The translations under genes were made by a program, and so were the position numbers. A stretch of DNA of 64,000 nucleotides, taken from positions 274,049 through 338,048 of the forward strand of contig NZ_JAHNZT010000001.1 in the NCBI RefSeq assembly GCF_019039035.1. Reading direction: 5' to 3'. Shown here in pieces: positions 1 through 64,000 of this stretch. The notes beneath the pieces were generated by a model. That model did no database searches. It saw nothing but the letters and a program-made list of their open reading frames with translations, and was not told the origin of the DNA. The stretch's first letter is position 1, and the number at the start of each line of letters is the position of its first letter. The stretch comes from Citreicoccus inhibens (lineage in GTDB: Bacteria > Myxococcota > Myxococcia > Myxococcales > Myxococcaceae).

Positions 1-398
1 CGCTCCGGCACCCAAGGCTTCAGCCGCGCCCCGGCACGCGTCCACGCCCGCGCCGAGTCCGAAGGAATGTCCAAGGTTCGCAGGCGACGACCCGCGGCCA
101 CCTCGGCGGCCACGTGCAGCAGGATGACCGAGGGAGCACTCCCTACGACCGCGTGCTCCGCGCCCGGGGGGATGAGGGCGACGTGCCCAGAGGACTCGTC
201 GCCCCGTTCATCGCGCAGGCGCAGGGGTGCTCCCGACGCCAGGACGAGTTGGAAGGTGTGGTGCGAATGCAGCGACGTCGCCGCCACGGCCCCGGCGTAT
301 TGCAGCCGGCCAGGGCCGAAGAAGAGCCGTCCATGCCAACGGTCCGTCGCGTCCACGAACCGCTTGTAGCGCCCTCCCTCCACGCTGGCGAGGGACAC
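1..398 (-). CDS. AraC-type regulator, N-terminal cupin part (runs off left edge)
   Basis: An open minus-strand frame starts at a GTG at 398-396, one base past the stop of the upstream chaperone gene, and runs without a stop to base 1, giving about 132 residues. The visible part has a cupin-like sensory pattern: a HSHHTFQLVL strand near residue 45, then an IPPGAEHAV turn near residue 80, as in the N-terminal arm of AraC-family regulators. The DNA-binding HTH would lie left of the window, so the regulator call is inference. The tight spacing suggests it is the last gene of a three-gene operon with the chaperone and glycine-rich protein. The GTG start is a guess; the frame stays open further upstream. 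Confidence 0.6.
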   Translation of the reverse strand, partial: MSLASVEGGRYKRFVDATDRWHGRLFFGPGRLQYAGAVAATSLHSHHTFQLVLASGAPLRLRDERGDESSGHVALIPPGAEHAVVGSAPSVILLHVAAEVAAGRRLRTLDIPSDSARAWTRAGARLKPWVPE

Positions 399-399
399 G

Positions 400-840
400 T
401 CAGCGCGCGAGCGCCTCCAGCAGCTCTCGGGCACGGCGCCCCGCGCGCGTCGTGCCACACGGATCCGCCCCCACCGCGTGCTCGAGGTCCGCCCGTCCCC
501 CCGGGTCTCCCGAGCGCAGCCGCAGCTCCCCCCGGTTCGCGAGCGCCACGGGGTCTTCCAACCTCAACCGCAGGGCCGCGTTGTAGGCCGCGAGCGCGTC
601 ATCCCCCCGCCCCATCCGCTGAAGGACGGTCCCCAGCGCGGCGTGAGCCGAAGCGTCCCTCGGGTTCGTGGCCACCAGCCCCTGGAAGACGATGCGCGCC
701 TCTTCCAGTCGTCCCGCCTCGGACAGCTCGCAGCCCACGCGCGCCACGGCCCGCGCCTGTTCCGCGGTGATGCCCTGGAGCTGCGCGAGCGTCACCTCGC
801 CCCGCGCGACGGCCCGGATCCGGGCCTGGAGCTCCTCCAT
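400..840 (-). CDS. TPR chaperone of the LcrH/SycD type III secretion class
   Basis: This 146-residue protein has a short helical head (residues 1-25) followed by about three TPR units (roughly 34-67, 68-101 and 102-135). The length and layout match class II type III secretion chaperones (LcrH/SycD), which bind translocators in the cytoplasm. I see the TPR register (for example a HAALGTVLQRMGRGDDALAAY stretch) but no residue unique to SycD, so a generic TPR protein is possible. An alternative GTG at 861 would add seven residues and overlap the stop of the upstream gene (GTGA). Its neighbour is a glycine-rich small protein, the kind of product such chaperones often serve. Myxobacteria carry T3SS-like gene sets. 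Confidence 0.7.
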   Translation of the reverse strand: MEELQARIRAVARGEVTLAQLQGITAEQARAVARVGCELSEAGRLEEARIVFQGLVATNPRDASAHAALGTVLQRMGRGDDALAAYNAALRLRLEDPVALANRGELRLRSGDPGGRADLEHAVGADPCGTTRAGRRARELLEALAR

Positions 841-857
841 CGCCACCGATGCCCCGC

Positions 858-1427
858 TCACTTGAGGAACCCCAGCAGCGACGACGCGCCGCCGCCGCTC
901 GACCCCAGCATGGAGAGCAGTCCGCCCATCTGAGACTGGGCGCCCAACATCGACTCGGCCTTCTGGCCATCCTCGGCGCCGACCAGCCCCGACAGCCCGC
1001 CACCCCCACCCCCGAGCAGGCCGCCCAGCAGCCCACCGCCGCCCCCTCCACCCAGGAGCCCCAGCGGGTCCGCCATGTTGATGCCACCAAAGAGGCCCAG
1101 CGGATCCGCCAGCTTGGAGAGGAAGCCCATCAGGCCCCCCGTGCCTCCCGCCGCGGCGCCTCCCGGGGCGCTGTCCGCCGAGGGCTTCGCGTAGCCCTCG
1201 GGGCCCTCCGGCGCGTCCGCCAGCTCCGTGTGCGCCGCCGACGCGGGGTGGGACGCCGCGTGGGCCGGAGCCGCCTCGACCGAGTTGTGACCTCCGCCCA
1301 GGCCCTTGAGCGCGCTGCCCACCGGATCCAACCCCAGCGCGTGGCCCACGCTGCCGGTGCCAATGAGGTCGAGCGGGCTGCCGCCCGAGAAGGAGGCGGT
1401 CAGGCCTCCCAGGAGCTTGTCGATCAT
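858..1427 (-). CDS. Glycine-rich hypothetical protein, possible chaperone client
   Basis: This is a 189-residue protein with no family I recognise. The N-terminal third is ordinary sequence. The middle (about 60-100) is Ala/Glu/Pro-rich and the C-terminal half is dominated by Gly-Leu repeats (runs of G with LLGG units, about residues 115-150), ending in a hydrophobic FLK tail. There is no signal peptide. The ATG at 1427 follows an AGAAGCGAAG stretch that can act as a ribosome site. It immediately precedes the LcrH/SycD-like chaperone gene. Small hydrophobic, glycine-rich, chaperone-linked proteins are typical of secretion substrates or translocators, but that role here is inference from position only. 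Confidence 0.6.
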   Translation of the reverse strand: MIDKLLGGLTASFSGGSPLDLIGTGSVGHALGLDPVGSALKGLGGGHNSVEAAPAHAASHPASAAHTELADAPEGPEGYAKPSADSAPGGAAAGGTGGLMGFLSKLADPLGLFGGINMADPLGLLGGGGGGGLLGGLLGGGGGGLSGLVGAEDGQKAESMLGAQSQMGGLLSMLGSSGGGASSLLGFLK

Positions 1428-1634
1428 CTTCGCTTCTCCACAGCGGCGTTGGGTTGGGCTGCGCGTGACGCCGCGACGCGGGGCGGCCGACTTGCAGCCC
1501 CGAGGCCGCGCGAGCGCACCGGCAGCCCCAGGGATTCCCAGGTGTTGCGCCCCCATGCGTGGGCACGACCGTCCACGCCCCAGACGCAACGTCCGACTCT
1601 GGAGAAGGGCCGGAGAAGGGCCGAGGCTCGCGCG
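1428..1634. promoter_or_regulatory. Leader/promoter region of the chaperone operon
   Basis: This 207-bp gap lies between the esterase stop and the glycine-rich gene start, both on the minus strand, and must hold the operon promoter if it has its own. It contains a perfect tandem repeat of GGAGAAGGGCC at 1601-1611 and 1612-1622. I see no convincing -35/-10 pair or coding frame. Confidence 0.3.
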
Positions 1635-2636
1635 TCAGCGCGCCTGCCGCTGGAAGAAGTCCCACATGAGGGCGGTGCCGTCCGGCCCCGCGGGGTCCGC
1701 GAAGGGGAAGGCGGGGTCTCCTCCCGGCCAGGCATGCCCCATCCCGTCGATGACGACGTGCTCGACGAGCAGCGCCCCGCCGGACACATACTCGCGCACG
1801 GTGTAGCTCCGCCCGCCGGGCGACGTGGCGGACCAGACGCGCGCGGGCGCATTCGACACGCTGTCGTTGTCCACGCCGTCATCCGCGTCGTCATTCGTCT
1901 GGAGGAACTGGCGCACCGTCTGCTCGCCGTTGATGGGGTTGACCACCGCGTCCTCGGTCCCGTGCACCACGAGCACCGGCACCCGACGGCGAGACCGCCC
2001 CGAGCAGGCCCACGCGTCATCGCCCCGGTCATCCGGCGAGTAGATGCTGCCGAACGCCATCGCATACGCGCTGCCCGAGGCGGTGGTCGCGGCCTTGTAC
2101 ATCGCGCCCGCGCCCACCATCCCGGCGGTGAACACATCCGAGTAGCAGGCCATCAGGATGCTCGTCATCACCGCGCCCGCGGACACACCGCCCACGTAGA
2201 CGCGCCGCGAATCCACCGCGTAGTGCGCCTGCACCCACTTCACCATGCCGACAATCAACGAGGGCTCACCCAGGCCCCGCTCCTGGTTGCTCGCCAGCAT
2301 GAAGTTCCAACACTGCGTGGGATTGGCCACCGTGGATTGGTTGGGATACAGCACCAGGAACCGCTCCGCGTCTGCCTTCTCGTTGAGGCGCGAGAGGCCC
2401 GCGAACTGGTCTGGATTCTCCAAGCAGCCGTGCAGCCCGACCACGAGCGGGAGCGCCTCCGAGGGCTGATAGCCATTGGGGACCCACAGCTGGAAGCCGC
2501 GCGTCCCCCAGAGGTTGGAATAGCTGCCGTAGACCCAGCCACCTGCCTGGGCCGGGAGCGCCACCAGCACAGCGAACAGCACGAGCGCACCCAGGGCCAC
2601 GCGAACGAGCGCGTGCCCACGCCGAGTCATCGACAT
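1635..2636 (-). CDS. Secreted PHB-depolymerase-family esterase
   Basis: This 333-residue alpha/beta-hydrolase has a signal peptide (hydrophobic 11-30, ending AQA-GG). The catalytic set is visible: nucleophile S152 in GVSAG, acid D229 in VVHGTEDA, and H301 in GMGHAWPGG. The GLHGCLENPDQF segment near 67-79 is the oxyanion-loop region of this family. The family (esterase, PHB depolymerase type, LpqC-like) hydrolyses polyhydroxybutyrate, feruloyl or acetyl-xylan esters; the substrate cannot be told from sequence. The start at 2636 follows GGAGG by about six bases. It lies 48 bp downstream of another hydrolase gene on the same strand, so both are probably one unit controlled by the divergent TetR protein. 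Confidence 0.88.
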   Translation of the reverse strand: MSMTRRGHALVRVALGALVLFAVLVALPAQAGGWVYGSYSNLWGTRGFQLWVPNGYQPSEALPLVVGLHGCLENPDQFAGLSRLNEKADAERFLVLYPNQSTVANPTQCWNFMLASNQERGLGEPSLIVGMVKWVQAHYAVDSRRVYVGGVSAGAVMTSILMACYSDVFTAGMVGAGAMYKAATTASGSAYAMAFGSIYSPDDRGDDAWACSGRSRRRVPVLVVHGTEDAVVNPINGEQTVRQFLQTNDDADDGVDNDSVSNAPARVWSATSPGGRSYTVREYVSGGALLVEHVVIDGMGHAWPGGDPAFPFADPAGPDGTALMWDFFQRQAR

Positions 2637-2684
2637 CGGACTGCCTCCTGCTTCAGCCGGGGCGCGAGATGCACCCACGGGAAG

Positions 2685-3479
2685 TCACGGCGCCTCGACC
2701 TCGCGGAGGAAGGCCTCCACCGCCTCGACGACCTGCCCAGGTTGATCCACGGGCGCCGCGTGGCCGGAGTCCGTCAGCACCTGGAGCCGCGCCCGAGCGA
2801 GTCGAGCGACATAGGCCTGCTTCGTGGAAAGCGACGTGTAATCCCGCTCGGAATGCAGCACGAGCACCGGGCACGTCACCTCCGCCAGCCGCGCGAGGAC
2901 GCTCCAGCCCACCAATCCACGGGTCGCGCGCAGATAGACATCCGGGGCATTGGCGCCCAGCGTCTGGCGCACCCGCTCGCGCAGCGCCTCCTGCTCCGGC
3001 TTGGGGAACAGCTTGGGCGCGATCCGCTTCGCCAACCCTTGGGGCCCGAGCCACCGCAGAACCCCCAGGCGCACCAGGACCGCCAGACGCTGGCGCACCG
3101 TGCGCGGCACCATGTCCGGCCCGCTGTTGATGACCACCAGGCTGCGCACCAGGTCGGGGCGGTCCACCGCGAGCTGGAACCCCATCATCCCGCCCATGGA
3201 CAGTCCCACCACGTGCACCCGGGTCAGCCCCAGGCCGTCACACAGCGCGGCGATGTCTCGGGCGAACAGCGCCACCCCGTAGGCCCCCGAGGGCTTGTCG
3301 CTGCGCCCATGGCCCCGGGCGTCCGGGACGACCACCCGGTGATGCACGGCCAGCCGAGGCGCCACGAACTCCCAATCCCCGCCCGAAGACCCCAGCCCGT
3401 GCAGCAGCAGCACCGCCTCGCCCGCGCCCGAGTCCTCGACCTGCAGCGACACGCCCTCCGGGAGATGGAACGAGGCCAT
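2685..3479 (-). CDS. Alpha/beta-hydrolase fold enzyme
   Basis: This is a 264-residue cytoplasmic alpha/beta hydrolase with no signal peptide. It shows the oxyanion HG motif at 27-28 (LLHGLGSSGGDW), an ARGHGRSDKP turn near 54-63, nucleophile S94 in GLSMGG, probable acid D213 in HSERDYTS, and H240 in DSGHAAP. The pattern fits the 3-oxoadipate enol-lactonase/proline-iminopeptidase-like branch, but the substrate is unknown. It is divergent from the TetR gene at 3585, with two palindromes in the intergenic region, so it is very likely the TetR target. The esterase at 1635-2636 follows in the same direction. Confidence 0.85.
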   Translation of the reverse strand: MASFHLPEGVSLQVEDSGAGEAVLLLHGLGSSGGDWEFVAPRLAVHHRVVVPDARGHGRSDKPSGAYGVALFARDIAALCDGLGLTRVHVVGLSMGGMMGFQLAVDRPDLVRSLVVINSGPDMVPRTVRQRLAVLVRLGVLRWLGPQGLAKRIAPKLFPKPEQEALRERVRQTLGANAPDVYLRATRGLVGWSVLARLAEVTCPVLVLHSERDYTSLSTKQAYVARLARARLQVLTDSGHAAPVDQPGQVVEAVEAFLREVEAP

Positions 3480-3487
3480 GGTTGGAA

Positions 3488-3501
3488 TGAACGACCGTTC
3501 A
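3488..3501. promoter_or_regulatory. Candidate TetR operator 1
   Basis: TGAACGACCGTTCA has 6-bp perfect arms (TGAACG/CGTTCA) around a central AC. It lies 9 bases upstream of the hydrolase ATG, where bound repressor would block transcription. It shares TGAACGA and CGTTC with the second palindrome 64 bp away. Confidence 0.6.
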
Positions 3502-3553
3502 GATGTCGGGTTAGAGTGAGTCGTCGTTGTTTTCTGGGTTCTCACCCTATCTG

Positions 3554-3567
3554 AACGAACGTTCGTT
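3554..3567. promoter_or_regulatory. Candidate TetR operator 2
   Basis: AACGAACGTTCGTT is a perfect 14-bp palindrome that lies 17 bases upstream of the tetR-like ATG. With operator 1 it suggests that one repressor controls both divergent promoters, including its own. Confidence 0.6.
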
Positions 3568-3584
3568 TTTCAAGGATTTCAATC

Positions 3585-4229
3585 ATGTCCACGCCTCCTC
3601 GTTCCCGACTGCGCGCGCGCCCGGCGGTCCTTCCCAGCTCGGCGACGCCCGAGGGAACGCGGCGCCGCATCCTGGAGGTGGCGCTCCAGCTCTTCGCGTG
3701 CCGGGGCTTTCACGACGCCTCCATCCGGGATCTGGCCAAGGCGCTGGCGCTGCGGCCCAGCGCGCTCTATGCGCACTTCCCCTCCAAGGAGCATGTGCTC
3801 GCGGAGCTGGTGAGGCTGGGGCACGAGGTCCATCACGAGGGACTTCGCGCGGCGCTGGCGAGCGCGGGGGACGCACCTGTCGCGCGGCTGCGGGCGCTCG
3901 TGCGCGCGCACACGCTCCTGCACGCGCACCATCCGCAGCTCGCCGTGGTGGTGAACGAGGAGATCCACGCGCTGCCGCCCGAGTTGGCGGCGCCCTCGCT
4001 CCTGCTGCGGGAGCGTTCATCCGCGTTGCTGCGCGAGGTCATCGAGCAAGGCAGGACCCAGGGGGTCTTCTCCGCCTCGCATCCGCTCGTGACGGGCGCG
4101 GCGATCGCCACCATGGGCCTGCGCCTGCCCTACTGGTACGAGCCCACCGAGGGACTCGACGCGGAAACGCTGGCGGATGTCCATGCGGAGCTCGCGCTGC
4201 GAATGCTGGGCGTTCATGCGGGGGCCTGA
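3585..4229 (+). CDS. TetR/AcrR-family transcriptional regulator
   Basis: This is a 214-residue regulator. The N-terminal DNA-binding domain (about 22-70) has the classic layout: TRRRILEVALQLFACRGFHD, a second helix SIRDLAKALAL, and the recognition helix ending SALYAHFPSKEHVL. The rest is an all-helical ligand-binding domain with no recognisable ligand class. The start is supported by AAGGA about 10 bases upstream. It is divergent from two hydrolase genes, with two matching palindromes in the 105-bp spacer, so autoregulation and control of the hydrolase pair is the simplest reading. Confidence 0.9.
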   Translation: MSTPPRSRLRARPAVLPSSATPEGTRRRILEVALQLFACRGFHDASIRDLAKALALRPSALYAHFPSKEHVLAELVRLGHEVHHEGLRAALASAGDAPVARLRALVRAHTLLHAHHPQLAVVVNEEIHALPPELAAPSLLLRERSSALLREVIEQGRTQGVFSASHPLVTGAAIATMGLRLPYWYEPTEGLDAETLADVHAELALRMLGVHAGA

Positions 4230-4427
4230 GCGCCGCGCGGGGGGATGCGCGAGCACGGGTGGAGATGACATGCTGCGGCCCCGGGCAGGGGCGGTGGCGG
4301 GGGGCGCGCCGCGCGAAGCACACGCCTCGGAGTCCCCCACAGGCATTCCGCGCGGCCCTCGGAGTCCTGATGCACACGCGATCTTCCGGGAAGCAGCGCC
4401 CCGGGCACTTGCAAGCGGGAGCACGCG

Positions 4428-6107
4428 ATGAAGAACACGCTGACATGGGCGGGCCTCTCGGCGGGAGCCGCGTTGGTACTCGGAACCGTAGGGGTTCTGC
4501 GCGTCACCGCCGCGCCGTCACCGCCGGCTCCCTCCGCCATTCAGGAAGCGCCTACCGCGCGAGGCACGCCCCCCACTCCCGCGCCCGGGGCGCGCGCTCC
4601 GTCAGCCGCGTCCGCCGCGGCGGTGGGCCCGGCGGAGCCCGCGAAGGGTTCGGCCACGTCGGGCTCGGGCACTTCCGCGACGGCGCGGGGCGCGGGGACG
4701 TCCGCGCCGAGCCCTGTTCCCGCGGAGCCTCCGACGCTGGAGGGCACCGCCACGGTGCGCGTGCGTGTGTTGTCCGCTCAACAGGGGACGCCCGTCGCGA
4801 ACGCGAAGGTGGTGCTCCTGCGCGGCCCCATCACTCCGGCCTCGGTCCTCGAGTCCGTGCAGACGGACGCGGACGGACAGGCACTGTTCGCCTCGGCGCA
4901 CGCGGGCCTGTTCGACGTATGCGCGCGCGGCCCTGGCCATGCCGAGTCCTGTGAGAGCCACGTCGGCGTGGTCGCGAACGGGGCGCTCTCCGTCGAGCTG
5001 CGGCTTCCTCCGGGCGCCTCGCTCTCGGGCCGCATCACGGGGCTGGACGGTGCGCCCGCGCCCGGCGTTCGCGTGGTCGCCTGGGGCGACGAGATGTCCG
5101 CGTGGCGCATGCCCATGGAGGCGGTCTCGGATGCGCAAGGCGCGTTCCGAATCGAGGGGCTCACGCCCGGCAGGGTCTCCGTCTCGCCCGTTGCCGCGGA
5201 GGGACGCGGCATGTACCGCGTTCTCGACGCGATCGCCGAGGGTGCGGAGGGACACGCGGACCTCCAGCTCGCGGGCTTCACGCCCGTCACGGTGCGACTC
5301 GGGCGACGCGCGGGCAAGGTCGGAAAGGCAGACGTCATTCAATCCGTCACCGTCGGCGACGTCGACTTGAGCCTCCAGCCCGATGGGACGTGGCGCGGTC
5401 CCGTCGAGTCCGGCAGTTGGCAGCTCCGGTTCCAGGGCAGCAACGGTGGCGGAGTCCTGGGCGGCCGCCAACAGGTCACGCTCAAGCCCGGCGTGCTGTT
5501 CTCCACGCGCGTGGCGGTCACTCCGGATCCGGACTATCGCAGGATGTTCATTCGGCCCGACCCCACTCCCCGCGAGCCGTTCGAGCTGGCCGGCCATGTC
5601 GTGCTTCCGGATGGCACCCTCGCGAGCGGAGTCAGCGTGGCGGTGGAGCAGCCCTTCTCCGGGGCGTGCGGCAATAACCCCCGGCACTACACCGCGCACC
5701 GATTCGAGGGAGGTGGATTCGTGGTGCAACCGCGCTCCGGAAGCCCCCAAACCATCTACGCGTGGCTCCCCGATGGTCGCGCGGGCAGCGTCACCTTCTC
5801 GGGGGAGCCCGGCGAACACCTGACGGCGAACATCCAGTTGGAGGAGACCGGCGCGGTGGCCGGCCACATCGCGCTGGGACCCGAGGCGCGAGGAGAGGGT
5901 CCTCCCAGCATCGTCATCGATGACCGGTGGCATGGCGCGTGGCAGTTCACCCATCTCGATGGGAGCTTCCTGGTGGCGGGGCTCTCACCGGGAGAGCACG
6001 TGCTGTACGTGAAGGACGTCTCCCGCCGATTCACCGTCAAGGCCGGCCAACGAACGGAGCTGGGCGCCTTGACGCAGCCCGCAGCCGAGGCCCGAGGCAC
6101 GCCATGA
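4428..6107 (+). CDS. Secreted carboxypeptidase-regulatory-like domain protein
   Basis: This is a 559-residue exported protein. Residues 1-29 are a signal peptide or anchor (MKNTLTWAGLSAGAALVLG...), and 30-105 are a low-complexity Ala/Pro/Ser/Thr linker. Several beta-sandwich repeats follow, of the CarboxypepD_reg/transthyretin-like kind: VRVRVLSAQQGTPVANAKVVLL near 105, a repeat LSGRITGLDGAPAPGVRV near 195, and another ELAGHVVLPDGTLASGVSV near 385. These domains usually mediate stability or binding at the cell surface, and no catalytic domain is present. The start follows GCGGGAG. Its stop overlaps the start of the hydroxylase gene (ATGA), so the two are translationally coupled. Confidence 0.8.
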   Translation: MKNTLTWAGLSAGAALVLGTVGVLRVTAAPSPPAPSAIQEAPTARGTPPTPAPGARAPSAASAAAVGPAEPAKGSATSGSGTSATARGAGTSAPSPVPAEPPTLEGTATVRVRVLSAQQGTPVANAKVVLLRGPITPASVLESVQTDADGQALFASAHAGLFDVCARGPGHAESCESHVGVVANGALSVELRLPPGASLSGRITGLDGAPAPGVRVVAWGDEMSAWRMPMEAVSDAQGAFRIEGLTPGRVSVSPVAAEGRGMYRVLDAIAEGAEGHADLQLAGFTPVTVRLGRRAGKVGKADVIQSVTVGDVDLSLQPDGTWRGPVESGSWQLRFQGSNGGGVLGGRQQVTLKPGVLFSTRVAVTPDPDYRRMFIRPDPTPREPFELAGHVVLPDGTLASGVSVAVEQPFSGACGNNPRHYTAHRFEGGGFVVQPRSGSPQTIYAWLPDGRAGSVTFSGEPGEHLTANIQLEETGAVAGHIALGPEARGEGPPSIVIDDRWHGAWQFTHLDGSFLVAGLSPGEHVLYVKDVSRRFTVKAGQRTELGALTQPAAEARGTP

Positions 6108-7003
6108 ACGAAGCCCCCGAGCAGGAGGACCTCCCCATCCAGGTGCGCGAGGAGCTCATCCGGCTGGCCGTGACGGGCGGCTTCGTGGATGCGGTCCTGG
6201 CCGCGGGCCCCGAGCTGGAGCGGATGAAGCACTACCTGCGCATCCTGCTCGGAGACATCGCGCCGCCCCCCGCGCCTCCAGGACAAGCGCCCGTGGTGTT
6301 CCCGCCCTTCCCCGGCCTGGAGGAGCGCCCCTGGAGAGACCCACCCCCGGAGGCGGCGAGCGCGCTGGAGCAACAGGTCAATGCCGTGCGCAACGACCTG
6401 GCGCGGCTGGAGAGCTCTCCCCTGCTCCACTACCACACCGACATCGTGGGGACGGGCCGCTGGACGGTGCACCCCATCTACTTCGCGGGCGAGCGCGTGG
6501 ATCGCCTCTTCTGGCCCGAGCTGGCCATGGACTCCACCGCGCGCGTGGTGCGCTCGCTGGCGGGCGAGTGCACCGATCTGCCCCTGGGCGACGTGATGTT
6601 CTCCGCGCACGCGCCGGCCACGCGCGCGGTGCCGGGCTTCGCTTGGGATGGGTTCCGCATGCGCCTGCACCTGGGGCTGCGCGTCCCTGAAGGGTCCGCC
6701 ATCCGGGTAGGCACCGAAGCCCGCGCGTGGCGCACGGACCGCGTGCTCGCCTTCCACGACTCGTTCGAGCACGAGACGACGAACCCGAGCAACGAGCGCC
6801 GCGTGGTGCTCATCGCGGACTGCTGGCATCCAGACCTGACGGAGCCGGAGCGAGAGGCGCTGCTCGCCCTGACGCGCAAGCTGGAGGTCCGCGCGCTGCT
6901 CGCCCAGCTCCGGCTTCCCGAGAGCCTCTTGCCCCCACTGCTCGCCCGCTTCGAGGAGGTCGAGCGCGCGGACCGTTGGGTGTGGCGCTACTGGCGACGC
7001 TGA
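6104..7003 (+). CDS. Aspartyl/asparaginyl beta-hydroxylase-like 2-oxoglutarate dioxygenase
   Basis: This is a 299-residue protein whose C-terminal half matches the AspH/LpxO fold. H189 in MRLHLGL and H223 in HDSFEHE correspond to the two iron-binding histidines of AspH. The RRVVLIADCWHPDL stretch (about 232-245) supplies the arginine that binds 2-oxoglutarate. The N-terminal 100 residues are helical and unassigned. The family hydroxylates Asp/Asn in protein domains or lipid A acyl chains; the substrate here is unknown. The upstream secreted protein overlaps it by ATGA, making that protein or an associated surface component a possible client, which is speculation. Confidence 0.82.
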   Translation: MNEAPEQEDLPIQVREELIRLAVTGGFVDAVLAAGPELERMKHYLRILLGDIAPPPAPPGQAPVVFPPFPGLEERPWRDPPPEAASALEQQVNAVRNDLARLESSPLLHYHTDIVGTGRWTVHPIYFAGERVDRLFWPELAMDSTARVVRSLAGECTDLPLGDVMFSAHAPATRAVPGFAWDGFRMRLHLGLRVPEGSAIRVGTEARAWRTDRVLAFHDSFEHETTNPSNERRVVLIADCWHPDLTEPEREALLALTRKLEVRALLAQLRLPESLLPPLLARFEEVERADRWVWRYWRR

Positions 7004-7013
7004 TTCCGAGCGC

Positions 7014-8327
7014 TCACGCGAAGCACGCGGCGGGCACCGCGCCCTCCTGGCAGCGCCGACCTCGAAGGGCCAGGGGCGCCGCGAACAGCCGCCCCAGCGC
7101 GGACAGCAGGAACAGGAGCTGGAGGCCGTGGAACGCCTCGCCGTGGATGAACAGGCGAGAGGGCACCTGCGTCGCCAGCCAACCGCCGGCGAGCGACGCG
7201 AGCGCGAACGCCAGCCCGCCCGCCTTGTGGAACGCCGCGACGTAGAACGGACGGCGCTTCGCGGGGGCCAGCGAGAGCGGCAGCTCGAACGACGCGAGAC
7301 CGTGGCCGCCCCACAGGATGCCGGCCATCAGCACGTCGATGCCCAGCAGCCACAGCGTGAAGTCACTGGGCGGCACCAGCCACAGCAGCGGCAGGAAGAT
7401 GAGCCCGAACGAGCAGACGACCAGCACCGACCGCGCGCCGACGCGCTGGATGACCTTGCCCCAGCGACGCATGGCGAGCACGCGCACCAGCGCCACGGCC
7501 GCGCCGTAGCCCGCGATGAGGCCGAAGCCCATGCGCAGGTCCTGAAGCATGTAGACGACCCCGAAGCTCGCGGAGACACCCACCGCCGCGCCCCACACCA
7601 CCTGGTACGTGAGCAGCGGACGCAGCCGGCGATCGCGAAAGGGAGACACCGCGCACACCGCGCACACCGCTCGGCGCGACACGCCCGCGGGAGGCGCCTG
7701 ACGCGCCATCAACACGAGCGAGGCCACGCCGACGAGGGTGCCCACCAGCGCGAGCAGCGCGAGCACCTGCGGCTCCTGCCCATGCTTGCGAGCGGAGTCG
7801 AGCGCCAGCCCCACCGCCAGCCCGGCCACGCCACCCGCCAGCACGCCCAACGAGGTGCGCTGGCCGAAGTAACGGCCCCGCACGGGCGCGGGGACCAGGT
7901 CCCCCATCCACGCGGTCCAGGCGTTGTTCGCGATGATGCCCAGCAGCGCGTAGAGGACGGTGATGCCCAGGAAGAGCAGCCGCTTGCTCTCCAGCGTCAG
8001 CCCCAGGAACGGGAACGCGAGCAGGGGCAGCAGGGCCAGGCGGGAGGCTCCCACCGCGAGGATGGCCACGGGACGGCTGCCGCGCGCCTGCGTCAGCCAC
8101 GCCGACGGCAGGTGCACCAGTTGGAGCAGCGCCGGCAGCGCGGCGAGCAGGGCGACGAGGATGGGGCTGCAGCGCAAGTGCAGGGCCCAGGCAGTGAGCA
8201 CACCGCTTCCCGCGAAGGCCGTCACAAGCTCGGCCAGCACCCCCTCCAGCGTGGAGAGTCGAAGGCTGCGGCGCAAGGTGCCCCGGCGCGCATGCAGGGG
8301 CGCATTCGTGGTGTGTGCGAGGGTCAT
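7014..8327 (-). CDS. MFS transporter
   Basis: This is a polytopic membrane protein of about 437 residues with some 12 hydrophobic segments and a charged mid-loop (around residues 195-215), typical of the major facilitator superfamily. Conserved MFS features include the ARGSRPVAILAVGASR loop after TM2 and the AMRRWGKVIQRVG loop in the second half. Substrate specificity cannot be inferred. I prefer the ATG at 8327; an ATG at 8351 preceded by AGAAGG would add eight residues. It converges with the hydroxylase gene with a 10-bp gap. Confidence 0.8.
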   Translation of the reverse strand: MTLAHTTNAPLHARRGTLRRSLRLSTLEGVLAELVTAFAGSGVLTAWALHLRCSPILVALLAALPALLQLVHLPSAWLTQARGSRPVAILAVGASRLALLPLLAFPFLGLTLESKRLLFLGITVLYALLGIIANNAWTAWMGDLVPAPVRGRYFGQRTSLGVLAGGVAGLAVGLALDSARKHGQEPQVLALLALVGTLVGVASLVLMARQAPPAGVSRRAVCAVCAVSPFRDRRLRPLLTYQVVWGAAVGVSASFGVVYMLQDLRMGFGLIAGYGAAVALVRVLAMRRWGKVIQRVGARSVLVVCSFGLIFLPLLWLVPPSDFTLWLLGIDVLMAGILWGGHGLASFELPLSLAPAKRRPFYVAAFHKAGGLAFALASLAGGWLATQVPSRLFIHGEAFHGLQLLFLLSALGRLFAAPLALRGRRCQEGAVPAACFA

Positions 8328-8492
8328 AGGAGATGGGCGGCCATGGCGCATCGCGTCCAGGCCTTCTGAGCGCAACACGACCCATGCGCGCTCTTTTCCC
8401 TCGGGATTTCCCTCGTGCTCCACCCCGCGCACGCTGGGCAGGCAGGCCGCCTCGGGCGCGGTGGGCTCGAGGCGGTAACAACCGAGCCAGCG

Positions 8493-9404
8493 TCAGCGGT
8501 GCTGCGCGAACATCCAGTCCCAGAACACGGTGTCGCCGTACGTCGCCTCCCAGCAGTTGTGGCTAATGCCGGGATACACCGTGAGCCGCGCGATGGAGGA
8601 GCCCGTGCCCACGAGGCCCGGCACTGGGGCACCCCACGCGTGCGTCGCGGCATCGAACGGGTACGTCACAGTGGTGGACGGCGACGCCACGCTCACCGGC
8701 GAGTACTGGCCATAGAGCTTGGTCAGGCCGATCAGCCACGACACCTCGGCCGACAGCGACGTGCCATCCGCGTACGTGTGCACGGCCCAGACCGGCACGT
8801 TCTGGAGCTGCGTGATGCTCGGGCCCGGTCCACCGATGTTGGTGGCCATGGGCGCCAGCGCCGCCAGACGGCTGCCGTGGTCATACGCATACTTCCACGC
8901 GCCGTAGCCACCAAGGCTCAGGCCGGTGAGGTAGATGCGCGTGGGGTCCACGCGGTAGTTCGCCACGAGGAAGTCGACGAAGGAATCCAGCACCGCAGGC
9001 GACCACTCCGCCGGCGCGCGCGGCGAGAACACCATCACCTGATGCGTGCCGAAGTACGTCTTCCACGTCGACGAGGTCTGAATGAGGTTCAGGGCCCCAT
9101 TCCGCGTCAGCACGCTCAAGAGGTCCGCCTCCGTCGTGGACGTGCCGAACTCATCCTTGCCGTTCAGGTGGATGACGACGGGATAGCTCGACGTCGACGT
9201 GAGATAGCCGGGCGGCAGGTACTCGGCATACCCATACGGGGCCCCCGTGCTCGACGCCAGGCGGGCCACCACCTGGTTCTCGACCGTGGGCACCACCAAC
9301 TGCGACTTGTTCGTCCCCAGCGGAGATTCGTCAACCGCCTCCGCACCACCACAGCCGACGACAGCAGCCAGACACAACGACAGCACGGCAACACGCATGG
9401 ACAT
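8493..9404 (-). CDS. Esterase-type lipoprotein (alpha/beta-hydrolase)
   Basis: This is a 303-residue exported hydrolase. Residues 1-18 form a lipoprotein signal ending in the lipobox AVVGC (Cys 18), so it is probably membrane-anchored. The alpha/beta-hydrolase core shows a nucleophile serine in GLSLGGYGAWKYA (about 150-162) and a likely catalytic histidine in PGISHNCW near the C-terminus. This resembles bacterial phospholipase/carboxylesterase and PHB-depolymerase-like proteins. The ATG at 9404 sits six bases after AGGAGG. The next gene upstream is unrelated, and the AT-rich 93-bp spacer probably holds its promoter. Confidence 0.82.
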   Translation of the reverse strand: MSMRVAVLSLCLAAVVGCGGAEAVDESPLGTNKSQLVVPTVENQVVARLASSTGAPYGYAEYLPPGYLTSTSSYPVVIHLNGKDEFGTSTTEADLLSVLTRNGALNLIQTSSTWKTYFGTHQVMVFSPRAPAEWSPAVLDSFVDFLVANYRVDPTRIYLTGLSLGGYGAWKYAYDHGSRLAALAPMATNIGGPGPSITQLQNVPVWAVHTYADGTSLSAEVSWLIGLTKLYGQYSPVSVASPSTTVTYPFDAATHAWGAPVPGLVGTGSSIARLTVYPGISHNCWEATYGDTVFWDWMFAQHR

Positions 9405-9497
9405 GAAAGGCCTCCTGGGTGAGGTGTCGCACCTGTCAGATTAAGCATGAATAACAGGAGTAAACACTTATTCCAGAATGAACCTTGTATTACCGCG
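9405..9497 (-). promoter_or_regulatory. AT-rich promoter region of the esterase lipoprotein
   Basis: This spacer is clearly more AT-rich than its surroundings. On the minus strand TTTACT and TAATCT are spaced 15 bases apart and could serve as -35/-10. A perfect inverted repeat GAATAA (9449-9454) / TTATTC (9468-9473) brackets the proposed -35, so it is a candidate operator. Confidence 0.4.
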
Positions 9498-11045
9498 TTA
9501 CGGCACCTTGCCTTGCGACACCGGCGTGAGACCTCGGCCGCCTGCGCGCGCATCGAAGACAGCGGTCTGCACCGTGCCGTGGCGCTTCACCTGGATGAAC
9601 AGGCGGTAGCGCCCCGGGAGCGAGAAGCCGAAGGGGAAGGCCACCTCGGAGGGCATGGGTCCCGTCACCGCGCCGTGACACCCGGCGTGCTGCATCTCCC
9701 CCTTCGCCGCGCCCTCCGCGGGAGGGGGGCTCAGCGCCGCGCGCGCGATGTCCAGCGCCGCCATGGACACCGAGCCCGAGGGGTGCACGTGCGCGAAGAC
9801 CTCGCGGTCGGTGCGCACGATGGCCGCGTGGCCGAGCATCCCCATGTAGGGCTCCAGGTCTCCGGCGGGCTGCCCCTCCGCGGTCTCCACGCGGAAGCGC
9901 AGGTGCCCCGGAGCATCCAACGACAGCGGGCCCTCGTCGCGCAGCCACACCACGCGCGCGCCGTCTTCCAGCGTGAAGGTGCGGCTGTCCGTCGAGGATT
10001 GCGTCAGGGGTGAGGCGGTGCCCAGCGCGTCATCCCCCTGCGCGGGTCTGCCCGGGACGTCGGGCAGGAGCAGCTCCGTGCGCAGGGTCTCCGTCATGCC
10101 CGTGGCGTGCACCACCTCCGCCCAGACCTGATAGCGCCCGGCGGGCATGGGCGGCAGCGGGCGCTCGAAGCGCGCGGGGCCCACCTTCTCCGGGTGCAGG
10201 TGATAGACGCGATCCATCTCCGGCACACGGACGATGAAGACATGCATCAGGTGCTCGTGGTCGGGGACCAGGTCATCCAGCCGCCGCGAGGGCAGCCAGC
10301 CTGGATCCTCCAGCCGCAGCGCGAGCGTCCCCTCCCCCACCTTCGGCAAGTAGTCCGCCGCGAGCTTCAGCGGCTGATACAGGAGGGCCTCGTAGCCGCG
10401 CGCCTCCTCGCGCCACCACCGCCCGCCCACCCAGACGAGCAGCCCCATGCAGAGCGCGGTGGCCGCGAAGGCCCAGTTGCCTCGGCGGCGATCGCGCCGG
10501 GAGAGCTTCTCTCCGGGGGCCAGTCGGGCCTCGCGCGCCGCGGCCCGCGCCACGCTCGCCGCGCCCACCCACAGCAACACCAACAGCCCCAACATCAGCG
10601 CCGAGAACGGCGTGCTCATGTCCTCGGTGCGCGTGGGCAGCGCGCGGACGGGCACCGCCAGCGTGTGCGAGCCCCGCTTGCCATGCGCGGTGATGCGCAC
10701 CTGCCAGGCCCCGGGCGTCATCAGCCACAGGCTCGCGCGGAAGGACTGAGAATCCACCTCCGAGCGCGTCGCCACGTCCGCCGCGGGCGACAGGTGGCTG
10801 CCCGCGCCCTCCAGGGGCAGCGGCACCACCTCCACCATGTCCACGTCGTCGTGCTCGGTGCGCACGCGCACCTCGGCGATGCCAGGAATCACCGCGGGCG
10901 GACGCACCGTGACGAACAGGCGGTACGGCCCGGCCTGTCCTTCGTGAAAGAGGTCCTGGATCTCGGAGTGCGCGAGCGCGACGCCGGACAGGCCCATCAA
11001 GAGCAGGGACAGCAGCGCGCTGCCCGACGCACACCACACGCGCAT
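9498..11045 (-). CDS. PmoB-shaped periplasmic/membrane protein with His/Met-rich cupredoxin-like domains
   Basis: This is a 515-residue protein. Signal peptide 1-25 ends GVALA, so after cleavage His26 would be the N-terminal residue, as in PmoB and other copper histidine-brace proteins. A beta domain (26-140) includes PGAWQV at 111-116. Two transmembrane helices lie at about 146-168 and 191-208. A long exported C-terminal region (245-515) carries two copies of a metal-associated module: HEHLMH 263-268 with YHLHPE 281-286, then GMLGHA 402-407 with FAHVHPSG 417-424 and an MQHAGCH segment at 451. Signal, beta domain, two helices and C-terminal beta domains is the PmoB layout, but the PmoB pair His137/His139 seems replaced by Gln/Arg. 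Copper binding is inference. The ATG at 11045 follows AAGGAG. It lies 37 bp after the PmoC-like gene. Confidence 0.65.
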   Translation of the reverse strand: MRVWCASGSALLSLLLMGLSGVALAHSEIQDLFHEGQAGPYRLFVTVRPPAVIPGIAEVRVRTEHDDVDMVEVVPLPLEGAGSHLSPAADVATRSEVDSQSFRASLWLMTPGAWQVRITAHGKRGSHTLAVPVRALPTRTEDMSTPFSALMLGLLVLLWVGAASVARAAAREARLAPGEKLSRRDRRRGNWAFAATALCMGLLVWVGGRWWREEARGYEALLYQPLKLAADYLPKVGEGTLALRLEDPGWLPSRRLDDLVPDHEHLMHVFIVRVPEMDRVYHLHPEKVGPARFERPLPPMPAGRYQVWAEVVHATGMTETLRTELLLPDVPGRPAQGDDALGTASPLTQSSTDSRTFTLEDGARVVWLRDEGPLSLDAPGHLRFRVETAEGQPAGDLEPYMGMLGHAAIVRTDREVFAHVHPSGSVSMAALDIARAALSPPPAEGAAKGEMQHAGCHGAVTGPMPSEVAFPFGFSLPGRYRLFIQVKRHGTVQTAVFDARAGGRGLTPVSQGKVP

Positions 11046-11082
11046 GAGACAACTCCTTGGGAGGTGGAAGGGAGGCGTCACG

Positions 11083-12285
11083 TCAGCGCCGCAGCCGCAG
11101 CAGCCACGCACCCGACGCGAGCCCCAGCCGGAACATCCCCACGCTGAGCCCCCAAGCGAGCGCGAGGTTCAAGACGAAGCGCTCGCTCGTGCCCTCTACG
11201 TCGTGGAAGAGGTGGCGATAGGCATACGAGCTCGGCTGCGTGCTGTAGCCAAACATGTCCGCGGCGAAGATGGGATTGCGCGCCCACGGCGACATGAGAA
11301 AGTCCGCGAACGGCCACTGCACCAACGCGAAGCTCACGAGGAACAGCGTGCCGCCCCAGAACGCTCGCCGCCCATCGCTCCACCCGGGCACGCGGGACAG
11401 CAGCACGTCGAGCAGGGCCGCGGGCGCGATGAGCAGCAATGGGAACGGCGGCGGCACCAGGTGCGACACCGGCAGGTACACCGGCCCCAGGCGCGGCGTG
11501 GCGGGGAACAGCGGGAACACCCAGACGAGCAACAACATCAGCGCGGTATAGGTCCCCACCGCCTGCGTGCAGGCCCAGCGCTGACCGCTCGCCCGATGCG
11601 TGACGGCGAGCAGCAGCGGCACGCCCAACGCCACTGTCCGGAAGAACAGCCCGGAGTGCATGTAGCTGGGCAAGAGCAGCTCCAGCGTGAGCACCAGGTA
11701 GCACGTGAGCGCCATGCCGCACACGTGCAGGAGCAGCGAGTCATGGCGCGCGTGCGCGAGCGTGTCCGGCGCGGTGCGGTTGCGCTCGCCCAGCACGAGC
11801 AGGAGCACGCCCGACTGCATCACCAGGATGCCACCCACGAGCACCGCGTGCGGCGGGCTCAGCACCTTGACGTCGAGCCCGTAGGTGTTGTGCCACCAGT
11901 CGTCGAAGGGCGCGGAGGTGAGCATCGCCACCCCGCCCCAGCCCGCGACGAACACGCCCAGCGGACCGCGCAGCCCCCACACGCGCACCGAGGCGCCGCG
12001 CGCGGCCACTCGCACCTGCGCCGCGCCGAAGGTGGCTCGCCACAGCACGTGCAGGCAGCACAGCCCGGTGAGCACCGCGCCGAACTGAATGGCCAGGTGG
12101 GGCGGAGACCAGAACGTGTCCCGGCCAATCGACTGGTGCCAGCAGATGTCCCAGTGCATGCCCACCGCGGTGGACGTGACGGCGAGCGCGCACAGGGGCA
12201 CCACCGCCACGGCCAGCGCGGTGGCGGCCTCGGCCTCCGCGGGCCGGACTACGTGCGCGCCGTCGAGGCTCGCCTCCAGTTGCAT
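11083..12285 (-). CDS. PmoC/AmoC-like polytopic membrane protein with two copper-site motifs
   Basis: This is a 400-residue membrane protein with roughly nine or ten helices. Motif 1 is D46-x3-H50-x12-H63 within WDICWHQSIGRDTFWSPPH. The spacing equals the CuC site of particulate methane monooxygenase subunit C (Asp156, His160, His173, from memory), and it shares the WHQ, RDT and PxH words. Motif 2 is D128-x3-H132-x13-H146, the spacing of the PmoC CuD site (Asn227, His231, His245), ending SPPH where PmoC has APLH. PmoC is about 250-290 residues; here an extra 220-residue membrane part follows. No PmoA gene is adjacent. The start has AGGAGGGCGGC before it. The likely role is a copper-dependent membrane oxidase or a copper-handling relative; the function is not established. 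Confidence 0.65.
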   Translation of the reverse strand: MQLEASLDGAHVVRPAEAEAATALAVAVVPLCALAVTSTAVGMHWDICWHQSIGRDTFWSPPHLAIQFGAVLTGLCCLHVLWRATFGAAQVRVAARGASVRVWGLRGPLGVFVAGWGGVAMLTSAPFDDWWHNTYGLDVKVLSPPHAVLVGGILVMQSGVLLLVLGERNRTAPDTLAHARHDSLLLHVCGMALTCYLVLTLELLLPSYMHSGLFFRTVALGVPLLLAVTHRASGQRWACTQAVGTYTALMLLLVWVFPLFPATPRLGPVYLPVSHLVPPPFPLLLIAPAALLDVLLSRVPGWSDGRRAFWGGTLFLVSFALVQWPFADFLMSPWARNPIFAADMFGYSTQPSSYAYRHLFHDVEGTSERFVLNLALAWGLSVGMFRLGLASGAWLLRLRR

Positions 12286-12329
12286 GCCGCCCTCCTGTGC
12301 CGCCCGGGTGCGCCGAGCGCCCGCAGAGG

Positions 12330-13517
12330 CTAGGGATGCGGCACGGGCCCGGCATCGCGCGCGGGGGTGAGTGGCCCGTGCACGAGCCGACGGTAGAGCG
12401 CGTCATGCTCCGCCACCATCCGCCCCAAGCCCAGCTCGGACACCACGAACGAGCGCGCCGCGCGCCCCATGGCCTTCGCGGTGTCCGGCGCGCCCACCAA
12501 CTCCACCAACGCCGAGGCCAGCGCGTCCGGCGCGCGCGCGGGGACCACGCGTCCCCGGCGTCCATTCGCGACCAACTCCGGATTGCCGCCCACGTCGGTC
12601 ACCACCATGGGGAGCCCCGCCGCCATGCCCTCCATCACCGCGTTGGACAGCCCCTCCGCCGCCGAGCAGTTCACCCCCACGGTGGCGCGCGCGTAGAGGG
12701 CGGGCACGTCCGCCCGCCAGCTCAGGAAGTGCACCGCGTCCGCCACGCCCTGCGCCGAGGCGAACGACTCCAGCTCCGGCCTCCGCGCGCCATCCCCCAC
12801 CAGGAAGGCCTGCAGGGTGGGCACGCGACGCCGCGCCCGCGCCACCGCCGCGATGAGGTCCTCCTGGCGCTTCACCGGGTGGCTCATGTTGGCCACGTGC
12901 ACCACCAGCGGCGCGTCACCAATGTCCGGGACGTCCAGGAACAGCCCCTCGCGCGCGCGCGCGTCGAAGGCCGCCACGTCCAGGCCATTGCGGATGACGC
13001 TCACGCGCTCCGGGGGCAGCCCCTCCTTGGCGAGCAACTGCGAGCGGATGGCCTCGGCGTTGGCCACCACGTGGTGCGCGTGGGCCGTGAGCCAGCGCAG
13101 CACGCGCGCCTGAAGCGACGTGTGCCAGTGCCCCAGGTCCAGCCGGCTCACCACCACCTTGCACCCCGCCAGGCGCGCGGCCGGCACCGCGATGAGCGCC
13201 GAATAGAGGTCCTGCGCGTGCACCAACTCCACCTTCATCCGACGCAGCCAGCTCGCGGCGGCCACCACCCTCCGGAGCGTGACGGGATGCCGCGCGCTCG
13301 GGCCCAGGGGGAAGGCGACGGGCTCGATGCCCAGCGCGCGCACGCCCTCCAGCAGCGGGCCATCCTTCTCCAGCACCGCGACCTGCACGGGGTAGTGGCG
13401 AGGCAGCCCTCGCAGCAGCTCCACCACCTGGACCTCGGTGCCTCCGAGCCAGAAGGACTTGGTGAACTGCACGAGCCGGATGGGGCGGGTGTCGGGCATG
13501 GATGCGGGGTGACGCAC
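12330..13517 (-). CDS. GT4-family glycosyltransferase
   Basis: This is a 395-residue GT-B glycosyltransferase. The N-terminal acceptor domain begins LVQFTKSFWLGGTEVQVVELL (GGTE loop) and has an HAQDLYSALIA segment. The C-terminal donor domain carries the GT4 signature region NCSAAEGLSNAVMEGMAAGLPMVVTDVGGNPEL (around 295-325) with the E-x7-E pattern. It transfers a sugar from an activated donor to a glycan or lipid-linked acceptor at the cytoplasmic face. The GTG at 13517 follows CTGGAG; an ATG six codons later (13499) is possible but lacks a ribosome site. It is part of the polysaccharide locus that continues upstream to 21.7 kb. Confidence 0.88.
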   Translation of the reverse strand: MRHPASMPDTRPIRLVQFTKSFWLGGTEVQVVELLRGLPRHYPVQVAVLEKDGPLLEGVRALGIEPVAFPLGPSARHPVTLRRVVAAASWLRRMKVELVHAQDLYSALIAVPAARLAGCKVVVSRLDLGHWHTSLQARVLRWLTAHAHHVVANAEAIRSQLLAKEGLPPERVSVIRNGLDVAAFDARAREGLFLDVPDIGDAPLVVHVANMSHPVKRQEDLIAAVARARRRVPTLQAFLVGDGARRPELESFASAQGVADAVHFLSWRADVPALYARATVGVNCSAAEGLSNAVMEGMAAGLPMVVTDVGGNPELVANGRRGRVVPARAPDALASALVELVGAPDTAKAMGRAARSFVVSELGLGRMVAEHDALYRRLVHGPLTPARDAGPVPHP

Positions 13518-13553
13518 GGGGGTCTCCAGGAGGGTGTGAGGAATGGGCGTGGC

Positions 13554-14717
13554 TCACCCGCCGCGGGCGAGGCTCGCGACATGGGGAATCAACGAGGCGG
13601 CCGGGGGCTCTCGCCCACCCGCGAGCCATGGGCCGAGTGAGCCGCGATGGATGAAGCGATGGTAGGTGAGCACCGGCACCGTCACGCCCAGCACCGCGGC
13701 CACGGCGAGCCGCGCGAGCGCGGGCGCATGGGCCCACGCGAGCACCACCTGCGTCGCGCACACCACGGGCCAGTGCACCAGATAGGTCCAGTAGGACGCG
13801 AGCGTCACCGCGCGCAGCCAGGCGGGAGGCGATGCGAGCCGCGCGAGGCACAGCCCCACCAGCCCGCGCACCATGCACCCGCCATAGCCGGACATCAGCC
13901 CGGCCTCCACGGCCCGCGCCGCGCGGTAGGACAAGCCCGCCGCGGGCAGCGCCACATGCCACAGCACATAGAGGCTCGCGGCCGTCAGCAGGTAACCGGG
14001 CCAGTCGGAGCGCCACGCGGTGAAGCCCTCGGGGCGGCGCGCGAACACCGCACCGCACGCGAAGAACAAGCCGAAGTACAGGAGCCAGCCCACCGAGGGG
14101 CGATAGTCGAAGTACTGCGCGCGAGGGCCCACCACGCGGACCGCCAGGGCCGGCAGCGCCAACACGAGCGCGCCCCAAGGCCGCGTGAGCAGCCTGAGCC
14201 CCAGCCGCTCCCCTCGGGCGAGCAGCCTCGCCGGCAGCCAGCGCGCCATCCACGCGGCGGCCACCGTCCCCACCGTGAGCATCACGAGGTAGTAGAGGAA
14301 CCACAGGTGCAGAGGCCGGACGCCCGTGGGGAACACCTGCGTGCGCGGGAAGCCCAGCGCCTCGCCCAACGCCAACAGGCCCTGGTCGATGGGCACCAGC
14401 AGCGCGCCCGCGACGAGCAGCGGCACGCCGATGCGACGCAGGCGCTGACGCACCAACCCCGGCACTCCGCCGCGCGCCAGCTGCCGCGCGGCGATGAAGC
14501 CGGAGATGAAGAAGAAGACCTCCATCGAGCAGTAGTGCACGACGTCGAAGGTGAGGTCCGCGAGCGGGTGCTTCACCGCCTCGGCGTAATAGAAGCCCGT
14601 GGCGCCCAGCGTGAAGGGCACCACCGCGTGCACGTAGACGACGCACAGCGACAGCGCGCCCCGCAGCGCATCCAGGCCCGCGAGCCGCTCGGTGGGAGGG
14701 CTTCCAGAGACGCTCAT
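13554..14717 (-). CDS. Acyltransferase 3 family membrane protein (OafA/OpgC-like)
   Basis: This is a 387-residue integral membrane protein with about ten helices. It opens with the family hallmark RLAGLDALRGALSLCVVYVHAVVPF (about 10-35; the DALRG turn and the first helix carrying the catalytic-type His) and has EVFFFISGFIAARQL near 75-90. This family O-acylates (acetyl, succinyl) periplasmic or lipid-linked glycans. It overlaps the upstream GNAT gene by ATGA, so it is translationally coupled and probably modifies the polysaccharide made by this locus. Confidence 0.87.
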   Translation of the reverse strand: MSVSGSPPTERLAGLDALRGALSLCVVYVHAVVPFTLGATGFYYAEAVKHPLADLTFDVVHYCSMEVFFFISGFIAARQLARGGVPGLVRQRLRRIGVPLLVAGALLVPIDQGLLALGEALGFPRTQVFPTGVRPLHLWFLYYLVMLTVGTVAAAWMARWLPARLLARGERLGLRLLTRPWGALVLALPALAVRVVGPRAQYFDYRPSVGWLLYFGLFFACGAVFARRPEGFTAWRSDWPGYLLTAASLYVLWHVALPAAGLSYRAARAVEAGLMSGYGGCMVRGLVGLCLARLASPPAWLRAVTLASYWTYLVHWPVVCATQVVLAWAHAPALARLAVAAVLGVTVPVLTYHRFIHRGSLGPWLAGGREPPAASLIPHVASLARGG

Positions 14718-15709
14718 CGACGCGCGCTCCGAGCCCGTGCGCGCGGTGTCGCCGGCACGTCGTAGTTCCATACCGCCCAGCCGTCCTCCAGGCCCGCGCG
14801 CTTGCAGGTGGCGTTGAACGCCTCCGCGTCCGCGGCCGACGCCGGGCGAAAGCCCCAGTAGGCCAACAGCTTGAGCACCGGCGTGTTGTCCGGCCGGAGG
14901 TCCGCGTGCAACACCGAGATGCCCATGGCCCGCGCCCGGGCCTCGGCCACCAGGCTCATCTCGCGTGCGACGCCCACCCGCCGCGCGCGACTGGAGACCA
15001 CCAGCGAGCGGACCCACACGCCCTCCACATCGAGGCCCTCGCGCCGGTACTCATCCAGGTAGATGAGGCCGCACAGGCGCCCGTGTCGGTCGAACGCGCC
15101 CACCGCGATGCCGCCCTCCTGCCAGCGCCCCAGGAGCTGCGCGTCCAGGTGCTCCACGCGCGCGGAGACCTCGGCGCGCGCGAACGCGGCCAGGGCCTCC
15201 CGGTCCGAGGGCAGCAAGGGCCGCGCGGTGAGCGGCAGCATGCGGTGGCGCTTCATCGCGAGCACCGGCGGCAGGCCCTCCCACAGCGCTCGCGCCGAGC
15301 CCAGCAGTCGAGGGGCGCCCGAGCGCCGCACCAACCGCAGCGCCTCGCGCGCCGCGCGCGCGCCCAGCCGAGCCCAGGTGCCCAGCTTGAGCTCCCGGCG
15401 CCCCGCGCCCACGCGCAGCGCGGTCACGCGCCCCAGCAGCTTGGGAATCTCTTCTCCGGGCTCGCCCCAGAAGGGCGCGGTCTGAGGCTTCACGCCCGCG
15501 GCCAGCACCAGGTACGCGGCGAGGGTGCCGTTGGGATGCTGCACCACCGCGAAGTCTCCCGCGCGCAGCGCCGTGGGCTCGCACCGCTCCACCTGGGCGT
15601 CGCGCGCGAGCTGGGAGAGCGGCGCCATGGGATAGCCCAGGCCCTCCAGCCACACCGTCTCACCCGTCACCGCGTCCTGGAGCGCGCGCGTCTGTCCCTG
15701 CATCGTCAT
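14714..15709 (-). CDS. GNAT acetyltransferase with degenerate S24/S26 signal-peptidase-like N-terminal domain
   Basis: This is a 331-residue two-domain protein. Residues about 15-110 follow the S24/S26 peptidase plan: a GYPMAPL turn where active enzymes have GxSMxP, an LRAGDFAVV strand, an AAYLVLAAG strand where the general base sits, and a LLGRVTAL closing strand. The nucleophile position is Pro and the base position Tyr, so no peptidase activity is expected. The C-terminal part (about 165-310) is a GNAT fold with the VVSSRARRVGVAREMSLVAEARARAMG acetyl-CoA loop region. The start at 15709 follows GGGAGGTGG. It overlaps both the flippase stop and the acyltransferase start (ATGA at each end), so it belongs to the polysaccharide operon. 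Confidence 0.75.
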   Translation of the reverse strand: MTMQGQTRALQDAVTGETVWLEGLGYPMAPLSQLARDAQVERCEPTALRAGDFAVVQHPNGTLAAYLVLAAGVKPQTAPFWGEPGEEIPKLLGRVTALRVGAGRRELKLGTWARLGARAAREALRLVRRSGAPRLLGSARALWEGLPPVLAMKRHRMLPLTARPLLPSDREALAAFARAEVSARVEHLDAQLLGRWQEGGIAVGAFDRHGRLCGLIYLDEYRREGLDVEGVWVRSLVVSSRARRVGVAREMSLVAEARARAMGISVLHADLRPDNTPVLKLLAYWGFRPASAADAEAFNATCKRAGLEDGWAVWNYDVPATPRARARSARR

Positions 15710-17229
15710 GTTCCACCTCCCGCGGGACTTGCCCCGCCCAGCACCTCGCGCACCGAGACGCCCAACCGACCGAGCAGCGCGAGATACGCGGCCGTGAAGA
15801 GCAGGCCGCCCGCTCCGAGCGGGAGCACCCGCCAGAGCCAGCCCGAGGGAAGCGCGGCCAGTCGAGGCGCCAGCGCCACGTGCGCGCCCAGGCACGGCAG
15901 CGCGGCGCCCACGCTCGCCACCGCGCGACGCACCAGCGCGTCCCCGGGCAGGAGCGCGCCCCACGCGGAGACCCGCAGCGCGCGGCGCACCTGCCACAGA
16001 AGCCATGACGCGCCGAACAGCTCGGTCAGCGCCACCGACGCGAGCGCCCCCGTCACCCCCAATACCCACAACCCGGGGACGAGCAGCGCCATCGCCACCA
16101 GCGCCTTGAGCAGCGCGGCACGCAAGAGCGCCGGGTTGTGATTGAGCCCGCGCAGCACCGCGTCCACGGGAAGGCACGACAGCGCGGTGCCCAGCACCGT
16201 GAGGCGGAAGAGCGGCACGGCGGGCAGGAAGCGCGCGCCGAACAGCACGGTGATGAACTCGGGCGCGCACGCGAACAGCAGCATCGCGAGCGGGAAGAAC
16301 CACGTGGCCAGCCGCGCCACGGTGTCGCGGAAGGCCGCCACCGCCTCGTCCACGTGCCCGGTGCGCTCCAGCTCTCCGAGCCGCACCATGAGCACCTCGC
16401 TCACCGGCGTGTAGAGCAGGTCCACGAGCGGGAGCTGGAAGCACGCCACCGCGTAGAAGGCGAAGGCCTCGGGCGTCACCGCCGCGCTCACCGCGAACTG
16501 GTGGCCATACTGCGCCACCATCGTCAGCAGCACCGACAGCCCGAAAGGGAGCGCGTAGCGCACCTGCGCGCGGAAGGCGGCGCCATCCAGCAGCGGCCCT
16601 GCACCGCCCCGCGCCGCGAACAGCGCCCAGGCCACCGCCATGCGCGCGAGCGCGAACCCCGCCAGGCCCCACAACAGTCCGTTCAGGCCCAGCCCCAGCG
16701 CGATGGGCACCAGCATGGCCGCGGTCCTCACCGCGTCCGAGACGAGGTACGCGATGGCCGCGGCGCCCGTGCGTCCCCGCGCCGTGAGGGACGCCTCCAG
16801 CGGGAAGGCCCCGAGCACGCCGAGCACGTACAAGCTCAACGGGACCCGGTGCGCGAGCAGGTCCGGGTTGGAGAAGGCCGAGGCGAGCGGCGCCAGGAAG
16901 AGCGCGAGCAGCAGCGCCGCCACGCCCCCCGCGCAGGCGAGGTAGAGGAGCGTCTGGCCCAGATAGGGACGCGGTCGCTCCGTGCGCGGCAGGAAGAAGT
17001 AGAGGCCCTGGGCCACCCCGAAGGGCAGCACGTAGTAGAGCGTCTGGGCGATGAGCAGCGCCTGCTTGTAGGTGCCGTAGCCGCTCAGGTCGAGGATGCG
17101 CGCGAGCGCCAGCGGGATGCAGAAGGTGAGCCCCGCGGTGAGCAACCGAGCGAGGATGAGCGGTCGCGCGCTGGCGAGCAGCGAGCGCCGCGGCGCCCTC
17201 ACGGGCACCGCCTGTGCCAACGCGTCCAC
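15706..17229 (-). CDS. Wzx-type polysaccharide flippase
   Basis: This is a 507-residue MATE/MVF-like membrane protein with about 12-14 helices, matching PST-family O-antigen/EPS flippases that move undecaprenyl-linked repeat units across the inner membrane. It begins with a short basic head and LLTAGLTFCIPLALARILDLSGYGTYKQALLIAQ, where the SGYGTYK turn is typical of Wzx proteins. I chose GTG 17229, five bases after GGAG. A terminator-like hairpin sits just upstream (17254-17272). The stop overlaps the GNAT start. In M. xanthus a flippase gene next to acetyltransferases and a GT4 enzyme serves the spore-coat polysaccharide; equating the two loci is from memory. Confidence 0.83.
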   Translation of the reverse strand: MDALAQAVPVRAPRRSLLASARPLILARLLTAGLTFCIPLALARILDLSGYGTYKQALLIAQTLYYVLPFGVAQGLYFFLPRTERPRPYLGQTLLYLACAGGVAALLLALFLAPLASAFSNPDLLAHRVPLSLYVLGVLGAFPLEASLTARGRTGAAAIAYLVSDAVRTAAMLVPIALGLGLNGLLWGLAGFALARMAVAWALFAARGGAGPLLDGAAFRAQVRYALPFGLSVLLTMVAQYGHQFAVSAAVTPEAFAFYAVACFQLPLVDLLYTPVSEVLMVRLGELERTGHVDEAVAAFRDTVARLATWFFPLAMLLFACAPEFITVLFGARFLPAVPLFRLTVLGTALSCLPVDAVLRGLNHNPALLRAALLKALVAMALLVPGLWVLGVTGALASVALTELFGASWLLWQVRRALRVSAWGALLPGDALVRRAVASVGAALPCLGAHVALAPRLAALPSGWLWRVLPLGAGGLLFTAAYLALLGRLGVSVREVLGGASPAGGGT

Positions 17230-17237
17230 GTCCGCTC

Positions 17238-17272
17238 CAAGAAGAAGGAAGAACCGGACCTGGGAGGTCCGG
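17238..17272 (-). terminator. Terminator-like hairpin with T-rich tail just upstream of the flippase gene
   Basis: CCGGACCT (17254-17261) and AGGTCCGG (17265-17272) form a perfect 8-bp stem with a 3-nt loop. On the minus strand it is followed by a T-rich tract (TTCTTCCTTCTTCTT, 17253-17239), then directly by the GGAG and GTG of the flippase. It would end transcripts from the hexapeptide-transferase gene, or attenuate read-through into the flippase operon. Confidence 0.6.
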
Positions 17273-17347
17273 CGAGTGGCGCGCGGAGGGTGGGGAGCCG
17301 CTCGCGAGGTGGCCAGCGCCCCTGACGGGCAGCGCCCCGTCCACCCC

Positions 17348-17860
17348 TCAACCGCGACGCGAGCGCGGCGCGGGAACCAACACGGCGGGGTCCACGCACT
17401 GTCCGGTGTCCCGCTTGTAGGCCGCGGGAGGATCCGGCTCGCGCCGCACCTCTCGCGCGGGGATGCCGGTGACGATGGCCCCCCGCGCCACATCCGTCTC
17501 CACCACGGCGTTGGCGCCAATGACGGCGAAGTCCGCCACCCGCACCGGCCCGCGAATCTGCGCGCCCGCGCCCACATAGACGTAGGCGCCCAGCACCGGC
17601 ACACCCTGGGCGCCCGGCCGCTCACAGAGCGTCACCTGGTGCGACAGGAAGCCGTAGGGCCCCACGCGCACGCCAGGGGCCACCACCACGCCCATGCCGC
17701 CGTAGCCCAGGGCACAGTGCTCGCCCAGGTCCGCGTCTGGTGGGAGCTGGGCGCGGAACAGCACATGCGTGAGCGTGCCGAGCAATTGAGGCAGCACTGG
17801 AACTCGGCGCGCGTGAAGCCAGCGCGCGGCTCGGTGGAAGGTCAGCGCATCGGGACCCAT
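17348..17860 (-). CDS. Left-handed beta-helix (hexapeptide) acetyltransferase, SAT-like
   Basis: This is a 170-residue protein. A helical N-terminus (1-45) leads into hexapeptide repeats from about 45 to 135 (DADLGEHCALGYGGMGVVVAPGV, GPYGFLSHQVTL, YVYVGAGAQIRGPVRVADFAVIGANAVVETDV), ending in the VTGIPAREVR cap usual for serine-acetyltransferase-like sugar or amino-acid O-acetyltransferases. In this context it probably acetylates a sugar of the locus polysaccharide. Its ATG at 17860 lies inside the end of the upstream acetyltransferase gene (19-bp overlap), so the two are coupled. Confidence 0.82.
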   Translation of the reverse strand: MGPDALTFHRAARWLHARRVPVLPQLLGTLTHVLFRAQLPPDADLGEHCALGYGGMGVVVAPGVRVGPYGFLSHQVTLCERPGAQGVPVLGAYVYVGAGAQIRGPVRVADFAVIGANAVVETDVARGAIVTGIPAREVRREPDPPAAYKRDTGQCVDPAVLVPAPRSRRG

Positions 17861-19131
17861 CGAGTCACCATCCGTCGGGCAGCGGGCAACCAGCGAAACT
17901 TGGCCGAGCACAGCGCGCGGCCGAAGCGCGTGTCGCGAAAGACGAAGAGCCAACTGTGCGGCCGCAGGCGGTCCGCCCACACCGCTTTGCACGGCATGTT
18001 CTCGCCCAGCAGGTCGCACTCGGTGAGCCCGGACGACACGCCGTCCTCCAGCGCCGCCGCGGTGAGCAGTTGGCCCGGGCTGTACTGCTGAAACGCCTCG
18101 TCGTAGGCGGGCTTCAGGGTGAGGTAGCGCCCCTGGTAGGCGAACGCGAAGTCGAACGCGATGGCCCGCCCCGCCGAGCGCAGCATGTAGAGCGACAAGT
18201 GGCCCGCGTCCGCCGCGTCGCGCGCCAGCCGGGTGTAGAACCCCAGCGTCGCCGGGTCCTGAGAGATGGCCGTGCCGCGCTCGCCCTTCCAACCGCTGCG
18301 CTCGATGGCGAAGCCCTCGGACAGGACTGCGTCGAGCTGCGCTCCGCCACTCACCCGCTCCACCGTCACCGGCCCCAGTTCGTCCAGCCGCTTGCGCCGG
18401 CGCCGCAGCCCCGCGCGCAGGTTCTTGCTCCAGCGCGCGTGCAGCTCCGGCAGCGAGCCCGGCAGCAACAGGTAGGGCGAGTCCATGGACTTCCACGTCC
18501 CCACCGGCAGGCCCCGCTCCTCCGCCGCCCGGTACAGGCTCCACGCGCGGCCGCCGTGGGGCACGTCCTGGAGCTGCAACAAGTCCCACTCGCGGTCCGA
18601 CTCCAGGTGCCGCAGGAACGCGGTGCCCGCCGCCGGCGCGTCCTCCGCCAGCATGTCAAAGCGGCAGGAGTGCGAGTTGGTGGGGCTGATGAGCTGACGC
18701 ACGGGCGCGCCCGCGCACCAGGTGCGCCGCTCCAACAGGGGCAGCACCGCGCGCAGCCGGCCCCCCGCGTCGCGCGCGGTCAGCACGCGGAAGCGCGAGT
18801 CCGACGCGAAGTGGGTCAGCCACGCGTCGATGAACTCGTGCCGGTAGAAGAGCTGATCATCCGTGCGCCGCACCAGCGCCGTCCACTCCGCGCGCAGGCC
18901 CGCGAAGGCCGAGTACGTGCGCGCCTCCGTCACCGACAGGCTCGGGGGCGCGGTGCGCGAACCGGGCGTCGTGTCGAAGAACTCGGAGCGACTGTGGGAG
19001 GGGCGCACCTCGTTGTGCGAGGGCGCCAGCGGCACGTCGCGCGCAACGGGGGGCTCCGCCACGGGGACGGAACCCGACGGGGTGACTTGCGTCACCGGCT
19101 CCTGGGCCTGCTGGTCGTCTAGGGTGTCCAT
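17842..19131 (-). CDS. CelD/BcsL-type GNAT acetyltransferase
   Basis: This is a 429-residue protein with a disordered Ser/Pro/Glu-rich N-terminus (1-60) and a double GNAT/FemAB-like core (about 65-415). Recognisable parts are QLFYRHEFIDAWLTHF near 92-108, LLQLQDVPHGGRAWSLYRAA near 195, and AIAFDFAFAYQGRYLTLKPAYDEAFQQYSPGQLLT (about 325-360), the acetyl-CoA region of CelD-like proteins. Members occur in exopolysaccharide and cellulose loci. The ATG at 19131 has GGAGGGGGCGGGG before it. Its stop is overlapped by the hexapeptide-transferase start. Confidence 0.8.
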   Translation of the reverse strand: MDTLDDQQAQEPVTQVTPSGSVPVAEPPVARDVPLAPSHNEVRPSHSRSEFFDTTPGSRTAPPSLSVTEARTYSAFAGLRAEWTALVRRTDDQLFYRHEFIDAWLTHFASDSRFRVLTARDAGGRLRAVLPLLERRTWCAGAPVRQLISPTNSHSCRFDMLAEDAPAAGTAFLRHLESDREWDLLQLQDVPHGGRAWSLYRAAEERGLPVGTWKSMDSPYLLLPGSLPELHARWSKNLRAGLRRRRKRLDELGPVTVERVSGGAQLDAVLSEGFAIERSGWKGERGTAISQDPATLGFYTRLARDAADAGHLSLYMLRSAGRAIAFDFAFAYQGRYLTLKPAYDEAFQQYSPGQLLTAAALEDGVSSGLTECDLLGENMPCKAVWADRLRPHSWLFVFRDTRFGRALCSAKFRWLPAARRMVTRWVPMR

Positions 19132-19251
19132 GCCCCGCCCCCTCCCTCCGCCGGCCCCTCCCCGGGGGCGTGCGGCAACCTGGGCTGCCCTGTTGCGCCA
19201 CACCACTGCCCCGCGGTCGCAGACGCCGTCCTTCGCGCGACAGTCGCGGCC

Positions 19252-21714
19252 CTACGACTCCGGGTTCGATGCCTGCTTCGGCAAGAGCAGCGCCGGCAGC
19301 GCCAGCAGCGCCGCGGACAGACACGCCACCTCGCCCATGGCCGCCAGCAGGCCAAAGTTCGCCAGGGCCTGGTTGCGCGACAGCAGCAGCGACGCGTAGC
19401 CGATGATGGTGGTGGAGGAGCACAGGGCCACCGCCCCGCCCGTCCCCTCGATGACGCGCGACAACGAGCCCGGCCCCTCCTCTCGGTAGCGCAGGATGAG
19501 GTTGGCCGCGTAGTCGACGCCGATGCCGAAGGTGATGGGCAGCACCACGAAGTTGAGGAAGTTGAGCCGCAGCCGCAGCAGGGCCGCCAACCCCACCAGC
19601 CACGCCACGCCCAGCAGCAGCCCGGCCAACACCGTCAGCGCCAGGCGCGCGTGGCGCGTCACCGCGAACACCAGCGCGGACACCGCCGCCAGCGCGAGCA
19701 GCGTGGCGCGCGGGCCGTCTCGCAGGATGGCGTGGGTGATGTCCGCGATGAGCAGGGGCCTCCCCATGGAGAGCGCCCGCCCCCCGGCATCGTGGATGGC
19801 GCCGCGGATGGCGTCGGTGAGCTGCAAGCCGTAGCGCGCGTCGATGGAGCCCACCCGCTTGGGATAGGCGAACGCGACGCGCCCCACGGTGCCGTCGCGC
19901 TCCGTGAGCGGCTGACGCAGGGTGAGCGGCACCTCGTCCCAGCTCGGAGCTCGCACGCTCTCGGGAGGGCGGTACATCCGAGCCTCGTGTCTTAGCGCTG
20001 GCGGCAGCATCGACAGCCGAGAGTCCGGCAGCAGCGCGCGCAGCTCATGCAGCAGCGGGACCTTCGCCTCGACGTCCGAGGGCACCAGCGTGCGCGCGGT
20101 CCGCACCTCGCCCAGGAGCGCCTGGTCGCCCAGCGCCCGCTGGCGCGCGTTGAGCAAGTCCACCACGCGCTGGAGGTCCTCCGAGGTGTCACCCACGATG
20201 ACGACCGGCGTGAGGTACGACTGGAACACCTCGTCCACGCGATGTCCCCAGTAGATGGAGCCATGCTTCTGGCTGTCGCGCGCGCGCAGCTTGTTGAAGT
20301 CCGCCTCCACCAGCGGGCCTTGATAGGACGTGACGGCCGCCACGCTCGTGGCCAGCAGCGCCAGGGACACGACCTGGATGAGCCCGCGCCGCGACACCAC
20401 CCAGCGCGCCAACCGGGACGTGAGCGGACGTGCGCCCACGACGTGGGTGAGGTCCATGGGCCGCGGCGACTCGAGCACGCACAGCAGCGGGGGAAGGACC
20501 AGGTAGGCGGACAGCCAGCACAGCGCCATGCCCATCCCGCCCATCACGCCGAACTGGTTGAAGCCACGGAAGCGGGTCACCGCCAGCGACAGGTACGCGA
20601 GACCCGCCGCGAACGAGGCCACGAAGGTGGGCGCCACGGTGCCCGCCCACGCGAGGCGGATGGCCTCGGGGACGGGCACCTTCGCGTGGCGCTCCTCCAG
20701 GTAGCGGCCCATGTAGATGATGGCGGCGTTGATGCCATTGCCCACCACGATGGAGCCCAGGAACGCGGTGTTCGCGTTGAGGTGGCCAATGAGCACGTCC
20801 GCCAACCCGAAGGTGACGGCGCACCCCACGGCGAGCGAGCCGATGATGGCCGCGAGCGCGCGCCAGCGACGGAAGTAGAGCCACAGCACGCCCGTGACGC
20901 CCGCGAGCACCACCCCGCCAGAGGTCACCAGGTCCGACTGGAGCGCGGCCTGCTCCTCCGTCATGGTCGCGACCTCGCCGTCGTAGCCCACGCGCATCGA
21001 GGGGTCGAAGTGCTCGGGCTGGAGCGCCTCCACCTGCCGCCGCACTTCCTCCAGCATCGTGTGGTTGAACGCGTAGCCGGTGGTCAGCTGCGGCGGGCGC
21101 ACGAGCAGCACCAGCCGCTTGCCGTCCTGCGACTGGTAGTAGCCCGAGCGAAAGCGGTCCACGGAGGAGAGCCCCGCGCCCGAGCGTCCCAACAGGTCAC
21201 GGAAGTCGAGCGAGGGCGGCTTGGCGTCCGCGTCGATCAAATCCACCATGAACGGGTTGAGGTGCATGCGCTCCCACTGCATGCGCGCCCGCACGCGCGC
21301 GACGAGCGTGCGCAGGTCCTCGACGGACAGGTAGAGCAGGCCGAACCGCTGGAAGAAGGCGCGCTCCGTGTCCACGCGGTACTCCACCGACCGGACCAGC
21401 GTGGGCGGCAGCGTGCGCAGTCGCTCCGCGAGCGCGTCCGCGAAGCGCCGCAGCGCCTGCGGATCATCCCCCTCCAGCACGACCGACAGGTGGTTCACGT
21501 CATACAAGCGAGGCGTGAGGACGCGGGCCGCCACCACGCTCGGCGCGTCCGAGGGGAGCAGCTCCTCCACTTCACTGCGCAGGTCGCCGTAGAGCTGGAT
21601 GGACAGGGCCGTGCCCACCAGCGTGAGCACCGCCGCCACCAGGAGGACCTGCCGGCGGCGCTGGAGGAGCGCCGTGACCAGCCTCCGCGAGAGCCTGTCG
21701 ATCCAATCCACCAT
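19252..21714 (-). CDS. MMPL/RND-superfamily exporter
   Basis: This is an 820-residue RND-like protein with two halves, each with one N-terminal helix, a large periplasmic domain and a five-helix bundle. Features include a start helix at about 25-45, a first periplasmic domain (50-270), helices 275-430 containing LNANTAFLGSIVVGNGINAAIIYMGRYLEER, a second single helix near 460, and a final bundle with LPITFGIGVDYAANLILRY (about 720-740). The GxxxDY-like segments are the proton-relay helices of the family. Such transporters move lipids or hydrophobic compounds to the outer layers (HpnN, MmpL). It ends 120 bp before the CelD-like gene in the same direction and may export a lipid component for the same surface layer. 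Confidence 0.82.
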   Translation of the reverse strand: MVDWIDRLSRRLVTALLQRRRQVLLVAAVLTLVGTALSIQLYGDLRSEVEELLPSDAPSVVAARVLTPRLYDVNHLSVVLEGDDPQALRRFADALAERLRTLPPTLVRSVEYRVDTERAFFQRFGLLYLSVEDLRTLVARVRARMQWERMHLNPFMVDLIDADAKPPSLDFRDLLGRSGAGLSSVDRFRSGYYQSQDGKRLVLLVRPPQLTTGYAFNHTMLEEVRRQVEALQPEHFDPSMRVGYDGEVATMTEEQAALQSDLVTSGGVVLAGVTGVLWLYFRRWRALAAIIGSLAVGCAVTFGLADVLIGHLNANTAFLGSIVVGNGINAAIIYMGRYLEERHAKVPVPEAIRLAWAGTVAPTFVASFAAGLAYLSLAVTRFRGFNQFGVMGGMGMALCWLSAYLVLPPLLCVLESPRPMDLTHVVGARPLTSRLARWVVSRRGLIQVVSLALLATSVAAVTSYQGPLVEADFNKLRARDSQKHGSIYWGHRVDEVFQSYLTPVVIVGDTSEDLQRVVDLLNARQRALGDQALLGEVRTARTLVPSDVEAKVPLLHELRALLPDSRLSMLPPALRHEARMYRPPESVRAPSWDEVPLTLRQPLTERDGTVGRVAFAYPKRVGSIDARYGLQLTDAIRGAIHDAGGRALSMGRPLLIADITHAILRDGPRATLLALAAVSALVFAVTRHARLALTVLAGLLLGVAWLVGLAALLRLRLNFLNFVVLPITFGIGVDYAANLILRYREEGPGSLSRVIEGTGGAVALCSSTTIIGYASLLLSRNQALANFGLLAAMGEVACLSAALLALPALLLPKQASNPES

Positions 21715-21943
21715 GGTGACGCCCCCGCGCCCGCGACGTCGCGCCGAGGCGAGGGCTCCTCGCGCTATAGCCCCCCGGCGGAAGGACGCCGTGCGCACGC
21801 GCGCGTCCCGCTCACTGCGCGACATCCCGCGCAAGCCAGGTGTTCGCTAGTTCGCCCGAAGAGGCCCACCGCGCGGGAATTGACCGGCTCCCCGGCGCGG
21901 CGGAGCATGCCCGCCCCACCGCCGCGCGGCGGACCGGACGGCC
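21715..21943. promoter_or_regulatory. Divergent spacer between the MMPL and glutaminase genes
   Basis: This 229-bp gene-free region must hold both divergent promoters. Two perfect palindromes are present: CGCGACGTCGCG at 21732-21743 and CCGCCGCGCGGCGG at 21919-21932. The second could hide the glutaminase translation start. In such GC-rich DNA, both could be compositional accidents. Confidence 0.3.
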
Positions 21944-22855
21944 ATGGACTACCAGGCGATACTCGACGAGGTGATGGAGGCGACCCGGCCCGTGCTCGGG
22001 CAGGGGCGCGTGGCGCGCTACATCCCCGCGCTGGCCGCGGTGGACCCCAACCACTTCGGCATGGCGCTGGCCACCGTGGACGGCGCGCTGTACGGCGTGG
22101 GCGACTGGCGCGTGCCCTTCTCCATCCAGAGCATCTCCAAGGTCTTCACGCTGGCGCTGACGCTGGCCCAGGACGGGGATGCGCTGTGGCGCCGCGTGGG
22201 CAAGGAGCCCTCGGGCAACCCGTTCAACTCCCTGGTCCAGCTCGAGTACGAGCAGGGCATCCCTCGCAACCCCTTCATCAACGCGGGGGCGCTCGTCATC
22301 ACCGACCGGCTGCTCGGCCTCACGGGTGACGCGAGGGGCACGCTGCGCGACTTCCTGCGCGCGGAGAGCGGCAACCCGGCCGTGGACTTCGACCCGGTCG
22401 TCGCCGCGTCGGAGGCGGAGCACGGCCATCGCAACGCGGCGCTGGCCCACTTCATGGCCAGCTACGGCAACGTCGAGCGCCCCGTCCCCGAGGTGCTAGA
22501 GCACTACTTCTGGCAATGCTCGCTGCGCATGAGCTGCGCGGACCTCGCGCGCGCCTGTGGCTTCCTCGCGCGCCACGGCCAACGCGCGGGCGGGGAGCGG
22601 CTGCTCACCCGCAGTCAGGCCAAGCAGGTCAACGCGGTGATGCTCACCTGCGGCACCTACGACGCGGCCGGCGAGTTCGCCTACCGCGTGGGCCTGCCCG
22701 GCAAGAGCGGCGTCGGGGGCGGCATCATCGCCATCATCCCCAACCGCTGCGGCCTGTGCGTCTGGAGTCCCGCGCTCGACGCACGCGGCAACTCCGTGGC
22801 CGGCGTCGAGGCGTTGGATCGCTTCACCACCCGCACCGGCCTCTCCATCTTCTGA
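21944..22855 (+). CDS. glsA: Glutaminase (serine-dependent, beta-lactamase-like fold)
   Basis: This is a 303-residue glutaminase that hydrolyses L-glutamine to glutamate and ammonia in the cytoplasm. The S-x-x-K catalytic motif is S63-I-S-K66 in PFSIQSISKVF. The family words GNPFNSLVQLEYEQGIPRNPFINAGALV (about 86-113) and the C-terminal GLPGKSGVGGGIIAIIP are intact, and length is normal for the family. A weak ribosome site (GGACGGCC) and an adjacent 14-bp palindrome precede the ATG. A methyltransferase gene follows after eight bases, so the two are probably co-transcribed. Confidence 0.95.
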   Translation: MDYQAILDEVMEATRPVLGQGRVARYIPALAAVDPNHFGMALATVDGALYGVGDWRVPFSIQSISKVFTLALTLAQDGDALWRRVGKEPSGNPFNSLVQLEYEQGIPRNPFINAGALVITDRLLGLTGDARGTLRDFLRAESGNPAVDFDPVVAASEAEHGHRNAALAHFMASYGNVERPVPEVLEHYFWQCSLRMSCADLARACGFLARHGQRAGGERLLTRSQAKQVNAVMLTCGTYDAAGEFAYRVGLPGKSGVGGGIIAIIPNRCGLCVWSPALDARGNSVAGVEALDRFTTRTGLSIF

Positions 22856-22863
22856 GCCTGCCC

Positions 22864-23694
22864 ATGCCCTCCTCGTCCCCCGCGGAGACGTACCTCCTCG
22901 ACTACCACCGCCGGCATGCGGGAGCCACGACGCGAGCGTTCGCGAGCCTCCCGGCGCGGCGCGGCGCGGACACCCTGCCCTCCTCGTACGCCTGCCTCGT
23001 CACAGAGGTTCCGGACGACGGCCGGCCCCGCACGGTGCTGGACCTGGGATGCGGCGATGGCGCCCTGCTCGCCCTGCTCGCCCAGCAGCGGACACCGGGG
23101 CTCACGCTGCTCGGCCTGGACCTCAGCGAGCACGAACTGGCGTCCGCCCGCGCGCGATTGGGCCGCGCGGCCACGCTCCACCAGGGCAGAGCCCAGGCCC
23201 TGCCCTTCGCGGACGCGAGCATCGACCGCGTGCTCAGCCACCTGGCGCTCATGCTCATGGACGACGTGGAGACGGTCCTCGCGGAGGTGCGGCGCGTGCT
23301 CAGGCCCGGCGGCCGGGTCTCCGTCGTGGTGCCCGGCACGCGTCCCCCGACCGAGGCGGTGGCCACCTTCGTCCAGGCGGTCCGGGCCTCGCACGCGGTC
23401 CCCTCCCTGCCCCTGGGCGACGCGCGCGTGCGCTCGGGCGAGGGGCTGCGCGGGCTCTTCGGCGCGGGGTTCCGCCTCCAGTCGGACGTGGAGCTGGAGG
23501 TCATCGGCGACGGGCCACCGGAGCGTGTCTGGGAGTCGCTGGCGACCACCTACGACGTGGACCGGATGTCCGAGGAGAGCCGCGCCGCGCTGCGCACGGC
23601 CTTCCTCACCGCCGTCGCGCCGCTGCTCCGCTCCGACGGTGTCCTGCCGTATCGCTGGGGCCTGCGTCAGCTCACCGCCACGCGCGAGCCCTGA
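22864..23694 (+). CDS. SAM-dependent methyltransferase (class I)
   Basis: This is a 276-residue class I methyltransferase. Motif I is VLDLGCGDGALL (about 58-69), followed by an LLGLDLSEHELASA acidic-loop strand and the post-motif FADASIDRVLSHLALMLMDDVETVLAEVRRVLRPGGRVSVVVPG. This is the layout of UbiE/Methyltransf_11-type small-molecule methylases. The substrate is unknown. It starts eight bases after the glutaminase stop. Confidence 0.85.
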   Translation: MPSSSPAETYLLDYHRRHAGATTRAFASLPARRGADTLPSSYACLVTEVPDDGRPRTVLDLGCGDGALLALLAQQRTPGLTLLGLDLSEHELASARARLGRAATLHQGRAQALPFADASIDRVLSHLALMLMDDVETVLAEVRRVLRPGGRVSVVVPGTRPPTEAVATFVQAVRASHAVPSLPLGDARVRSGEGLRGLFGAGFRLQSDVELEVIGDGPPERVWESLATTYDVDRMSEESRAALRTAFLTAVAPLLRSDGVLPYRWGLRQLTATREP

Positions 23695-23780
23695 GCTGGC
23701 GAGCCACGGCGAGCATCCTCATCTTTCCCTTGGACTCGAGGTCGCGCGAGCGCGGCCTCCATTCCCGAGGGGGGAGCACC

Positions 23781-24179
23781 ATGGCACGCGCGATCATCAA
23801 GAGGGCCAGCGACTCGGACGAGCACCGCCCGTTCGTGGCGCATGGAGGTTCGGACGTCTTGAAGTTGGGGGAGCTCACCGTGGGCCGCGCGGTCTTCGAG
23901 CCCGGCTGGCGCTGGTCCCAGGACGTGAAGCCGCTGGTCGGGACCAACGACTGCGAGGTCGTCCACACGCTGTGCATCCTCTCCGGGAAGTTGCACGTCA
24001 AGATGCGCGACGGGCAGGAGTTCGACCTCGGCGCGGGAGACGTGGCCTTCATTCCACCGGGCCATGACGGCTGGGTGGTGGGCAACGAGCCCTGCCAGGT
24101 GGTGGACTTCACGGGAGCCGAGGACTACGCGCGCGCACGCGCCGGCCGAGCGGAGGAGGCTCGCCCGTCCATTCAGTGA
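23781..24179 (+). CDS. Small cupin-domain protein
   Basis: This 132-residue single-cupin protein has a glycine- and proline-delimited beta barrel from about 30 to 115. Motif 1 is around HTLCILSGKLHVKM (one His where metal cupins have HxH) and motif 2 is FDLGAGDVAFIPPGHDGWVVG with the PPGH turn. The metal-ligand set is incomplete, so an enzymatic role is uncertain; sensing or binding is possible. GAGGGGGGAG precedes the ATG. It converges with the LtrA gene with only six bases between. Confidence 0.78.
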   Translation: MARAIIKRASDSDEHRPFVAHGGSDVLKLGELTVGRAVFEPGWRWSQDVKPLVGTNDCEVVHTLCILSGKLHVKMRDGQEFDLGAGDVAFIPPGHDGWVVGNEPCQVVDFTGAEDYARARAGRAEEARPSIQ

Positions 24180-24185
24180 GCCCCA

Positions 24186-25355
24186 TCAATGAGCCACGCG
24201 CCGTCGCGCGCAGCCGTCCCACACGGCCACCGCGACCATCACCAGCGACGTCCAGCCATTGACCGTGAGCAGGTTGGTGAAGAAGCACAGCGGCGTCAGG
24301 ACGGCGAGCGCTCCCAGCCCCATGAAGTGCGAGGCTGGGAAGCGGCCGTACACCACCCGTTTGTAGACCGCGTTCCCCAGCAAGTAGATGACGGGACCGG
24401 ACAGCAACACCGCCGCGGACACCACGTCGGTGCGCGCGTCCGGATGGCCAATCGCGCGCTCGTTGCCCACCGCGGAGACGATGACGCCCGCGATGATGGT
24501 CACGTGCACATAGTGGAAGTACGCCCCGATGCGGCCCGGGTCCTTCGAATGGACGATGGCCTCGCTGCCGTCCTTGCTGCTCGTATCGAAGTACACCCAC
24601 CACATGGCCACGCTGCCCAGGAAGGCCACGATGGACGCGAGCAGGATGGGCGTGTCCCAGTGCTCGCGCGCGCTGAGCGTGGCGCCTGTCTCCAGGATGG
24701 ACTCGCCCAGCGCGACGATGACGAAGAGCTGACAGCGCTCGGCCAGGTGTCCGCCCTCGATGGTCCACTCGGACGTCCGCGAGCGGCCCAGGCCTGGCGT
24801 CCAGAAGCCCACCATGGGCGCGAGGTACTGGGTGGCCACCGCCGCGACCCAGATGGCCAGTCGCTCGGCGCCTTCGCGCAGGCTGCCGAGAACCCACAGG
24901 CCGCTCGCCACGCTCAGCCACGCGAGCATGCGCTGGAAGTTGGGCGCGAGCGCGTGACGCGGCCCCAGGTGCAACACGATGAAGACGGTTCGCCCCACCT
25001 CCATCGCCGCGAAGCAGCCCGCGAAGACCCAGCCCCGGGAGCCGAACGCCTCGGGGATCGCCGCGGACATCACGAGGCTGGCCAGCATCATCCCCAGCAG
25101 CATCAGGCGGATGGGTATGGCCTCCGGGTTGAACCAGTTGGTCACCCAGCAGGTGTACTGCCACGCCAGCCACACGGCGAACCACAGCACCAGCGTCTGG
25201 AACGCGCCGAGCACCGTGAGGTGCTCCAGCAGGTGGTGCGACAGCTGCGTGACGGCGAAGACATAGACAAGGTCGAAGAACAGCTCGGCATACGAGACCC
25301 GCGCCTCGTGGCCATCCCGCACGCGCAACAACGAACCCGAGCCCCAGAGGGCCAT
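24186..25355 (-). CDS. LtrA-family membrane protein
   Basis: This is a 389-residue protein with about ten hydrophobic helices that matches the bacterial low-temperature-requirement A family. It has the N-terminal VSYAELFFDLVYVFAVTQLSHHLL (FFDLVYVFAV is the signature) and the central ERCQLFVIVALGESIL motif near 230-245. The molecular function of the family is unknown. The ATG at 25355 follows CGGAGGTGG. Confidence 0.88.
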   Translation of the reverse strand: MALWGSGSLLRVRDGHEARVSYAELFFDLVYVFAVTQLSHHLLEHLTVLGAFQTLVLWFAVWLAWQYTCWVTNWFNPEAIPIRLMLLGMMLASLVMSAAIPEAFGSRGWVFAGCFAAMEVGRTVFIVLHLGPRHALAPNFQRMLAWLSVASGLWVLGSLREGAERLAIWVAAVATQYLAPMVGFWTPGLGRSRTSEWTIEGGHLAERCQLFVIVALGESILETGATLSAREHWDTPILLASIVAFLGSVAMWWVYFDTSSKDGSEAIVHSKDPGRIGAYFHYVHVTIIAGVIVSAVGNERAIGHPDARTDVVSAAVLLSGPVIYLLGNAVYKRVVYGRFPASHFMGLGALAVLTPLCFFTNLLTVNGWTSLVMVAVAVWDGCARRRVAH

Positions 25356-25417
25356 GTGCCACCACCTCCGCGCGGACGCTCGCCAGCGCCCGCGCGAATC
25401 CAAGCACACTCCGCGCG

Positions 25418-25897
25418 TCAGCGGTCGCGCTCGTGCTCCAGCAACCACTGCTTCGCGGCGAGCCCACCCGCGTACCCCGTCAGCTTGCCGCTCGCGCCCA
25501 CGACGCGGTGGCACGGCACGACGATGGACAGGGGGTTGCGCGCGTTGGCGGAACCCACGGCGCGGGCGGCCCCCTCGCGCCCCACATGGCGAGCCAGCAT
25601 CGCGTAGGACCACGTGGCGCCCGGCGGAATCTCCTGGAGCGCCCGCCACACCGCGAGCTGGAAGGGCGTCCCCTCCGGGTCCAGCGGGAGCTGGAAGGCC
25701 GTGCGCTCGCGCGCGAAGTACTCCTGGAGCTGGCGCCGCGTCTCCCGCAGCACGGGCTGCTCGTCATCGGCGCGCGCGTCGAAGTCCCGCGCGCGCCGGT
25801 GGTTCGGGAAGTAGATGGCGCTCAGCCCGCGCTCGGTGGCGAACAGGCGCAGGGGCCCCACCGGACTGGCCAGGATGGAACTGAAGTGTCGAGTCAT
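25418..25897 (-). CDS. ogt: Methylated-DNA--protein-cysteine methyltransferase
   Basis: This is a 159-residue suicide repair protein that takes methyl groups from O6-methylguanine. The active-site cysteine is in NPLSIVVPCHRVVGASGKLTGYAGGL (PCHRV). Upstream it has the helix-turn-helix region TPFQLAVWRALQEIPPGATWSYAMLA, with the arginine-finger-type helix following. The start codon overlaps the stop of the Ada-AlkA fusion gene (ATGA), so the two repair enzymes are translationally coupled. Confidence 0.95.
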   Translation of the reverse strand: MTRHFSSILASPVGPLRLFATERGLSAIYFPNHRRARDFDARADDEQPVLRETRRQLQEYFARERTAFQLPLDPEGTPFQLAVWRALQEIPPGATWSYAMLARHVGREGAARAVGSANARNPLSIVVPCHRVVGASGKLTGYAGGLAAKQWLLEHERDR

Positions 25898-27354
25898 CCG
25901 CCGGCTCCAAGAGAAAGACGGGCCCACAGGTGCATCGCGGCGTAGGCCCGCCACGGGCGCCAGGACTCGGCGCGCTGAGAGAGTTCCTTCGTCGTCACGC
26001 CGCCCAGCGCCTTGCGCAGCGCCAGGTCTCCCTCTGGAAACGCATCCGGCCAACGCAGCGCGCGCATGGCGACGTAGTGCGCGGTCCACGGGCCAATGCC
26101 CGGCAGCGCGTCCAGCGCCGCGATGGCCTCCTCCGCGTCCGTGTCGCGCTCCAGTCGCACGGTGCCTTGGGCCAGCGCCCGCGCCACGCCGAGCACGGTG
26201 TTCGCGCGCGAAGCGGGCATGCCCAGCGCCGCCACGTCATCCAGGGAGCACGCGGCGACGGCCTCCGCGGTCGGGAACAAGCGCGACAGCTCCGGGCGAG
26301 GAGCGTCCATCAGCGGCGTGCCCAGACGCGCGGCGAGCCGACCGCTCAGCGTGGTCGCGGCCTGGACGGACACCTGCTGTCCCAGGACCGCGCGCATCGT
26401 CAGCTCGAAGGCGTCGAACGCGCCGGGCACGCGCAGCCCAGGGTGCGCGCGCAGCGACGCCTCGAAGAACGCATCGCGCTTCAGCGCCTCGTGAACGAGC
26501 ACGGGCTGCGCGTCCAGGTCGAAGAGGGCGCGCAGTCGCGAGGCCACGCCCATCAGCACCGACGACAGCGACAGCGACACCTCAGCGATGAGCGCGGGCC
26601 GAGCCTTCGCGTGGCGCACGACGACCCAGCCGCTCGCGTCTCCCCAGCGCACGGTGCGCCAGTACGCGCCATCGCTCACGTGCTCCACGCCGGGGATGGC
26701 GCGGGCGTGCAGGAAGGCCAGGAGCGCCTCCCAATCGAGCGGCGGGCGATAGTCCAACCGCAGCACCAGCGAGCGCGACGGCGTCGCCGTGCCGCCCGCG
26801 CGCCGCAGCGCCGACGGGGGCCGACCGAAGCGCCCGCGAAACAACGAATTGAACCGCCGCACGCTCTGGAAGCCGCTGGCGAAGGCGACCTCCGTGAGCG
26901 GCAAGGACGTGTCGTGCAGCAGTTGCTTGGCCAGGGCCAGGCGTCGCGACTGCGCGAGGTCCACCGGCGAGATGCCCAGCTCGGCCTCCAGCGCGCGGCG
27001 CAGGTGGCGCGCCGTCACGCCCAGCTCCTCGGCGAGCGCCTCCACCGACGCCGTGTTGAGCACCCCCTCGTCGATGCGAGCCACCGCGGCGGCGACGAGC
27101 CGGGGGACGGAGTCGACGGGCGCCTGCCCTGGCGCCAGCTCGGGCCGGCAGCGCAGGCACGCTCGGAAGCCCGCGAGCTCCGCCTCGGCGGCCGTCCGGT
27201 AGAAGCGGCACCGGTCCATCCGCGGCGTGCGCGCCGGACAGATGGGGCGGCAATAGACCCCGGTCGTCGACACCCCGACGAAGAAGAGCCCATCGAAGCG
27301 GCGCGCGCGTGCGCACAGGGACTGGTAGCAGGTTCGTGGATCCAACGTCCGCAT
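25894..27354 (-). CDS. alkA: Ada N-terminal/AraC HTH/AlkA glycosylase fusion
   Basis: This is a 486-residue three-part protein. Residues 1-80 are the Ada zinc/methyl-acceptor domain with C35, C39, C66 and C69 at the E. coli Ada spacing (YCRPIC and CLRC). About 85-185 is an AraC-type HTH pair, including LADVAFASGFQSVRRFNSLF-like sequence. From about 195 it is the AlkA fold, with the helix-hairpin-helix LPGIGPWTAHYVAMRAL and catalytic Asp in EGDLALRKALG. It removes alkylated bases and probably also senses methyl phosphotriesters to activate its own operon, as Ada does. Start is ATG 27354 or GTG 27357. Confidence 0.93.
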   Translation of the reverse strand: MRTLDPRTCYQSLCARARRFDGLFFVGVSTTGVYCRPICPARTPRMDRCRFYRTAAEAELAGFRACLRCRPELAPGQAPVDSVPRLVAAAVARIDEGVLNTASVEALAEELGVTARHLRRALEAELGISPVDLAQSRRLALAKQLLHDTSLPLTEVAFASGFQSVRRFNSLFRGRFGRPPSALRRAGGTATPSRSLVLRLDYRPPLDWEALLAFLHARAIPGVEHVSDGAYWRTVRWGDASGWVVVRHAKARPALIAEVSLSLSSVLMGVASRLRALFDLDAQPVLVHEALKRDAFFEASLRAHPGLRVPGAFDAFELTMRAVLGQQVSVQAATTLSGRLAARLGTPLMDAPRPELSRLFPTAEAVAACSLDDVAALGMPASRANTVLGVARALAQGTVRLERDTDAEEAIAALDALPGIGPWTAHYVAMRALRWPDAFPEGDLALRKALGGVTTKELSQRAESWRPWRAYAAMHLWARLSLGAGG

Positions 27355-27421
27355 CACGCCGCTCTCGTAACCCGCCGCCCGCGTCCTGTCTGGTCACTTT
27401 CGGACCTGATAGCAACACCGC

Positions 27422-28222
27422 TCACGGAGCCGCGGCGAACCGGAGCCCCTGGGCGACCTCGTCCTCGCGCAGCGCGCGCCACGCGCCCTCCGCCACATCC
27501 AGCACCACGTCGCCCACGGCCTCCCGGTGCAGCGAGACCACCGGATGCCCCACCGCCGCGAGCATCCGCTTCACCTGATGATGACGGCCCTCGGTGAGCA
27601 CCAGCTCCACCACGTCCGGCTCGCGCAGCCGCGCCTGGGCGGGGCGGGTCAGTCCGTCATCCAGCACCACGCCGTCGCGCAGCCGCCCCATCGCCGCGTC
27701 CCCGGGCCGTCCCGCCACGCGCGCCACGTAGCGCTTGGGCAGGTGCGTCTGGGGCGCGGTGGCGTGGCGCACCAGTCGCTCGTCGTTGGTGAACAACAGC
27801 AGCCCGGTGGTGTCCCGGTCCAGGCGCCCCACCGCGAGCCACTCGAAGCCGCGCAGCGCCGGAGACAGCCGGGCCGTCAGGTGCTCGAACACCGTGCCCA
27901 CACCCTCCGGGTCCGAGCCGTGCACCACCAGCCCCCCGGGCTTGTGCAACATGACCGCCCGGGTGGGGGCTTGCAGACGCTGGGGCTCGCCATCCACCCG
28001 CACGCGCGCGTCGGGTCCCACCGGGGCGAAGGGCTCGCGGGTGATGTGCCCGTTCAGCTCCACGCGCCCCTCCAGGATGGCGCGCTCCGCCTCGGCCCGG
28101 GGCATCACCCCCGCTCGGCCCAGGGCCCGCGACAGCCAGTCCGCCCGCTCGCCCTCTGGCGTCCCGGCGCCCCGCAGGCGCGCGGCCTCCAACCACCGAG
28201 GCGTCCGCTGTTTGCGTGTCAC
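27422..28222 (-). CDS. RsuA/RluB-type pseudouridine synthase
   Basis: This is a 266-residue RNA pseudouridine synthase. The N-terminal S4 RNA-binding domain (about 25-85) contains LSRALGRAGVMPRAEAERAILEGRVELNG. The catalytic domain carries the motif VGRLDRDTTGLLLFTND with the catalytic Asp, then a KRYVARV strand and EGRHHQVKRMLAAVGHPVVSLHR (the C-terminal RQVRRM-like motif). It isomerises uridine in rRNA; which site cannot be told. I chose the GTG at 28222, preceded by GGAGCAGAC. Confidence 0.9.
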   Translation of the reverse strand: MTRKQRTPRWLEAARLRGAGTPEGERADWLSRALGRAGVMPRAEAERAILEGRVELNGHITREPFAPVGPDARVRVDGEPQRLQAPTRAVMLHKPGGLVVHGSDPEGVGTVFEHLTARLSPALRGFEWLAVGRLDRDTTGLLLFTNDERLVRHATAPQTHLPKRYVARVAGRPGDAAMGRLRDGVVLDDGLTRPAQARLREPDVVELVLTEGRHHQVKRMLAAVGHPVVSLHREAVGDVVLDVAEGAWRALREDEVAQGLRFAAAP

Positions 28223-28308
28223 GTCTGCTCCTTCCCGGGCGCCCACCTGGGGCGGGCGACCCGGCAAACACCTGAAAGGCCGCGCATCCGGTGCCTACCT
28301 CTCACTCG

Positions 28309-28332
28309 GACGCCCCCAAGGGAAGGGGCGTC
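28309..28332. repeat. Perfect 8-bp inverted repeat in the divergent spacer
   Basis: GACGCCCC (28309-28316) and GGGGCGTC (28325-28332) flank an 8-nt loop. It lies between the pseudouridine synthase and the ThrE exporter gene, 38 bp before the exporter start. It could be an operator or a leader hairpin; no regulator is adjacent. Confidence 0.4.
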
Positions 28333-28369
28333 ACGCGCCCGTGGTTTGACTCCCTCCCGGTGCTCTGCC

Positions 28370-29656
28370 ATGTGCGCCGCGACCGTGTCCTCCGCGCTCG
28401 AAGGTACGCCCGTGGTTCCGTCGGAAATCCTCGCCTCCACGCCCTCGCTCCCACCCCCTGCCCCCGCCGTGACGTTCATCCTGCGGCTGGGCCAGGCGCT
28501 CCACCGGTATGGCACGCCCGCCCATCGCCTGGAGGGGCTGATGCAGCGGGTGTGTGAGCGACTGGGGTTGGATACGCGCTTCTTCTCCACGCCCACCGCC
28601 ATCTTCGCGTCCTTCGGTCCACCCGAGGCGCTGCAAACCTGCCTCATCCGCACCGAGCCCGGGGACACGGACCTGGAGCGCCTCACGCTGCTGGACGTGC
28701 TCGCCGACGACGTCATCCACGGGCGGATGTCCCCCAGCGAGGGCGCCCTGCGCGTGGAGGCCATCCTCGCGCGCCCGCCGCGCTACGGGCCGCTGCTCCA
28801 GATTCTGTGCTGGACGCTGGCCGGCGCGGCCGCGGGCCGACTCTTCGGCGGGGGCCTGCGGGAGATGCTGGTGGCGGCGCTCAGCAGCTTCGCCATCGGC
28901 GCGTTCGACCTCGCCACGGTGAAGCAGCCCTCCACCGCGCGCGTGCTCGAGTTCGCCGCGGCCATCATCGCCTCGGCCACCGCGGCCGTCGCCGCGCGCT
29001 TCCTCGGGCCCCTCTCCGTGGAGGTGGCCACGCTGGCGGGGCTCATCGTGCTGTTGCCCGGCCTGGCGCTGACCGTGGCCATCAACGAGGTGGCCACGCG
29101 CAACCTCATCTCCGGCACCTCGCGCCTCACGGGCGCGGCGCTCGTCTTCCTTCAGCTCGGGTTCGGCGTGGCGCTGGGCGGCAAGGTCGCGGTGTTGCTC
29201 CCTCCCGCGCCGGTGGGGCTGACGCCCGCGGCGTTGCCCCCGTGGACAGCCGTGGTGTCGCTGCTCGTCGCGGGCTTCGCCATCGCGGTGCTCTTCCGCG
29301 CCCACCCGCGAGACTGGGGATGGATTGCCCTGGGCGGCACGTGCGCGTTCGCGGGCTCACGCCTGGGCGCGCTGTTCCTGGGGCCGCAGCTCGGCGCGTT
29401 CGTGGGCGCGCTCTTGTTGGGCATTGGCAGCAACGCGCTGGCGAAGCTGCGCAACCGCCCCTCCATGACGACCGTGCTGCCGGGCCTCATGCTGCTCGTG
29501 CCTGGAAGCGTGGGCTTCCGCAGCCTCGCGTCGCTGATGGAGCGAGACGTGGTGGCCGGCGTGGACACGGCCTTCTCCATGCTGATGGTGGCCGTGGCGC
29601 TCGCGTCGGGGCTGCTGGCCGCCAACGCGGTCCTGCCGCCCCGCAAGGTCCTCTGA
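28370..29656 (+). CDS. ThrE-family threonine/serine exporter
   Basis: This is a 428-residue membrane protein in the fused ThrE arrangement. The N-terminal cytoplasmic domain (about 35-140, beginning FILRLGQALHRYGTPAHRLEGLM, the hydrolase-like part) is followed by five helices (145-280), then a second five-helix part (295-425) containing RPSMTTVLPGLMLLVPGSVGFRSLAS, which is characteristic of the C-terminal ThrE_2 half. The family exports threonine and serine. No good ribosome site precedes the ATG at 28370; later starts are possible. Confidence 0.88.
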   Translation: MCAATVSSALEGTPVVPSEILASTPSLPPPAPAVTFILRLGQALHRYGTPAHRLEGLMQRVCERLGLDTRFFSTPTAIFASFGPPEALQTCLIRTEPGDTDLERLTLLDVLADDVIHGRMSPSEGALRVEAILARPPRYGPLLQILCWTLAGAAAGRLFGGGLREMLVAALSSFAIGAFDLATVKQPSTARVLEFAAAIIASATAAVAARFLGPLSVEVATLAGLIVLLPGLALTVAINEVATRNLISGTSRLTGAALVFLQLGFGVALGGKVAVLLPPAPVGLTPAALPPWTAVVSLLVAGFAIAVLFRAHPRDWGWIALGGTCAFAGSRLGALFLGPQLGAFVGALLLGIGSNALAKLRNRPSMTTVLPGLMLLVPGSVGFRSLASLMERDVVAGVDTAFSMLMVAVALASGLLAANAVLPPRKVL

Positions 29657-29665
29657 CGCGAGGGC

Positions 29666-30079
29666 TCAGCCGCGCGTGAGGACGAGCGTCGCGATGGCCA
29701 GCAGGAAGTACGGCACCAGCGCCGCCGCGCCGCCGTACTCCTTGGCCATGCGCTGGCCGAAGAAGAGGCACACGAGCGAGCTGGCCGAAAGCGCCGCGCC
29801 CATCCACGCCAGCCGCGTGGCGCCGGAGACCACGAGCGACACCACGCCCGCCGCGCTCACCGCGCCAGACGCCAGCTCCATCAGCGTGAGGACCGCGAGC
29901 ATCGGCGCCACCACGCCGCGCAGGGGGGACTTGGAGAAGTGGCCGGTGAGCCAGCCCAGGTTCCCCTTCCAGTCCACCACCTTGTCCACCCCGGACTGGA
30001 GGAACAGGATGGCGAGGAAGGCGGCGCACAGCACCTGGGGCAGCCACTGGGTGAACGCGGACGAGTCGAAAGGCGGCAT
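29666..30079 (-). CDS. DoxX-like small membrane protein
   Basis: This is a 137-residue protein with four hydrophobic helices, beginning at about 18 with AFLAILFLQSGVDKVVDW. The loop GHFSKSPLRGVVAPMLAVLTLMELASGAV is typical of DoxX/DoxD-like proteins. The role is unknown, with respiratory-chain or redox links in some relatives. It converges with the ThrE exporter and is divergent from the AI-2E family gene. Confidence 0.72.
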   Translation of the reverse strand: MPPFDSSAFTQWLPQVLCAAFLAILFLQSGVDKVVDWKGNLGWLTGHFSKSPLRGVVAPMLAVLTLMELASGAVSAAGVVSLVVSGATRLAWMGAALSASSLVCLFFGQRMAKEYGGAAALVPYFLLAIATLVLTRG

Positions 30080-30185
30080 GGCGCGCACTCTAACCGCCCC
30101 GCGCCCGTCCCCAAGCCCGGCGAGCGGGCGGCCCACCGGGCGCCCCTGGGTATCCCTGGACGGGGCTGCCTAGCTTCCAGGGGTC

Positions 30186-31271
30186 ATGGCATCCGACCGG
30201 GTCGCCCAACGCGTCTTCACCGGCCTCATCCTGCTGTCCCTGTTCCTGCTGTGCCTGGTCATCCGTCCGTTCGCCGAGGCGTTCTTCCTGGCGGCGGTGC
30301 TGGCCGGGACGTTCTCGGGACTGCACCGATGGCTGACCCGCAAGCTGCGCGGGCATGACCACGTGTCCGCGGGGCTCATCTGCGCGGCCTTCGTGCTCGC
30401 GCTCCTGATTCCGCTGGGCGGGCTCACCGCCTTCCTCGTCTCGGAAATCTCCGAGGGCGCGCGCTTCATCGGGCAGACGGTGCAGCACGAGGGGCTTCAA
30501 GGACTCGTCGACCGGCTGCCGGCCATCCTGCGCGCGCCCCTGGAGAAGATGCTGGAGCAACTGCCGGTGGAGCAGCAGAGCCTCAACCGCACCTTGCAGC
30601 AGCAGGGCGCGGCGGCGGCCAAGGCGGTGACGGGGGCCGTGGCGGCCACGGGCACCCTCGCGCTCCAGACAGCGATGATGCTCATCGCCTTCTTCTTCTT
30701 CCTGACGGACGGAGACCGGCTCGTGCGCTGGCTGGAGAGCGTCTCGCCGCTGCGCCCCGGCCAGACGCAGGAGCTGCTGCGCGAGTTCCGCGCCACCTCG
30801 GTGTCGGTGCTGGTGTCGTCGGTGGCCACCGCGGGCGTGCAGGCGGGAGCGGCCCTCGTGGGCTACCTCATCGGCGGCGTCCCGGCCCCGCTGTTCTTCG
30901 CGGGGCTGACGTTCTTCTTCGCGCTCATCCCCGCGGTGGGCGCGGCGGTGGTGGTGCTCGCCGCCGCCCTGCTGATGCTCCTGAGCGGCCACGCCTGGAC
31001 GGCCCTCTTCCTCACCATCTGGGGCGTCGCGGTGGTGGGCGTGGTGGACAACATCGTCAAGCCGCTGCTGGCTCGCAAAGGCATGAACCAGCACGGGGCC
31101 ATCGTCTTCTTCGCGCTGCTGGGCGGACTGGCGGCGTTCGGCGCGGTGGGGCTCTTGCTCGGCCCGCTCATCGTGGCGTTCTTCCTGACGCTGGTGAGAA
31201 TCGCCCAGCGCGACGAGCGGGCCCCGCCTCGGGCCTCTCCACCTCCACCGGCCGCGTCAGGGCGCGGGTAG
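30186..31271 (+). CDS. AI-2E family (UPF0118) transporter
   Basis: This is a 361-residue membrane protein with the AI-2E/TqsA/PerM layout: two or three N-terminal helices, a central extramembrane segment (about 85-150, GQTVQHEGLQGLVDRLPAILR...), and a C-terminal bundle containing GVPAPLFFAGLTFFFALIPAVGAAVVVL and VDNIVKPLLARKG. The VDN-IVKP-LL motif is diagnostic. Members exchange small molecules or Na+/H+; the quorum-sensing name is historical. Its 3' end overlaps the convergent dipeptidyl-peptidase gene by 15 bp. Confidence 0.88.
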   Translation: MASDRVAQRVFTGLILLSLFLLCLVIRPFAEAFFLAAVLAGTFSGLHRWLTRKLRGHDHVSAGLICAAFVLALLIPLGGLTAFLVSEISEGARFIGQTVQHEGLQGLVDRLPAILRAPLEKMLEQLPVEQQSLNRTLQQQGAAAAKAVTGAVAATGTLALQTAMMLIAFFFFLTDGDRLVRWLESVSPLRPGQTQELLREFRATSVSVLVSSVATAGVQAGAALVGYLIGGVPAPLFFAGLTFFFALIPAVGAAVVVLAAALLMLLSGHAWTALFLTIWGVAVVGVVDNIVKPLLARKGMNQHGAIVFFALLGGLAAFGAVGLLLGPLIVAFFLTLVRIAQRDERAPPRASPPPPAASGRG

Positions 31272-33338
31272 CGCGCGGTACGCCTCGCGCAGCGCCTCGG
31301 GCGAAGCGGCCACGCTCGCGGCGACCCGAGTGGCCTCGGCGGCGGGCAGCCGGCCCAGCAGGCTGCGCTCCAGGTGCTGCGCGATGAAGTCCTGGGACTC
31401 ATCCACCTTCACGTCCACCACCTGCCCCTTCGCGTCCAGCACGGGCACCAGGCGCGGCGAGGAGATGAGCAGCATGGAGGGCACGTCCAGCCGCTTCACG
31501 CGCGCGGTGATTTCATCGCGCAGCGCCGGCTCGAAGTGGATGCCCTTCTCCTGCACCAGCGCGCGGATGCCCTCGTAGTCGCCCGTGGCCTTGATGACCA
31601 TGAGCTTGGAGAGCAGCTCGCCCACCGCCTCACGCATGCGGGCATGGTCCGTCACCGTCCAGTAGGTGCGGCCGTCCACCACCTTCTGGGCCACCGCGCC
31701 CTTCTCGCGCAGGTACGTCACCGTCATCTGGTGGCCGCGCTGGTGGTCCTCCTCGAAGCTGTCCCCCGTCTCCACGCTGCGCAGGTTGGTGAGCCCCTCC
31801 GCCAGGAAGTCCCGGTACATCTGCCGCGCGATGGCCTCATGGTCCGGAGACAGCTCCGCGAGCGCCGGGTCGAAGGCGTGCCACAGCGCGACCAGGTCCG
31901 CGCGCGCCTCCTCCAGCGTGTTGTCGTACTCGCGCAGGAACGCGGAGGGCGACTGTCCCTTGAGCTTTGGATCCACCTGTCCGGAGGCGTGGCCCAGCAC
32001 CTCGTGGAAGGCCACCAGCCACTTGCGCGCGGTGACGGAGAACCGCGCGGCCTGGGCGCGCTCCTCCTGGGTGGGAGACAGCTCCATGGCCATGGGCAGG
32101 CGCACCAGCGCGGACGCGGCCTCCATGACGTTGGTCACCATGACGCTCTTGCTGCCGTAGCGCTCGCGGATGTGCTGCTCGTTGGGCAGGTTGATGCCCG
32201 CGGGCGGCTGCGGGTACGTGGTGATGAGGTTGATGGCCTTGGCCACCGGCGGCGCCACCTTCTTGCGCTTGTACTTCTGGGGCCAGGGCAGCCGGTCCTC
32301 GAAGTACTGCGCGCGCCGACCCATCAACTCCATGATGCGGTTCTCCTTCGCATCCCGGTAATTGACGAGCGCCTCCCACTGGCCCTTGTGGCCGCGCGGA
32401 TCCACGTACGTCTCGATGAAGCCGAGGTTCGCGTCCACCGCGGGGTCCACCTTCAGCCACGCGATGTTGTACGCGTCCCAGTCCTTCAGGTCGCCGGTCT
32501 GGAAGAAGCGCACCAGCTTCCCCAGCGCCGCGCGCTGCGCCGGAGCCGCCGAGCGCATCGCCTCCCCCAGGTGCCCGTTGACGCGCGCCAGCTCCCCCGC
32601 GAACAGCCCCGGGGCCACCTTCCCGTCCGGCGTGCCCGCGCGGAACACCTGCTCGACGAGCTTCCCGTCCTGCTTCACCACGCGCGAGTCCAGCGGGTAC
32701 TTCTCCGAGAAGCCCTCCAGGTCCTTCATCGTGACGCCCAGACCGTAGGCCGTGTTGGCGGACGCGGTGAGCAGGTCCTGCCCCGGCGGCGGAGCCTTGG
32801 AGGTGAGCTGCGGCTCGAAGGCGGCGTCGAAGAGGGTGGGACGCAGGTCGGCGAGCCACGCCTTCAGGGCCGCCTCGTCCTTCACGCCCAGCGGCGCTCC
32901 CGCCTTCAGCGCGCGCACCGCGGCGGCTTCGAGCTGCTCGGGCGTGAACTCGGGGACGAACTTCTGCCCGGTCACCTGATCATGATTGCCCGTGTGCCCA
33001 TAGAAGCGGACCAGATAGTTCGCGAGCTGGGCATCGAACGCGGCGCCCTGCCCTTCGCGGCCAAACAGATACACGCTCTCCAACAGGCGCTTGGCGGGGA
33101 CCAGCTTCCACCCGAGCTGCGCGTAGGCGATGTCTTCCCCCGCGTGCGCCGCCAGCGTGAGGGACCACGCCACGCGCTTGTCGGCCAGCGACAGCGCTGG
33201 GACGCCGGGTGCGAAGACCTGGGCGACGGCGGTGGTCCCCAGCCGCTGCTTGAGGAAATCACTCGACGAGGCGGGCGCCGCGCTCGGGGCGGGAGGCGCG
33301 GCGGCGAGCAGGGCGGCCAGGAACAGGGGCGTCATCAT
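31257..33338 (-). CDS. Secreted dipeptidyl-peptidase III (M49) family metallopeptidase
   Basis: This is a 693-residue protein with a signal peptide (1-20, FLAALLAAAPPAPSAA). The M49 zinc motif is present as HEVLGHASG (HExxxH) followed about 50 residues later by EEARADLVALW, matching HELLGH...EECRAE of DPP III. Length is right for the family. DPP III releases dipeptides from short peptides; most studied forms are cytosolic, so the export signal is notable and suggests nutrient digestion in the periplasm or outside. Start is MM at 33338 or 33335. Confidence 0.88.
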   Translation of the reverse strand: MMTPLFLAALLAAAPPAPSAAPASSSDFLKQRLGTTAVAQVFAPGVPALSLADKRVAWSLTLAAHAGEDIAYAQLGWKLVPAKRLLESVYLFGREGQGAAFDAQLANYLVRFYGHTGNHDQVTGQKFVPEFTPEQLEAAAVRALKAGAPLGVKDEAALKAWLADLRPTLFDAAFEPQLTSKAPPPGQDLLTASANTAYGLGVTMKDLEGFSEKYPLDSRVVKQDGKLVEQVFRAGTPDGKVAPGLFAGELARVNGHLGEAMRSAAPAQRAALGKLVRFFQTGDLKDWDAYNIAWLKVDPAVDANLGFIETYVDPRGHKGQWEALVNYRDAKENRIMELMGRRAQYFEDRLPWPQKYKRKKVAPPVAKAINLITTYPQPPAGINLPNEQHIRERYGSKSVMVTNVMEAASALVRLPMAMELSPTQEERAQAARFSVTARKWLVAFHEVLGHASGQVDPKLKGQSPSAFLREYDNTLEEARADLVALWHAFDPALAELSPDHEAIARQMYRDFLAEGLTNLRSVETGDSFEEDHQRGHQMTVTYLREKGAVAQKVVDGRTYWTVTDHARMREAVGELLSKLMVIKATGDYEGIRALVQEKGIHFEPALRDEITARVKRLDVPSMLLISSPRLVPVLDAKGQVVDVKVDESQDFIAQHLERSLLGRLPAAEATRVAASVAASPEALREAYRALPAP

Positions 33339-33543
33339 GCGGCTCCGAGAATGAGAGGTCGGGTGCGTGGCTAGCGCGCTCCTCGGGCGGACTCAAGCGC
33401 CCTCGTGTCTGGGAGAACATGGACAGACATCCCGGACGCGGGTCACGAATCCCGAGGAAACCACGTCATTCACCATCCCTTCACGCCATGACCATGCATT
33501 AGCATTCGCGACCGCGTGCATCCCCCACGCATGAAAGGCTCCC
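33339..33543. promoter_or_regulatory. Divergent spacer between M49 and S37 peptidase genes
   Basis: This is a 205-bp gene-free region. The half nearest the S37 gene (about 33450-33510) is mildly AT-richer and probably carries its promoter. I find no clear palindrome or coding frame. Confidence 0.3.
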
Positions 33544-35163
33544 ATGTCCCCACACCCGCGTCGCGTACGACTTGCCTTGTTATTCGCTCCGCTCCTCGCG
33601 CTCGCCCTTCAACCCGCATGCGGGGACGACCCCACGGAGCCGCAGGGCCCGGGCCCCGTCGTCGACGCGGGCCCCGAGCCACGCGACGCAGGTCCGGATC
33701 CACACGACGCAGGTCCCACAGACGCCGGGCCCTCGGACGGAGGCCCGACGGAGGACTGTGCCGCGGTGCCAGACGAGCCGCTGCCGCCCCCGCCGGTCGT
33801 CCGGGACACGAGCGTGGACATCCTCACGCGGCTCAATGCCATCCCCGGCCTCACCGCGCGCGAGAACCCCGACCACGTCTCGGTCCCCGCGGGCCACCGC
33901 TTCTTCGCGCTCACGTATGACCAACCCGCGGACCACAACCGTCCCGGCTGCCAGCGCTTCACCCAGCGCTTGACGCTGCTCCACAAGGTGGATGACGCGC
34001 CCGTCGTCTTCTACAACTCCGGGTATTACGTCGGCCCCAGCGCGGGACGCCGGGAGCTGACCACCCTCCTCAGCGGCAACCAGCTCTCCATCGAGCACCG
34101 CTACTTCCCGCCCAGCATCCCCACGCCCACGGACTGGAGCCTGCTCACCATCCGCCAGTCCGCGGCGGACTTCCACCGCGTCATCCAGGCGATGAAGGCC
34201 ATCTACACGGGCAAGTGGATCTCCACGGGCGCGAGCAAGGGTGGCGAGACCGCGGTCTTCCATCGCCGCTTCTATCCGAACGATGTGGACGGCACCGTGG
34301 CCTACGTGGCACCGCTGGCCCGCGCGGACGATGAGCGCTTCCCCGCGTTCCAGGCGGCCGTGGGTGGAGACACCCAGGCGGCGTGCCGCGAGCGCATGCA
34401 CAACTTCCAGCGCGTCGTGCTGGGACGCCGGGACCGGATGCTCGCGCTGTTCCAGAACTACGCCACGTCCCAGGGCATGACCTTCACGCGGCTGGGCATC
34501 GAGAAGGCCTTCGAGCACTGCGTCATCGAGTCCTACTTCGCCTTCTGGCAGTACTACTCGCCCAGCGACTGCTCCGCGTTCCTCGACGACAGCGCGTCCG
34601 ACGCGGAGCTGATGACGGTCCTCCAGGACTACTCGCCGCTGGAGACGTTCATGGATGAAGGCATCGGCGGCATCATCGCGTATCAGGCCTATTACTATCA
34701 GGCCTCCGTCGAGCTGGGCTGGCCCAAGCCCTACGACGACCATCTGGGAGCGCTCGTCCATTTCCCAGACACGGACATCGCGCCCCCCTACGCGCCCCCC
34801 GGCGTCCTCTTGTCCTTCCACCCCGAATCCATGCAGGACGTCGAGAGCTGGGTGACGACCCAGGGCGAGCGGCTGATGTTCATCTATGGCGAGCTGGACC
34901 CCTGGTCCGCGGCCGCGTTCCCGCTGGGCCAGGCGCGGGACTCGTATCTGTTCCAAGCCCCCGGCGCCAACCATGGGAGCCTGATCCGATTCCTCAACGC
35001 CGCCGACAACGCGGCCGCCACGCGGATCGTGCGCCGGTGGGCGGGAGCCCCGGACCTCCAGCTCCGGCACGTCACCGAAGAGCCGGAGGCCCCCGCCTAC
35101 AACGAGTTCGAGCCGCACCTGCCCACCCGGCTGCGCGTGCCCCCCGTGCCCACGCGCCATTGA
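33544..35163 (+). CDS. S37-type (tripeptidyl aminopeptidase-like) peptidase lipoprotein
   Basis: This is a 539-residue exported serine peptidase. The signal ends in the lipobox ALQPAC. Residues about 30-75 are a low-complexity linker of imperfect DAGP repeats (GPEPRDAGPDPHDAGPTDAG). The alpha/beta-hydrolase domain has an EHRYF strand near 183, nucleophile Ser in ISTGASKGGETAVFHRRFYP (about 222-241), an acid in YGELDPWS near 450, and a His in GANHGSLI near 478. The GASKGG word is typical of peptidase family S37, the prolyl tripeptidyl aminopeptidases of Streptomyces. It probably trims peptides at the cell surface. GAAAGG precedes the ATG. Confidence 0.83.
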   Translation: MSPHPRRVRLALLFAPLLALALQPACGDDPTEPQGPGPVVDAGPEPRDAGPDPHDAGPTDAGPSDGGPTEDCAAVPDEPLPPPPVVRDTSVDILTRLNAIPGLTARENPDHVSVPAGHRFFALTYDQPADHNRPGCQRFTQRLTLLHKVDDAPVVFYNSGYYVGPSAGRRELTTLLSGNQLSIEHRYFPPSIPTPTDWSLLTIRQSAADFHRVIQAMKAIYTGKWISTGASKGGETAVFHRRFYPNDVDGTVAYVAPLARADDERFPAFQAAVGGDTQAACRERMHNFQRVVLGRRDRMLALFQNYATSQGMTFTRLGIEKAFEHCVIESYFAFWQYYSPSDCSAFLDDSASDAELMTVLQDYSPLETFMDEGIGGIIAYQAYYYQASVELGWPKPYDDHLGALVHFPDTDIAPPYAPPGVLLSFHPESMQDVESWVTTQGERLMFIYGELDPWSAAAFPLGQARDSYLFQAPGANHGSLIRFLNAADNAAATRIVRRWAGAPDLQLRHVTEEPEAPAYNEFEPHLPTRLRVPPVPTRH

Positions 35164-35194
35164 GCGCGCCACGAGGCGCCCCCTCGCCTGCGAG

Positions 35195-35223
35195 GTCCAT
35201 CACCTCAGGGATAGGTGATGGAC
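35195..35223. terminator. Bidirectional hairpin between convergent genes
   Basis: GTCCATCACCT (35195-35205) and AGGTGATGGAC (35213-35223) form a perfect 11-bp stem with a 7-nt loop. It lies 32 bp after the S37 stop and overlaps the last codons of the convergent DUF4215 gene. There is no T tract, so terminator function is inferred from position. Confidence 0.55.
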
Positions 35224-36503
35224 CCCACGTAGTTGGCCTCCGAGGGGGCGCACTCGAAGTTGAGCGACGGTTGGATTCGCGGCGTGTCGAACACCCGCTC
35301 CAACTGCCCCGGCCGGCGCACCACCACGTGCGCCTGCACCGGCGCGCTGACGTCCACGTCCGGCGTGAAGGTGGTCAATGACAGACAGATGTCGTAGGTG
35401 CCCGAGGGCGGAGTCGTACCCAGCGGCCAGTAGATGTTCTCGGGCCCCAGCCCCTTGCGCGCGTCCACGTCCAGGATGCCTCGGTCCGTGGTGTCGCTGG
35501 GGCCCGGGTTCCAGAACGAGATGAGCTTGCCGGTGGGCGTGCGCACCAGGAGGTCCGCGTCTCCATCGCGATTCCACGTCGCGGTGAACTGGAGCGCGCC
35601 ACCGCCCACGCAGACCCCGAGCGCGCACGACCCGCCATACGCGCAGGCCTGTCCGCACGCGCCGCAGTGAAGCACGTCGGTCCGGGTATCGACACAGGCG
35701 CCACCACAGACCGTGCGTGGCGCGAGGCAATCCGGCTGGCAGGTGTAACCACCCGGCGTGTTCACACACAGCTCGCCCGGCGCGCACTGGGCCGTCCCCT
35801 GATAGCACTCGTCCACGTCCGTGCAGACGCTGGGTTGTCCGTGGCAGGTGTAGCCATGCTCCACCTGGCAGATGCTGTTGCAGCCATCGCCGGACTGGAT
35901 GTTGCCGTCGTCGCAGGTCTCGACGCCGTTGGTCTGCGCGTCGCCACAGACGACCCGGCCCTCCGCTTCAATGGCATCCACCATGTACAACTCGATGACC
36001 GACCCGCGCAGGCGAACGTAGCGGTAGGACGCGCTGCCGCCCCGGAACGGCACCATCGCGATGTGCGTCCCCACGCTCACGTTCACCAGGCGCAACGTCC
36101 CGGTGGTCAGCACCGTGCCATCCGCCCGGAGGAAGTCCACCTGCGTCGCCACCGACAGCGCGACGCCCTGGTAATACACCTTCAGGTTCCCCGTGCCCTC
36201 CTCGCCCGCGCCCATGTCCAGGAGGAGCGACGCGTTGAGCAACCCGAGCACCGTGGCCGCCTCGCCATCCGGCGCGCCCACCGCGTTGTTCGCGTTGAGC
36301 ACCGTGGCCGTGGTCCCCGGTGCCACGGCGTCCGCGTACAGGTCTCCGCCCAGCTTCACGCCCTCGGACGCGCGACCGAGCGGAGCGGGACGGGCGGCCA
36401 GGACCGCCTCGCTCACGGGCGGCTCTCCACACGCGACGCTCAGGAGCCCCGCCAGCAACGGCGCCAGGACGCGCCCCGAAGCCATGCGTCGATGCCTGCC
36501 CAT
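35205..36503 (-). CDS. Lipoprotein with DUF4215 cysteine-rich repeat and EGF-like domain
   Basis: This is a 432-residue exported protein with lipobox LSVAC near residue 25. Residues 50-190 form a beta-rich domain resembling discoidin-like modules. Then comes a myxobacterial cysteine-rich repeat, with CGDAQTNGVETCDDGN and GDGCNSICQVEHGYTC (about 190-235; the C-G-D...G-E-x-C-D-D-G-N pattern is DUF4215). A calcium-binding EGF-like unit follows (DVDECYQGTAQCAPGELCVN), then another Cys-rich stretch and a C-terminal beta domain starting FTATWNRDGDADLLVRTP. It is probably a cell-surface binding or adhesion protein; the partner is unknown. Confidence 0.8.
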   Translation of the reverse strand: MGRHRRMASGRVLAPLLAGLLSVACGEPPVSEAVLAARPAPLGRASEGVKLGGDLYADAVAPGTTATVLNANNAVGAPDGEAATVLGLLNASLLLDMGAGEEGTGNLKVYYQGVALSVATQVDFLRADGTVLTTGTLRLVNVSVGTHIAMVPFRGGSASYRYVRLRGSVIELYMVDAIEAEGRVVCGDAQTNGVETCDDGNIQSGDGCNSICQVEHGYTCHGQPSVCTDVDECYQGTAQCAPGELCVNTPGGYTCQPDCLAPRTVCGGACVDTRTDVLHCGACGQACAYGGSCALGVCVGGGALQFTATWNRDGDADLLVRTPTGKLISFWNPGPSDTTDRGILDVDARKGLGPENIYWPLGTTPPSGTYDICLSLTTFTPDVDVSAPVQAHVVVRRPGQLERVFDTPRIQPSLNFECAPSEANYVGSITYP

Positions 36504-36794
36504 GGTGAACTCGCTTTCGCCCGAGGAACGAGAGGGATTCCGGGCACGGGCCGTCCCGGTTGGGATGTCCTGCCCGCACAAGTCTTTCCCATTTCCTCAG
36601 CGCGCCACGGGTCGCGCGGACCTCCCCGTGGAGGGCTCGACATTCAGCGCGGCGCCGAGGGCGACGAATGCCGCGATGCGAACAGCGCCCCGCACGCAAG
36701 CATTCACCATCGACGGGCGACCCTCCCCTCGGGGTCGTGCGCCTGACGCGCATCGAGTTGTGCGCGCGGCCCAGGTCCCCCCAGAATCGTCGTC
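36504..36794. promoter_or_regulatory. Divergent spacer, no gene seen
   Basis: This is 291 bp between two divergent lipoprotein genes. I see no conserved promoter hexamers, palindrome or credible small frame. It presumably carries both promoters. Confidence 0.25.
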
Positions 36795-37682
36795 ATGCCA
36801 ACGTGGCGCCCTTCTCCGTGGCTCGTGTTGCTCGCGCTCGGCACCTCCGCGAGCTGCGCGAGGAACCTGGCTCCGGCTCCCCCCGAGCCCCCCATCGCAC
36901 GGGCCACCGTCCCGGCCGAGCAGCCCGCCCCGCCCCCGAGCACGCTCCCTCCCGCCACGCTCGACGCCGCGCTTCAGCTCCGCGCGCACGGCCAACACGA
37001 CGAGGGCTTGCGCGTCCTGGAGCGCGTCTTCGTGCACGCCAGCGAGGCCGGGGACGTGGCCACCGCGGCCAGGGCGCTCCATCGGCAAGGAGACCTCCTG
37101 CTCGACCTCCAGCGCTGTGAGGAGGCGGGCCGCTTGTATCAACGCGCCCTCGCGCTCTACGAGGCGCGCGGAGACCTCGCCATGGCCGGACTCGCGGCGA
37201 ACGACCTGGGCTTGTGGAGCCACCGCTGCGGCAGCCTCGAGACCCAGGCCATCCCCTGGTTCACCCTGGCCATGGAGCACCGGCGCGCCGCGGGTGACCT
37301 GCCGGGCCTCCGGGTCAGCGCCAACAACCTCGGCGCCGCGTACTTCAACCTCCGCATGACCGAGGAGGGCCACCGCGCCTACCTGCAAGCGCTCGCCGCC
37401 GCCGAGGCCCTCCACGACGCGAGCGCGGAGCGACAGGTCCACGCCAACCTCGCGCTGCTCTGGACGCTGGAGGCCGAGCACCACGCGGACTGGGACGACG
37501 GTGAGCCACCCCCACCGGTGCCAGCGGACTCTGCCGCCCAGCGCACCGCCCGAGAGCACTTCGCCCGAGCCCTCGAAGCGGCGCGACGCGCGCAGGAGCC
37601 CGAGTCCTCCGTGTGCGACACCTTCGGCCGGTTCAGCAATCGCTGCGACCGCCTGGCGCCACGGGCTCAGCGCGCGCCGTAG
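36795..37682 (+). CDS. TPR-repeat lipoprotein
   Basis: This is a 295-residue exported protein. The signal ends LGTSASC (lipobox Cys near 22), followed by a Pro-rich linker (25-55). About five TPR units lie from 55 to 255 (for example AARALHRQGDLLLDLQRCEEAGRLYQRALALYE and GLRVSANNLGAAYFNLRMTEEGHRAYLQALAAAE). It is probably a periplasmic or outer-membrane scaffold with unknown partners. Its last 16 bases overlap the convergent HEAT-repeat gene. Confidence 0.78.
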   Translation: MPTWRPSPWLVLLALGTSASCARNLAPAPPEPPIARATVPAEQPAPPPSTLPPATLDAALQLRAHGQHDEGLRVLERVFVHASEAGDVATAARALHRQGDLLLDLQRCEEAGRLYQRALALYEARGDLAMAGLAANDLGLWSHRCGSLETQAIPWFTLAMEHRRAAGDLPGLRVSANNLGAAYFNLRMTEEGHRAYLQALAAAEALHDASAERQVHANLALLWTLEAEHHADWDDGEPPPPVPADSAAQRTAREHFARALEAARRAQEPESSVCDTFGRFSNRCDRLAPRAQRAP

Positions 37683-38725
37683 ACGCCGGGCGCGGGCGTG
37701 GGCTCGGAGGGAAGGGCCCGCGACGGGTCGAAGCGCTCCAGGTGGGGCCCCCAGCGCTCCAGGAAGCCCGCGCGCATGAGCGCGGCGTCCTCCAGGACAA
37801 TCCGCTCCAGCGGCACGTCCACGCCCGCGAGCAGGAAGAGCCCCCGCGCCGCGAGCCGCCGCACCTCGCCATCTGAATCATCGAGCGCGTCGAGCAGCGC
37901 GCGCGCCGCCTCGGGACGCGCCAGCGTGCTCAGCGACTCCACCGCGAATCGCCGCGCGCCCTGCATCTCCGCATGGAGGTACTCGACGATGGCCGCGATG
38001 GCCTTGGGCGTACCAGCCGCCAAGAGCAGGAGCATGCGAGGCCGTCCGTGCAACGACGTCGCCTCCAGGCCGAAGGGCTCCAACGCGGGCCCGGGATGGA
38101 AGGTCAGCGCCCGCAGCGCGCCACAGCGAGGGTCCGGATCCTCATCCCCGGGGCGACAGCCGATGGGGTCGGAGCCAGGGCCGAGCACGGCGAGCAGCGC
38201 CTCGGTGGCGCGCGGCTCCGGAGCGGGACGGAAGACGACCTCTCGCATCTGAGCGCGGAGATCCGAGCGCGGATGCAGCGCAGGCAACGCGTCCAGGAAG
38301 GTGTCGCGCTTGGGACGAGAGCCAAAGTAGGCGAGCGCATTCACCGCTTCGTTGCGCAGCTCCATGGAGCTGGGCTCGCGCGCGCGTTGGATGAGCAAGG
38401 GAAGCGCGGCGCTGTCCTGGAGTCGGCCGAGGAGGAACAATCCCCGGCGCTTGGACTCGGTGGACAGGTCGGCTCGCTCCTGGTCCTCCAGGAGCTGATG
38501 CACGAGCGCACCGAAGCGCTCGGAACCCAGCTCCTCGCGGCTGCGGAAGCAGCGCGCCAGCAACTCGAAGCTCTGCGGCAGCGCCACCGCGCGACGCGAG
38601 GACTTCGCGGGTGCGCGGGCCCACGCGAGCAAGACCTCATCCGCTCCAGCCGGCGGCGCCGCCATGGCATGGGCATGCACGCCCAGGACGAACATCCACA
38701 GGGACAGCCAGGAGTGTCGCGGCAT
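37667..38725 (-). CDS. Exported HEAT-repeat protein
   Basis: This is a 352-residue protein with a signal peptide (1-22, ending AMA-AP). From about 60 to 320 it has HEAT/armadillo-like helical pairs (SKRRGLFLLGRLQDSAALPLLIQRA, ELRNEAVNALAYFGSRPKRDTFLDAL, GARRFAVESLSTLARPEAARALLDALDDSDGEVRRLAARGLF). It is probably a periplasmic protein-interaction scaffold; no catalytic residues are seen. It converges with the TPR lipoprotein. Confidence 0.75.
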   Translation of the reverse strand: MPRHSWLSLWMFVLGVHAHAMAAPPAGADEVLLAWARAPAKSSRRAVALPQSFELLARCFRSREELGSERFGALVHQLLEDQERADLSTESKRRGLFLLGRLQDSAALPLLIQRAREPSSMELRNEAVNALAYFGSRPKRDTFLDALPALHPRSDLRAQMREVVFRPAPEPRATEALLAVLGPGSDPIGCRPGDEDPDPRCGALRALTFHPGPALEPFGLEATSLHGRPRMLLLLAAGTPKAIAAIVEYLHAEMQGARRFAVESLSTLARPEAARALLDALDDSDGEVRRLAARGLFLLAGVDVPLERIVLEDAALMRAGFLERWGPHLERFDPSRALPSEPTPAPGVYGAR

Positions 38726-38813
38726 GCAGGGAGTATCCCCTGGCCACGGCGCGGAGGGGAGTCACGGCCACCTGGGCCGCTCCTCCTGACGCAACGTCCA
38801 CCCGCGCGCAGCG

Positions 38814-38844
38814 GCCGGCGGGAGCCACCCGCGCTCCCACCGGC
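38814..38844 (-). terminator. Strong hairpin downstream of the nuclease lipoprotein gene
   Basis: GCCGGCGGGAGC (38814-38825) and GCTCCCACCGGC (38833-38844) pair at 11 of 12 positions around a 7-nt loop, about 20 bases past the stop of the minus-strand nuclease gene. There is no T tract; it is a probable transcription end or RNA 3'-stabilising structure. Confidence 0.45.
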
Positions 38845-38863
38845 ATGCCCCCCCCTGAGCGAC

Positions 38864-40546
38864 CTAGAAGGCCGCGCCGCTCGCGCGCAGACCGGGCGAG
38901 GACGACAGGCTGGACAGGCTCGTGTGCAGCACGAACGTACCGGTGGCGCTCACATCCGGGCTGCGGTTGGCGGACACGCCATCCGTGCCGGCGAGCCCCG
39001 AGGCGAACGTGGCCGAGTCCACGACCGTGCCAGACGCGTTCTTCACCGTCACGGTGTCACCGCTGTTCGACAAGCCGAGCGCGCCCGAGGACGCGGCCAC
39101 CGCGCCCACCGTGCCGGCCGGGATGCCCGACGCGCCACCAAACACGACCACGGCCTTGCCCGCCGCCAGCGACGTACCGCTCACGAACGTGTGCCGCACG
39201 TTGGTCGCGTCGGACACGGTCCAACCGCTCAGGTCCACCGCGGCCGAGCCCGTGTTGACCAACTCCACGAACTCGCCGTTGACGTCCGAGCCCGCCTCGT
39301 TGAGCAGCACCTCGTTGATGAACACCTTGCCGGTGCCACCCGAGGACGTGGTGATGGTGAAGGCCGCGTTGCTCGTGTCCGTCACCGTGGCGTCCGAGGC
39401 ATCGCTCACGCGCACCAGCGCGGAGGTGCTCGCGGTGGCGGGCACCGTCCACGCGTAGCTGCCCGCCGAGGCCGGCGTGCTCGCCACCAGCGTGGTCCAC
39501 GTGGAGCCATCCAGCGTGTACTCCACCTTCACGTTCGTCACGCTGGTGGAGGTCCAGGTGATGGTCTGCGCGCTGCTCGCCGCCCAGCTCTCTCCACCAT
39601 TGGGCGAGCCCACCGTCACGCTCCCGGACGGAACCGAGTCGCCGGGGATGAGGAAGTCCTTGATGATGCCCATGTGCTGCATGCCGCTGGCGCCGCTGTC
39701 CGCCGCCAGCGCCGGGGAGATCTCCGAGATGGGCGAGTACACGCGCGTGTCCGCCACCAGCCCGTTGGCGAACGAGCTGCCACCGATGACGACGGCCGTC
39801 TGATACGGACGCAGGTCGCTGTCCACCAGCACGTGGTCATACGGGCTGTTGCGTCCGGCGTTGGTGTTCGAGTTGCCATTGCGGTCCGCCGGATACGGCG
39901 ACGCGGTGTTCACCACGGCGGACAGCGTGTTCAAGCAGCCCTCCGTGCGGCTGCCGGTGTTGAAGTCTCCACCAATGGCGAGGTAGTCGCCCGCGGGGAC
40001 GTTCGCCTGGATGAAGCTCAGCAGGTTGGTGGCCTCCGTGTTGCGGATGCTGGAGCTGGTGGTCAGCAGGTGCACGCTCACCACCCACAGGTCCTTGGGA
40101 CCCGGCACGTCGATGCGCGCCCACGCGAAGTCGCGGTTGCTCACGCTGGTGTCGTCCCACTCACCCGAGGCGATGATGGGCCAGCGGCTGATGATGCCGT
40201 TGGGGATCTGCGCGCCCCCTTCGCGGTAGTACGAGAAGCCCGTCCCAAACGCCGTGTCCACGAACGAGCGCAGGTCCGCCGCCGAGTTGGACAGGTAGTT
40301 GAACTCCTGAATCATCACGACGTCCGGCTGCGTCCCCTGGAAGATGCGGATGCCGTGTCCCGGGTCGTAGTTCTGCCCGGTCCCGCTGGAGAGGTTCGCC
40401 GCCATCAGGCGCAGGCGCACGCTCGTCAGCGGCGCCTCGGCCGTGGCCAACGGCTCCGACGTCGTCGCCTCCGGCGCGGTGCTTCCACCGCACGCCGCAG
40501 CCAACCACAACGACAGCGCGCCCACCCAGCGCCAGGGAGTCTTCAT
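38864..40546 (-). CDS. Endonuclease/exonuclease/phosphatase lipoprotein with C-terminal lamin-tail domain
   Basis: This is a 560-residue exported protein with lipobox WLAAAC (Cys 19). Residues about 43-285 are an EEP/DNase I-like domain (LMAANLSSG, QPDVVMIQEFNY with catalytic Glu, VVSVHLLTT, IGGDFNTGS with Asn, SPYDHVLVDSDL with the D-H pair, and QHMGIIKDF). About 290-385 is a small beta domain of the Kre9/KNH-like kind (SPNGGESWAASSAQTITWTS). About 390-510 is a lamin-tail domain (FINEVLLNEAGSDVNGEFVELVN, LSGWTVSDATN). It is probably a surface-tethered nuclease or phosphodiesterase; LTD domains in bacteria accompany secreted nucleases. Confidence 0.85.
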   Translation of the reverse strand: MKTPWRWVGALSLWLAAACGGSTAPEATTSEPLATAEAPLTSVRLRLMAANLSSGTGQNYDPGHGIRIFQGTQPDVVMIQEFNYLSNSAADLRSFVDTAFGTGFSYYREGGAQIPNGIISRWPIIASGEWDDTSVSNRDFAWARIDVPGPKDLWVVSVHLLTTSSSIRNTEATNLLSFIQANVPAGDYLAIGGDFNTGSRTEGCLNTLSAVVNTASPYPADRNGNSNTNAGRNSPYDHVLVDSDLRPYQTAVVIGGSSFANGLVADTRVYSPISEISPALAADSGASGMQHMGIIKDFLIPGDSVPSGSVTVGSPNGGESWAASSAQTITWTSTSVTNVKVEYTLDGSTWTTLVASTPASAGSYAWTVPATASTSALVRVSDASDATVTDTSNAAFTITTSSGGTGKVFINEVLLNEAGSDVNGEFVELVNTGSAAVDLSGWTVSDATNVRHTFVSGTSLAAGKAVVVFGGASGIPAGTVGAVAASSGALGLSNSGDTVTVKNASGTVVDSATFASGLAGTDGVSANRSPDVSATGTFVLHTSLSSLSSSPGLRASGAAF

Positions 40547-40984
40547 CCGTCTCGAAATCACAGTCTCAGTCAGCACGATGTCCGGTCCTGCTCCCATCGG
40601 GAGCGTGGAGGTTTCTCGAGAACCACGGCGGCGTGATGCACGCGAGAACGCGCACACAACGACCATCGTGTTTATCGCGCGATTCGAGAAGAGATTGTGT
40701 GAACGAATATGTCTGAAATATCGTTTGGGTGTCGCGGCGGCTGTAGACAGCGCCACGAACAGGTATCGCCGCCCTTGTTCCCAGTGTTCGCAGGCGACGC
40801 ATCCCCCGTCGCCGCACGACACGGGAGGCGTGCGCTCCCGTGCGGGCTCGCGAGATGTCTCCCGTGTCCCATCCAAGGGAGCATCCGAGCCCTCGCCCCA
40901 CGCCTCGCGGCCTGCACCCCGCCAGCGCCAGGAAGCGGCGGCGCGCCGTTGTGGAGCCCGGCCGGGGTGTCCATCGTCGAAGGC
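40547..40984. other. 438-bp gene-free region
   Basis: I see no credible coding frame on either strand. A conspicuously AT-rich patch at about 40650-40740 probably carries the promoter of the minus-strand nuclease gene. From 40793 to 40868 there is a dense set of perfect stem-loops. The right end leads into the small gene at 40985. Confidence 0.5.
40793..40868. ncRNA. Nested perfect hairpins with alternative pairing, candidate structured RNA
   Basis: Stem A: GGCGACG (40793-40799) with CGTCGCC (40807-40813), 7-nt loop. Stem B: CACGGGAG (40820-40827) with CTCCCGTG (40835-40842), 7-nt loop. Alternative stem C: GACACGGGAG (40818-40827) with CTCCCGTGTC (40859-40868), 10 bp. Stems B and C exclude each other, as in leaders that switch. 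Strand and function are unknown. Confidence 0.35.
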
Positions 40985-41287
40985 ATGCGTGCCATCGACA
41001 CCCAGGACGAGCGGATCGCCACGTTGCTGGTCGCGGACGACCGGGACCTGCCCCGAGATGGCAGCACCGACGTGCAGGTGCGCCTGCGCGATGGGCGCCG
41101 CTTCATCGTCACGTTGCACACGTTGGAAGCGCTCGCGCGACGGCTCGATGAAGCACCCGCGTTCGTCGCGTCGGGCGTGCTGCTCGTCAAGCGCATGACG
41201 GACGCGGCGGTGGTGAGCGCCGTGCGCGCGGCGATGGGCGAGGGGCTCGAACGGTACGGCGCGCTCCAGCCCCCCATCGAGGAGTAG
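40985..41287 (+). CDS. Small conserved-looking hypothetical protein
   Basis: This is a 100-residue acidic protein with no signal and no family I recognise. Its predicted pattern is helix, two or three strands (IATLLVADD, TDVQVRLRDGRRFIVTLHT) and a helical C-terminus (LEALARRLDEAPAFVASGVLLVKRMTDAAVVSAV). Codon use matches its neighbours, which supports expression. The start could also be a GTG about six codons upstream. Its TAG stop lies inside the first copy of a 12-bp tandem repeat, and nested hairpins lie 117 bp before its start. Confidence 0.6.
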   Translation: MRAIDTQDERIATLLVADDRDLPRDGSTDVQVRLRDGRRFIVTLHTLEALARRLDEAPAFVASGVLLVKRMTDAAVVSAVRAAMGEGLERYGALQPPIEE

Positions 41288-41338
41288 CGCGAGGAGTAGC
41301 GCGAGGAGTAGCGCGAGGAGTAGCGCGAGGAGTAGCGC
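41279..41338 (+). repeat. Five-copy 12-bp tandem repeat (minisatellite)
   Basis: The unit GAGGAGTAGCGC is repeated five times without error at 41279, 41291, 41303, 41315 and 41327, followed by a partial GAGGAGG. The first copy contains the stop codon (41285-41287) of the small upstream gene, so copy-number change would lengthen only the 3' untranslated region. The perfect identity suggests recent slippage expansion. Confidence 0.9.
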
Positions 41339-41471
41339 GAGGAGGCGCCTGTGGCGCACGCGACGTCCGGACTGGGCGCCTGCGAACACGGGCCGCGCCG
41401 CATGTCCGTGAGCGGATGGACGCCCCACCACGAGGCCCTGTCCGCGAGCACGCGCTGATACCTCGCCGCGG

Positions 41472-41996
41472 ATGAACCGTCATGTCTTGAAGCTCGGTCG
41501 CGTGGGGGCGCTCGTGTCCTGGGGCCTGCTCGCGGCCTGCGCGGGCGAGGACGCGGGTGATGCGCCCCTGGAGACCGAGTCCGTCAAACAGGAGCTCATC
41601 GCCTGCGGCCCGTTCTGTCCACCCGGCTACACTTCGGTGGGGTTCGCGTGCAGCACGGCCTGCCCCGGGGGATGCCCGAACGCGGTGTCCTGCGTCCCTA
41701 CCCCACAGGGCGCCGCCATCACCGCGACGCCGCAATCCGTCCCCGTGCGGCCCGGGACGCTGGGCACGACGCGCATCTGCTGGAACACCTCGGGGCTCCA
41801 CTATCCGGTGTGGATCAAGGTCAGCGCCAACGGCGCGCCCGAGCAGCTCTTCACCAAGGAGAGCGACGCGGGTCGGGACTGTGAGAACGCCACCTGGATT
41901 CAAGCGGGCAGCTCCTACGTCTTCAGCATCCGCACGACGAAGACGGGCGGCGCCGTGCTGGCGAACGTCACGGTCGTAGGGGTTGCAACGCCGTGA
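41472..41996 (+). CDS. Cysteine-rich exported lipoprotein, unknown function
   Basis: This is a 174-residue protein with a lipoprotein signal (LLAACAGED, Cys near 23). A Cys-rich head (CGPFCPPGYTSVGFACSTACPGGCPNAVSC, about 46-75) has a spacing that suggests several disulfides. A beta-sandwich-like C-terminal domain (GTTRICWNTSGLHYPVWIKVSANG...YVFSIRTTKTG) is reminiscent of small surface carbohydrate-binding or Ig-like modules. I do not recognise the family. Confidence 0.65.
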   Translation: MNRHVLKLGRVGALVSWGLLAACAGEDAGDAPLETESVKQELIACGPFCPPGYTSVGFACSTACPGGCPNAVSCVPTPQGAAITATPQSVPVRPGTLGTTRICWNTSGLHYPVWIKVSANGAPEQLFTKESDAGRDCENATWIQAGSSYVFSIRTTKTGGAVLANVTVVGVATP

Positions 41997-42107
41997 CGCG
42001 CAGTGCGTTGGCTCGCCGCGGCGCGAGGCGCTCCTCACTCGACGCCGCACCTCGCCGCGCGCGAAGGAGATTGACGGCGCGGGAGGGGAGCGCTCGGATG
42101 CGCGCCC

Positions 42108-43766
42108 ATGACCCAGCTGCGAACCCGCGCTGAAGCTTCGAAGTACAAGGAAACCTCCCGCCACGCCGATGTGCTCGCCTTCGTCGATGGGCTCTGCCTT
42201 CAGACGAAGCTCGCGCGCCGCGTGGACTTTGGCCGGAGTGGAGAAGGCCAGCCCCTGGTGGCGCTCATCCTGAGCGACCGGGGCTGCTTCACGCCCGAGC
42301 AAGCCCGCAAGCAGAAGAAGATGGTCGTGATGGTGGAGGCCAACATCCACGCGGGCGAAGTGGAGGGCAAGGAGGCGGTGCTCGCGCTCGCACGCGACCT
42401 GACGCTGACCTCGCTGGGCAAGAAGGTGCTCGACTCGCTCTGCCTCGTGCTGATTCCGAACTTCAACCCGGACGGCAACGACCGCATCAGCCCCAACAAC
42501 CGCAAGCTCGACCTGAAGAACCTGGAGGGGCAGGTGAATCCCGAAGGGGGCGTGGGCACGCGCTACACGGGCGAGGGTTGGAACCTCAACCGCGACAGCA
42601 TGAAGCAGGAGGCGCCCGAGACGCGCGCGCTCGCCGCCTTCTACCAGACGTGGTACCCGGACCTGTTCATCGACTGCCACACCACCGACGGCAGCATCCA
42701 CGGCTTCGACCTCACGTACGACACGTCGCACTCGAACGAGCCGCTCTTCAACGAACTGCGCGCCCTCAACCGCGTGCTCCTGGAGCGCGTGGCCAAGGCG
42801 GTGAAGACGCGCCACGGCTTCGACAGCTTCTGGTACGGCAACTACAAGCAGGAGGGAGACCCGCGCTCCGGCTGGCACACATACCCGGCCCTCCCCCGCT
42901 TCGGCAGCCACTACCGCGGCCTGCTGGGTCGGCTCGACGTGCTGCTGGAGACGTACAGCTACATCGACTTCCCGCGCCGCTGCGCGGTGATGCGCGCGTG
43001 GTTGCTGGAGTTGATCCGCGACGCCGCCAGGCACGCCAAGACGTACCGCGCCGCCACCGCCGCCGAGGAGCAGCGCATCATCGCCCGAGGCACCACGCCC
43101 GACGTGAGCGAGATGGTCGGCATCAACTACGGCATCGCGACGCGAGACGCGGAGGGCGCGCTGACGTTCGACTACCCCGCCTATGCGAAGGCCGGGGACA
43201 CCGCGCACATCCAGTCATTCGACGAGGCGAGCATCGCGGCGCGGCGCTTCCCCGGGAAGCGGAAGCGCGAGTACACGATGCCGCACTACCGCACCTTCGT
43301 TCCGACGCACGCGGTGAGCACGCCGGAGGCGTACCTCGTCCCGGCCGAGCTGGCCGCGCGCCTGGAGGGGCACGGCATCCGCTTCGAGCGCCTGTCCGCC
43401 GCGAAGTCCTTCATGGTGGACAGCTACCGCGTCACGCGCCGCGAGGAGACCTTCAGCCCGGACGTGGCCGCCAACATGCCGCCGCCCGGAGAGGCCGAGC
43501 TGCCGCAGAGCCAGAAGCCCAAGCCCGTGCGCTTCGAGACGGTGCTGACGGTGACCCCGGAGCGCCTCACCCGCGAGTTCCCCGCCGGCGCGCTGTACGT
43601 CCCCACCGCGCAGCGTGGCGGCACGTTGGCCGTGTACCTGCTGGAGCCGCACTCGGATGACGGCTTCTGCCGGTGGCAGTTCGTGGACGCGCTGCTCGGA
43701 ACGAACGAGTACTACCCCATCCACCGCGTGGTGAACGCGACGAGCGCGCCGAAGAAGGTGGAGTAG
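42108..43766 (+). CDS. M14-family zinc carboxypeptidase
   Basis: This is a 552-residue protein with the M14 peptidase core in the first 320 residues. The zinc ligands H81-x-x-E84 lie in NIHAGEVEGKE, the substrate-binding NRD is in GEGWNLNRD (about 163), the third zinc His is in LFIDCHTTDG (about 188), and the catalytic Glu is probably in LLETYSYIDF (about 283). There is no signal peptide. The C-terminal 200 residues are beta-rich and not assigned. It probably acts on peptides or cell-wall fragments; exact specificity is unknown. It converges with the MFS gene. Confidence 0.87.
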   Translation: MTQLRTRAEASKYKETSRHADVLAFVDGLCLQTKLARRVDFGRSGEGQPLVALILSDRGCFTPEQARKQKKMVVMVEANIHAGEVEGKEAVLALARDLTLTSLGKKVLDSLCLVLIPNFNPDGNDRISPNNRKLDLKNLEGQVNPEGGVGTRYTGEGWNLNRDSMKQEAPETRALAAFYQTWYPDLFIDCHTTDGSIHGFDLTYDTSHSNEPLFNELRALNRVLLERVAKAVKTRHGFDSFWYGNYKQEGDPRSGWHTYPALPRFGSHYRGLLGRLDVLLETYSYIDFPRRCAVMRAWLLELIRDAARHAKTYRAATAAEEQRIIARGTTPDVSEMVGINYGIATRDAEGALTFDYPAYAKAGDTAHIQSFDEASIAARRFPGKRKREYTMPHYRTFVPTHAVSTPEAYLVPAELAARLEGHGIRFERLSAAKSFMVDSYRVTRREETFSPDVAANMPPPGEAELPQSQKPKPVRFETVLTVTPERLTREFPAGALYVPTAQRGGTLAVYLLEPHSDDGFCRWQFVDALLGTNEYYPIHRVVNATSAPKKVE

Positions 43767-43781
43767 TCCACGCCCGGCCGC

Positions 43782-45167
43782 TCAGGAGGACGCGGGGGCC
43801 ACGTCGCCCGCGCGTCCCGGAGCGGCCAGCGTGATGCCCAGTGCGGCGGTGGCGGTGAGGCCCGAGGCGATCGCGAACTGCAGCGCGAAGTGCCCTCGGG
43901 CCAGTGACATGGCCGCCACGGCCAGCGAGCCGCCCAGCAGGCGCATCGCGTAGAGGGTGCTCGTGATGATGCCGCGGTGGTGCCACGGCGCGCGCGACTG
44001 AGGCCCCAAGAGCGATGTGCTCGCCGCGGGCCCCAGCCCCAACCCCACGACGGTGAGGCACGCGAAGGTGGCCACCACGCCCCAGCCTCGCGAGGCCGCG
44101 AGCGAGAGCAGGCCCGCGCCCAGGGCCGCCACGGCGAAGCTGAGGCCCACGCTGGCGCGCATGCCGCCACGCACCAGCACCTTCACGCCGAAGGTGGAGC
44201 CCACGGACCACCCCACCAGCATGGGCACGAGCGCGAGCCCCGCGCCGAGCGGCGTATGCCCGCCCTGCTCCGTCATCCACAGCGGCACCCACGCGGACAT
44301 CGTGTACAGCAGCGCGCCCGCGAACAGGCCGCCCGCGACACCACTCAGCACGGTGCGGTCCGTGGCCAGCTCACGCGGCAGCAAGGGCATGGAGACCTCG
44401 CGCTGCTGCCGCGCGAGCATCCCGCCCACCAGCACCGCCCCGAGCGCGCAGGACAGGCGAGTTCCCACCCCACCGGGCTCCAAGGCGAACAGCAGCAGCG
44501 CGGCGGAAGCGCCCGCGAGCAGCGGCCCCCAACGGTCCAGCGGCTCGCCCACGCGGCGAGGTGGATCCCGATAGGAGAGGTGCAGCAGCGTCGCGGCGAG
44601 CAGGCCCACCGGCAGGTTGACCAGGAACACCCAGCGCCACGAGGCGTGCATCACCAGCCAGCCTCCAATGAGCGGCCCCAGCGCGTTGGCGCCACCCCAC
44701 GCGCCGGTGAACAGGCCTTGGATGGCCGCGCGCTCGCGCAGCGTGTAGAGGTCGGCGCTGATGGTGAGCGTGGTGGGCTGGAGCGCGCCGGCGCCCAGTC
44801 CCTGCATGACGCGGAACGCGATGAGCGCGGGCATGGACGTGGCCAGGCCGCACAGCGCCGAGCCCCCGAGGAACAGGCCCATTCCGAAGAAGAAGACGGG
44901 CTTGCGTCCCAGTCGGTCGGCGAGCTTGCCGGACACGAGCACGCCCACGGTGGAGGCGAAGAGGAAGGCGGAGAAGACCCACGAGTAGAGCTGGGGTCCT
45001 CCCAACTCGCGGGTGATGGTGGGCATGGCGCTGGTCACCACCGTGCCCTCGAAGGCGCTGACCACCAGGGCCAGCAACACCGCGCCAGTGGCCACTCGAC
45101 GGGCCGCGCCCGGACGCATCGCGGACACCGACTGCGACGTCAGCTCGCTTCCATCCATGGCCCCCAT
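43782..45167 (-). CDS. MFS drug-efflux type transporter (EmrB/QacA-like, DHA2)
   Basis: This is a 461-residue protein with about 13-14 helices. It starts with the DHA2 pattern FEGTVVTSAMPTITRELGGPQLYSWVFSAFLFASTVGVLVSGKLADRLGRKPVFF (motif A GKLADRLGRKP) and has motif C-like GPLIGGWLVMHASWRWVFLVNLPVGLLA. It probably exports toxic compounds by proton antiport. It is divergent from a LysR-type regulator, with two identical T-N11-A operators in the 61-bp spacer, so it is the presumed LysR target. The ATG at 45158 is an alternative start. Confidence 0.9.
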   Translation of the reverse strand: MGAMDGSELTSQSVSAMRPGAARRVATGAVLLALVVSAFEGTVVTSAMPTITRELGGPQLYSWVFSAFLFASTVGVLVSGKLADRLGRKPVFFFGMGLFLGGSALCGLATSMPALIAFRVMQGLGAGALQPTTLTISADLYTLRERAAIQGLFTGAWGGANALGPLIGGWLVMHASWRWVFLVNLPVGLLAATLLHLSYRDPPRRVGEPLDRWGPLLAGASAALLLFALEPGGVGTRLSCALGAVLVGGMLARQQREVSMPLLPRELATDRTVLSGVAGGLFAGALLYTMSAWVPLWMTEQGGHTPLGAGLALVPMLVGWSVGSTFGVKVLVRGGMRASVGLSFAVAALGAGLLSLAASRGWGVVATFACLTVVGLGLGPAASTSLLGPQSRAPWHHRGIITSTLYAMRLLGGSLAVAAMSLARGHFALQFAIASGLTATAALGITLAAPGRAGDVAPASS

Positions 45168-45184
45168 GTATGCGGAAGGCAGGC

Positions 45185-45199
45185 ATGCGGAAATCGCAT
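45185..45199. promoter_or_regulatory. LysR-type operator 1 (T-N11-A)
   Basis: ATGCGGAAATCGCAT has perfect 5-bp arms (ATGCG/CGCAT) around GAAAT and contains the T-N11-A core of LysR boxes. It is identical over 14 bases to operator 2, 31 bp away (about three helical turns). Confidence 0.7.
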
Positions 45200-45216
45200 C
45201 TTTCGCATAGGCTCAT

Positions 45217-45230
45217 TGCGGAAATCGCAT
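45217..45230. promoter_or_regulatory. LysR-type operator 2 overlapping the lysR start codon
   Basis: This is a second copy of TGCGGAAATCGCAT whose last two bases are the first two of the regulator ATG (45229). A half-site TTTCGCAT lies between the copies. Binding here would directly repress the regulator gene. Confidence 0.7.
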
Positions 45231-46137
45231 GACCTCGGAACAGCTTCGAGCCTTCCTCCAAGTGGCGCGCGACGGCCGGGTCTCCACGGCCGCCAAGGCA
45301 CTGGGCCTGTCACAGTCCGGACTGTCGCGGCAGCTCCAGTCACTGGAGGCCGAGCTGAGCACACGGCTGCTCGTCCGCACGCCCACGGGCGCGGTGCTCA
45401 CGGACCCAGGAGCGCGCTTCCTTCCCCATGCGCGTCGCGCCTTGGATGCGCTGGCCGCGGGCGTCACCGAGTTGGAGCGACTGTCAGGCACGCCGAGCGG
45501 CCCGGTGGCGCTGGGGACGCTGACCACGGTGGGGGCGTACTTGCTGCCGGAGTTGATTCCTGCGTTCTCGCGGCTGCATCCGGAGGTGCGGCCCCGCTTG
45601 AGCGAGGACCGGGCGGCGGTGCTGGAGGAAGGCGTCGCGCGAGGAACGTTGGACCTGGCCATCCTGACGTTGCCCGTGCGGCGAGTAGACCTGGTGACGC
45701 AGAAGTTGTGGGAGGAGTCGCTCTTGCTCGCGGTGCCCAAGGGGCATCGGCTGACGCGGCTCGGGAGGCCCGTGGCGCTCGCGGAGGTGGTGGAAGAGAC
45801 GTGGGTGCTCATCCCCGGGATGGCGGGCGCGCGAGCCCTGGAGGCCGCATGTGAGGCGCGCGGGGTGACGCCTCGCGTGGCGCTGGAGACGGACAACTCG
45901 GAGGCGGTGCTGCGCATGGTGGAGCGAGGCCTGGGCGTGTCCCTGGTGCCCGAGCTGGCGGCGAGCAGCCACACCACGCACCACGTCGAGCTGATTCCCG
46001 TGGCGAAGGGCGCGCCCAAGCGGCAAGTGGCGCTCGTGCACCGAGGCGAGGGTTACCTGACGGCGGCGGCGCGAGCGCTGAAGGCATTCATCGTCGAGCA
46101 CGCGAAGCGACCGTCCACGCGCGGCAAGGCGAAGTAG
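45229..46137 (+). CDS. LysR-family transcriptional regulator
   Basis: This is a 302-residue regulator. The winged HTH lies at residues 1-60 (MTSEQLRAFLQVARDGRVSTAAKALGLSQSGLSRQLQSLEAELSTRLLVR). The two-lobed co-inducer domain follows from about 88 (PVALGTLTTVGAYLLPELIPAF). It is divergent from the DHA2 efflux gene, which it presumably controls. There is no Shine-Dalgarno because the operator repeat occupies that position, so the message may be leaderless or use a weak site. Confidence 0.92.
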   Translation: MTSEQLRAFLQVARDGRVSTAAKALGLSQSGLSRQLQSLEAELSTRLLVRTPTGAVLTDPGARFLPHARRALDALAAGVTELERLSGTPSGPVALGTLTTVGAYLLPELIPAFSRLHPEVRPRLSEDRAAVLEEGVARGTLDLAILTLPVRRVDLVTQKLWEESLLLAVPKGHRLTRLGRPVALAEVVEETWVLIPGMAGARALEAACEARGVTPRVALETDNSEAVLRMVERGLGVSLVPELAASSHTTHHVELIPVAKGAPKRQVALVHRGEGYLTAAARALKAFIVEHAKRPSTRGKAK

Positions 46138-46163
46138 GCTCGGCGCACAGGAGAGGAATCATC

Positions 46164-46661
46164 ATGGCGCGGCAGGACGGGTACGTGACGTACGTGGTGG
46201 AGCTGCTCGAGCCACTGGGTGCGGTGCAGGTGCGGCACATGTTCGGGGGTTGGGGCGTCTATTACGGCGGTCGGATGTTCGGTCTCATCGCAGAGGGGCA
46301 GCTCTACCTGAAGGTCGACGAGCTCACGCGTGACGCCTTCGAGCGCGCCGGAGGTCAGCCCTTCGTCTACGGCGGAGGAACGCATCCGGTATCGCTGCGC
46401 TTCTGGACACCGCCCTCGGACGCGGCCGACGACGCGCGCGAGCTGCTGCCCTGGGCACGAAGAGCCGTGGAAGCCGCGCAGCGGGCCGCGGTGAAGAAGT
46501 CCCAGGCACAGCAAGCCACCGCGGAGCGAAGAGCCGCGGCGGCCGCGAAGAAGACCGCCAAGAAGAAAGCCGCTGAGACGAAGCCTGCCGCGAAGAAGAC
46601 CGCGGCCAGGAAGGCCACCTCGAAGAAGGCCGCCGCGAGGAAGCCCCGCGCTCGCGCCTAG
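46164..46661 (+). CDS. TfoX N-terminal domain protein with histone-H1-like tail
   Basis: This is a 165-residue protein. Residues 1-95 match the TfoX N-terminal domain (LLEPLGAVQVRHMFGGWGVYYGGRMFGLIAEGQLYLKVD, then FVYGGG and LRFWTPP). Residues about 110-165 are a Lys/Ala-rich tail of AAKK, PAAKK and KKAA units ending RKPRARA, as in bacterial H1-like proteins and expected to bind DNA or RNA non-specifically. It starts 26 bp after the LysR gene with AGGAG before the ATG. It could be a nucleoid-associated form of TfoX; the competence link is family lore only. Confidence 0.83.
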   Translation: MARQDGYVTYVVELLEPLGAVQVRHMFGGWGVYYGGRMFGLIAEGQLYLKVDELTRDAFERAGGQPFVYGGGTHPVSLRFWTPPSDAADDARELLPWARRAVEAAQRAAVKKSQAQQATAERRAAAAAKKTAKKKAAETKPAAKKTAARKATSKKAAARKPRARA

Positions 46662-46680
46662 ACAACAGGCTCCAGCGTCT

Positions 46681-46705
46681 CGCCTCCCCCCGCTCCGCCG
46701 AGGCG
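46681..46705. terminator. Small hairpin between convergent genes
   Basis: CGCCTC (46681-46686) and GAGGCG (46700-46705) form a 6-bp stem in the 44-bp space between the TfoX-like and acyl-CoA synthetase stops. It is a weak bidirectional terminator candidate. Confidence 0.3.
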
Positions 46706-48349
46706 TCAGCGCGGTGGCGTCCCCAGGCCGAGCGGCTGGAGTCCCAGCTCGCTCGCGGACAGCTCGCGCATGCGGAACTTCTGGACCTTGCCCGTCACCG
46801 TCATGGGGAACGACTCCACGAACTTCCAGTAGCGGGGAATCTTGAACGTCGCGATGCGCCCCGTGCAGTACTCCCGCAAGGACGCCTCGGTGAGACTCAC
46901 CCCCGGGCGCGGGCGCACCCACGCCATCACCTCCTCGCCGTACTTCGCGCTCGGAACTCCAATGACCTGCGCCTCGCTGACCTCGGGGTGCGTGTGCAGG
47001 AACTCCTCCACCTCGCGCGGGTACACGTTCTCGCCGCCTCGGATGATCATGTCCTTGATGCGACCGACGATCCGCACGTAACCCTCCGCGTCCATCGTGG
47101 CCAGGTCGCCGGTGTGCATCCAGCCCGCGGCATCCACCGCTGTCGCGGTGGCCTCGGCGTTGTCCCAATACCCCAGCATCACGCTGTAGCCCCGCGTGCA
47201 CAGCTCCCCGGGCTGTCCCCGAGGCACCACGCCCCCCGAGTCCGGGTCCACGACCTTCACCTCGAGGTGCGGATGCACCTGCCCCACGGTGGCCACGCGC
47301 CGTTCGAGCGTGTCCTCCAGCAGCGTCTGCGTCGACACCGGCGAGGTCTCCGTCATGCCGTAGCAGATGGACACCTCGCGCATGTGCATCCGCGACTGCA
47401 CCGCCTTCATCACCTCCACGGGACACGGTGAACCCGCCATGATGCCCGTGCGCAGCGAGCTCAAATCGAACTCGCTGAAGCGCGGATGATCCAACTCCGC
47501 GATGAACATCGTCGGCACGCCGTAGAGCGACGTGCAGCGCTCGACCTGCACCGCCTGCAACACCGCGAGCGGCTCGAAGGCCTCGCCGGGAATCACCATG
47601 CACGCCCCATGGGACGTGCACGCCAGGTTGCCCATCACCATGCCGAAGCAATGGTAGAAGGGCACCGGGATGCACACGCGCTCCTCGGGCCCGTAGCCCA
47701 GCAACTCCCCCACGAAGAAGCCGTTGTTGAGCACGTTGTGATGCGACAGCGTGGCGCCCTTCGGGAAGCCCGTCGTCCCAGACGTGTACTGGATGTTGAT
47801 GGGGTCATCGAACTGGAGCGAGGCCTCGCGGTCCGCCAGCGTCCGCTCGCTCACGTGCGCCCCGGTGCGCGCCAGCAGCGCCCAGTCCTCATCCAGCACC
47901 AGCGCCACGCGCAGCGCCGGGCACCGAGGCCGCACCTCTTCGAGCATCTTCCGGTAGTCCGTCTGTCGGAAGCCCTTGGCCAAGAGCAACACGCTGACGC
48001 CCGCCTGATTGAGCGCGTACTCCAGCTCCGCCGTGCGGTAGGCCGGGTTGAGGTTGACGAGGATGGCGCCCACGCGCGCCGCCGCGTACTGGCTCACCAC
48101 CCACTCGAAGCGATTGGGCGACCACAACCCCACCCGGTCTCCCTTGCCCACGCCCAACCCCAACAGTCCCCTGGCCGCCTCGGTGGTCGCGTCCCAGAAC
48201 TGGCGGTACGTCGCGCGGTAGCCCTGCGACACCACCACCAACGCCTCCCGCTCGCCATGGGCCTCCACCGTGCGCTGGAGGTTCCTCCCGAGGGTCTCCC
48301 CGAGCAGCGAGGTCGGGCGCGTGCCATGGGCATAAGAGGGAGCGGTCAT
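46706..48349 (-). CDS. AMP-binding fatty-acyl-CoA synthetase
   Basis: This is a 547-residue ANL-superfamily enzyme that activates a carboxylic acid with ATP and joins it to CoA. Adenylate-forming motifs are intact: [18 protein letters not shown] (A3), YGMTETSP (A5), [43 protein letters not shown] (A7-A8), and [11 protein letters not shown] with the catalytic Lys (A10). The close match of arrangement is to medium/long-chain ACSF2-like ligases. It is the last of three minus-strand genes, 77 bp after the haem-oxygenase-like gene. Confidence 0.92.
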
Positions 48350-48426
48350 GCCCCATCGTCCCCAGGACACCGCGTGCTCCACAAGCGACCGACGACCGAG
48401 GGGCTCGCCGGTCCGTCCGCCATTCA

Positions 48427-49188
48427 CTATCGCGGCGCGGCAAGCACCACCGCGGGTCCTCCCCGCGCCAGGGACTCGCACAGCCGCGCATGGAGCCGGA
48501 AGGCCAGGCGCGCCTCCTGAACAATCTCCTCCACCGCGTCCTCGCTGAGACGCAGCGCCTCCAGACGCTCATGCAGCCGCGCGCGGAAGGCCGGCACCTC
48601 GCCCAGCGTCAGCGCATTGTAGAACGCCGTGCCGGAGCCGTCCTCCAACTCGAACGACTCCGCCACCAGCTGCGCCTTGAGCGGCCCCGGGTAGAGGTCC
48701 AGCACGCAGCGCGTGTACGCATGGGCGAGCAGCAGGTGCGGCGCCGCTTCGAGCACCTCCCGCATCCGCTCCACGTGCAGCAGCGTCTCCTCGCACGCGA
48801 ACGGCTCGCTGCGTGTATCGCCGCAGAACCACGCGAGGTCCGCCTCCAGCGCGGACGCGCGCCGCAGCTCCGGCAGCCACAACACCTGCGCCAGGGGCAC
48901 GTCCCTCAGCCGCGGCAGCAAGGACTCGAACGTCGAGTACAGGACATGGAGCTGGCGCAGATACGCCGTGTAGTGCGCCGCGCGGACGTACTCGCCCAGC
49001 ACGCCGCCCTCCCAGGGCTCGCAGAACAGCGACTGAAGGAACAGCGAGCGCTCCACCCGCAGGCGCGCCTCCACGGTCTCCTCCTCCAGCCGCGTGGCCA
49101 GCCCCGTAGCCTGCGACGCGACGGACAGTCGCCGCTCACGCGCCGAGGTCTCCGGACGCGGGCCCCTCCACACGCCCGTGACCGTCAC
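48427..49188 (-). CDS. Haem-oxygenase-like fold protein
   Basis: This is a 253-residue all-helical protein. The distal-helix signature of haem oxygenases is recognisable as [18 protein letters not shown] (canonical LLVAHAYTRYLGDLSGGQ). The N-terminal helix [12 protein letters not shown] aligns with T-x3-H-x3-E of the proximal helix, but the haem-ligand His is Arg, and the flexible GG of the distal helix is lost. It may therefore be a non-haem or non-catalytic relative. GTG 49188 overlaps the stop of the upstream small gene (GTGA), so they are coupled, and a Fur-like dyad precedes the pair. Confidence 0.65.
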
Positions 49189-49433
49189 TGCTTCCACCCG
49201 CCCGTGGTGACCCCGTGGGGCGCGCCCGCCATCGCCGGCGTCTCGGTTTCCGCGGGCCCCGCCAGCCGCCGCACCGCCTCGGCCAGCGTGAGCCCCAGCG
49301 CCCGCAGGATGTCCTCGTCCAGCCGCAGCGTCACCGGCCCCACTGCCAGGTGGATGTGCCCGCAGGCGCATCGGGTGACTTCGGCGCACGGCCCCCGCGC
49401 CAGCACTGTCTTTCCGCATTCCTGAGCAGACAT
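49185..49433 (-). CDS. Small Cys/His-motif protein, unknown function
   Basis: This is an 82-residue protein. Residues about 20-30 hold C-x-C-G-H-I-H (TRCACGHIHLAVGPVTLRL), followed by a short helix (LRALGLTLAEAVRRLAG) and a disordered tail. The CxCGHxH cluster could bind metal or haem. I do not know the family. It is first in the unit with the haem-oxygenase-like gene, directly behind AT-rich dyads, which suggests a role in iron or haem metabolism (inference). GAGGACGCG precedes the ATG. Confidence 0.65.
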   Translation of the reverse strand: MSAQECGKTVLARGPCAEVTRCACGHIHLAVGPVTLRLDEDILRALGLTLAEAVRRLAGPAETETPAMAGAPHGVTTGGWKQ

Positions 49434-49449
49434 CGCGTCCTCGCCTGGG

Positions 49450-49484
49450 CTCAAATTTTGAGTTTGATTCTCAAAATCAAACTC
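49450..49484. promoter_or_regulatory. AT-rich Fur-like operator upstream of the haem-related pair
   Basis: Two adjoining dyads are present: CTCAAATTTTGAG (49450-49462, 6-bp arms) and a 25-bp one with perfect 10-bp arms GAGTTTGATT (49460-49469) and AATCAAACTC (49475-49484). The centre TGATTCTCAAAATCA resembles the 7-1-7 Fur consensus at about 5 of 7 per arm. It lies 17-51 bases upstream of the small gene start and is strikingly AT-rich for this genome. Confidence 0.6.
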
Positions 49485-49614
49485 ATGATGACCCAAGACT
49501 CCGGCCGCGGTCAAGCGGCGGGGGTTCCAAGGTCCCGCGTTCCAGCGTGCGAGATGACGCGGGCCGGCGTTAAGGAGAGGCCCCCCCTCTTCGGCTAATC
49601 TGACGCAACGCCCC

Positions 49615-50460
49615 ATGGAAGACCCTCACGCAAGACTGGTAGCGGCCCTGTTGGATGCGAGGCAGCGCCACTGCTTTCCCCCGGACGTGCGCAAAGCGGC
49701 GCCGGAGTTCGTCGGACAGGTGCTGGGCTTGTTGTTCCCGCACTTCGCGGACCGGCTGGAGTGCAGCGCCGCGGCGGTGCGGCGCGACGTCACCACGGTA
49801 GAGGCGAGCCTGCACCGGCTGCTGGAGCTGCTGGAGCCGCACTACCCGCGCACCGAGCCGTCGCTCCCGGCGCGCTTCATGGCGGGACTGCCGGACACGT
49901 ATGCGTGGCTCCAGCAGGACGCGCAGGCCATCTTCGACGCGGACCCCGCCGCGCGCAGCGTGGACGAAGTCATCCTCACGTATCCGGGCTTCCTCGCCAT
50001 CGCCATCTACCGCGTGGCGCACGCGCTCCACGGCTTGGGCTTCCCGCTGCTGCCGCGGCTGCTCACCGAGCACGCGCACCAGCGCACCGGCGTGGACATC
50101 CATCCGGGCGCCGTCATCGGGCGGCGCTTCGTCATCGACCACGGCACGGGCGTGGTCATCGGCGAGACGACGCTGATTGGAAGCAACGTGAAGCTCTACC
50201 AGGGCGTCACCCTGGGCGCGCTGATGGTGGAGAAGGCCCTGGCGGACAAGAAGCGCCACCCGACCATCGAGGACGACGTGGTGGTGTACGCCAACGCCAC
50301 CATCCTCGGAGGCGAGACGGTGGTCGGCCAGGGCAGCATCATCGCCGGCAACGCGTGGCTCACGCAGAGCGTGCCGCGCAACTCCATCGTCACCCGACGC
50401 AGCGAGGTCCGCCCGCGCAATGGCGACGGCGGCCTCGACGAGCTGGACTACCACATTTGA
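49615..50460 (+). CDS. cysE: Serine O-acetyltransferase
   Basis: This is a 281-residue enzyme acetylating L-serine with acetyl-CoA, the first step of cysteine synthesis. The helical N-terminal domain (1-165) ends [23 protein letters not shown], characteristic of CysE/EpsC. The left-handed beta helix follows ([45 protein letters not shown]), with the catalytic DH pair in VIDHGTG. Cysteine synthase starts 40 bp downstream, so the two form a cysteine operon. Confidence 0.93.
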
Positions 50461-50500
50461 AGCGCAGCACAGCCCTCACCCGCAGCCCCGCCACGGACCC

Positions 50501-51421
<921 letters not shown>

Positions 51422-51431
51422 CGCTCGGGGC

Positions 51432-52571
51432 TCAGGTGCGCGAGAACTCGCGCACCCAGGCCACCAGCCGGTCCACCTCCTCCGGCGTGTTGTAGAAGTG
51501 TGGCGACAGGCGGATGCGCCCTCGCCGCACGGAATGCGCCACCTTGCGCTCGGACAACCAGGCGCTGAGCGCGCGCGCGTCCGCGCCGGGAGGCAGGAAC
51601 GTGAGGATGCCCGCGCGATGTTCGGGCGCGGGCCCCACGTCACAGCCCAGGTCGCGAAGGCCGGCGTCCAGCCGCGCGACGAGCTGGCCAATGCGCTCGG
51701 AGATGCGGTCCATCCCCACCTCCAGCAACATCTCCAGCGCCGCGCCCAGCGCGTAGATGCCGGTGTAGGCCGCGCTGCCCTCCTCGAACTTCAGCGCGTC
51801 CGGGCGCAGCTCGAAGTGGCTGCGATTGAAGTTCCACGCATCCGTGGTGCTGCGCCAGCCCACCAGCACCGGGCGCACCCGCGGCAACACGTCACGCGCC
51901 ACGTACAGGATGCCGATGCCCGCGATGCCCAGCATCCACTTGTGACTGTCCGCGCTGAGGAAGTGCGCGCGCGACTTCTTCACGTCCACGGGCAAGCAGC
52001 CCACGCTCTGGATGCCGTCCACGCACAGCAACACGCCCGCGCGCTCGCACACCGCGCCGAGCGCATCGAGGTCCGTGCGGCAGCCCGTAGCGAATTGCAC
52101 GGACGACACCGCCACCAGGCGCGTGCGGGAGGTGAGCGCGGCGGCCACCGCCTCCGGCGTGACGCCGCCCGTGGGCGTCTCGATGTCCCGCACGACCACG
52201 CCGCGGTCGCGCAGGTGGAGCCAGGGATAGACATTGGACGGATACTCGAGGCTGGTGGCCACCACGACCTCGTCACCGGCGCGCCAGTCGAGTCCCTCGG
52301 CCACTAGACCCAGGCCGTGGCTGGTGTTGCGCACGAAGGCCACTTCATCCGGCGCGGCGCCGATGAGCCGCGCGGCCAGGCCTCGCACCTTCTCGCAGTG
52401 GGCCTCCCAGCCGCGCTCGTGCTGGATGCCGTGGTGCACCAGGTCCTCCATCCAGCCACGCACGGCGCTCGCGGCGCGCAGGCTCGTGGGCGCCACGCCC
52501 GCGTGGTTCAGATAGAGCTGCTCCTGCAGGACAGGGAACTCGGCGCGGTAGGACTCGAGGGGGCGGGTCAT
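51432..52571 (-). CDS. Class V aminotransferase (cysteine desulfurase/isopenicillin epimerase-like)
   Basis: This is a 379-residue PLP enzyme. It shows LYLNHAGVAPTS near the start, the FVRNTSHGLGLVAEGL phosphate-binding region (about 78-93), VSSVQFATGCRTDL, the aspartate in VCVDGIQSVG-like sequence, and the PLP lysine in LSADSHKWMLGIAGIGILYV (about 215). The closest family resemblance is to isopenicillin N epimerase/CsdB-like proteins. No conserved active Cys loop is evident, so desulfurase activity is doubtful. Confidence 0.87.
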   Translation of the reverse strand: MTRPLESYRAEFPVLQEQLYLNHAGVAPTSLRAASAVRGWMEDLVHHGIQHERGWEAHCEKVRGLAARLIGAAPDEVAFVRNTSHGLGLVAEGLDWRAGDEVVVATSLEYPSNVYPWLHLRDRGVVVRDIETPTGGVTPEAVAAALTSRTRLVAVSSVQFATGCRTDLDALGAVCERAGVLLCVDGIQSVGCLPVDVKKSRAHFLSADSHKWMLGIAGIGILYVARDVLPRVRPVLVGWRSTTDAWNFNRSHFELRPDALKFEEGSAAYTGIYALGAALEMLLEVGMDRISERIGQLVARLDAGLRDLGCDVGPAPEHRAGILTFLPPGADARALSAWLSERKVAHSVRRGRIRLSPHFYNTPEEVDRLVAWVREFSRT

Positions 52572-52662
52572 TCGAGGCACTGTAGCCGCGAGGGCGCACG
52601 AGGGGGTCTCCACGAAGGGCCCGAAGTGCGCTATCCGTCCTGCGCCCCGAGATGAGGAGTCC

Positions 52663-54087
52663 ATGATGCGCCGCGACGTGCTGGCTGCCGTGATGTCGAC
52701 CATCGTGCTGCTCGCGGGCTGCGCGGGCACCGTCCATGCGCCCTACCCGCCCATCCGCGCGGACAGCTCCCCCCAAGCGCTCACGCGCGGCGCCGCCATC
52801 TTCCACGCGAGCTGCGAGGCCTGTCACCGCGGCGGTGACCGCGACACCGCCTCGGGCGCGCCGCTGCGCGAGCTGCCCTCGTACATGGGCCGCTTCCACT
52901 CCGCGAACCTGACGTCGGATCCAGTGGGCGGCATCGGCGCGGCGAAGGATGAAGAGCTGGCGCGCGCCATCCGCTACGCGGTGAGTCGCGAAGGGCGGCT
53001 CATGGTGATGCCCAGCTACGGCATGGGCGACGCGGACCTCGCGGCGGTGTTGGGCTTCCTGCGCTCGGAGGACCCGCTGTTCCGAGCGGATCCCAAGCCC
53101 GCGCCCGCGTGCGAGTTCAGCTTCGTGGGAGGCATCGGCTTCCGCTTCGTCACCGGCAACACGCCCGCGGAGCGCCCCGCGTCTGGCATCCCCGTGCCGC
53201 CCAAGGGGCCTACGCTGGAGTACGGCCGCTACATGGCCCACGAGGTCTACGACTGCGCCTCGTGCCACACGGACGGCTTCAGCCCGGACAAGACGAAGGG
53301 CGACGAGGCCTTCTCGGGTGGCATGGCCTTCGTGGACCCCGAGGGACGCAAGGTCTACTCCAGCAACCTCACCTTCGATGCCACGGGCCTGGCGAACTGG
53401 ACGCTCGCGGACTTCACCCGCGCGCTGCGCGATGGACTCGCGCCGGACGGCTCGGCGCTGCGCTCGCCCATGCCGCGCTTCCGCGCCCTCGACGAAGCCG
53501 AGGCCCGCGCGCTCTATGACTACCTGCGCACCTTGGCTCCACGGAAGAACGCGGTGGACGGCGCGCGTCCCCGCCTCACCGCCACCAGTGCCCGTGCGGC
53601 CTGGGTGAATCCCGACACGGGCGCGGGCGAGCAGACCGCGGAGACCCAGCTCGACACCGCCGCCGAGGCCGCTGTCGCCGAGGCGCTTCCGCCCGCGGCC
53701 ACGCCTCCGCCCGCCGCCACGCCCACGGCGACGCCCGCGGTTGGCTCAACACCGACGCCCTCGAGCACGTTGGCCAGCGGGCAGGTGAGCCCCGTGGTGC
53801 GCAAGCCGAGGCCCGTCCTGACGCCCGCGAAGGTGGACGCGGCGAAGCTCTTCGTTCAGTACGGGTGTTCGAGCTGCCATGCCCCCGGCGCGCGCTACCA
53901 CGACCGGCTCGCCCATGCGGCGCACCGCCCGGACCTGGAGCTGGTGAAGTGGGTGCGCAACCCAGAGAAGTACCTGCCGGGCACGCCCATGCCCACCTAC
54001 GCCGAGCTGATTGACGAGCGCACCGCGCTGGCCCTGGTGCGGTGGGTGAAGGCGGGTGGGCCCTCGACCCTCGCGACGCCGCGCTGA
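52663..54087 (+). CDS. Triheme c-type cytochrome lipoprotein
   Basis: This is a 474-residue exported protein with lipobox LLAGC (Cys 20). It has three haem c sites: CEACH (51-55), CASCH (198-202) and CSSCH (402-406). Each sits in a separate mono-haem domain with a downstream Met candidate (for example MVMPSYGMGD and MPTYAE). Domains 2 and 3 are joined by a disordered Ala/Thr/Pro linker (about 330-385). It is probably a membrane-tethered electron carrier in the periplasm. GAGGAGTCC precedes the ATG. No oxidase or dehydrogenase gene is adjacent, so the partner is unknown. Confidence 0.88.
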   Translation: MMRRDVLAAVMSTIVLLAGCAGTVHAPYPPIRADSSPQALTRGAAIFHASCEACHRGGDRDTASGAPLRELPSYMGRFHSANLTSDPVGGIGAAKDEELARAIRYAVSREGRLMVMPSYGMGDADLAAVLGFLRSEDPLFRADPKPAPACEFSFVGGIGFRFVTGNTPAERPASGIPVPPKGPTLEYGRYMAHEVYDCASCHTDGFSPDKTKGDEAFSGGMAFVDPEGRKVYSSNLTFDATGLANWTLADFTRALRDGLAPDGSALRSPMPRFRALDEAEARALYDYLRTLAPRKNAVDGARPRLTATSARAAWVNPDTGAGEQTAETQLDTAAEAAVAEALPPAATPPPAATPTATPAVGSTPTPSSTLASGQVSPVVRKPRPVLTPAKVDAAKLFVQYGCSSCHAPGARYHDRLAHAAHRPDLELVKWVRNPEKYLPGTPMPTYAELIDERTALALVRWVKAGGPSTLATPR

Positions 54088-54362
54088 CAAAAGATTCACA
54101 CGAAATTGCCAGGAAAAGCCCCTCGCCACGTATCCCGGGAGAGGTGGTGCACGAGGGGGGAGTCCTCCAAATCACCTCGTAGTTCAGTTCGCCTTCCCCT
54201 CCATGGTGGCGGGGGGGCACCCGCGTCTTCCGGAATCAGGCCGGCCCCTTATTCCGGGGGCGCGGTTCCAGCACTGGCATCCGTGTCTTCGCCGCGACCA
54301 GAGACCCTGGCCACCGGGAGGGCACGGACCAGTGCTGGATTTTTTTGTGTAGCGTGGCGCCC
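54088..54362. promoter_or_regulatory. Structured spacer before the 5-oxoprolinase operon
   Basis: This is 275 bp without a gene. It holds hairpin 1, CCGGAAT (54230-54236) with ATTCCGG (54251-54257) and an inner AGG/CCT, and the long terminator-like hairpin annotated separately. The left part (54088-54200) is mildly AT-richer than average and could contain the promoter. Confidence 0.5.
54267..54346 (+). terminator. Long hairpin with T7 tail 16 bases before the pxpAB start
   Basis: TCCAGCACTGG (54267-54277) pairs perfectly with CCAGTGCTGGA (54329-54339), extended inward by TCCGTG (54280-54285) with CACGGA (54323-54328). Seven T residues follow (54340-54346). It is the best intrinsic-terminator shape in the window. 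Its place just before the ATG at 54363 suggests attenuation of the operon as well as, or instead of, ending the cytochrome transcript. Confidence 0.7.
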
Positions 54363-55652
54363 ATGACGGGGTGCCTCCTCAACATCGACCTGGGCGAGCT
54401 GCCCGACGAGGACCCTCGGCTCTACGCCCTGGCGCACGTGGCCAACATCGCGTGCGGCGGCCACGCGGGCGATGACGCCTCCATGCGCCACGCGCTGGCG
54501 CAATGTGAACGGCACGGCACTCACGTGGGTGCGCACCCTTCGTTCGAGGACCGAGAAGGCTTCGGCCGACGCGCGCTCGACGTCGCCCCGGAAGTCCTCG
54601 CGGAGCAGGTGGCGGCGCAGTGCCGCCGACTCGCGAGGCTCGCCTCCGCGCGAGGCCAGCGCGTCGCGTTCGCCAAACCCCATGGCGCGCTCTACCACGC
54701 CGCGCAAGCCACGCCGGCGCTCGCTCGCGCGGTCGTCGCGGGCCTCGTTCGCGCGCTCGGCCCGAGCCTCACCCTCATCGGACCTCCACAGGGAGCGCTC
54801 TGGGACGCGGCGCAAGAGGCGGACCTCGCCTATCTGCGCGAGGGCTTCGCGGACCGAGGGACACGGCCAGACGGCTCACTCATCCCCAGGGGTCAGCCCG
54901 GGGCCGTGCTGACGGAGATCGCTCGCGTGCGGGAGAACGCCGCGCGGCTGGCGGGAAGTGGTGGGCTCGAAACGCTGTGCGTTCACGGAGACACACCGGG
55001 CGCGGTCGCGCTGGCCACCGAGGTGCGCGCCGGGCTGGATGCGCTCGAGATTCACGAGGCACCGCTGGGCGAGGGCGCGCTGCGGCTCACGCTCCCCGCG
55101 GGACTGGATGGGGGACACGCCCAGGAAGCACTGCGCGCCCTGCCTCACGTGGTGGATTGCGTCCTCACCGAGGACCACGTCAGCGTGTACTTCGCTCCGG
55201 ATGCGCGACCGGAGGAGCCTCGGCTCGTCCTCGCGCGCCTGCGGTTGCTGCCGGTGGTGGAGCGTCCGCATCCGCGCGTCACCTTGCGCGTGCGCTACGA
55301 CGGCCCCGACCTGGCGAAGGTGGCGGAGCATGGTGGGCTGACGGTGGACGAGGTCGCGCGACGGCACGCGGCGCGCGAGTACACCGTCCGATGCGTGGGC
55401 TTCCTGCCGGGCTTTGCGTACCTGGGCGAAGTGGATCCACGCATCGCTTGCCCTCGCCTCGCCTCGCCTCGCGCGCGTGTGCCGGCGCTCTCGGTGGGCA
55501 TCGCGGGAGCGCGCACGGGCGTCTATCCCTTCACGTCCCCGGGGGGATGGAATCTGGTGGGGACCGCGCTGGACTTCACGGCCTTCGACTCGGAGCGGGG
55601 CGCGGTGCTGCGGCCCGGAGACCGGGTGCGCTTCGAGCAGGTGGATGAATGA
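54363..55652 (+). CDS. pxpAB: PxpA-PxpB fusion of 5-oxoprolinase (LamB/YcsF + KipI)
   Basis: This is a 429-residue fusion. Residues 1-210 are PxpA (LamB/YcsF): NIDLGELPDEDPRLY, ANIACGGHAGDDASMRHAL, GAHPSFEDREGFGRR, and AFAKPHGALYHAA. From about 225 it is PxpB (KipI): YDGPDLAKVAEHGGLTVDEVARRHA, CVGFLPGFAYLGEVDP, ARVPALSVGIAGARTGVYPFTSPGGWNLVG. With PxpC these subunits cleave 5-oxoproline to glutamate using ATP. They are normally separate genes. PxpC follows with an ATGA overlap. No Shine-Dalgarno is visible between the T-run hairpin and the ATG. Confidence 0.92.
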   Translation: MTGCLLNIDLGELPDEDPRLYALAHVANIACGGHAGDDASMRHALAQCERHGTHVGAHPSFEDREGFGRRALDVAPEVLAEQVAAQCRRLARLASARGQRVAFAKPHGALYHAAQATPALARAVVAGLVRALGPSLTLIGPPQGALWDAAQEADLAYLREGFADRGTRPDGSLIPRGQPGAVLTEIARVRENAARLAGSGGLETLCVHGDTPGAVALATEVRAGLDALEIHEAPLGEGALRLTLPAGLDGGHAQEALRALPHVVDCVLTEDHVSVYFAPDARPEEPRLVLARLRLLPVVERPHPRVTLRVRYDGPDLAKVAEHGGLTVDEVARRHAAREYTVRCVGFLPGFAYLGEVDPRIACPRLASPRARVPALSVGIAGARTGVYPFTSPGGWNLVGTALDFTAFDSERGAVLRPGDRVRFEQVDE

Positions 55653-56530
55653 ACGGCTGGCTGGACATCACCGGAATGGGCGCGCCGGTCACGGTGCAGG
55701 ATGGCGGGCGCCCCGGGCAGATGCACCACGGCGTCCCCGCTGGCGGCCCCCTGGTCCCGGAGTTGCTCGTGGCGGCCAACCGCGCGGTGGGCAATCCCCG
55801 AGGCGCGGCGGCGCTCGAATCCTACGGGCGCCTGGCGCTGCGAGTGCGCGGACGCACGGCGCGCATCTCCGTGGACGGCCGCTCCTTCACCGTGGCGGAT
55901 GGTGAGACCTTCACGGTCCCCGCCCCCGAGTCCCTCGCCGTGCGCTACATCGCGGTGGACGGGGGCATCGCGGTGCCCGAGGTGTTGGGAGGACGGGGCA
56001 CGCTGCTCGTGGCGAACCTGGGTGGACACCAGGGCCGCGCGCTGCGCCCGGGAGACTCTCTCCCGCTCGGCGCATCCCTGGGCCCGCCCGACGCGCAGTC
56101 CCCGGAAGTGAGGCTGGACGCACAAGCTCCAGTGCGAGTGACCCCGGGGCCAGACCTGGAGCGCTTTGACTCCACGGCGCTGCCGTTGTTGGTGGGCTCG
56201 GACTTCACCGTGTCCACCGTGAGTGACCGGGTGGGCATGCGGCTTCGAGGCGCGGCCATTCCCCACGGGGACGAAGGCACTGGCACCTCGAGGCCCATGG
56301 CACGAGGAGCCATCCAAGTGACGTTGTCCGGAGAGCCCATCGTGCTCGGGCCGGATCACCCCACGACGGGAGGCTATCCGCTCATCGCCGTCGTCATCCG
56401 CGCGGACTGGGGACGACTCGCCGCGCGCCGCCCCGGAGCCCACGTCCGCTTCGCCTCCGTCTCGGTCGAGGAGGCAAGAGAAGCCTGGAGCCACCGGGCC
56501 GCCGAGCTGGGCCTCTCCATGGAGCGCTGA
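55649..56530 (+). CDS. pxpC: 5-oxoprolinase subunit PxpC (KipA family)
   Basis: This is a 293-residue protein of the biotin-dependent-carboxylase-like KipA family: ITGMGAPVTVQDGGRPGQMHHGVPAGGPL at the start, VDGGIAVPEVLGGRGTLLVANLGGHQGRALRPGD in the middle, and SDRVGMRLRGAAI then GYPLIAVVIRADWGRLAARRPG near the end. It completes the three-part ATP-dependent 5-oxoprolinase with the fused PxpA-PxpB. Its start overlaps the upstream stop (ATGA). A hairpin overlaps its own stop codon. Confidence 0.92.
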   Translation: MNGWLDITGMGAPVTVQDGGRPGQMHHGVPAGGPLVPELLVAANRAVGNPRGAAALESYGRLALRVRGRTARISVDGRSFTVADGETFTVPAPESLAVRYIAVDGGIAVPEVLGGRGTLLVANLGGHQGRALRPGDSLPLGASLGPPDAQSPEVRLDAQAPVRVTPGPDLERFDSTALPLLVGSDFTVSTVSDRVGMRLRGAAIPHGDEGTGTSRPMARGAIQVTLSGEPIVLGPDHPTTGGYPLIAVVIRADWGRLAARRPGAHVRFASVSVEEAREAWSHRAAELGLSMER

Positions 56531-56549
56531 TCGCCACCACGGCGGTCAG
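56527..56549 (+). terminator. Hairpin at the end of pxpC
   Basis: CTGATCGCC (56527-56535) pairs with GGCGGTCAG (56541-56549) at eight of nine positions around a 5-nt loop, overlapping the pxpC stop. There is no T tract; it is a probable operon end. Confidence 0.35.
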
Positions 56550-56590
56550 TGAATCCACGCGCCGCAGTCCATGCGCGGCCGCGAGCGGGG

Positions 56591-56687
56591 CTCAGCGCAG
56601 AAGCAGGCGCCAACGGACCTCGCGCCTCGGCGCGGATGCAAGCCAGAGCACCACTCAGCGCTGAAGCAGGCGTGAGAGGAACTCGCG
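56591..56687. repeat. Imperfect 34-bp direct repeat duplicating the ABC ATPase gene 3' end
   Basis: Bases 56591-56624 and 56654-56687 match at 28 of 34 positions (offset 63). The right copy is the last codons and stop of the minus-strand ABC ATPase gene. The left copy lies in the spacer and still reads as a comparable tail ending in TGA, so it looks like a decaying partial duplication. Confidence 0.6.
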
Positions 56688-57389
56688 GGTGCGCGGTTGC
56701 TTCGGCTCGCGCAGCACCTGCTGCGGTGTGCCTTCCTCCACCACGCGACCTCCGTCGAGGAAGAGCACGCGGTGAGCCACATCCGCGGCGAAGCCCATCT
56801 CGTGCGTCACCACGCACATGGTCATGCCTTCGCGCGCCAGCTCGCGCATGACCTCCAACACCTCGCCCACCAGCTCAGGGTCGAGCGCGCTCGTGGGTTC
56901 GTCGAAGAGCATCAGCTCCGGCTTCATGGCCAGCGCACGCGCAATGGCCACGCGCTGCTGCTGTCCACCTGACAGCTGCGCTGGGAAGGCGTCCGCGCGA
57001 TCGCCCAGGTGCACCATCGACAACATGCGCCGGCCCAGCGCCTCGGCCTCCGCGTCGGGCATGCCCAGCACCTTGCGCGGCGCCAGCGTCACGTTCTGCA
57101 GCGCGCTCAGGTGCGGGAACAGATGGAAGCGCTGGAACACCATGCCGACTCGGCGATGCAGCGCCTGGAGCGCCACGGCGTCATCGCGCACGGGAACTCC
57201 GCCCACCATCACCTCGCCTTCGGACGGCAGCTCCAGGCCACACAGGCACCGCAGCAGCGTGGACTTTCCACAGCCGGACGGGCCGACGAACACCACCACC
57301 TCGCCCGGTTGAACGGTGAGGTCCACGCCACGCAGGACGTCCACCGCCCCGAAGCGCTTGTGCAGGTTGCGGACTTCGACGAGCGCCAT
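56655..57389 (-). CDS. Amino-acid ABC transporter ATP-binding protein (GlnQ/HisP class)
   Basis: This is a 244-residue ATPase. Walker [10 protein letters not shown] (about 34-42), Q-loop in [18 protein letters not shown], signature [15 protein letters not shown], Walker [14 protein letters not shown] and the H-loop in VVTHEMGFA are all intact. The polar-amino-acid class is indicated by the HLFPH and EMGFA words. It follows the fused binding-protein/permease gene by eight bases and forms the complete importer with it. Confidence 0.94.
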
Positions 57390-57397
57390 GTCGTTCC

Positions 57398-58864
57398 TCA
57401 GCGTTGATTTTGAAGACGCCGCTCGAGCGCCGCGGCCAAGCGCGTCAGCGGCAACGTGGCCAAGAGGTAGAACACCGCCACCAAGGGCCAGATGGCCAAC
57501 GGCGCCGCGAGCTGGCTGGCCAGCTCTTGCCCCGAGCGCGTCAGCTCCGCCATGCCAATGATGGACACGAGCGACGAGTCCTTCAGCAACGCGATGCCCT
57601 CATTCGTCAGCGGCGGCAGCACGTTGCGCACCGCCTGGGGGAGAATGACGAACCGCATGGCCTGCGCGGAGCTCATGCCCAGGGCGCGCGCGGCCTCGGC
57701 CTGCCCGGGATCCACCGACGCGATGCCCGCGCGGAAGATCTCCGCCACATAGGCCGCGCTGTTGAGCGTCAGCGCCAGCACCGCCGCGAGGAACGGCGCC
57801 AGGTCCACCCCGAGCAACTGCGGCAGCGCGTAGTAGATGAAGATGATCTGCACGAGCAGCGGCGTCCCACGCAGGACTTCCACATAGGCACCACACAGCC
57901 ACGAGACCACCTTCGGCTTCGCGCGCCGCCCCAGCGCCACCCCCAACCCCAAGGGCAGACCGGCCAGGAGCGCCAACACGGTGAGCCCCAGCGTCAACGC
58001 CATGCCGCGCAGGAGCCGCCGCGCCACGCTGCCCCAGGGCACGCCCGACAGCGCCGGCCTGGCCTGCTGCGCCGCGGCCCCGAAGTACTTCTCCTCCAGC
58101 GCGGCGAACCGACCGCTGTCGCGCAGCCGCTTCAGCGCCCCGTTCACCGCCGTGCGCAGCGCCACGTCATCCGGGCGCATCACGATGCCGTAGTGCTCCT
58201 CGGTGAGCAGGTCCCCTGTGGTGCGCAGCCCTTGGAAGCCGTGGTGGATGAAGTAGCGCAGCGTCGGCGAGTCCCCCACGACGCCCGCGAGGTTGCCGTT
58301 GAGCAGGTCCTGCAACGCCAGGTCGATGCTCGGATACTGGCGCACCTGCACGTCCGGGAGCTTCTGGAGCACGAGCGCGGCGGTGGTGTTGATTTGAATG
58401 CCCGCGACCTTGCCGCGCAGGCTCTCGATGCCCGTGATGCTCAGGTCATCCTGGCGCGCGGCCACCCGCTGACCGGCCGTGTAGTAGGGATCCGAGAAGG
58501 CCAGACGCTCCTGCCGCTCTGGCGTGATGGTGACAGCGGACATCACCAGGTCGAACTTGCCGGCGAGCAGCGCGGGGAAGACGCCATCGAACGAAGTGTT
58601 CGTCCACTCGACCCTGGCGCCCAGCTCCTCGCCCACCAGGTTGCCCAGCTCCACGTCGAAGCCGACCAGCTCACCGTCGTGCACTGACTCGAAGGGCGGG
58701 TAGGTGGCATCCGTGCCGATGCGCAGCGTGCGGCCACGGAAGTCCCCCGTTGCGGAGGGGGCCTCCTTGCGCCCGCAACCCGGAGCGAGCACGAGCCCCC
58801 AAAGGAGTCCGAGGAAGGCCAGCCCGGCGACGGAGGGTCGGAAACGGAGGAAGCGCGGGTGCAT
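57398..58864 (-). CDS. Fused amino-acid binding protein and ABC permease
   Basis: This is a 488-residue fusion. Residues 1-30 form a lipoprotein-type signal (VLAPGC). About 45-270 is a family 3 solute-binding domain ([50 protein letters not shown]). About 280-485 is a HisM/GlnP-type permease with the coupling EAA loop [30 protein letters not shown]. This SBP-permease fusion resembles GlnPQ of lactic acid bacteria and works with the ATPase encoded downstream. Adjacent 5-oxoprolinase genes make glutamate/glutamine-type substrates plausible, but that is inference. Confidence 0.92.
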
Positions 58865-58979
58865 GGAGACCCCGTGTTACATCGGTGGCTTCGTCCCCCG
58901 GAGCAAGCGCTTTCGTACCCGTCCGTCCTCGGACGCACCGCTAGCAACTCTGGTCGGCCGCCCACCGAGAATCCCGGAC

Positions 58980-60335
58980 ATGTCTCCCCCGCGCATTGGC
59001 TCCCGCGTCGCCCCGCAGCCTCGTCCCATTTCCGAGACCCCGCCCCCACGTCCCGACGTGAAGGCGCGCGCCACGCCCCTCCGCGATGAGCGTGGCGTGT
59101 CCGGGTTCGACGCGAAGCCCCGCTCGGCCGGCCCCGTGGCCCTCGCGGCCTCGGCGCCCACGTCGCGAGGGACCGGCGTCACGCCCGGGACCTACCCGAA
59201 CAGCCGGGATGTGGAGGCCATCTCCGCGATGAAGGATCCGGTGGCCCGCAACGTGGCCATCACCCAGGGCTACTCAGACCTGTCCAGCGCGGTGGGGCAG
59301 ATGCTCGGCACGGAGAACGCGAGCTGGGCCACCTTCGGCACGTGGGCGTCCAAGCAAGCGGGGGTGAGCATCCGCCAGGAGGACATGCCCAAGCTGCTGG
59401 TGGATGCGCTCCACGGCGCGGGCGATGTCACGGGGCCGCTCGCCAAGGTGGATGACATCCTCCGCAAGGTGGGGCTGCCCGCGCTGCCGGGCCTGTCGGA
59501 CATCGCGCAGGCCGGCGCGAAGGCGCTCGACAGCGTCAGCCAGGCGATCGCCGATGGCAACCAGTTGGTGTTCCACGAGGTGGGCACCGAGTTCGCCCGC
59601 TTCATCGAGACCTTCCAGGGCGACACGGCCTTCGACGCGGCCAAGACGCAGAAGTACCTGGAGAGCTTCCCCGCGGACAAGCCGCTGCTGAAGCAGGCCT
59701 TCGGGCACTACGCCGAGGCCATGTTCGAGAAGGACCCGAACAAGAAGGCCGAGCTGATGTTGCTGGCCAATGATCAAATCGGCCTGCACGAGCAGACGCG
59801 GCTTCAGCCCTACGTGGAGAAGGCGCTGAACACGCCGGTGAAGGAGACGTTCCGGGACCTGCTCAAGCAGTCCATCCAGGGGGCGGCCAACGCCCTGCCC
59901 TTCCCCGCCAACCTCGCCGCCAAGGCCGCCATCAAGAGTGGCGTGGTGGACGCGGCCTTGTCGCCCGTGGTGGACGGGCTGGCGAGCACGTTCCGCCGCT
60001 TCGCCACGGACCACATGATGAAGCTGGCGGTGCCCGGCGGCGCGCTGAAGCTCGGCAATGACCTGCCGCCGCCCGCGGGCATGGAGAAGGACCTGTTCCC
60101 GGCGAACCTGCGCACGCTCGAGAACCCGGAGCTGCGGGAGCTGATGGGCAAGCTCGACCGCACGCCGGACAGCCTGCATGGCACCGCCGCCAAGGACTGG
60201 AGCCGCCTGGACCAGCGGATGAACTACATCATCGACCTGTTCCGCTCGCGCCAGTCGGATCCGCACCTGTTCGACCCGCCGTTCGGCAAGCGCGGCCAGT
60301 ACCCGGTGCGTGCCGAGGCGCCCCGCGTCGCCTGA
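58980..60335 (+). CDS. Conserved-type hypothetical protein with NxSWxTFxxWAS motif
   Basis: This is a 451-residue soluble protein. The first 75 residues are Pro/Arg-rich and disordered. The helical rest contains ARNVAITQGYSDLSSAVGQMLG and ENASWATFGTWASKQAGVSIRQED (about 90-135). From memory, similar N-W-x-T-F-x-x-W-A-S words occur in uncharacterised proteins of actinobacteria and other groups. Further on it has VFHEVGTEFARFIETF and PVKETFRDLLKQSIQGAANALPFP. There is no signal peptide, no membrane span and no catalytic motif I can name. It is flanked by the ABC importer (divergent) and a secreted charged protein. Confidence 0.7.
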   Translation: MSPPRIGSRVAPQPRPISETPPPRPDVKARATPLRDERGVSGFDAKPRSAGPVALAASAPTSRGTGVTPGTYPNSRDVEAISAMKDPVARNVAITQGYSDLSSAVGQMLGTENASWATFGTWASKQAGVSIRQEDMPKLLVDALHGAGDVTGPLAKVDDILRKVGLPALPGLSDIAQAGAKALDSVSQAIADGNQLVFHEVGTEFARFIETFQGDTAFDAAKTQKYLESFPADKPLLKQAFGHYAEAMFEKDPNKKAELMLLANDQIGLHEQTRLQPYVEKALNTPVKETFRDLLKQSIQGAANALPFPANLAAKAAIKSGVVDAALSPVVDGLASTFRRFATDHMMKLAVPGGALKLGNDLPPPAGMEKDLFPANLRTLENPELRELMGKLDRTPDSLHGTAAKDWSRLDQRMNYIIDLFRSRQSDPHLFDPPFGKRGQYPVRAEAPRVA

Positions 60336-60351
60336 GTCGGAGTTGTACCCA

Positions 60352-60379
60352 CCCCGCCGCGGCGGTGCGCGTGGCGGGG
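60352..60379. terminator. GC-rich hairpin between two plus-strand genes
   Basis: CCCCGCC (60352-60358) pairs with GGCGGGG (60373-60379), 17 bases after the upstream stop. There is no T tract. It is a possible terminator separating the two genes. Confidence 0.35.
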
Positions 60380-60440
60380 TTGAATTCTGGGGCTCGGGGG
60401 GCGTTTGAGCGGGACAGAACATGCCCCCAGGAGTTCCCCC

Positions 60441-61043
60441 ATGTCGAAGTGGCTGCTGGCAACGCTGACCCTCTCCCTCCCCATGATGGCGCAGGCAGGC
60501 GGTCCACTCGAGCGCGCGCAGGATCGCCGAGAGCTGCGCGAGGACCGCCGGGAACTCCGTGATGACCGGCGGGACCTGCACCAACTGGAGTCGCTGGTCA
60601 GTCGCTACGACGCCGCGCGCACGCGTCGTGACCGCAACGACTTGAACCGCGTGGAGTCGGAGCTGCGCGCCTACGTCGCCTCCGAGTTGGACGAGAGCCA
60701 CCATGAGTTGGCCAAGGACGTCCGCGAGGTGCGACGCGACAACCGCGAGCTGCGCGATGACCGCAACGGCTGGAGCTCCCCCGGCGCGCGCGCGGACGAC
60801 CGCAGGGACCGCCGAGACGACGTGCGCGACGCACGAGCCGAGCGGGCCGCGCTGGAGCAGACGCGCTCCATCGCCCGGGAGCTGGATGGGCTCTACGGCC
60901 GCACGGACCCAGGCAGTCTCCAGCGCAAGCGCGCCCTGATGGGCGACCTGCTCCAGCTCGCGCGCGCCGAACAAGCGCAGAACCACGCCGAGCTTCGCGA
61001 GGATCGCCGCGAGCTGCGCGAGGACGGCGCCCACCGGCACTGA
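60441..61043 (+). CDS. Secreted, highly charged helical repeat protein
   Basis: This is a 200-residue protein with a signal peptide (1-19, ending AQA-GG). The mature part is dominated by imperfect heptad-like repeats of the form E/D-D-R-R-E-L-R (REDRRELRDDRRDL near 35, EVRRDNRELRDDRN near 95, a D-R-R-D-R-R-D-D stretch near 115, REDRRELRED at the end). It should be a long charged coiled coil in the periplasm. AGGAGT precedes the ATG. Function is unknown; an envelope stress or polymer-binding role is only a guess. Confidence 0.75.
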   Translation: MSKWLLATLTLSLPMMAQAGGPLERAQDRRELREDRRELRDDRRDLHQLESLVSRYDAARTRRDRNDLNRVESELRAYVASELDESHHELAKDVREVRRDNRELRDDRNGWSSPGARADDRRDRRDDVRDARAERAALEQTRSIARELDGLYGRTDPGSLQRKRALMGDLLQLARAEQAQNHAELREDRRELREDGAHRH

Positions 61044-61049
61044 CGCGAC

Positions 61050-62654
61050 TCACACCTCATCGACCACGAACTGCTCCAGCCGCGCGATGCCGAGCTTCTT
61101 CATCCGGCTCTGGAGCGTGGACGGCTTCAGCCCCAGCAGCGCGGCGGCCCCACCTGGCCCGTACACGCGCCCCCGCGTGAGGCCGAGCACTCGCAGGATG
61201 TGCTCGCGCTGCACCGCCGCCAGCGTGGCCACTGAACCTGTCTTCGGCGCGGGCTCGCCTGCCCCCGCCGCGGGCGCCGCGACCTCCGCGGGAGCCGGAG
61301 CGCTTCCGCGCGTGGGCAGGTCGAACGACTCGCGCCCCAGTTCGGGCCGCTTCGTGAGGATGGTGGCGCGCTCCAGCGCGTTCGCCAGCTCGCGCAGGTT
61401 GCCCGGCCAGTCATAGGCCGCCAGACGCTCCAAGCCGTCCGGCGTCACCCGCATGCCTCGCCGCCCCGTGCGACGCGCCTGCTCCTCCAGCAAGAAGGCG
61501 CACAACTGCGGGAGGTCCTCGCGCCGCTCTCGCAGCGGAGGCAGCCTCAGTGGGAAGACGCTCAAGCGGTAGTACAAGTCCTCGCGGAAGCGCTTGTTCG
61601 CGATGGCCTGCTGCAACTCCACATGCGTGGCCGCCAGGATGCGCACGTCCGCGCGCACCGTCTTGTCGCTGCCCACCGGCTCGAAGGCCTTCTCCTGGAG
61701 CGCGCGCAACAGCTTGGCCTGCAACTCCACCGGCAGCTCGCCCACCTCGTCCAACAGCAGCGTGCCGCCGTTCGCCATCTGGAAGCGCCCCGCGCGGTCG
61801 CGCGTCGCGCCGGTGAAGGCGCCCTTCACATGGCCGAACAGCTCGCTCTCCAACAGGCCCGCGGGAATGGCCGCGCAGTTGATGGTGACGAAGGGCTGGT
61901 CCGCTCGCGCACTCCAACGGTGGATGGCACGCGCGAGCCGCTCCTTGCCCGTGCCCGTCTCCCCGAGAATCAACACCGGCGTGTCCGTCTCCGCCACCTG
62001 CCGCGCGCGCATGGCCAAATCGCGCATGGCCTGACTCAGCGACGTCTCCAGGATGCCTTCCGAGTCCCCACCGAGCTGCGACTCGAGGAGCTTCGCGTGC
62101 TCGTGGTCCTGCCGGTGCAGTCGCTCGAAGTTGGCGCGCTGCTCGGCGCTCTGGATGGCGGTGGCCAGCATCTGACCGTACACCTCCACCAGGTCCACCA
62201 CCGGCGGCGGGTACGCCACGCACTCGGCGCGATCCAAGGTCAGCACGCCATAGGCGCGCTCCCCCGCGCACAGAGGCACCACCATGCACGAATGGCCCGC
62301 GGGCAAATCCAACACGCCGTCGAACGGGTCGCCGTCTCCATGCGCGTGGTCCTCCTCCGTGAAGGCCCGCGCGCGCCGCGACTCCAGCGCGTGCTTCAGG
62401 GACGGGAAGTCCGCCAGCTCCAGCACGTGCTGCCGCACCCGCGTGTTCGCCAGGGGGCCGCGCGCCGCCACCGCCTCCAACCGGCCCCCCTTCAGCAAGA
62501 AGAGCGTCGCCAGGTCGAACGGCACCACCCGGGTCAACCAGTCCAGTCCTCGACGGAGCAGTTCCCCCACGCCTTCTTCCGTGGTTGCCAGCTCCACCAG
62601 CTCCCGAGCATCCTTCGCCACCTCGGCGCGGCCCGCCATCCGTTCATCCGACAT
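61050..62654 (-). CDS. Sigma-54-dependent activator with N-terminal GAF domain (NorR-like)
   Basis: This is a 534-residue bacterial enhancer-binding protein. GAF sensor about 15-175; AAA+ domain about 200-430 with Walker A GETGTGKE (231-238), the sigma-54 loop GAFTGA (278-283), Walker [13 protein letters not shown] and the R-finger region; Fis-type HTH at the C-terminus ([22 protein letters not shown]). GAF cysteines C123, C129 and C145 could sense redox state. It is divergent from ahpC, which has a near-perfect -24/-12 promoter, so this is very probably its activator. ATG 62654 is preceded by GAGGGAC. Confidence 0.92.
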
Positions 62655-62868
62655 GTCCCTCGGATAATAGCGGGCCACCGAAATTGCAGTGGCGGAAGGC
62701 ACCGGTATTTCGTTATTCACCGCCCCAGCGACACTGACCTTTTGGGGTCTGGAGTCAAGTCCCTGGAATCACTGAAGCAGGGGCGTTGGCACGGTGTCTG
62801 CTGTAGAGAAAGCGCAATCACACCTGCTGGGCCGTCCCTCCTGGCCGGCCCCCACTCAAGGAGTCGTA
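62655..62868. promoter_or_regulatory. Divergent control region with candidate activator sites
   Basis: This is 214 bp between the sigma-54 activator and ahpC genes. Direct repeats CTGGAGTCA and CTGGAATCA (14-bp period, about 62747-62769) and an inverted pair CGAAAT/ATTTCG lie upstream of the -24/-12 promoter and are candidate activator-binding sites. The individual sites are unproven. Confidence 0.4.
62787..62802 (+). promoter_or_regulatory. Sigma-54 (-24/-12) promoter of ahpC
   Basis: TGGCACGGTGTCTGCT matches the consensus TGGCACG-N4-TTGCW at all fixed positions but one (C for the first T of TTGC). The invariant GG (62788-62789) and GC (62800-62801) are exactly ten bases apart. The predicted start is near 62813, about 55 bases before the ahpC ATG. 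Confidence 0.85.
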
Positions 62869-63420
62869 ATGCTGACCGTTGGCGACAAGCTTCCCGAGTT
62901 CAAGGTCAAGGCCACCGTGAGCCTGGAGAAGGGCAAGGAGTTCAAGGAGATCTCGAACGACACGTACAAGGGCAAGTGGACGGTGCTCTTCGCGTGGCCC
63001 AAGGACTTCACGTTCATCTGCCCGACGGAGATCGCGGAGTTCGGCAAGCACAACAAGGACTTCCAGGACCGCGACGCGCAGGTGCTCGGCCTGAGCACCG
63101 ACAGCGAGTTCGTGCACCACGCGTGGCGCACGCACCACCCGGACCTGAAGAACCTGCCGTTCCCCATGCTGGCGGACGTGAAGCGCGAGCTGAGCGCCGC
63201 GCTGGGCATCCTCCACAAGGAGGAGGGCGTGGCCCTGCGCGCCACGTTCATCGCGGATCCCCAGGGCATCATCCGTCACGTGACGGTGAATGACCTGTCC
63301 GTGGGCCGCAACGTCAAGGAGACCGTCCGCACGCTGGACGCGCTGCAGACGGACGAGCTGTGCCCGTGCAACTGGGAGAAGGGCCAGGAGACCCTGACCC
63401 AGAAGATGAAGGCGGGGTAA
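62869..63420 (+). CDS. ahpC: Alkyl hydroperoxide reductase AhpC (2-Cys peroxiredoxin)
   Basis: This is a 183-residue thiol peroxidase that reduces H2O2 and organic peroxides. The peroxidatic Cys is C51 in DFTFICPTEI. The resolving Cys is C165 or C167 in ELCPCNW, the double-Cys tail of mycobacterial-type AhpC that uses AhpD rather than AhpF as reductant. AAGGAG precedes the ATG. The AhpD gene follows six bases after its stop, and a sigma-54 promoter lies upstream. Confidence 0.95.
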   Translation: MLTVGDKLPEFKVKATVSLEKGKEFKEISNDTYKGKWTVLFAWPKDFTFICPTEIAEFGKHNKDFQDRDAQVLGLSTDSEFVHHAWRTHHPDLKNLPFPMLADVKRELSAALGILHKEEGVALRATFIADPQGIIRHVTVNDLSVGRNVKETVRTLDALQTDELCPCNWEKGQETLTQKMKAG

Positions 63421-63426
63421 TCCATC

Positions 63427-63951
63427 ATGGCTTCGCTCGAAGTCGTCCGCGGGGAGCTCGCGGACGCCCACAAGGACACCCGCCTCAACCTCTCCGCGGT
63501 CCTGGAGGGGGGCAGCCTGACGCCCGAGCAGCGCTGGGGCGTGGCCGTCGCATGCGCCTTCGCCGCTCGGAATGAGCGGCTGAAGGAGGCCATGCTCGAA
63601 GAGGCGAAGAAGGCCCTCACGAACCCGGAGCCCGTCATCGAGGATGCGCGCGCCGCGGCCTCGCTGATGGCGATGAACAACGTCTACTACCGGTTCCGCC
63701 ACATGATCGGGAAGGAGTCCTACTCGAGCAAGCGTGCGGGACTGCGGATGAACCGGCTCGCGCAGGTGCTGACGAACAAGGTGGACTTCGAGCTGGTCTG
63801 CCTCGCGGTCAGCGCCATCAACGGCTGCGAGATGTGCATGCGCGCTCACGAGAAGGTCGTGCTGGATGGCGGCCTGACCGAGGACCATGTGCACGACGCG
63901 GTCCGCATCGCGTCCGTCGTCCACGCCGCGGCGGTGGGTCTGGAGTCGTAA
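63427..63951 (+). CDS. ahpD: Alkyl hydroperoxide reductase AhpD
   Basis: This is a 174-residue all-helical reductant of AhpC. The catalytic set E122, C134, C137, H141 (NGCEMCMRAH) has the same spacing as Glu118/Cys130/Cys133/His137 of the M. tuberculosis enzyme. It passes electrons from a lipoylated dehydrogenase partner to AhpC. It is co-transcribed with ahpC. Confidence 0.95.
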   Translation: MASLEVVRGELADAHKDTRLNLSAVLEGGSLTPEQRWGVAVACAFAARNERLKEAMLEEAKKALTNPEPVIEDARAAASLMAMNNVYYRFRHMIGKESYSSKRAGLRMNRLAQVLTNKVDFELVCLAVSAINGCEMCMRAHEKVVLDGGLTEDHVHDAVRIASVVHAAAVGLES

Positions 63952-63987
63952 CGCCAGGCCTCACCTCCTGGTGCGCTGTCCCTGGCG
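63952..63987 (+). terminator. Hairpin after ahpD
   Basis: CGCCAGG (63952-63958) pairs with CCTGGCG (63981-63987) across a 22-nt loop immediately after the ahpD stop. There is no T tract within the window; it is a plausible end of the ahpCD transcript. Confidence 0.35.
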
Positions 63988-64000
63988 CCCTTCGGTGTTC

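Follow-up and report, generated by a model that had tools for sequence, protein, structure and literature searches.

A hairpin and T-run before pxpAB most likely terminate a hitherto undescribed gene for a small structured RNA, shared by Myxococcus and a related genus

When a strong hairpin and a run of T residues stand just before a start codon, whose transcript do they act on? The question arises in the window (the whole 64-kb stretch of Citreicoccus inhibens DNA analysed here), where a gap of 275 nt separates a cytochrome c-type gene from pxpAB. A first-pass annotation proposed an attenuator of the 5-oxoprolinase operon, took the cytochrome and pxp transcripts to be the sole candidates, and regarded a near-leaderless pxp promoter as the awkward alternative. 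Comparison with relatives disfavours the attenuator, favours the near-leaderless promoter, and brings in a third unit, an RNA encoded in the gap, which fits better than either transcript. Most likely, the hairpin and T-run form the 3' end of a gene for this small structured RNA, which is hitherto undescribed and occurs in Myxococcus and a related genus. We place at roughly 60% the reading that the + strand of the gap encodes a small non-coding RNA with its own terminator, and that pxpABC is transcribed separately as a (near-)leaderless mRNA. The features of the locus are as follows.

52663–54087, + strand: cytochrome c-type gene (Pfam Cytochrome_CBB3 / Cytochrom_C)
54102–54134, + strand: promoter-like block of the putative RNA gene, GAAATTGCC (54102–54110), N18, CGTATC (54129–54134)
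54141–54178, + strand: RNA stem-loop 1 (GAGGTGGT/ATCACCTC), from the fold; occupies the place of the Myxococcus-form P1
54191–54218, + strand: RNA stem-loop 2, from the fold
54221–54265, + strand: conserved stem-loop P3 with loop core CCGGCCCC, from the covariance model R1 alignment to P3 of relatives
54267–54346, + strand: intrinsic terminator, 11+6 bp stem and T7; predicted 3' end of the RNA gene
54350–54355, + strand: TAGCGT, -10-like element of the putative pxpAB promoter (TAGCGT-N7-ATG)
54363–55652, + strand: pxpAB, fused PxpA-PxpB homologue (Pfam LamB_YcsF and CT_C_D)
55649–56530, + strand: pxpC homologue (Pfam CT_A_B)

The NCBIfam PxpA, PxpB and PxpC models match the window proteins below their cut-offs, so the oxoprolinase activity of the pxp genes is presumptive. 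PxpAB-like proteins occur in 57 of the 96 family genomes, and a near full-length match to the PxpA-PxpB fusion in 52 of 96; PxpA and PxpB lie in separate places in two g7 genomes and in one genome each of groups g8, g3 and g17. The pxpC start overlaps the end of the fused pxpAB by 4 bases.

The hairpin itself was confirmed from the sequence. It spans 54267–54339, where TCCAGCACTGG, a 2-nt bulge (ca) and TCCGTG pair with CACGGACCAGTGCTGGA in 11 + 6 = 17 pairs, and it is followed by T7 at 54340–54346, with 16 bases between T7 and the pxpAB ATG at 54363. The fold of 54266–54346 has an energy of -49.4 kcal/mol (z -8.0), and none of 200 shuffles was equally stable. T7 is the only run of at least six T on either strand of the 64-kb window (71% GC), and uninterrupted Watson–Crick stems of at least 8 bp abutting such a run appeared in 0 of 60 dinucleotide shuffles. 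A weak terminator-like pattern by itself would be meaningless here, because a looser generic scan of 50000–60000 returned one site against a shuffle average of 3.1. As in intrinsic (Rho-independent) terminators, a stable GC-rich stem runs straight into a T-run directly on its 3' side, whereas the stem is unusually long for this class (11+6 bp plus apical pairs) and the hairpin abuts a second promoter-like element; termination is predicted. The other genome of the window's genus carries the hairpin with 3 substitutions in 81 nt, and there it refolds at -50.7 kcal/mol. A dispersed repeat or mobile hairpin was rejected, as a search of the gap against its own genome returned the gap itself, its opposite strand and three short places (E 0.3–0.6). 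The second perfect hairpin described upstream was likewise confirmed, as a 7-bp stem of CCGGAAT (54230–54236) and ATTCCGG (54251–54257) with a folded extent of 54222–54264.

Relatives were compared in two main groups, the Myxococcus/Pyxidicoccus-like genomes (g19, 27 genomes) and the window's genus (g1, 2 genomes, the second being G014). A block, GAAAT(G/T)(A/G)CC-N18-CGTATC, recurs across the g19 gaps, apart from a few single-base variants. Its 18-nt spacer is gapless in 24 of 24 aligned g19 relatives, with mean conservation of 92% in columns 1–9 and 99% in columns 28–33 against 56% in spacer columns 17–27; the alignment omits G056 and G067, in which the element lies outside the last 300 nt and R1 later located the RNA farther upstream. 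A three-way junction, recovered by RNAalifold, begins 5–6 nt 3' of the block in g19 and consists of P1 (TGGAAGT/ACTTCC), a variable P2, and P3, whose CCGGCCCC loop core is invariant in 24/24 aligned relatives.

The junction is supported by compensatory changes over a shared structure. Among the 24 g19 sequences, which are related, so that the cell counts are not independent events, 98.6% of 696 cells were paired, and changes on both sides occurred in 6 pairs and 33 cells, a level reached by 0 of 500 shuffles. Sliding the pair partners lowered pairing to 32–54%, while one of the five covariation measures (further pair types) was unexceptional, with 112 of 500 shuffles as high. Adding the two g1 and the two remaining g19 genomes raised the both-side-changed pairs to 16 and the cells to 55, in an alignment that was fitted to the structure and leans toward it; P3 with g1 included shows both-side changes in 6 of 17 pairs. 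The excess of G-U over A-C cells in the g19 alignment (81 versus 8) points to an RNA read on the + strand. A coding explanation was rejected on reading the alignment, in which length steps between block and P3 are not in threes and the stem changes compensate.

The same element is present in the window. R1, a covariance model trained on g19 only, without g1 or the window, matched 54102–54275 with 29 bits and an E of 5.7e-6 across the 64 kb; the runner-up in the window had an E of 5.6. In the R1 alignment the second hairpin of the first-pass annotation corresponds to P3 of the relatives, with the same loop core, while the consensus form of P1 is not kept in the window or g1. The window RNA folds into four hairpins with the terminator last; without the terminator (128 nt) the fold is moderately more stable than expected (z -2.2, 5 of 200 shuffles as stable). 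Because that second hairpin is the most conserved stem of the RNA, the hairpin and T7 behind it are best read as the terminator of the structured RNA, and they may still halt read-through from the cytochrome gene.

The distribution of the RNA is narrow. R1 found one strong place each in 26 of 27 g19 genomes (E 2.2e-29 or better) and in both g1 genomes (E 8–9e-4 per genome), with weaker matches (E 0.01–0.07) in G082, G044 and a second place in G056; no R1 match to the RNA was obtained in the 16 genomes of group g5. At the order level, under strict filters, the same 28 of 145 genomes were returned. A second model, R2, with g1 included, gave nothing below E 0.16 in 32 further family genomes, comprising 31 outside g1 and g19 plus G074 and covering 9 of the 16 g5 genomes. 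R1 also matched 8 of 19 named or MAG loci, and these eight are not independent of the g19 genomes; seven bear the name Myxococcus or Pyxidicoccus in their titles and one bears Comamonas. The record titled Comamonas sp. KCTC 72670, which bears the Myxococcus RNA and pxpAB, is probably mislabelled. A known RNA family, riboswitches included, was rejected on the basis of Rfam 15, which yielded two microRNA-family matches in the window at 21 and 15.8 bits (gathering scores 79 and 50); four g19 loci gave no match up to E 1.

If the hairpin were an attenuator of pxp, it would lie within the pxp transcript, and a -10-like element, TAGCGT, stands instead on the 3' side of the T-run. Apart from G051, where PxpA and PxpB match weakly and in separate places, 56 genomes were compared. 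A TANNNT element lies 5–10 nt 5' of the pxpAB start codon in 47 of the 56, these 47 being related rather than independent events, and TANNNT has a background of 0.19% of 69,440 positions. By group, it occurs in 2/2 g1, 26/26 g19, 16/16 g5, 3/6 g3 and 0/6 other genomes, and it is kept across differing upstream genes, with or without the RNA. No SD-like motif precedes pxpAB in the g1, g19 and g5 genomes. Among the DNA matches listed for a 400-base query, those in g5 and g19 begin at query positions 287–300 (window 54349–54362), right after the T-run, except for a few short scraps elsewhere, and the 90 nt 5' of the pxpAB start contain no T4 run in any of the 16 g5 genomes. On this evidence pxpAB appears to be transcribed from a near-leaderless promoter of its own. 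Leaderless mRNAs with a TANNNT -10 element beside the start codon are a pattern of actinobacteria, which pxpAB resembles in the TANNNT, placed 6–9 nt ahead of the ATG in the 47 genomes, and in the lack of an SD-like motif; in contrast to those mRNAs, the 5' end of the pxpAB mRNA is predicted from sequence alone. A hairpin just 5' of a start codon is thus not necessarily an attenuator if the gene has a promoter at its start codon.

Other expected parts of an attenuator were also sought. None of the 23 g19 gaps between the cytochrome gene and pxpAB contains a run of at least four T, so the expression platform is not conserved with the putative aptamer. Pairing of the upstream RNA with the two terminator arms was matched by 92.6% and 72.6% of 500 shuffles, so no mutually exclusive anti-terminator emerged from the window sequence. 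None of four small open frames (at least 6 codons) contains a Glu/Gln run, as a Glu/Gln leader peptide would. The comparison of myxobacterial leaders that had been suggested turned up a conserved structured RNA ahead of the terminator, but no anti-terminator better than chance. The locus resembles a riboswitch or attenuator in having a structured RNA and then a terminator upstream of a metabolic operon, and differs in that there is no Rfam match, no anti-terminator was found and pxp has its own promoter-like element.

The neighbours help to establish whose RNA this is. The cytochrome–pxpAB gene order is the same in 23 of 27 g19 genomes, while G054, G070 and G079 keep the RNA although a search for the cytochrome gene gave nothing there at E 1e-40 or better. 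In G054 and G079, both of which were inspected, the upstream neighbour is divergent and by eye resembles the protein encoded at window 51432–52580, which matches Pfam Aminotran_5. Because the next upstream gene is divergent, the RNA in these two genomes should need its own promoter; and because it is kept in cytochrome-less genomes behind a divergent gene, it is evidently not a cytochrome 3' UTR. The promoter role of the 54102–54134 block is suggested by its conservation and spacing. The block pattern had 41 matches against 0 for a reversed-pattern control, a weak control since base order differs. An exact copy of GAAAT..CC-N18-CGTATC also occurs in G063 (L180 1501–1533), upstream of an unrelated gene that by eye appears lipoprotein-like, so the block may mark a promoter class. 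In G056 the RNA and pxpAB are separated by a SUKH (SMI1/KNR4) family gene (L145, about 862–1410, - strand). In G074 pxpAB and the RNA are both absent, and the contig stops inside the cytochrome gene, so this apparent co-loss is uninformative.

Under the preferred reading, transcription of the RNA would start just past GAAAT..CC-N18-CGTATC, at about 54140; from the promoter-like block, the 5' end is expected near 54139–54142. The product would be a strongly folded RNA of ~205 nt, most conserved in the CCGGCCCC-loop hairpin at 54221–54265, and transcription would stop at the hairpin and T7 (54346). The -10 element of the pxpABC promoter (TAGCGT, 54350–54355) would then lie just behind the T-run, and the pxpABC mRNA would be (near-)leaderless, with its 5' end at or beside the ATG at 54363. 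Several observations count against this reading. While the promoter-like block is present, the terminator is found in g1 and not in g19, where the RNA could read into pxpAB since no T-run terminator follows it. The P1 consensus form is missing from the window, and 9 of 56 genomes lack the -10-like element at the start codon. The RNA is, moreover, always on the pxp strand upstream of pxpAB, which also suits a role in cis.

That last observation also speaks for an alternative that we consider unlikely, though the strongest of the rivals, in which the RNA would serve pxpABC as a 5' leader of the riboswitch or protein-responsive attenuator kind, and the g1 hairpin and T7 would form a conditional terminator. 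All 28 genomes with the RNA carry it 5' of pxpAB and in the same orientation, it stays with pxpAB in the three genomes lacking the cytochrome gene, and the terminator stands 16 nt 5' of the ATG in both g1 genomes. Against a leader, the start-codon element is conserved with and without the RNA, no SD-like motif is available to a translational switch in g1, g19 or g5, the g19 gaps lack the T-run, and pairing of the RNA to the terminator arms is no better than in shuffles. The RNA is also far from pxpAB in G056 and G067, whose RNA–pxpAB gaps are similarly long, with the SUKH-type gene intervening in G056, and the junction linker is variable.

Rather less probable is a plain terminator of the cytochrome transcript, with the conserved structure upstream of it incidental or part of the cytochrome 3' UTR. 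Hairpins of this type usually end the preceding unit, and the gap lies downstream of the cytochrome gene on the same strand; yet the RNA persists in three genomes that lack a cytochrome homologue, no T4 run is present in any of the 23 g19 gaps that follow a cytochrome gene, and a promoter-like block at fixed spacing precedes the RNA. We regard as very improbable a DNA-level element whose palindromes are protein-binding sites. P3 is strongly palindromic, and the model gives weak matches on the opposite strand (15–24 bits, 6 loci), but the 81 G-U against 8 A-C cells are a strand-specific RNA signature of wobble pairs, and conservation is far higher in the loop core (99%) than in the interior of P2 (62%).

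How such an RNA might act is suggested by where its conservation lies. Because the conserved unpaired bases are in the P3 loop while the junction linker (131–132) is variable, the alignment points to a loop-acting small RNA or a protein-binding hairpin rather than a junction aptamer; a trans-acting, loop-mediated role would fit this pattern. A 14-base loop pattern searched in 9 genomes matched the RNA locus in each, together with 10 scattered places in 4 of them, and a reversed-pattern control gave 12 matches against these 10 non-RNA places; these counts do not support a conserved long antisense target of the loop. It is a speculative and rather improbable suggestion that the RNA couples an oxoproline/glutamate or redox signal to expression, either as a pxp leader beside a leaderless internal promoter or as a trans-acting sRNA that would regulate mRNAs through its invariant CCGGCCCC loop. 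According to an excerpt of PMC5568312, no Hfq homologue is reported in the myxobacterial group.

The closest known parallel is Pxr of M. xanthus, which excerpts of PMC5684412 and PMC5568312 place between nla19/Mxan_1078 and Mxan_1079/1080 with a predicted sigma-54 promoter. As described in those excerpts, Pxr is likewise an intergenic sRNA gene found in only one group of myxobacteria, with multiple stem-loops and a promoter of its own, whereas the RNA here precedes pxpAB and has a different promoter-like block. Identity with Pxr was rejected, since the neighbours here are a cytochrome c gene and pxpAB and not nla19 (pxrR) as in the same two sources. No description of the RNA was recognised among the literature matches listed, which include PMC5684412, PMC5568312, PMC9548883 and PMC11928866, and Pxr is the only Myxococcus small RNA named in the titles and abstract openings among them. 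The RNA may be an unnamed entry in sRNA tables such as that of PMC9548883, since an excerpt of that paper counts sRNAs among its differentially expressed transcripts. A second structured RNA of Myxococcus, with a conserved unpaired loop and found in 26 of 27 g19 genomes, would be directly testable in a laboratory species.

In favour of the RNA gene, the 275-nt gap also differs little in the second g1 genome, G014, where the alignment shows 6 substitutions and a single gap. In a regional control 6 of its 257 sites differ, whereas third codon positions differ at 13.7% (2385/17398) in a crude set of 47 open frames. This divergence is the second lowest of 15 gaps of at least 80 nt, two of which were poorly aligned. 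Two other gaps of the window stand out in this comparison and may each hold an RNA or a missed gene: 41997–42107, with very low divergence (2/111), and 21835–22515, with low divergence (25/681).
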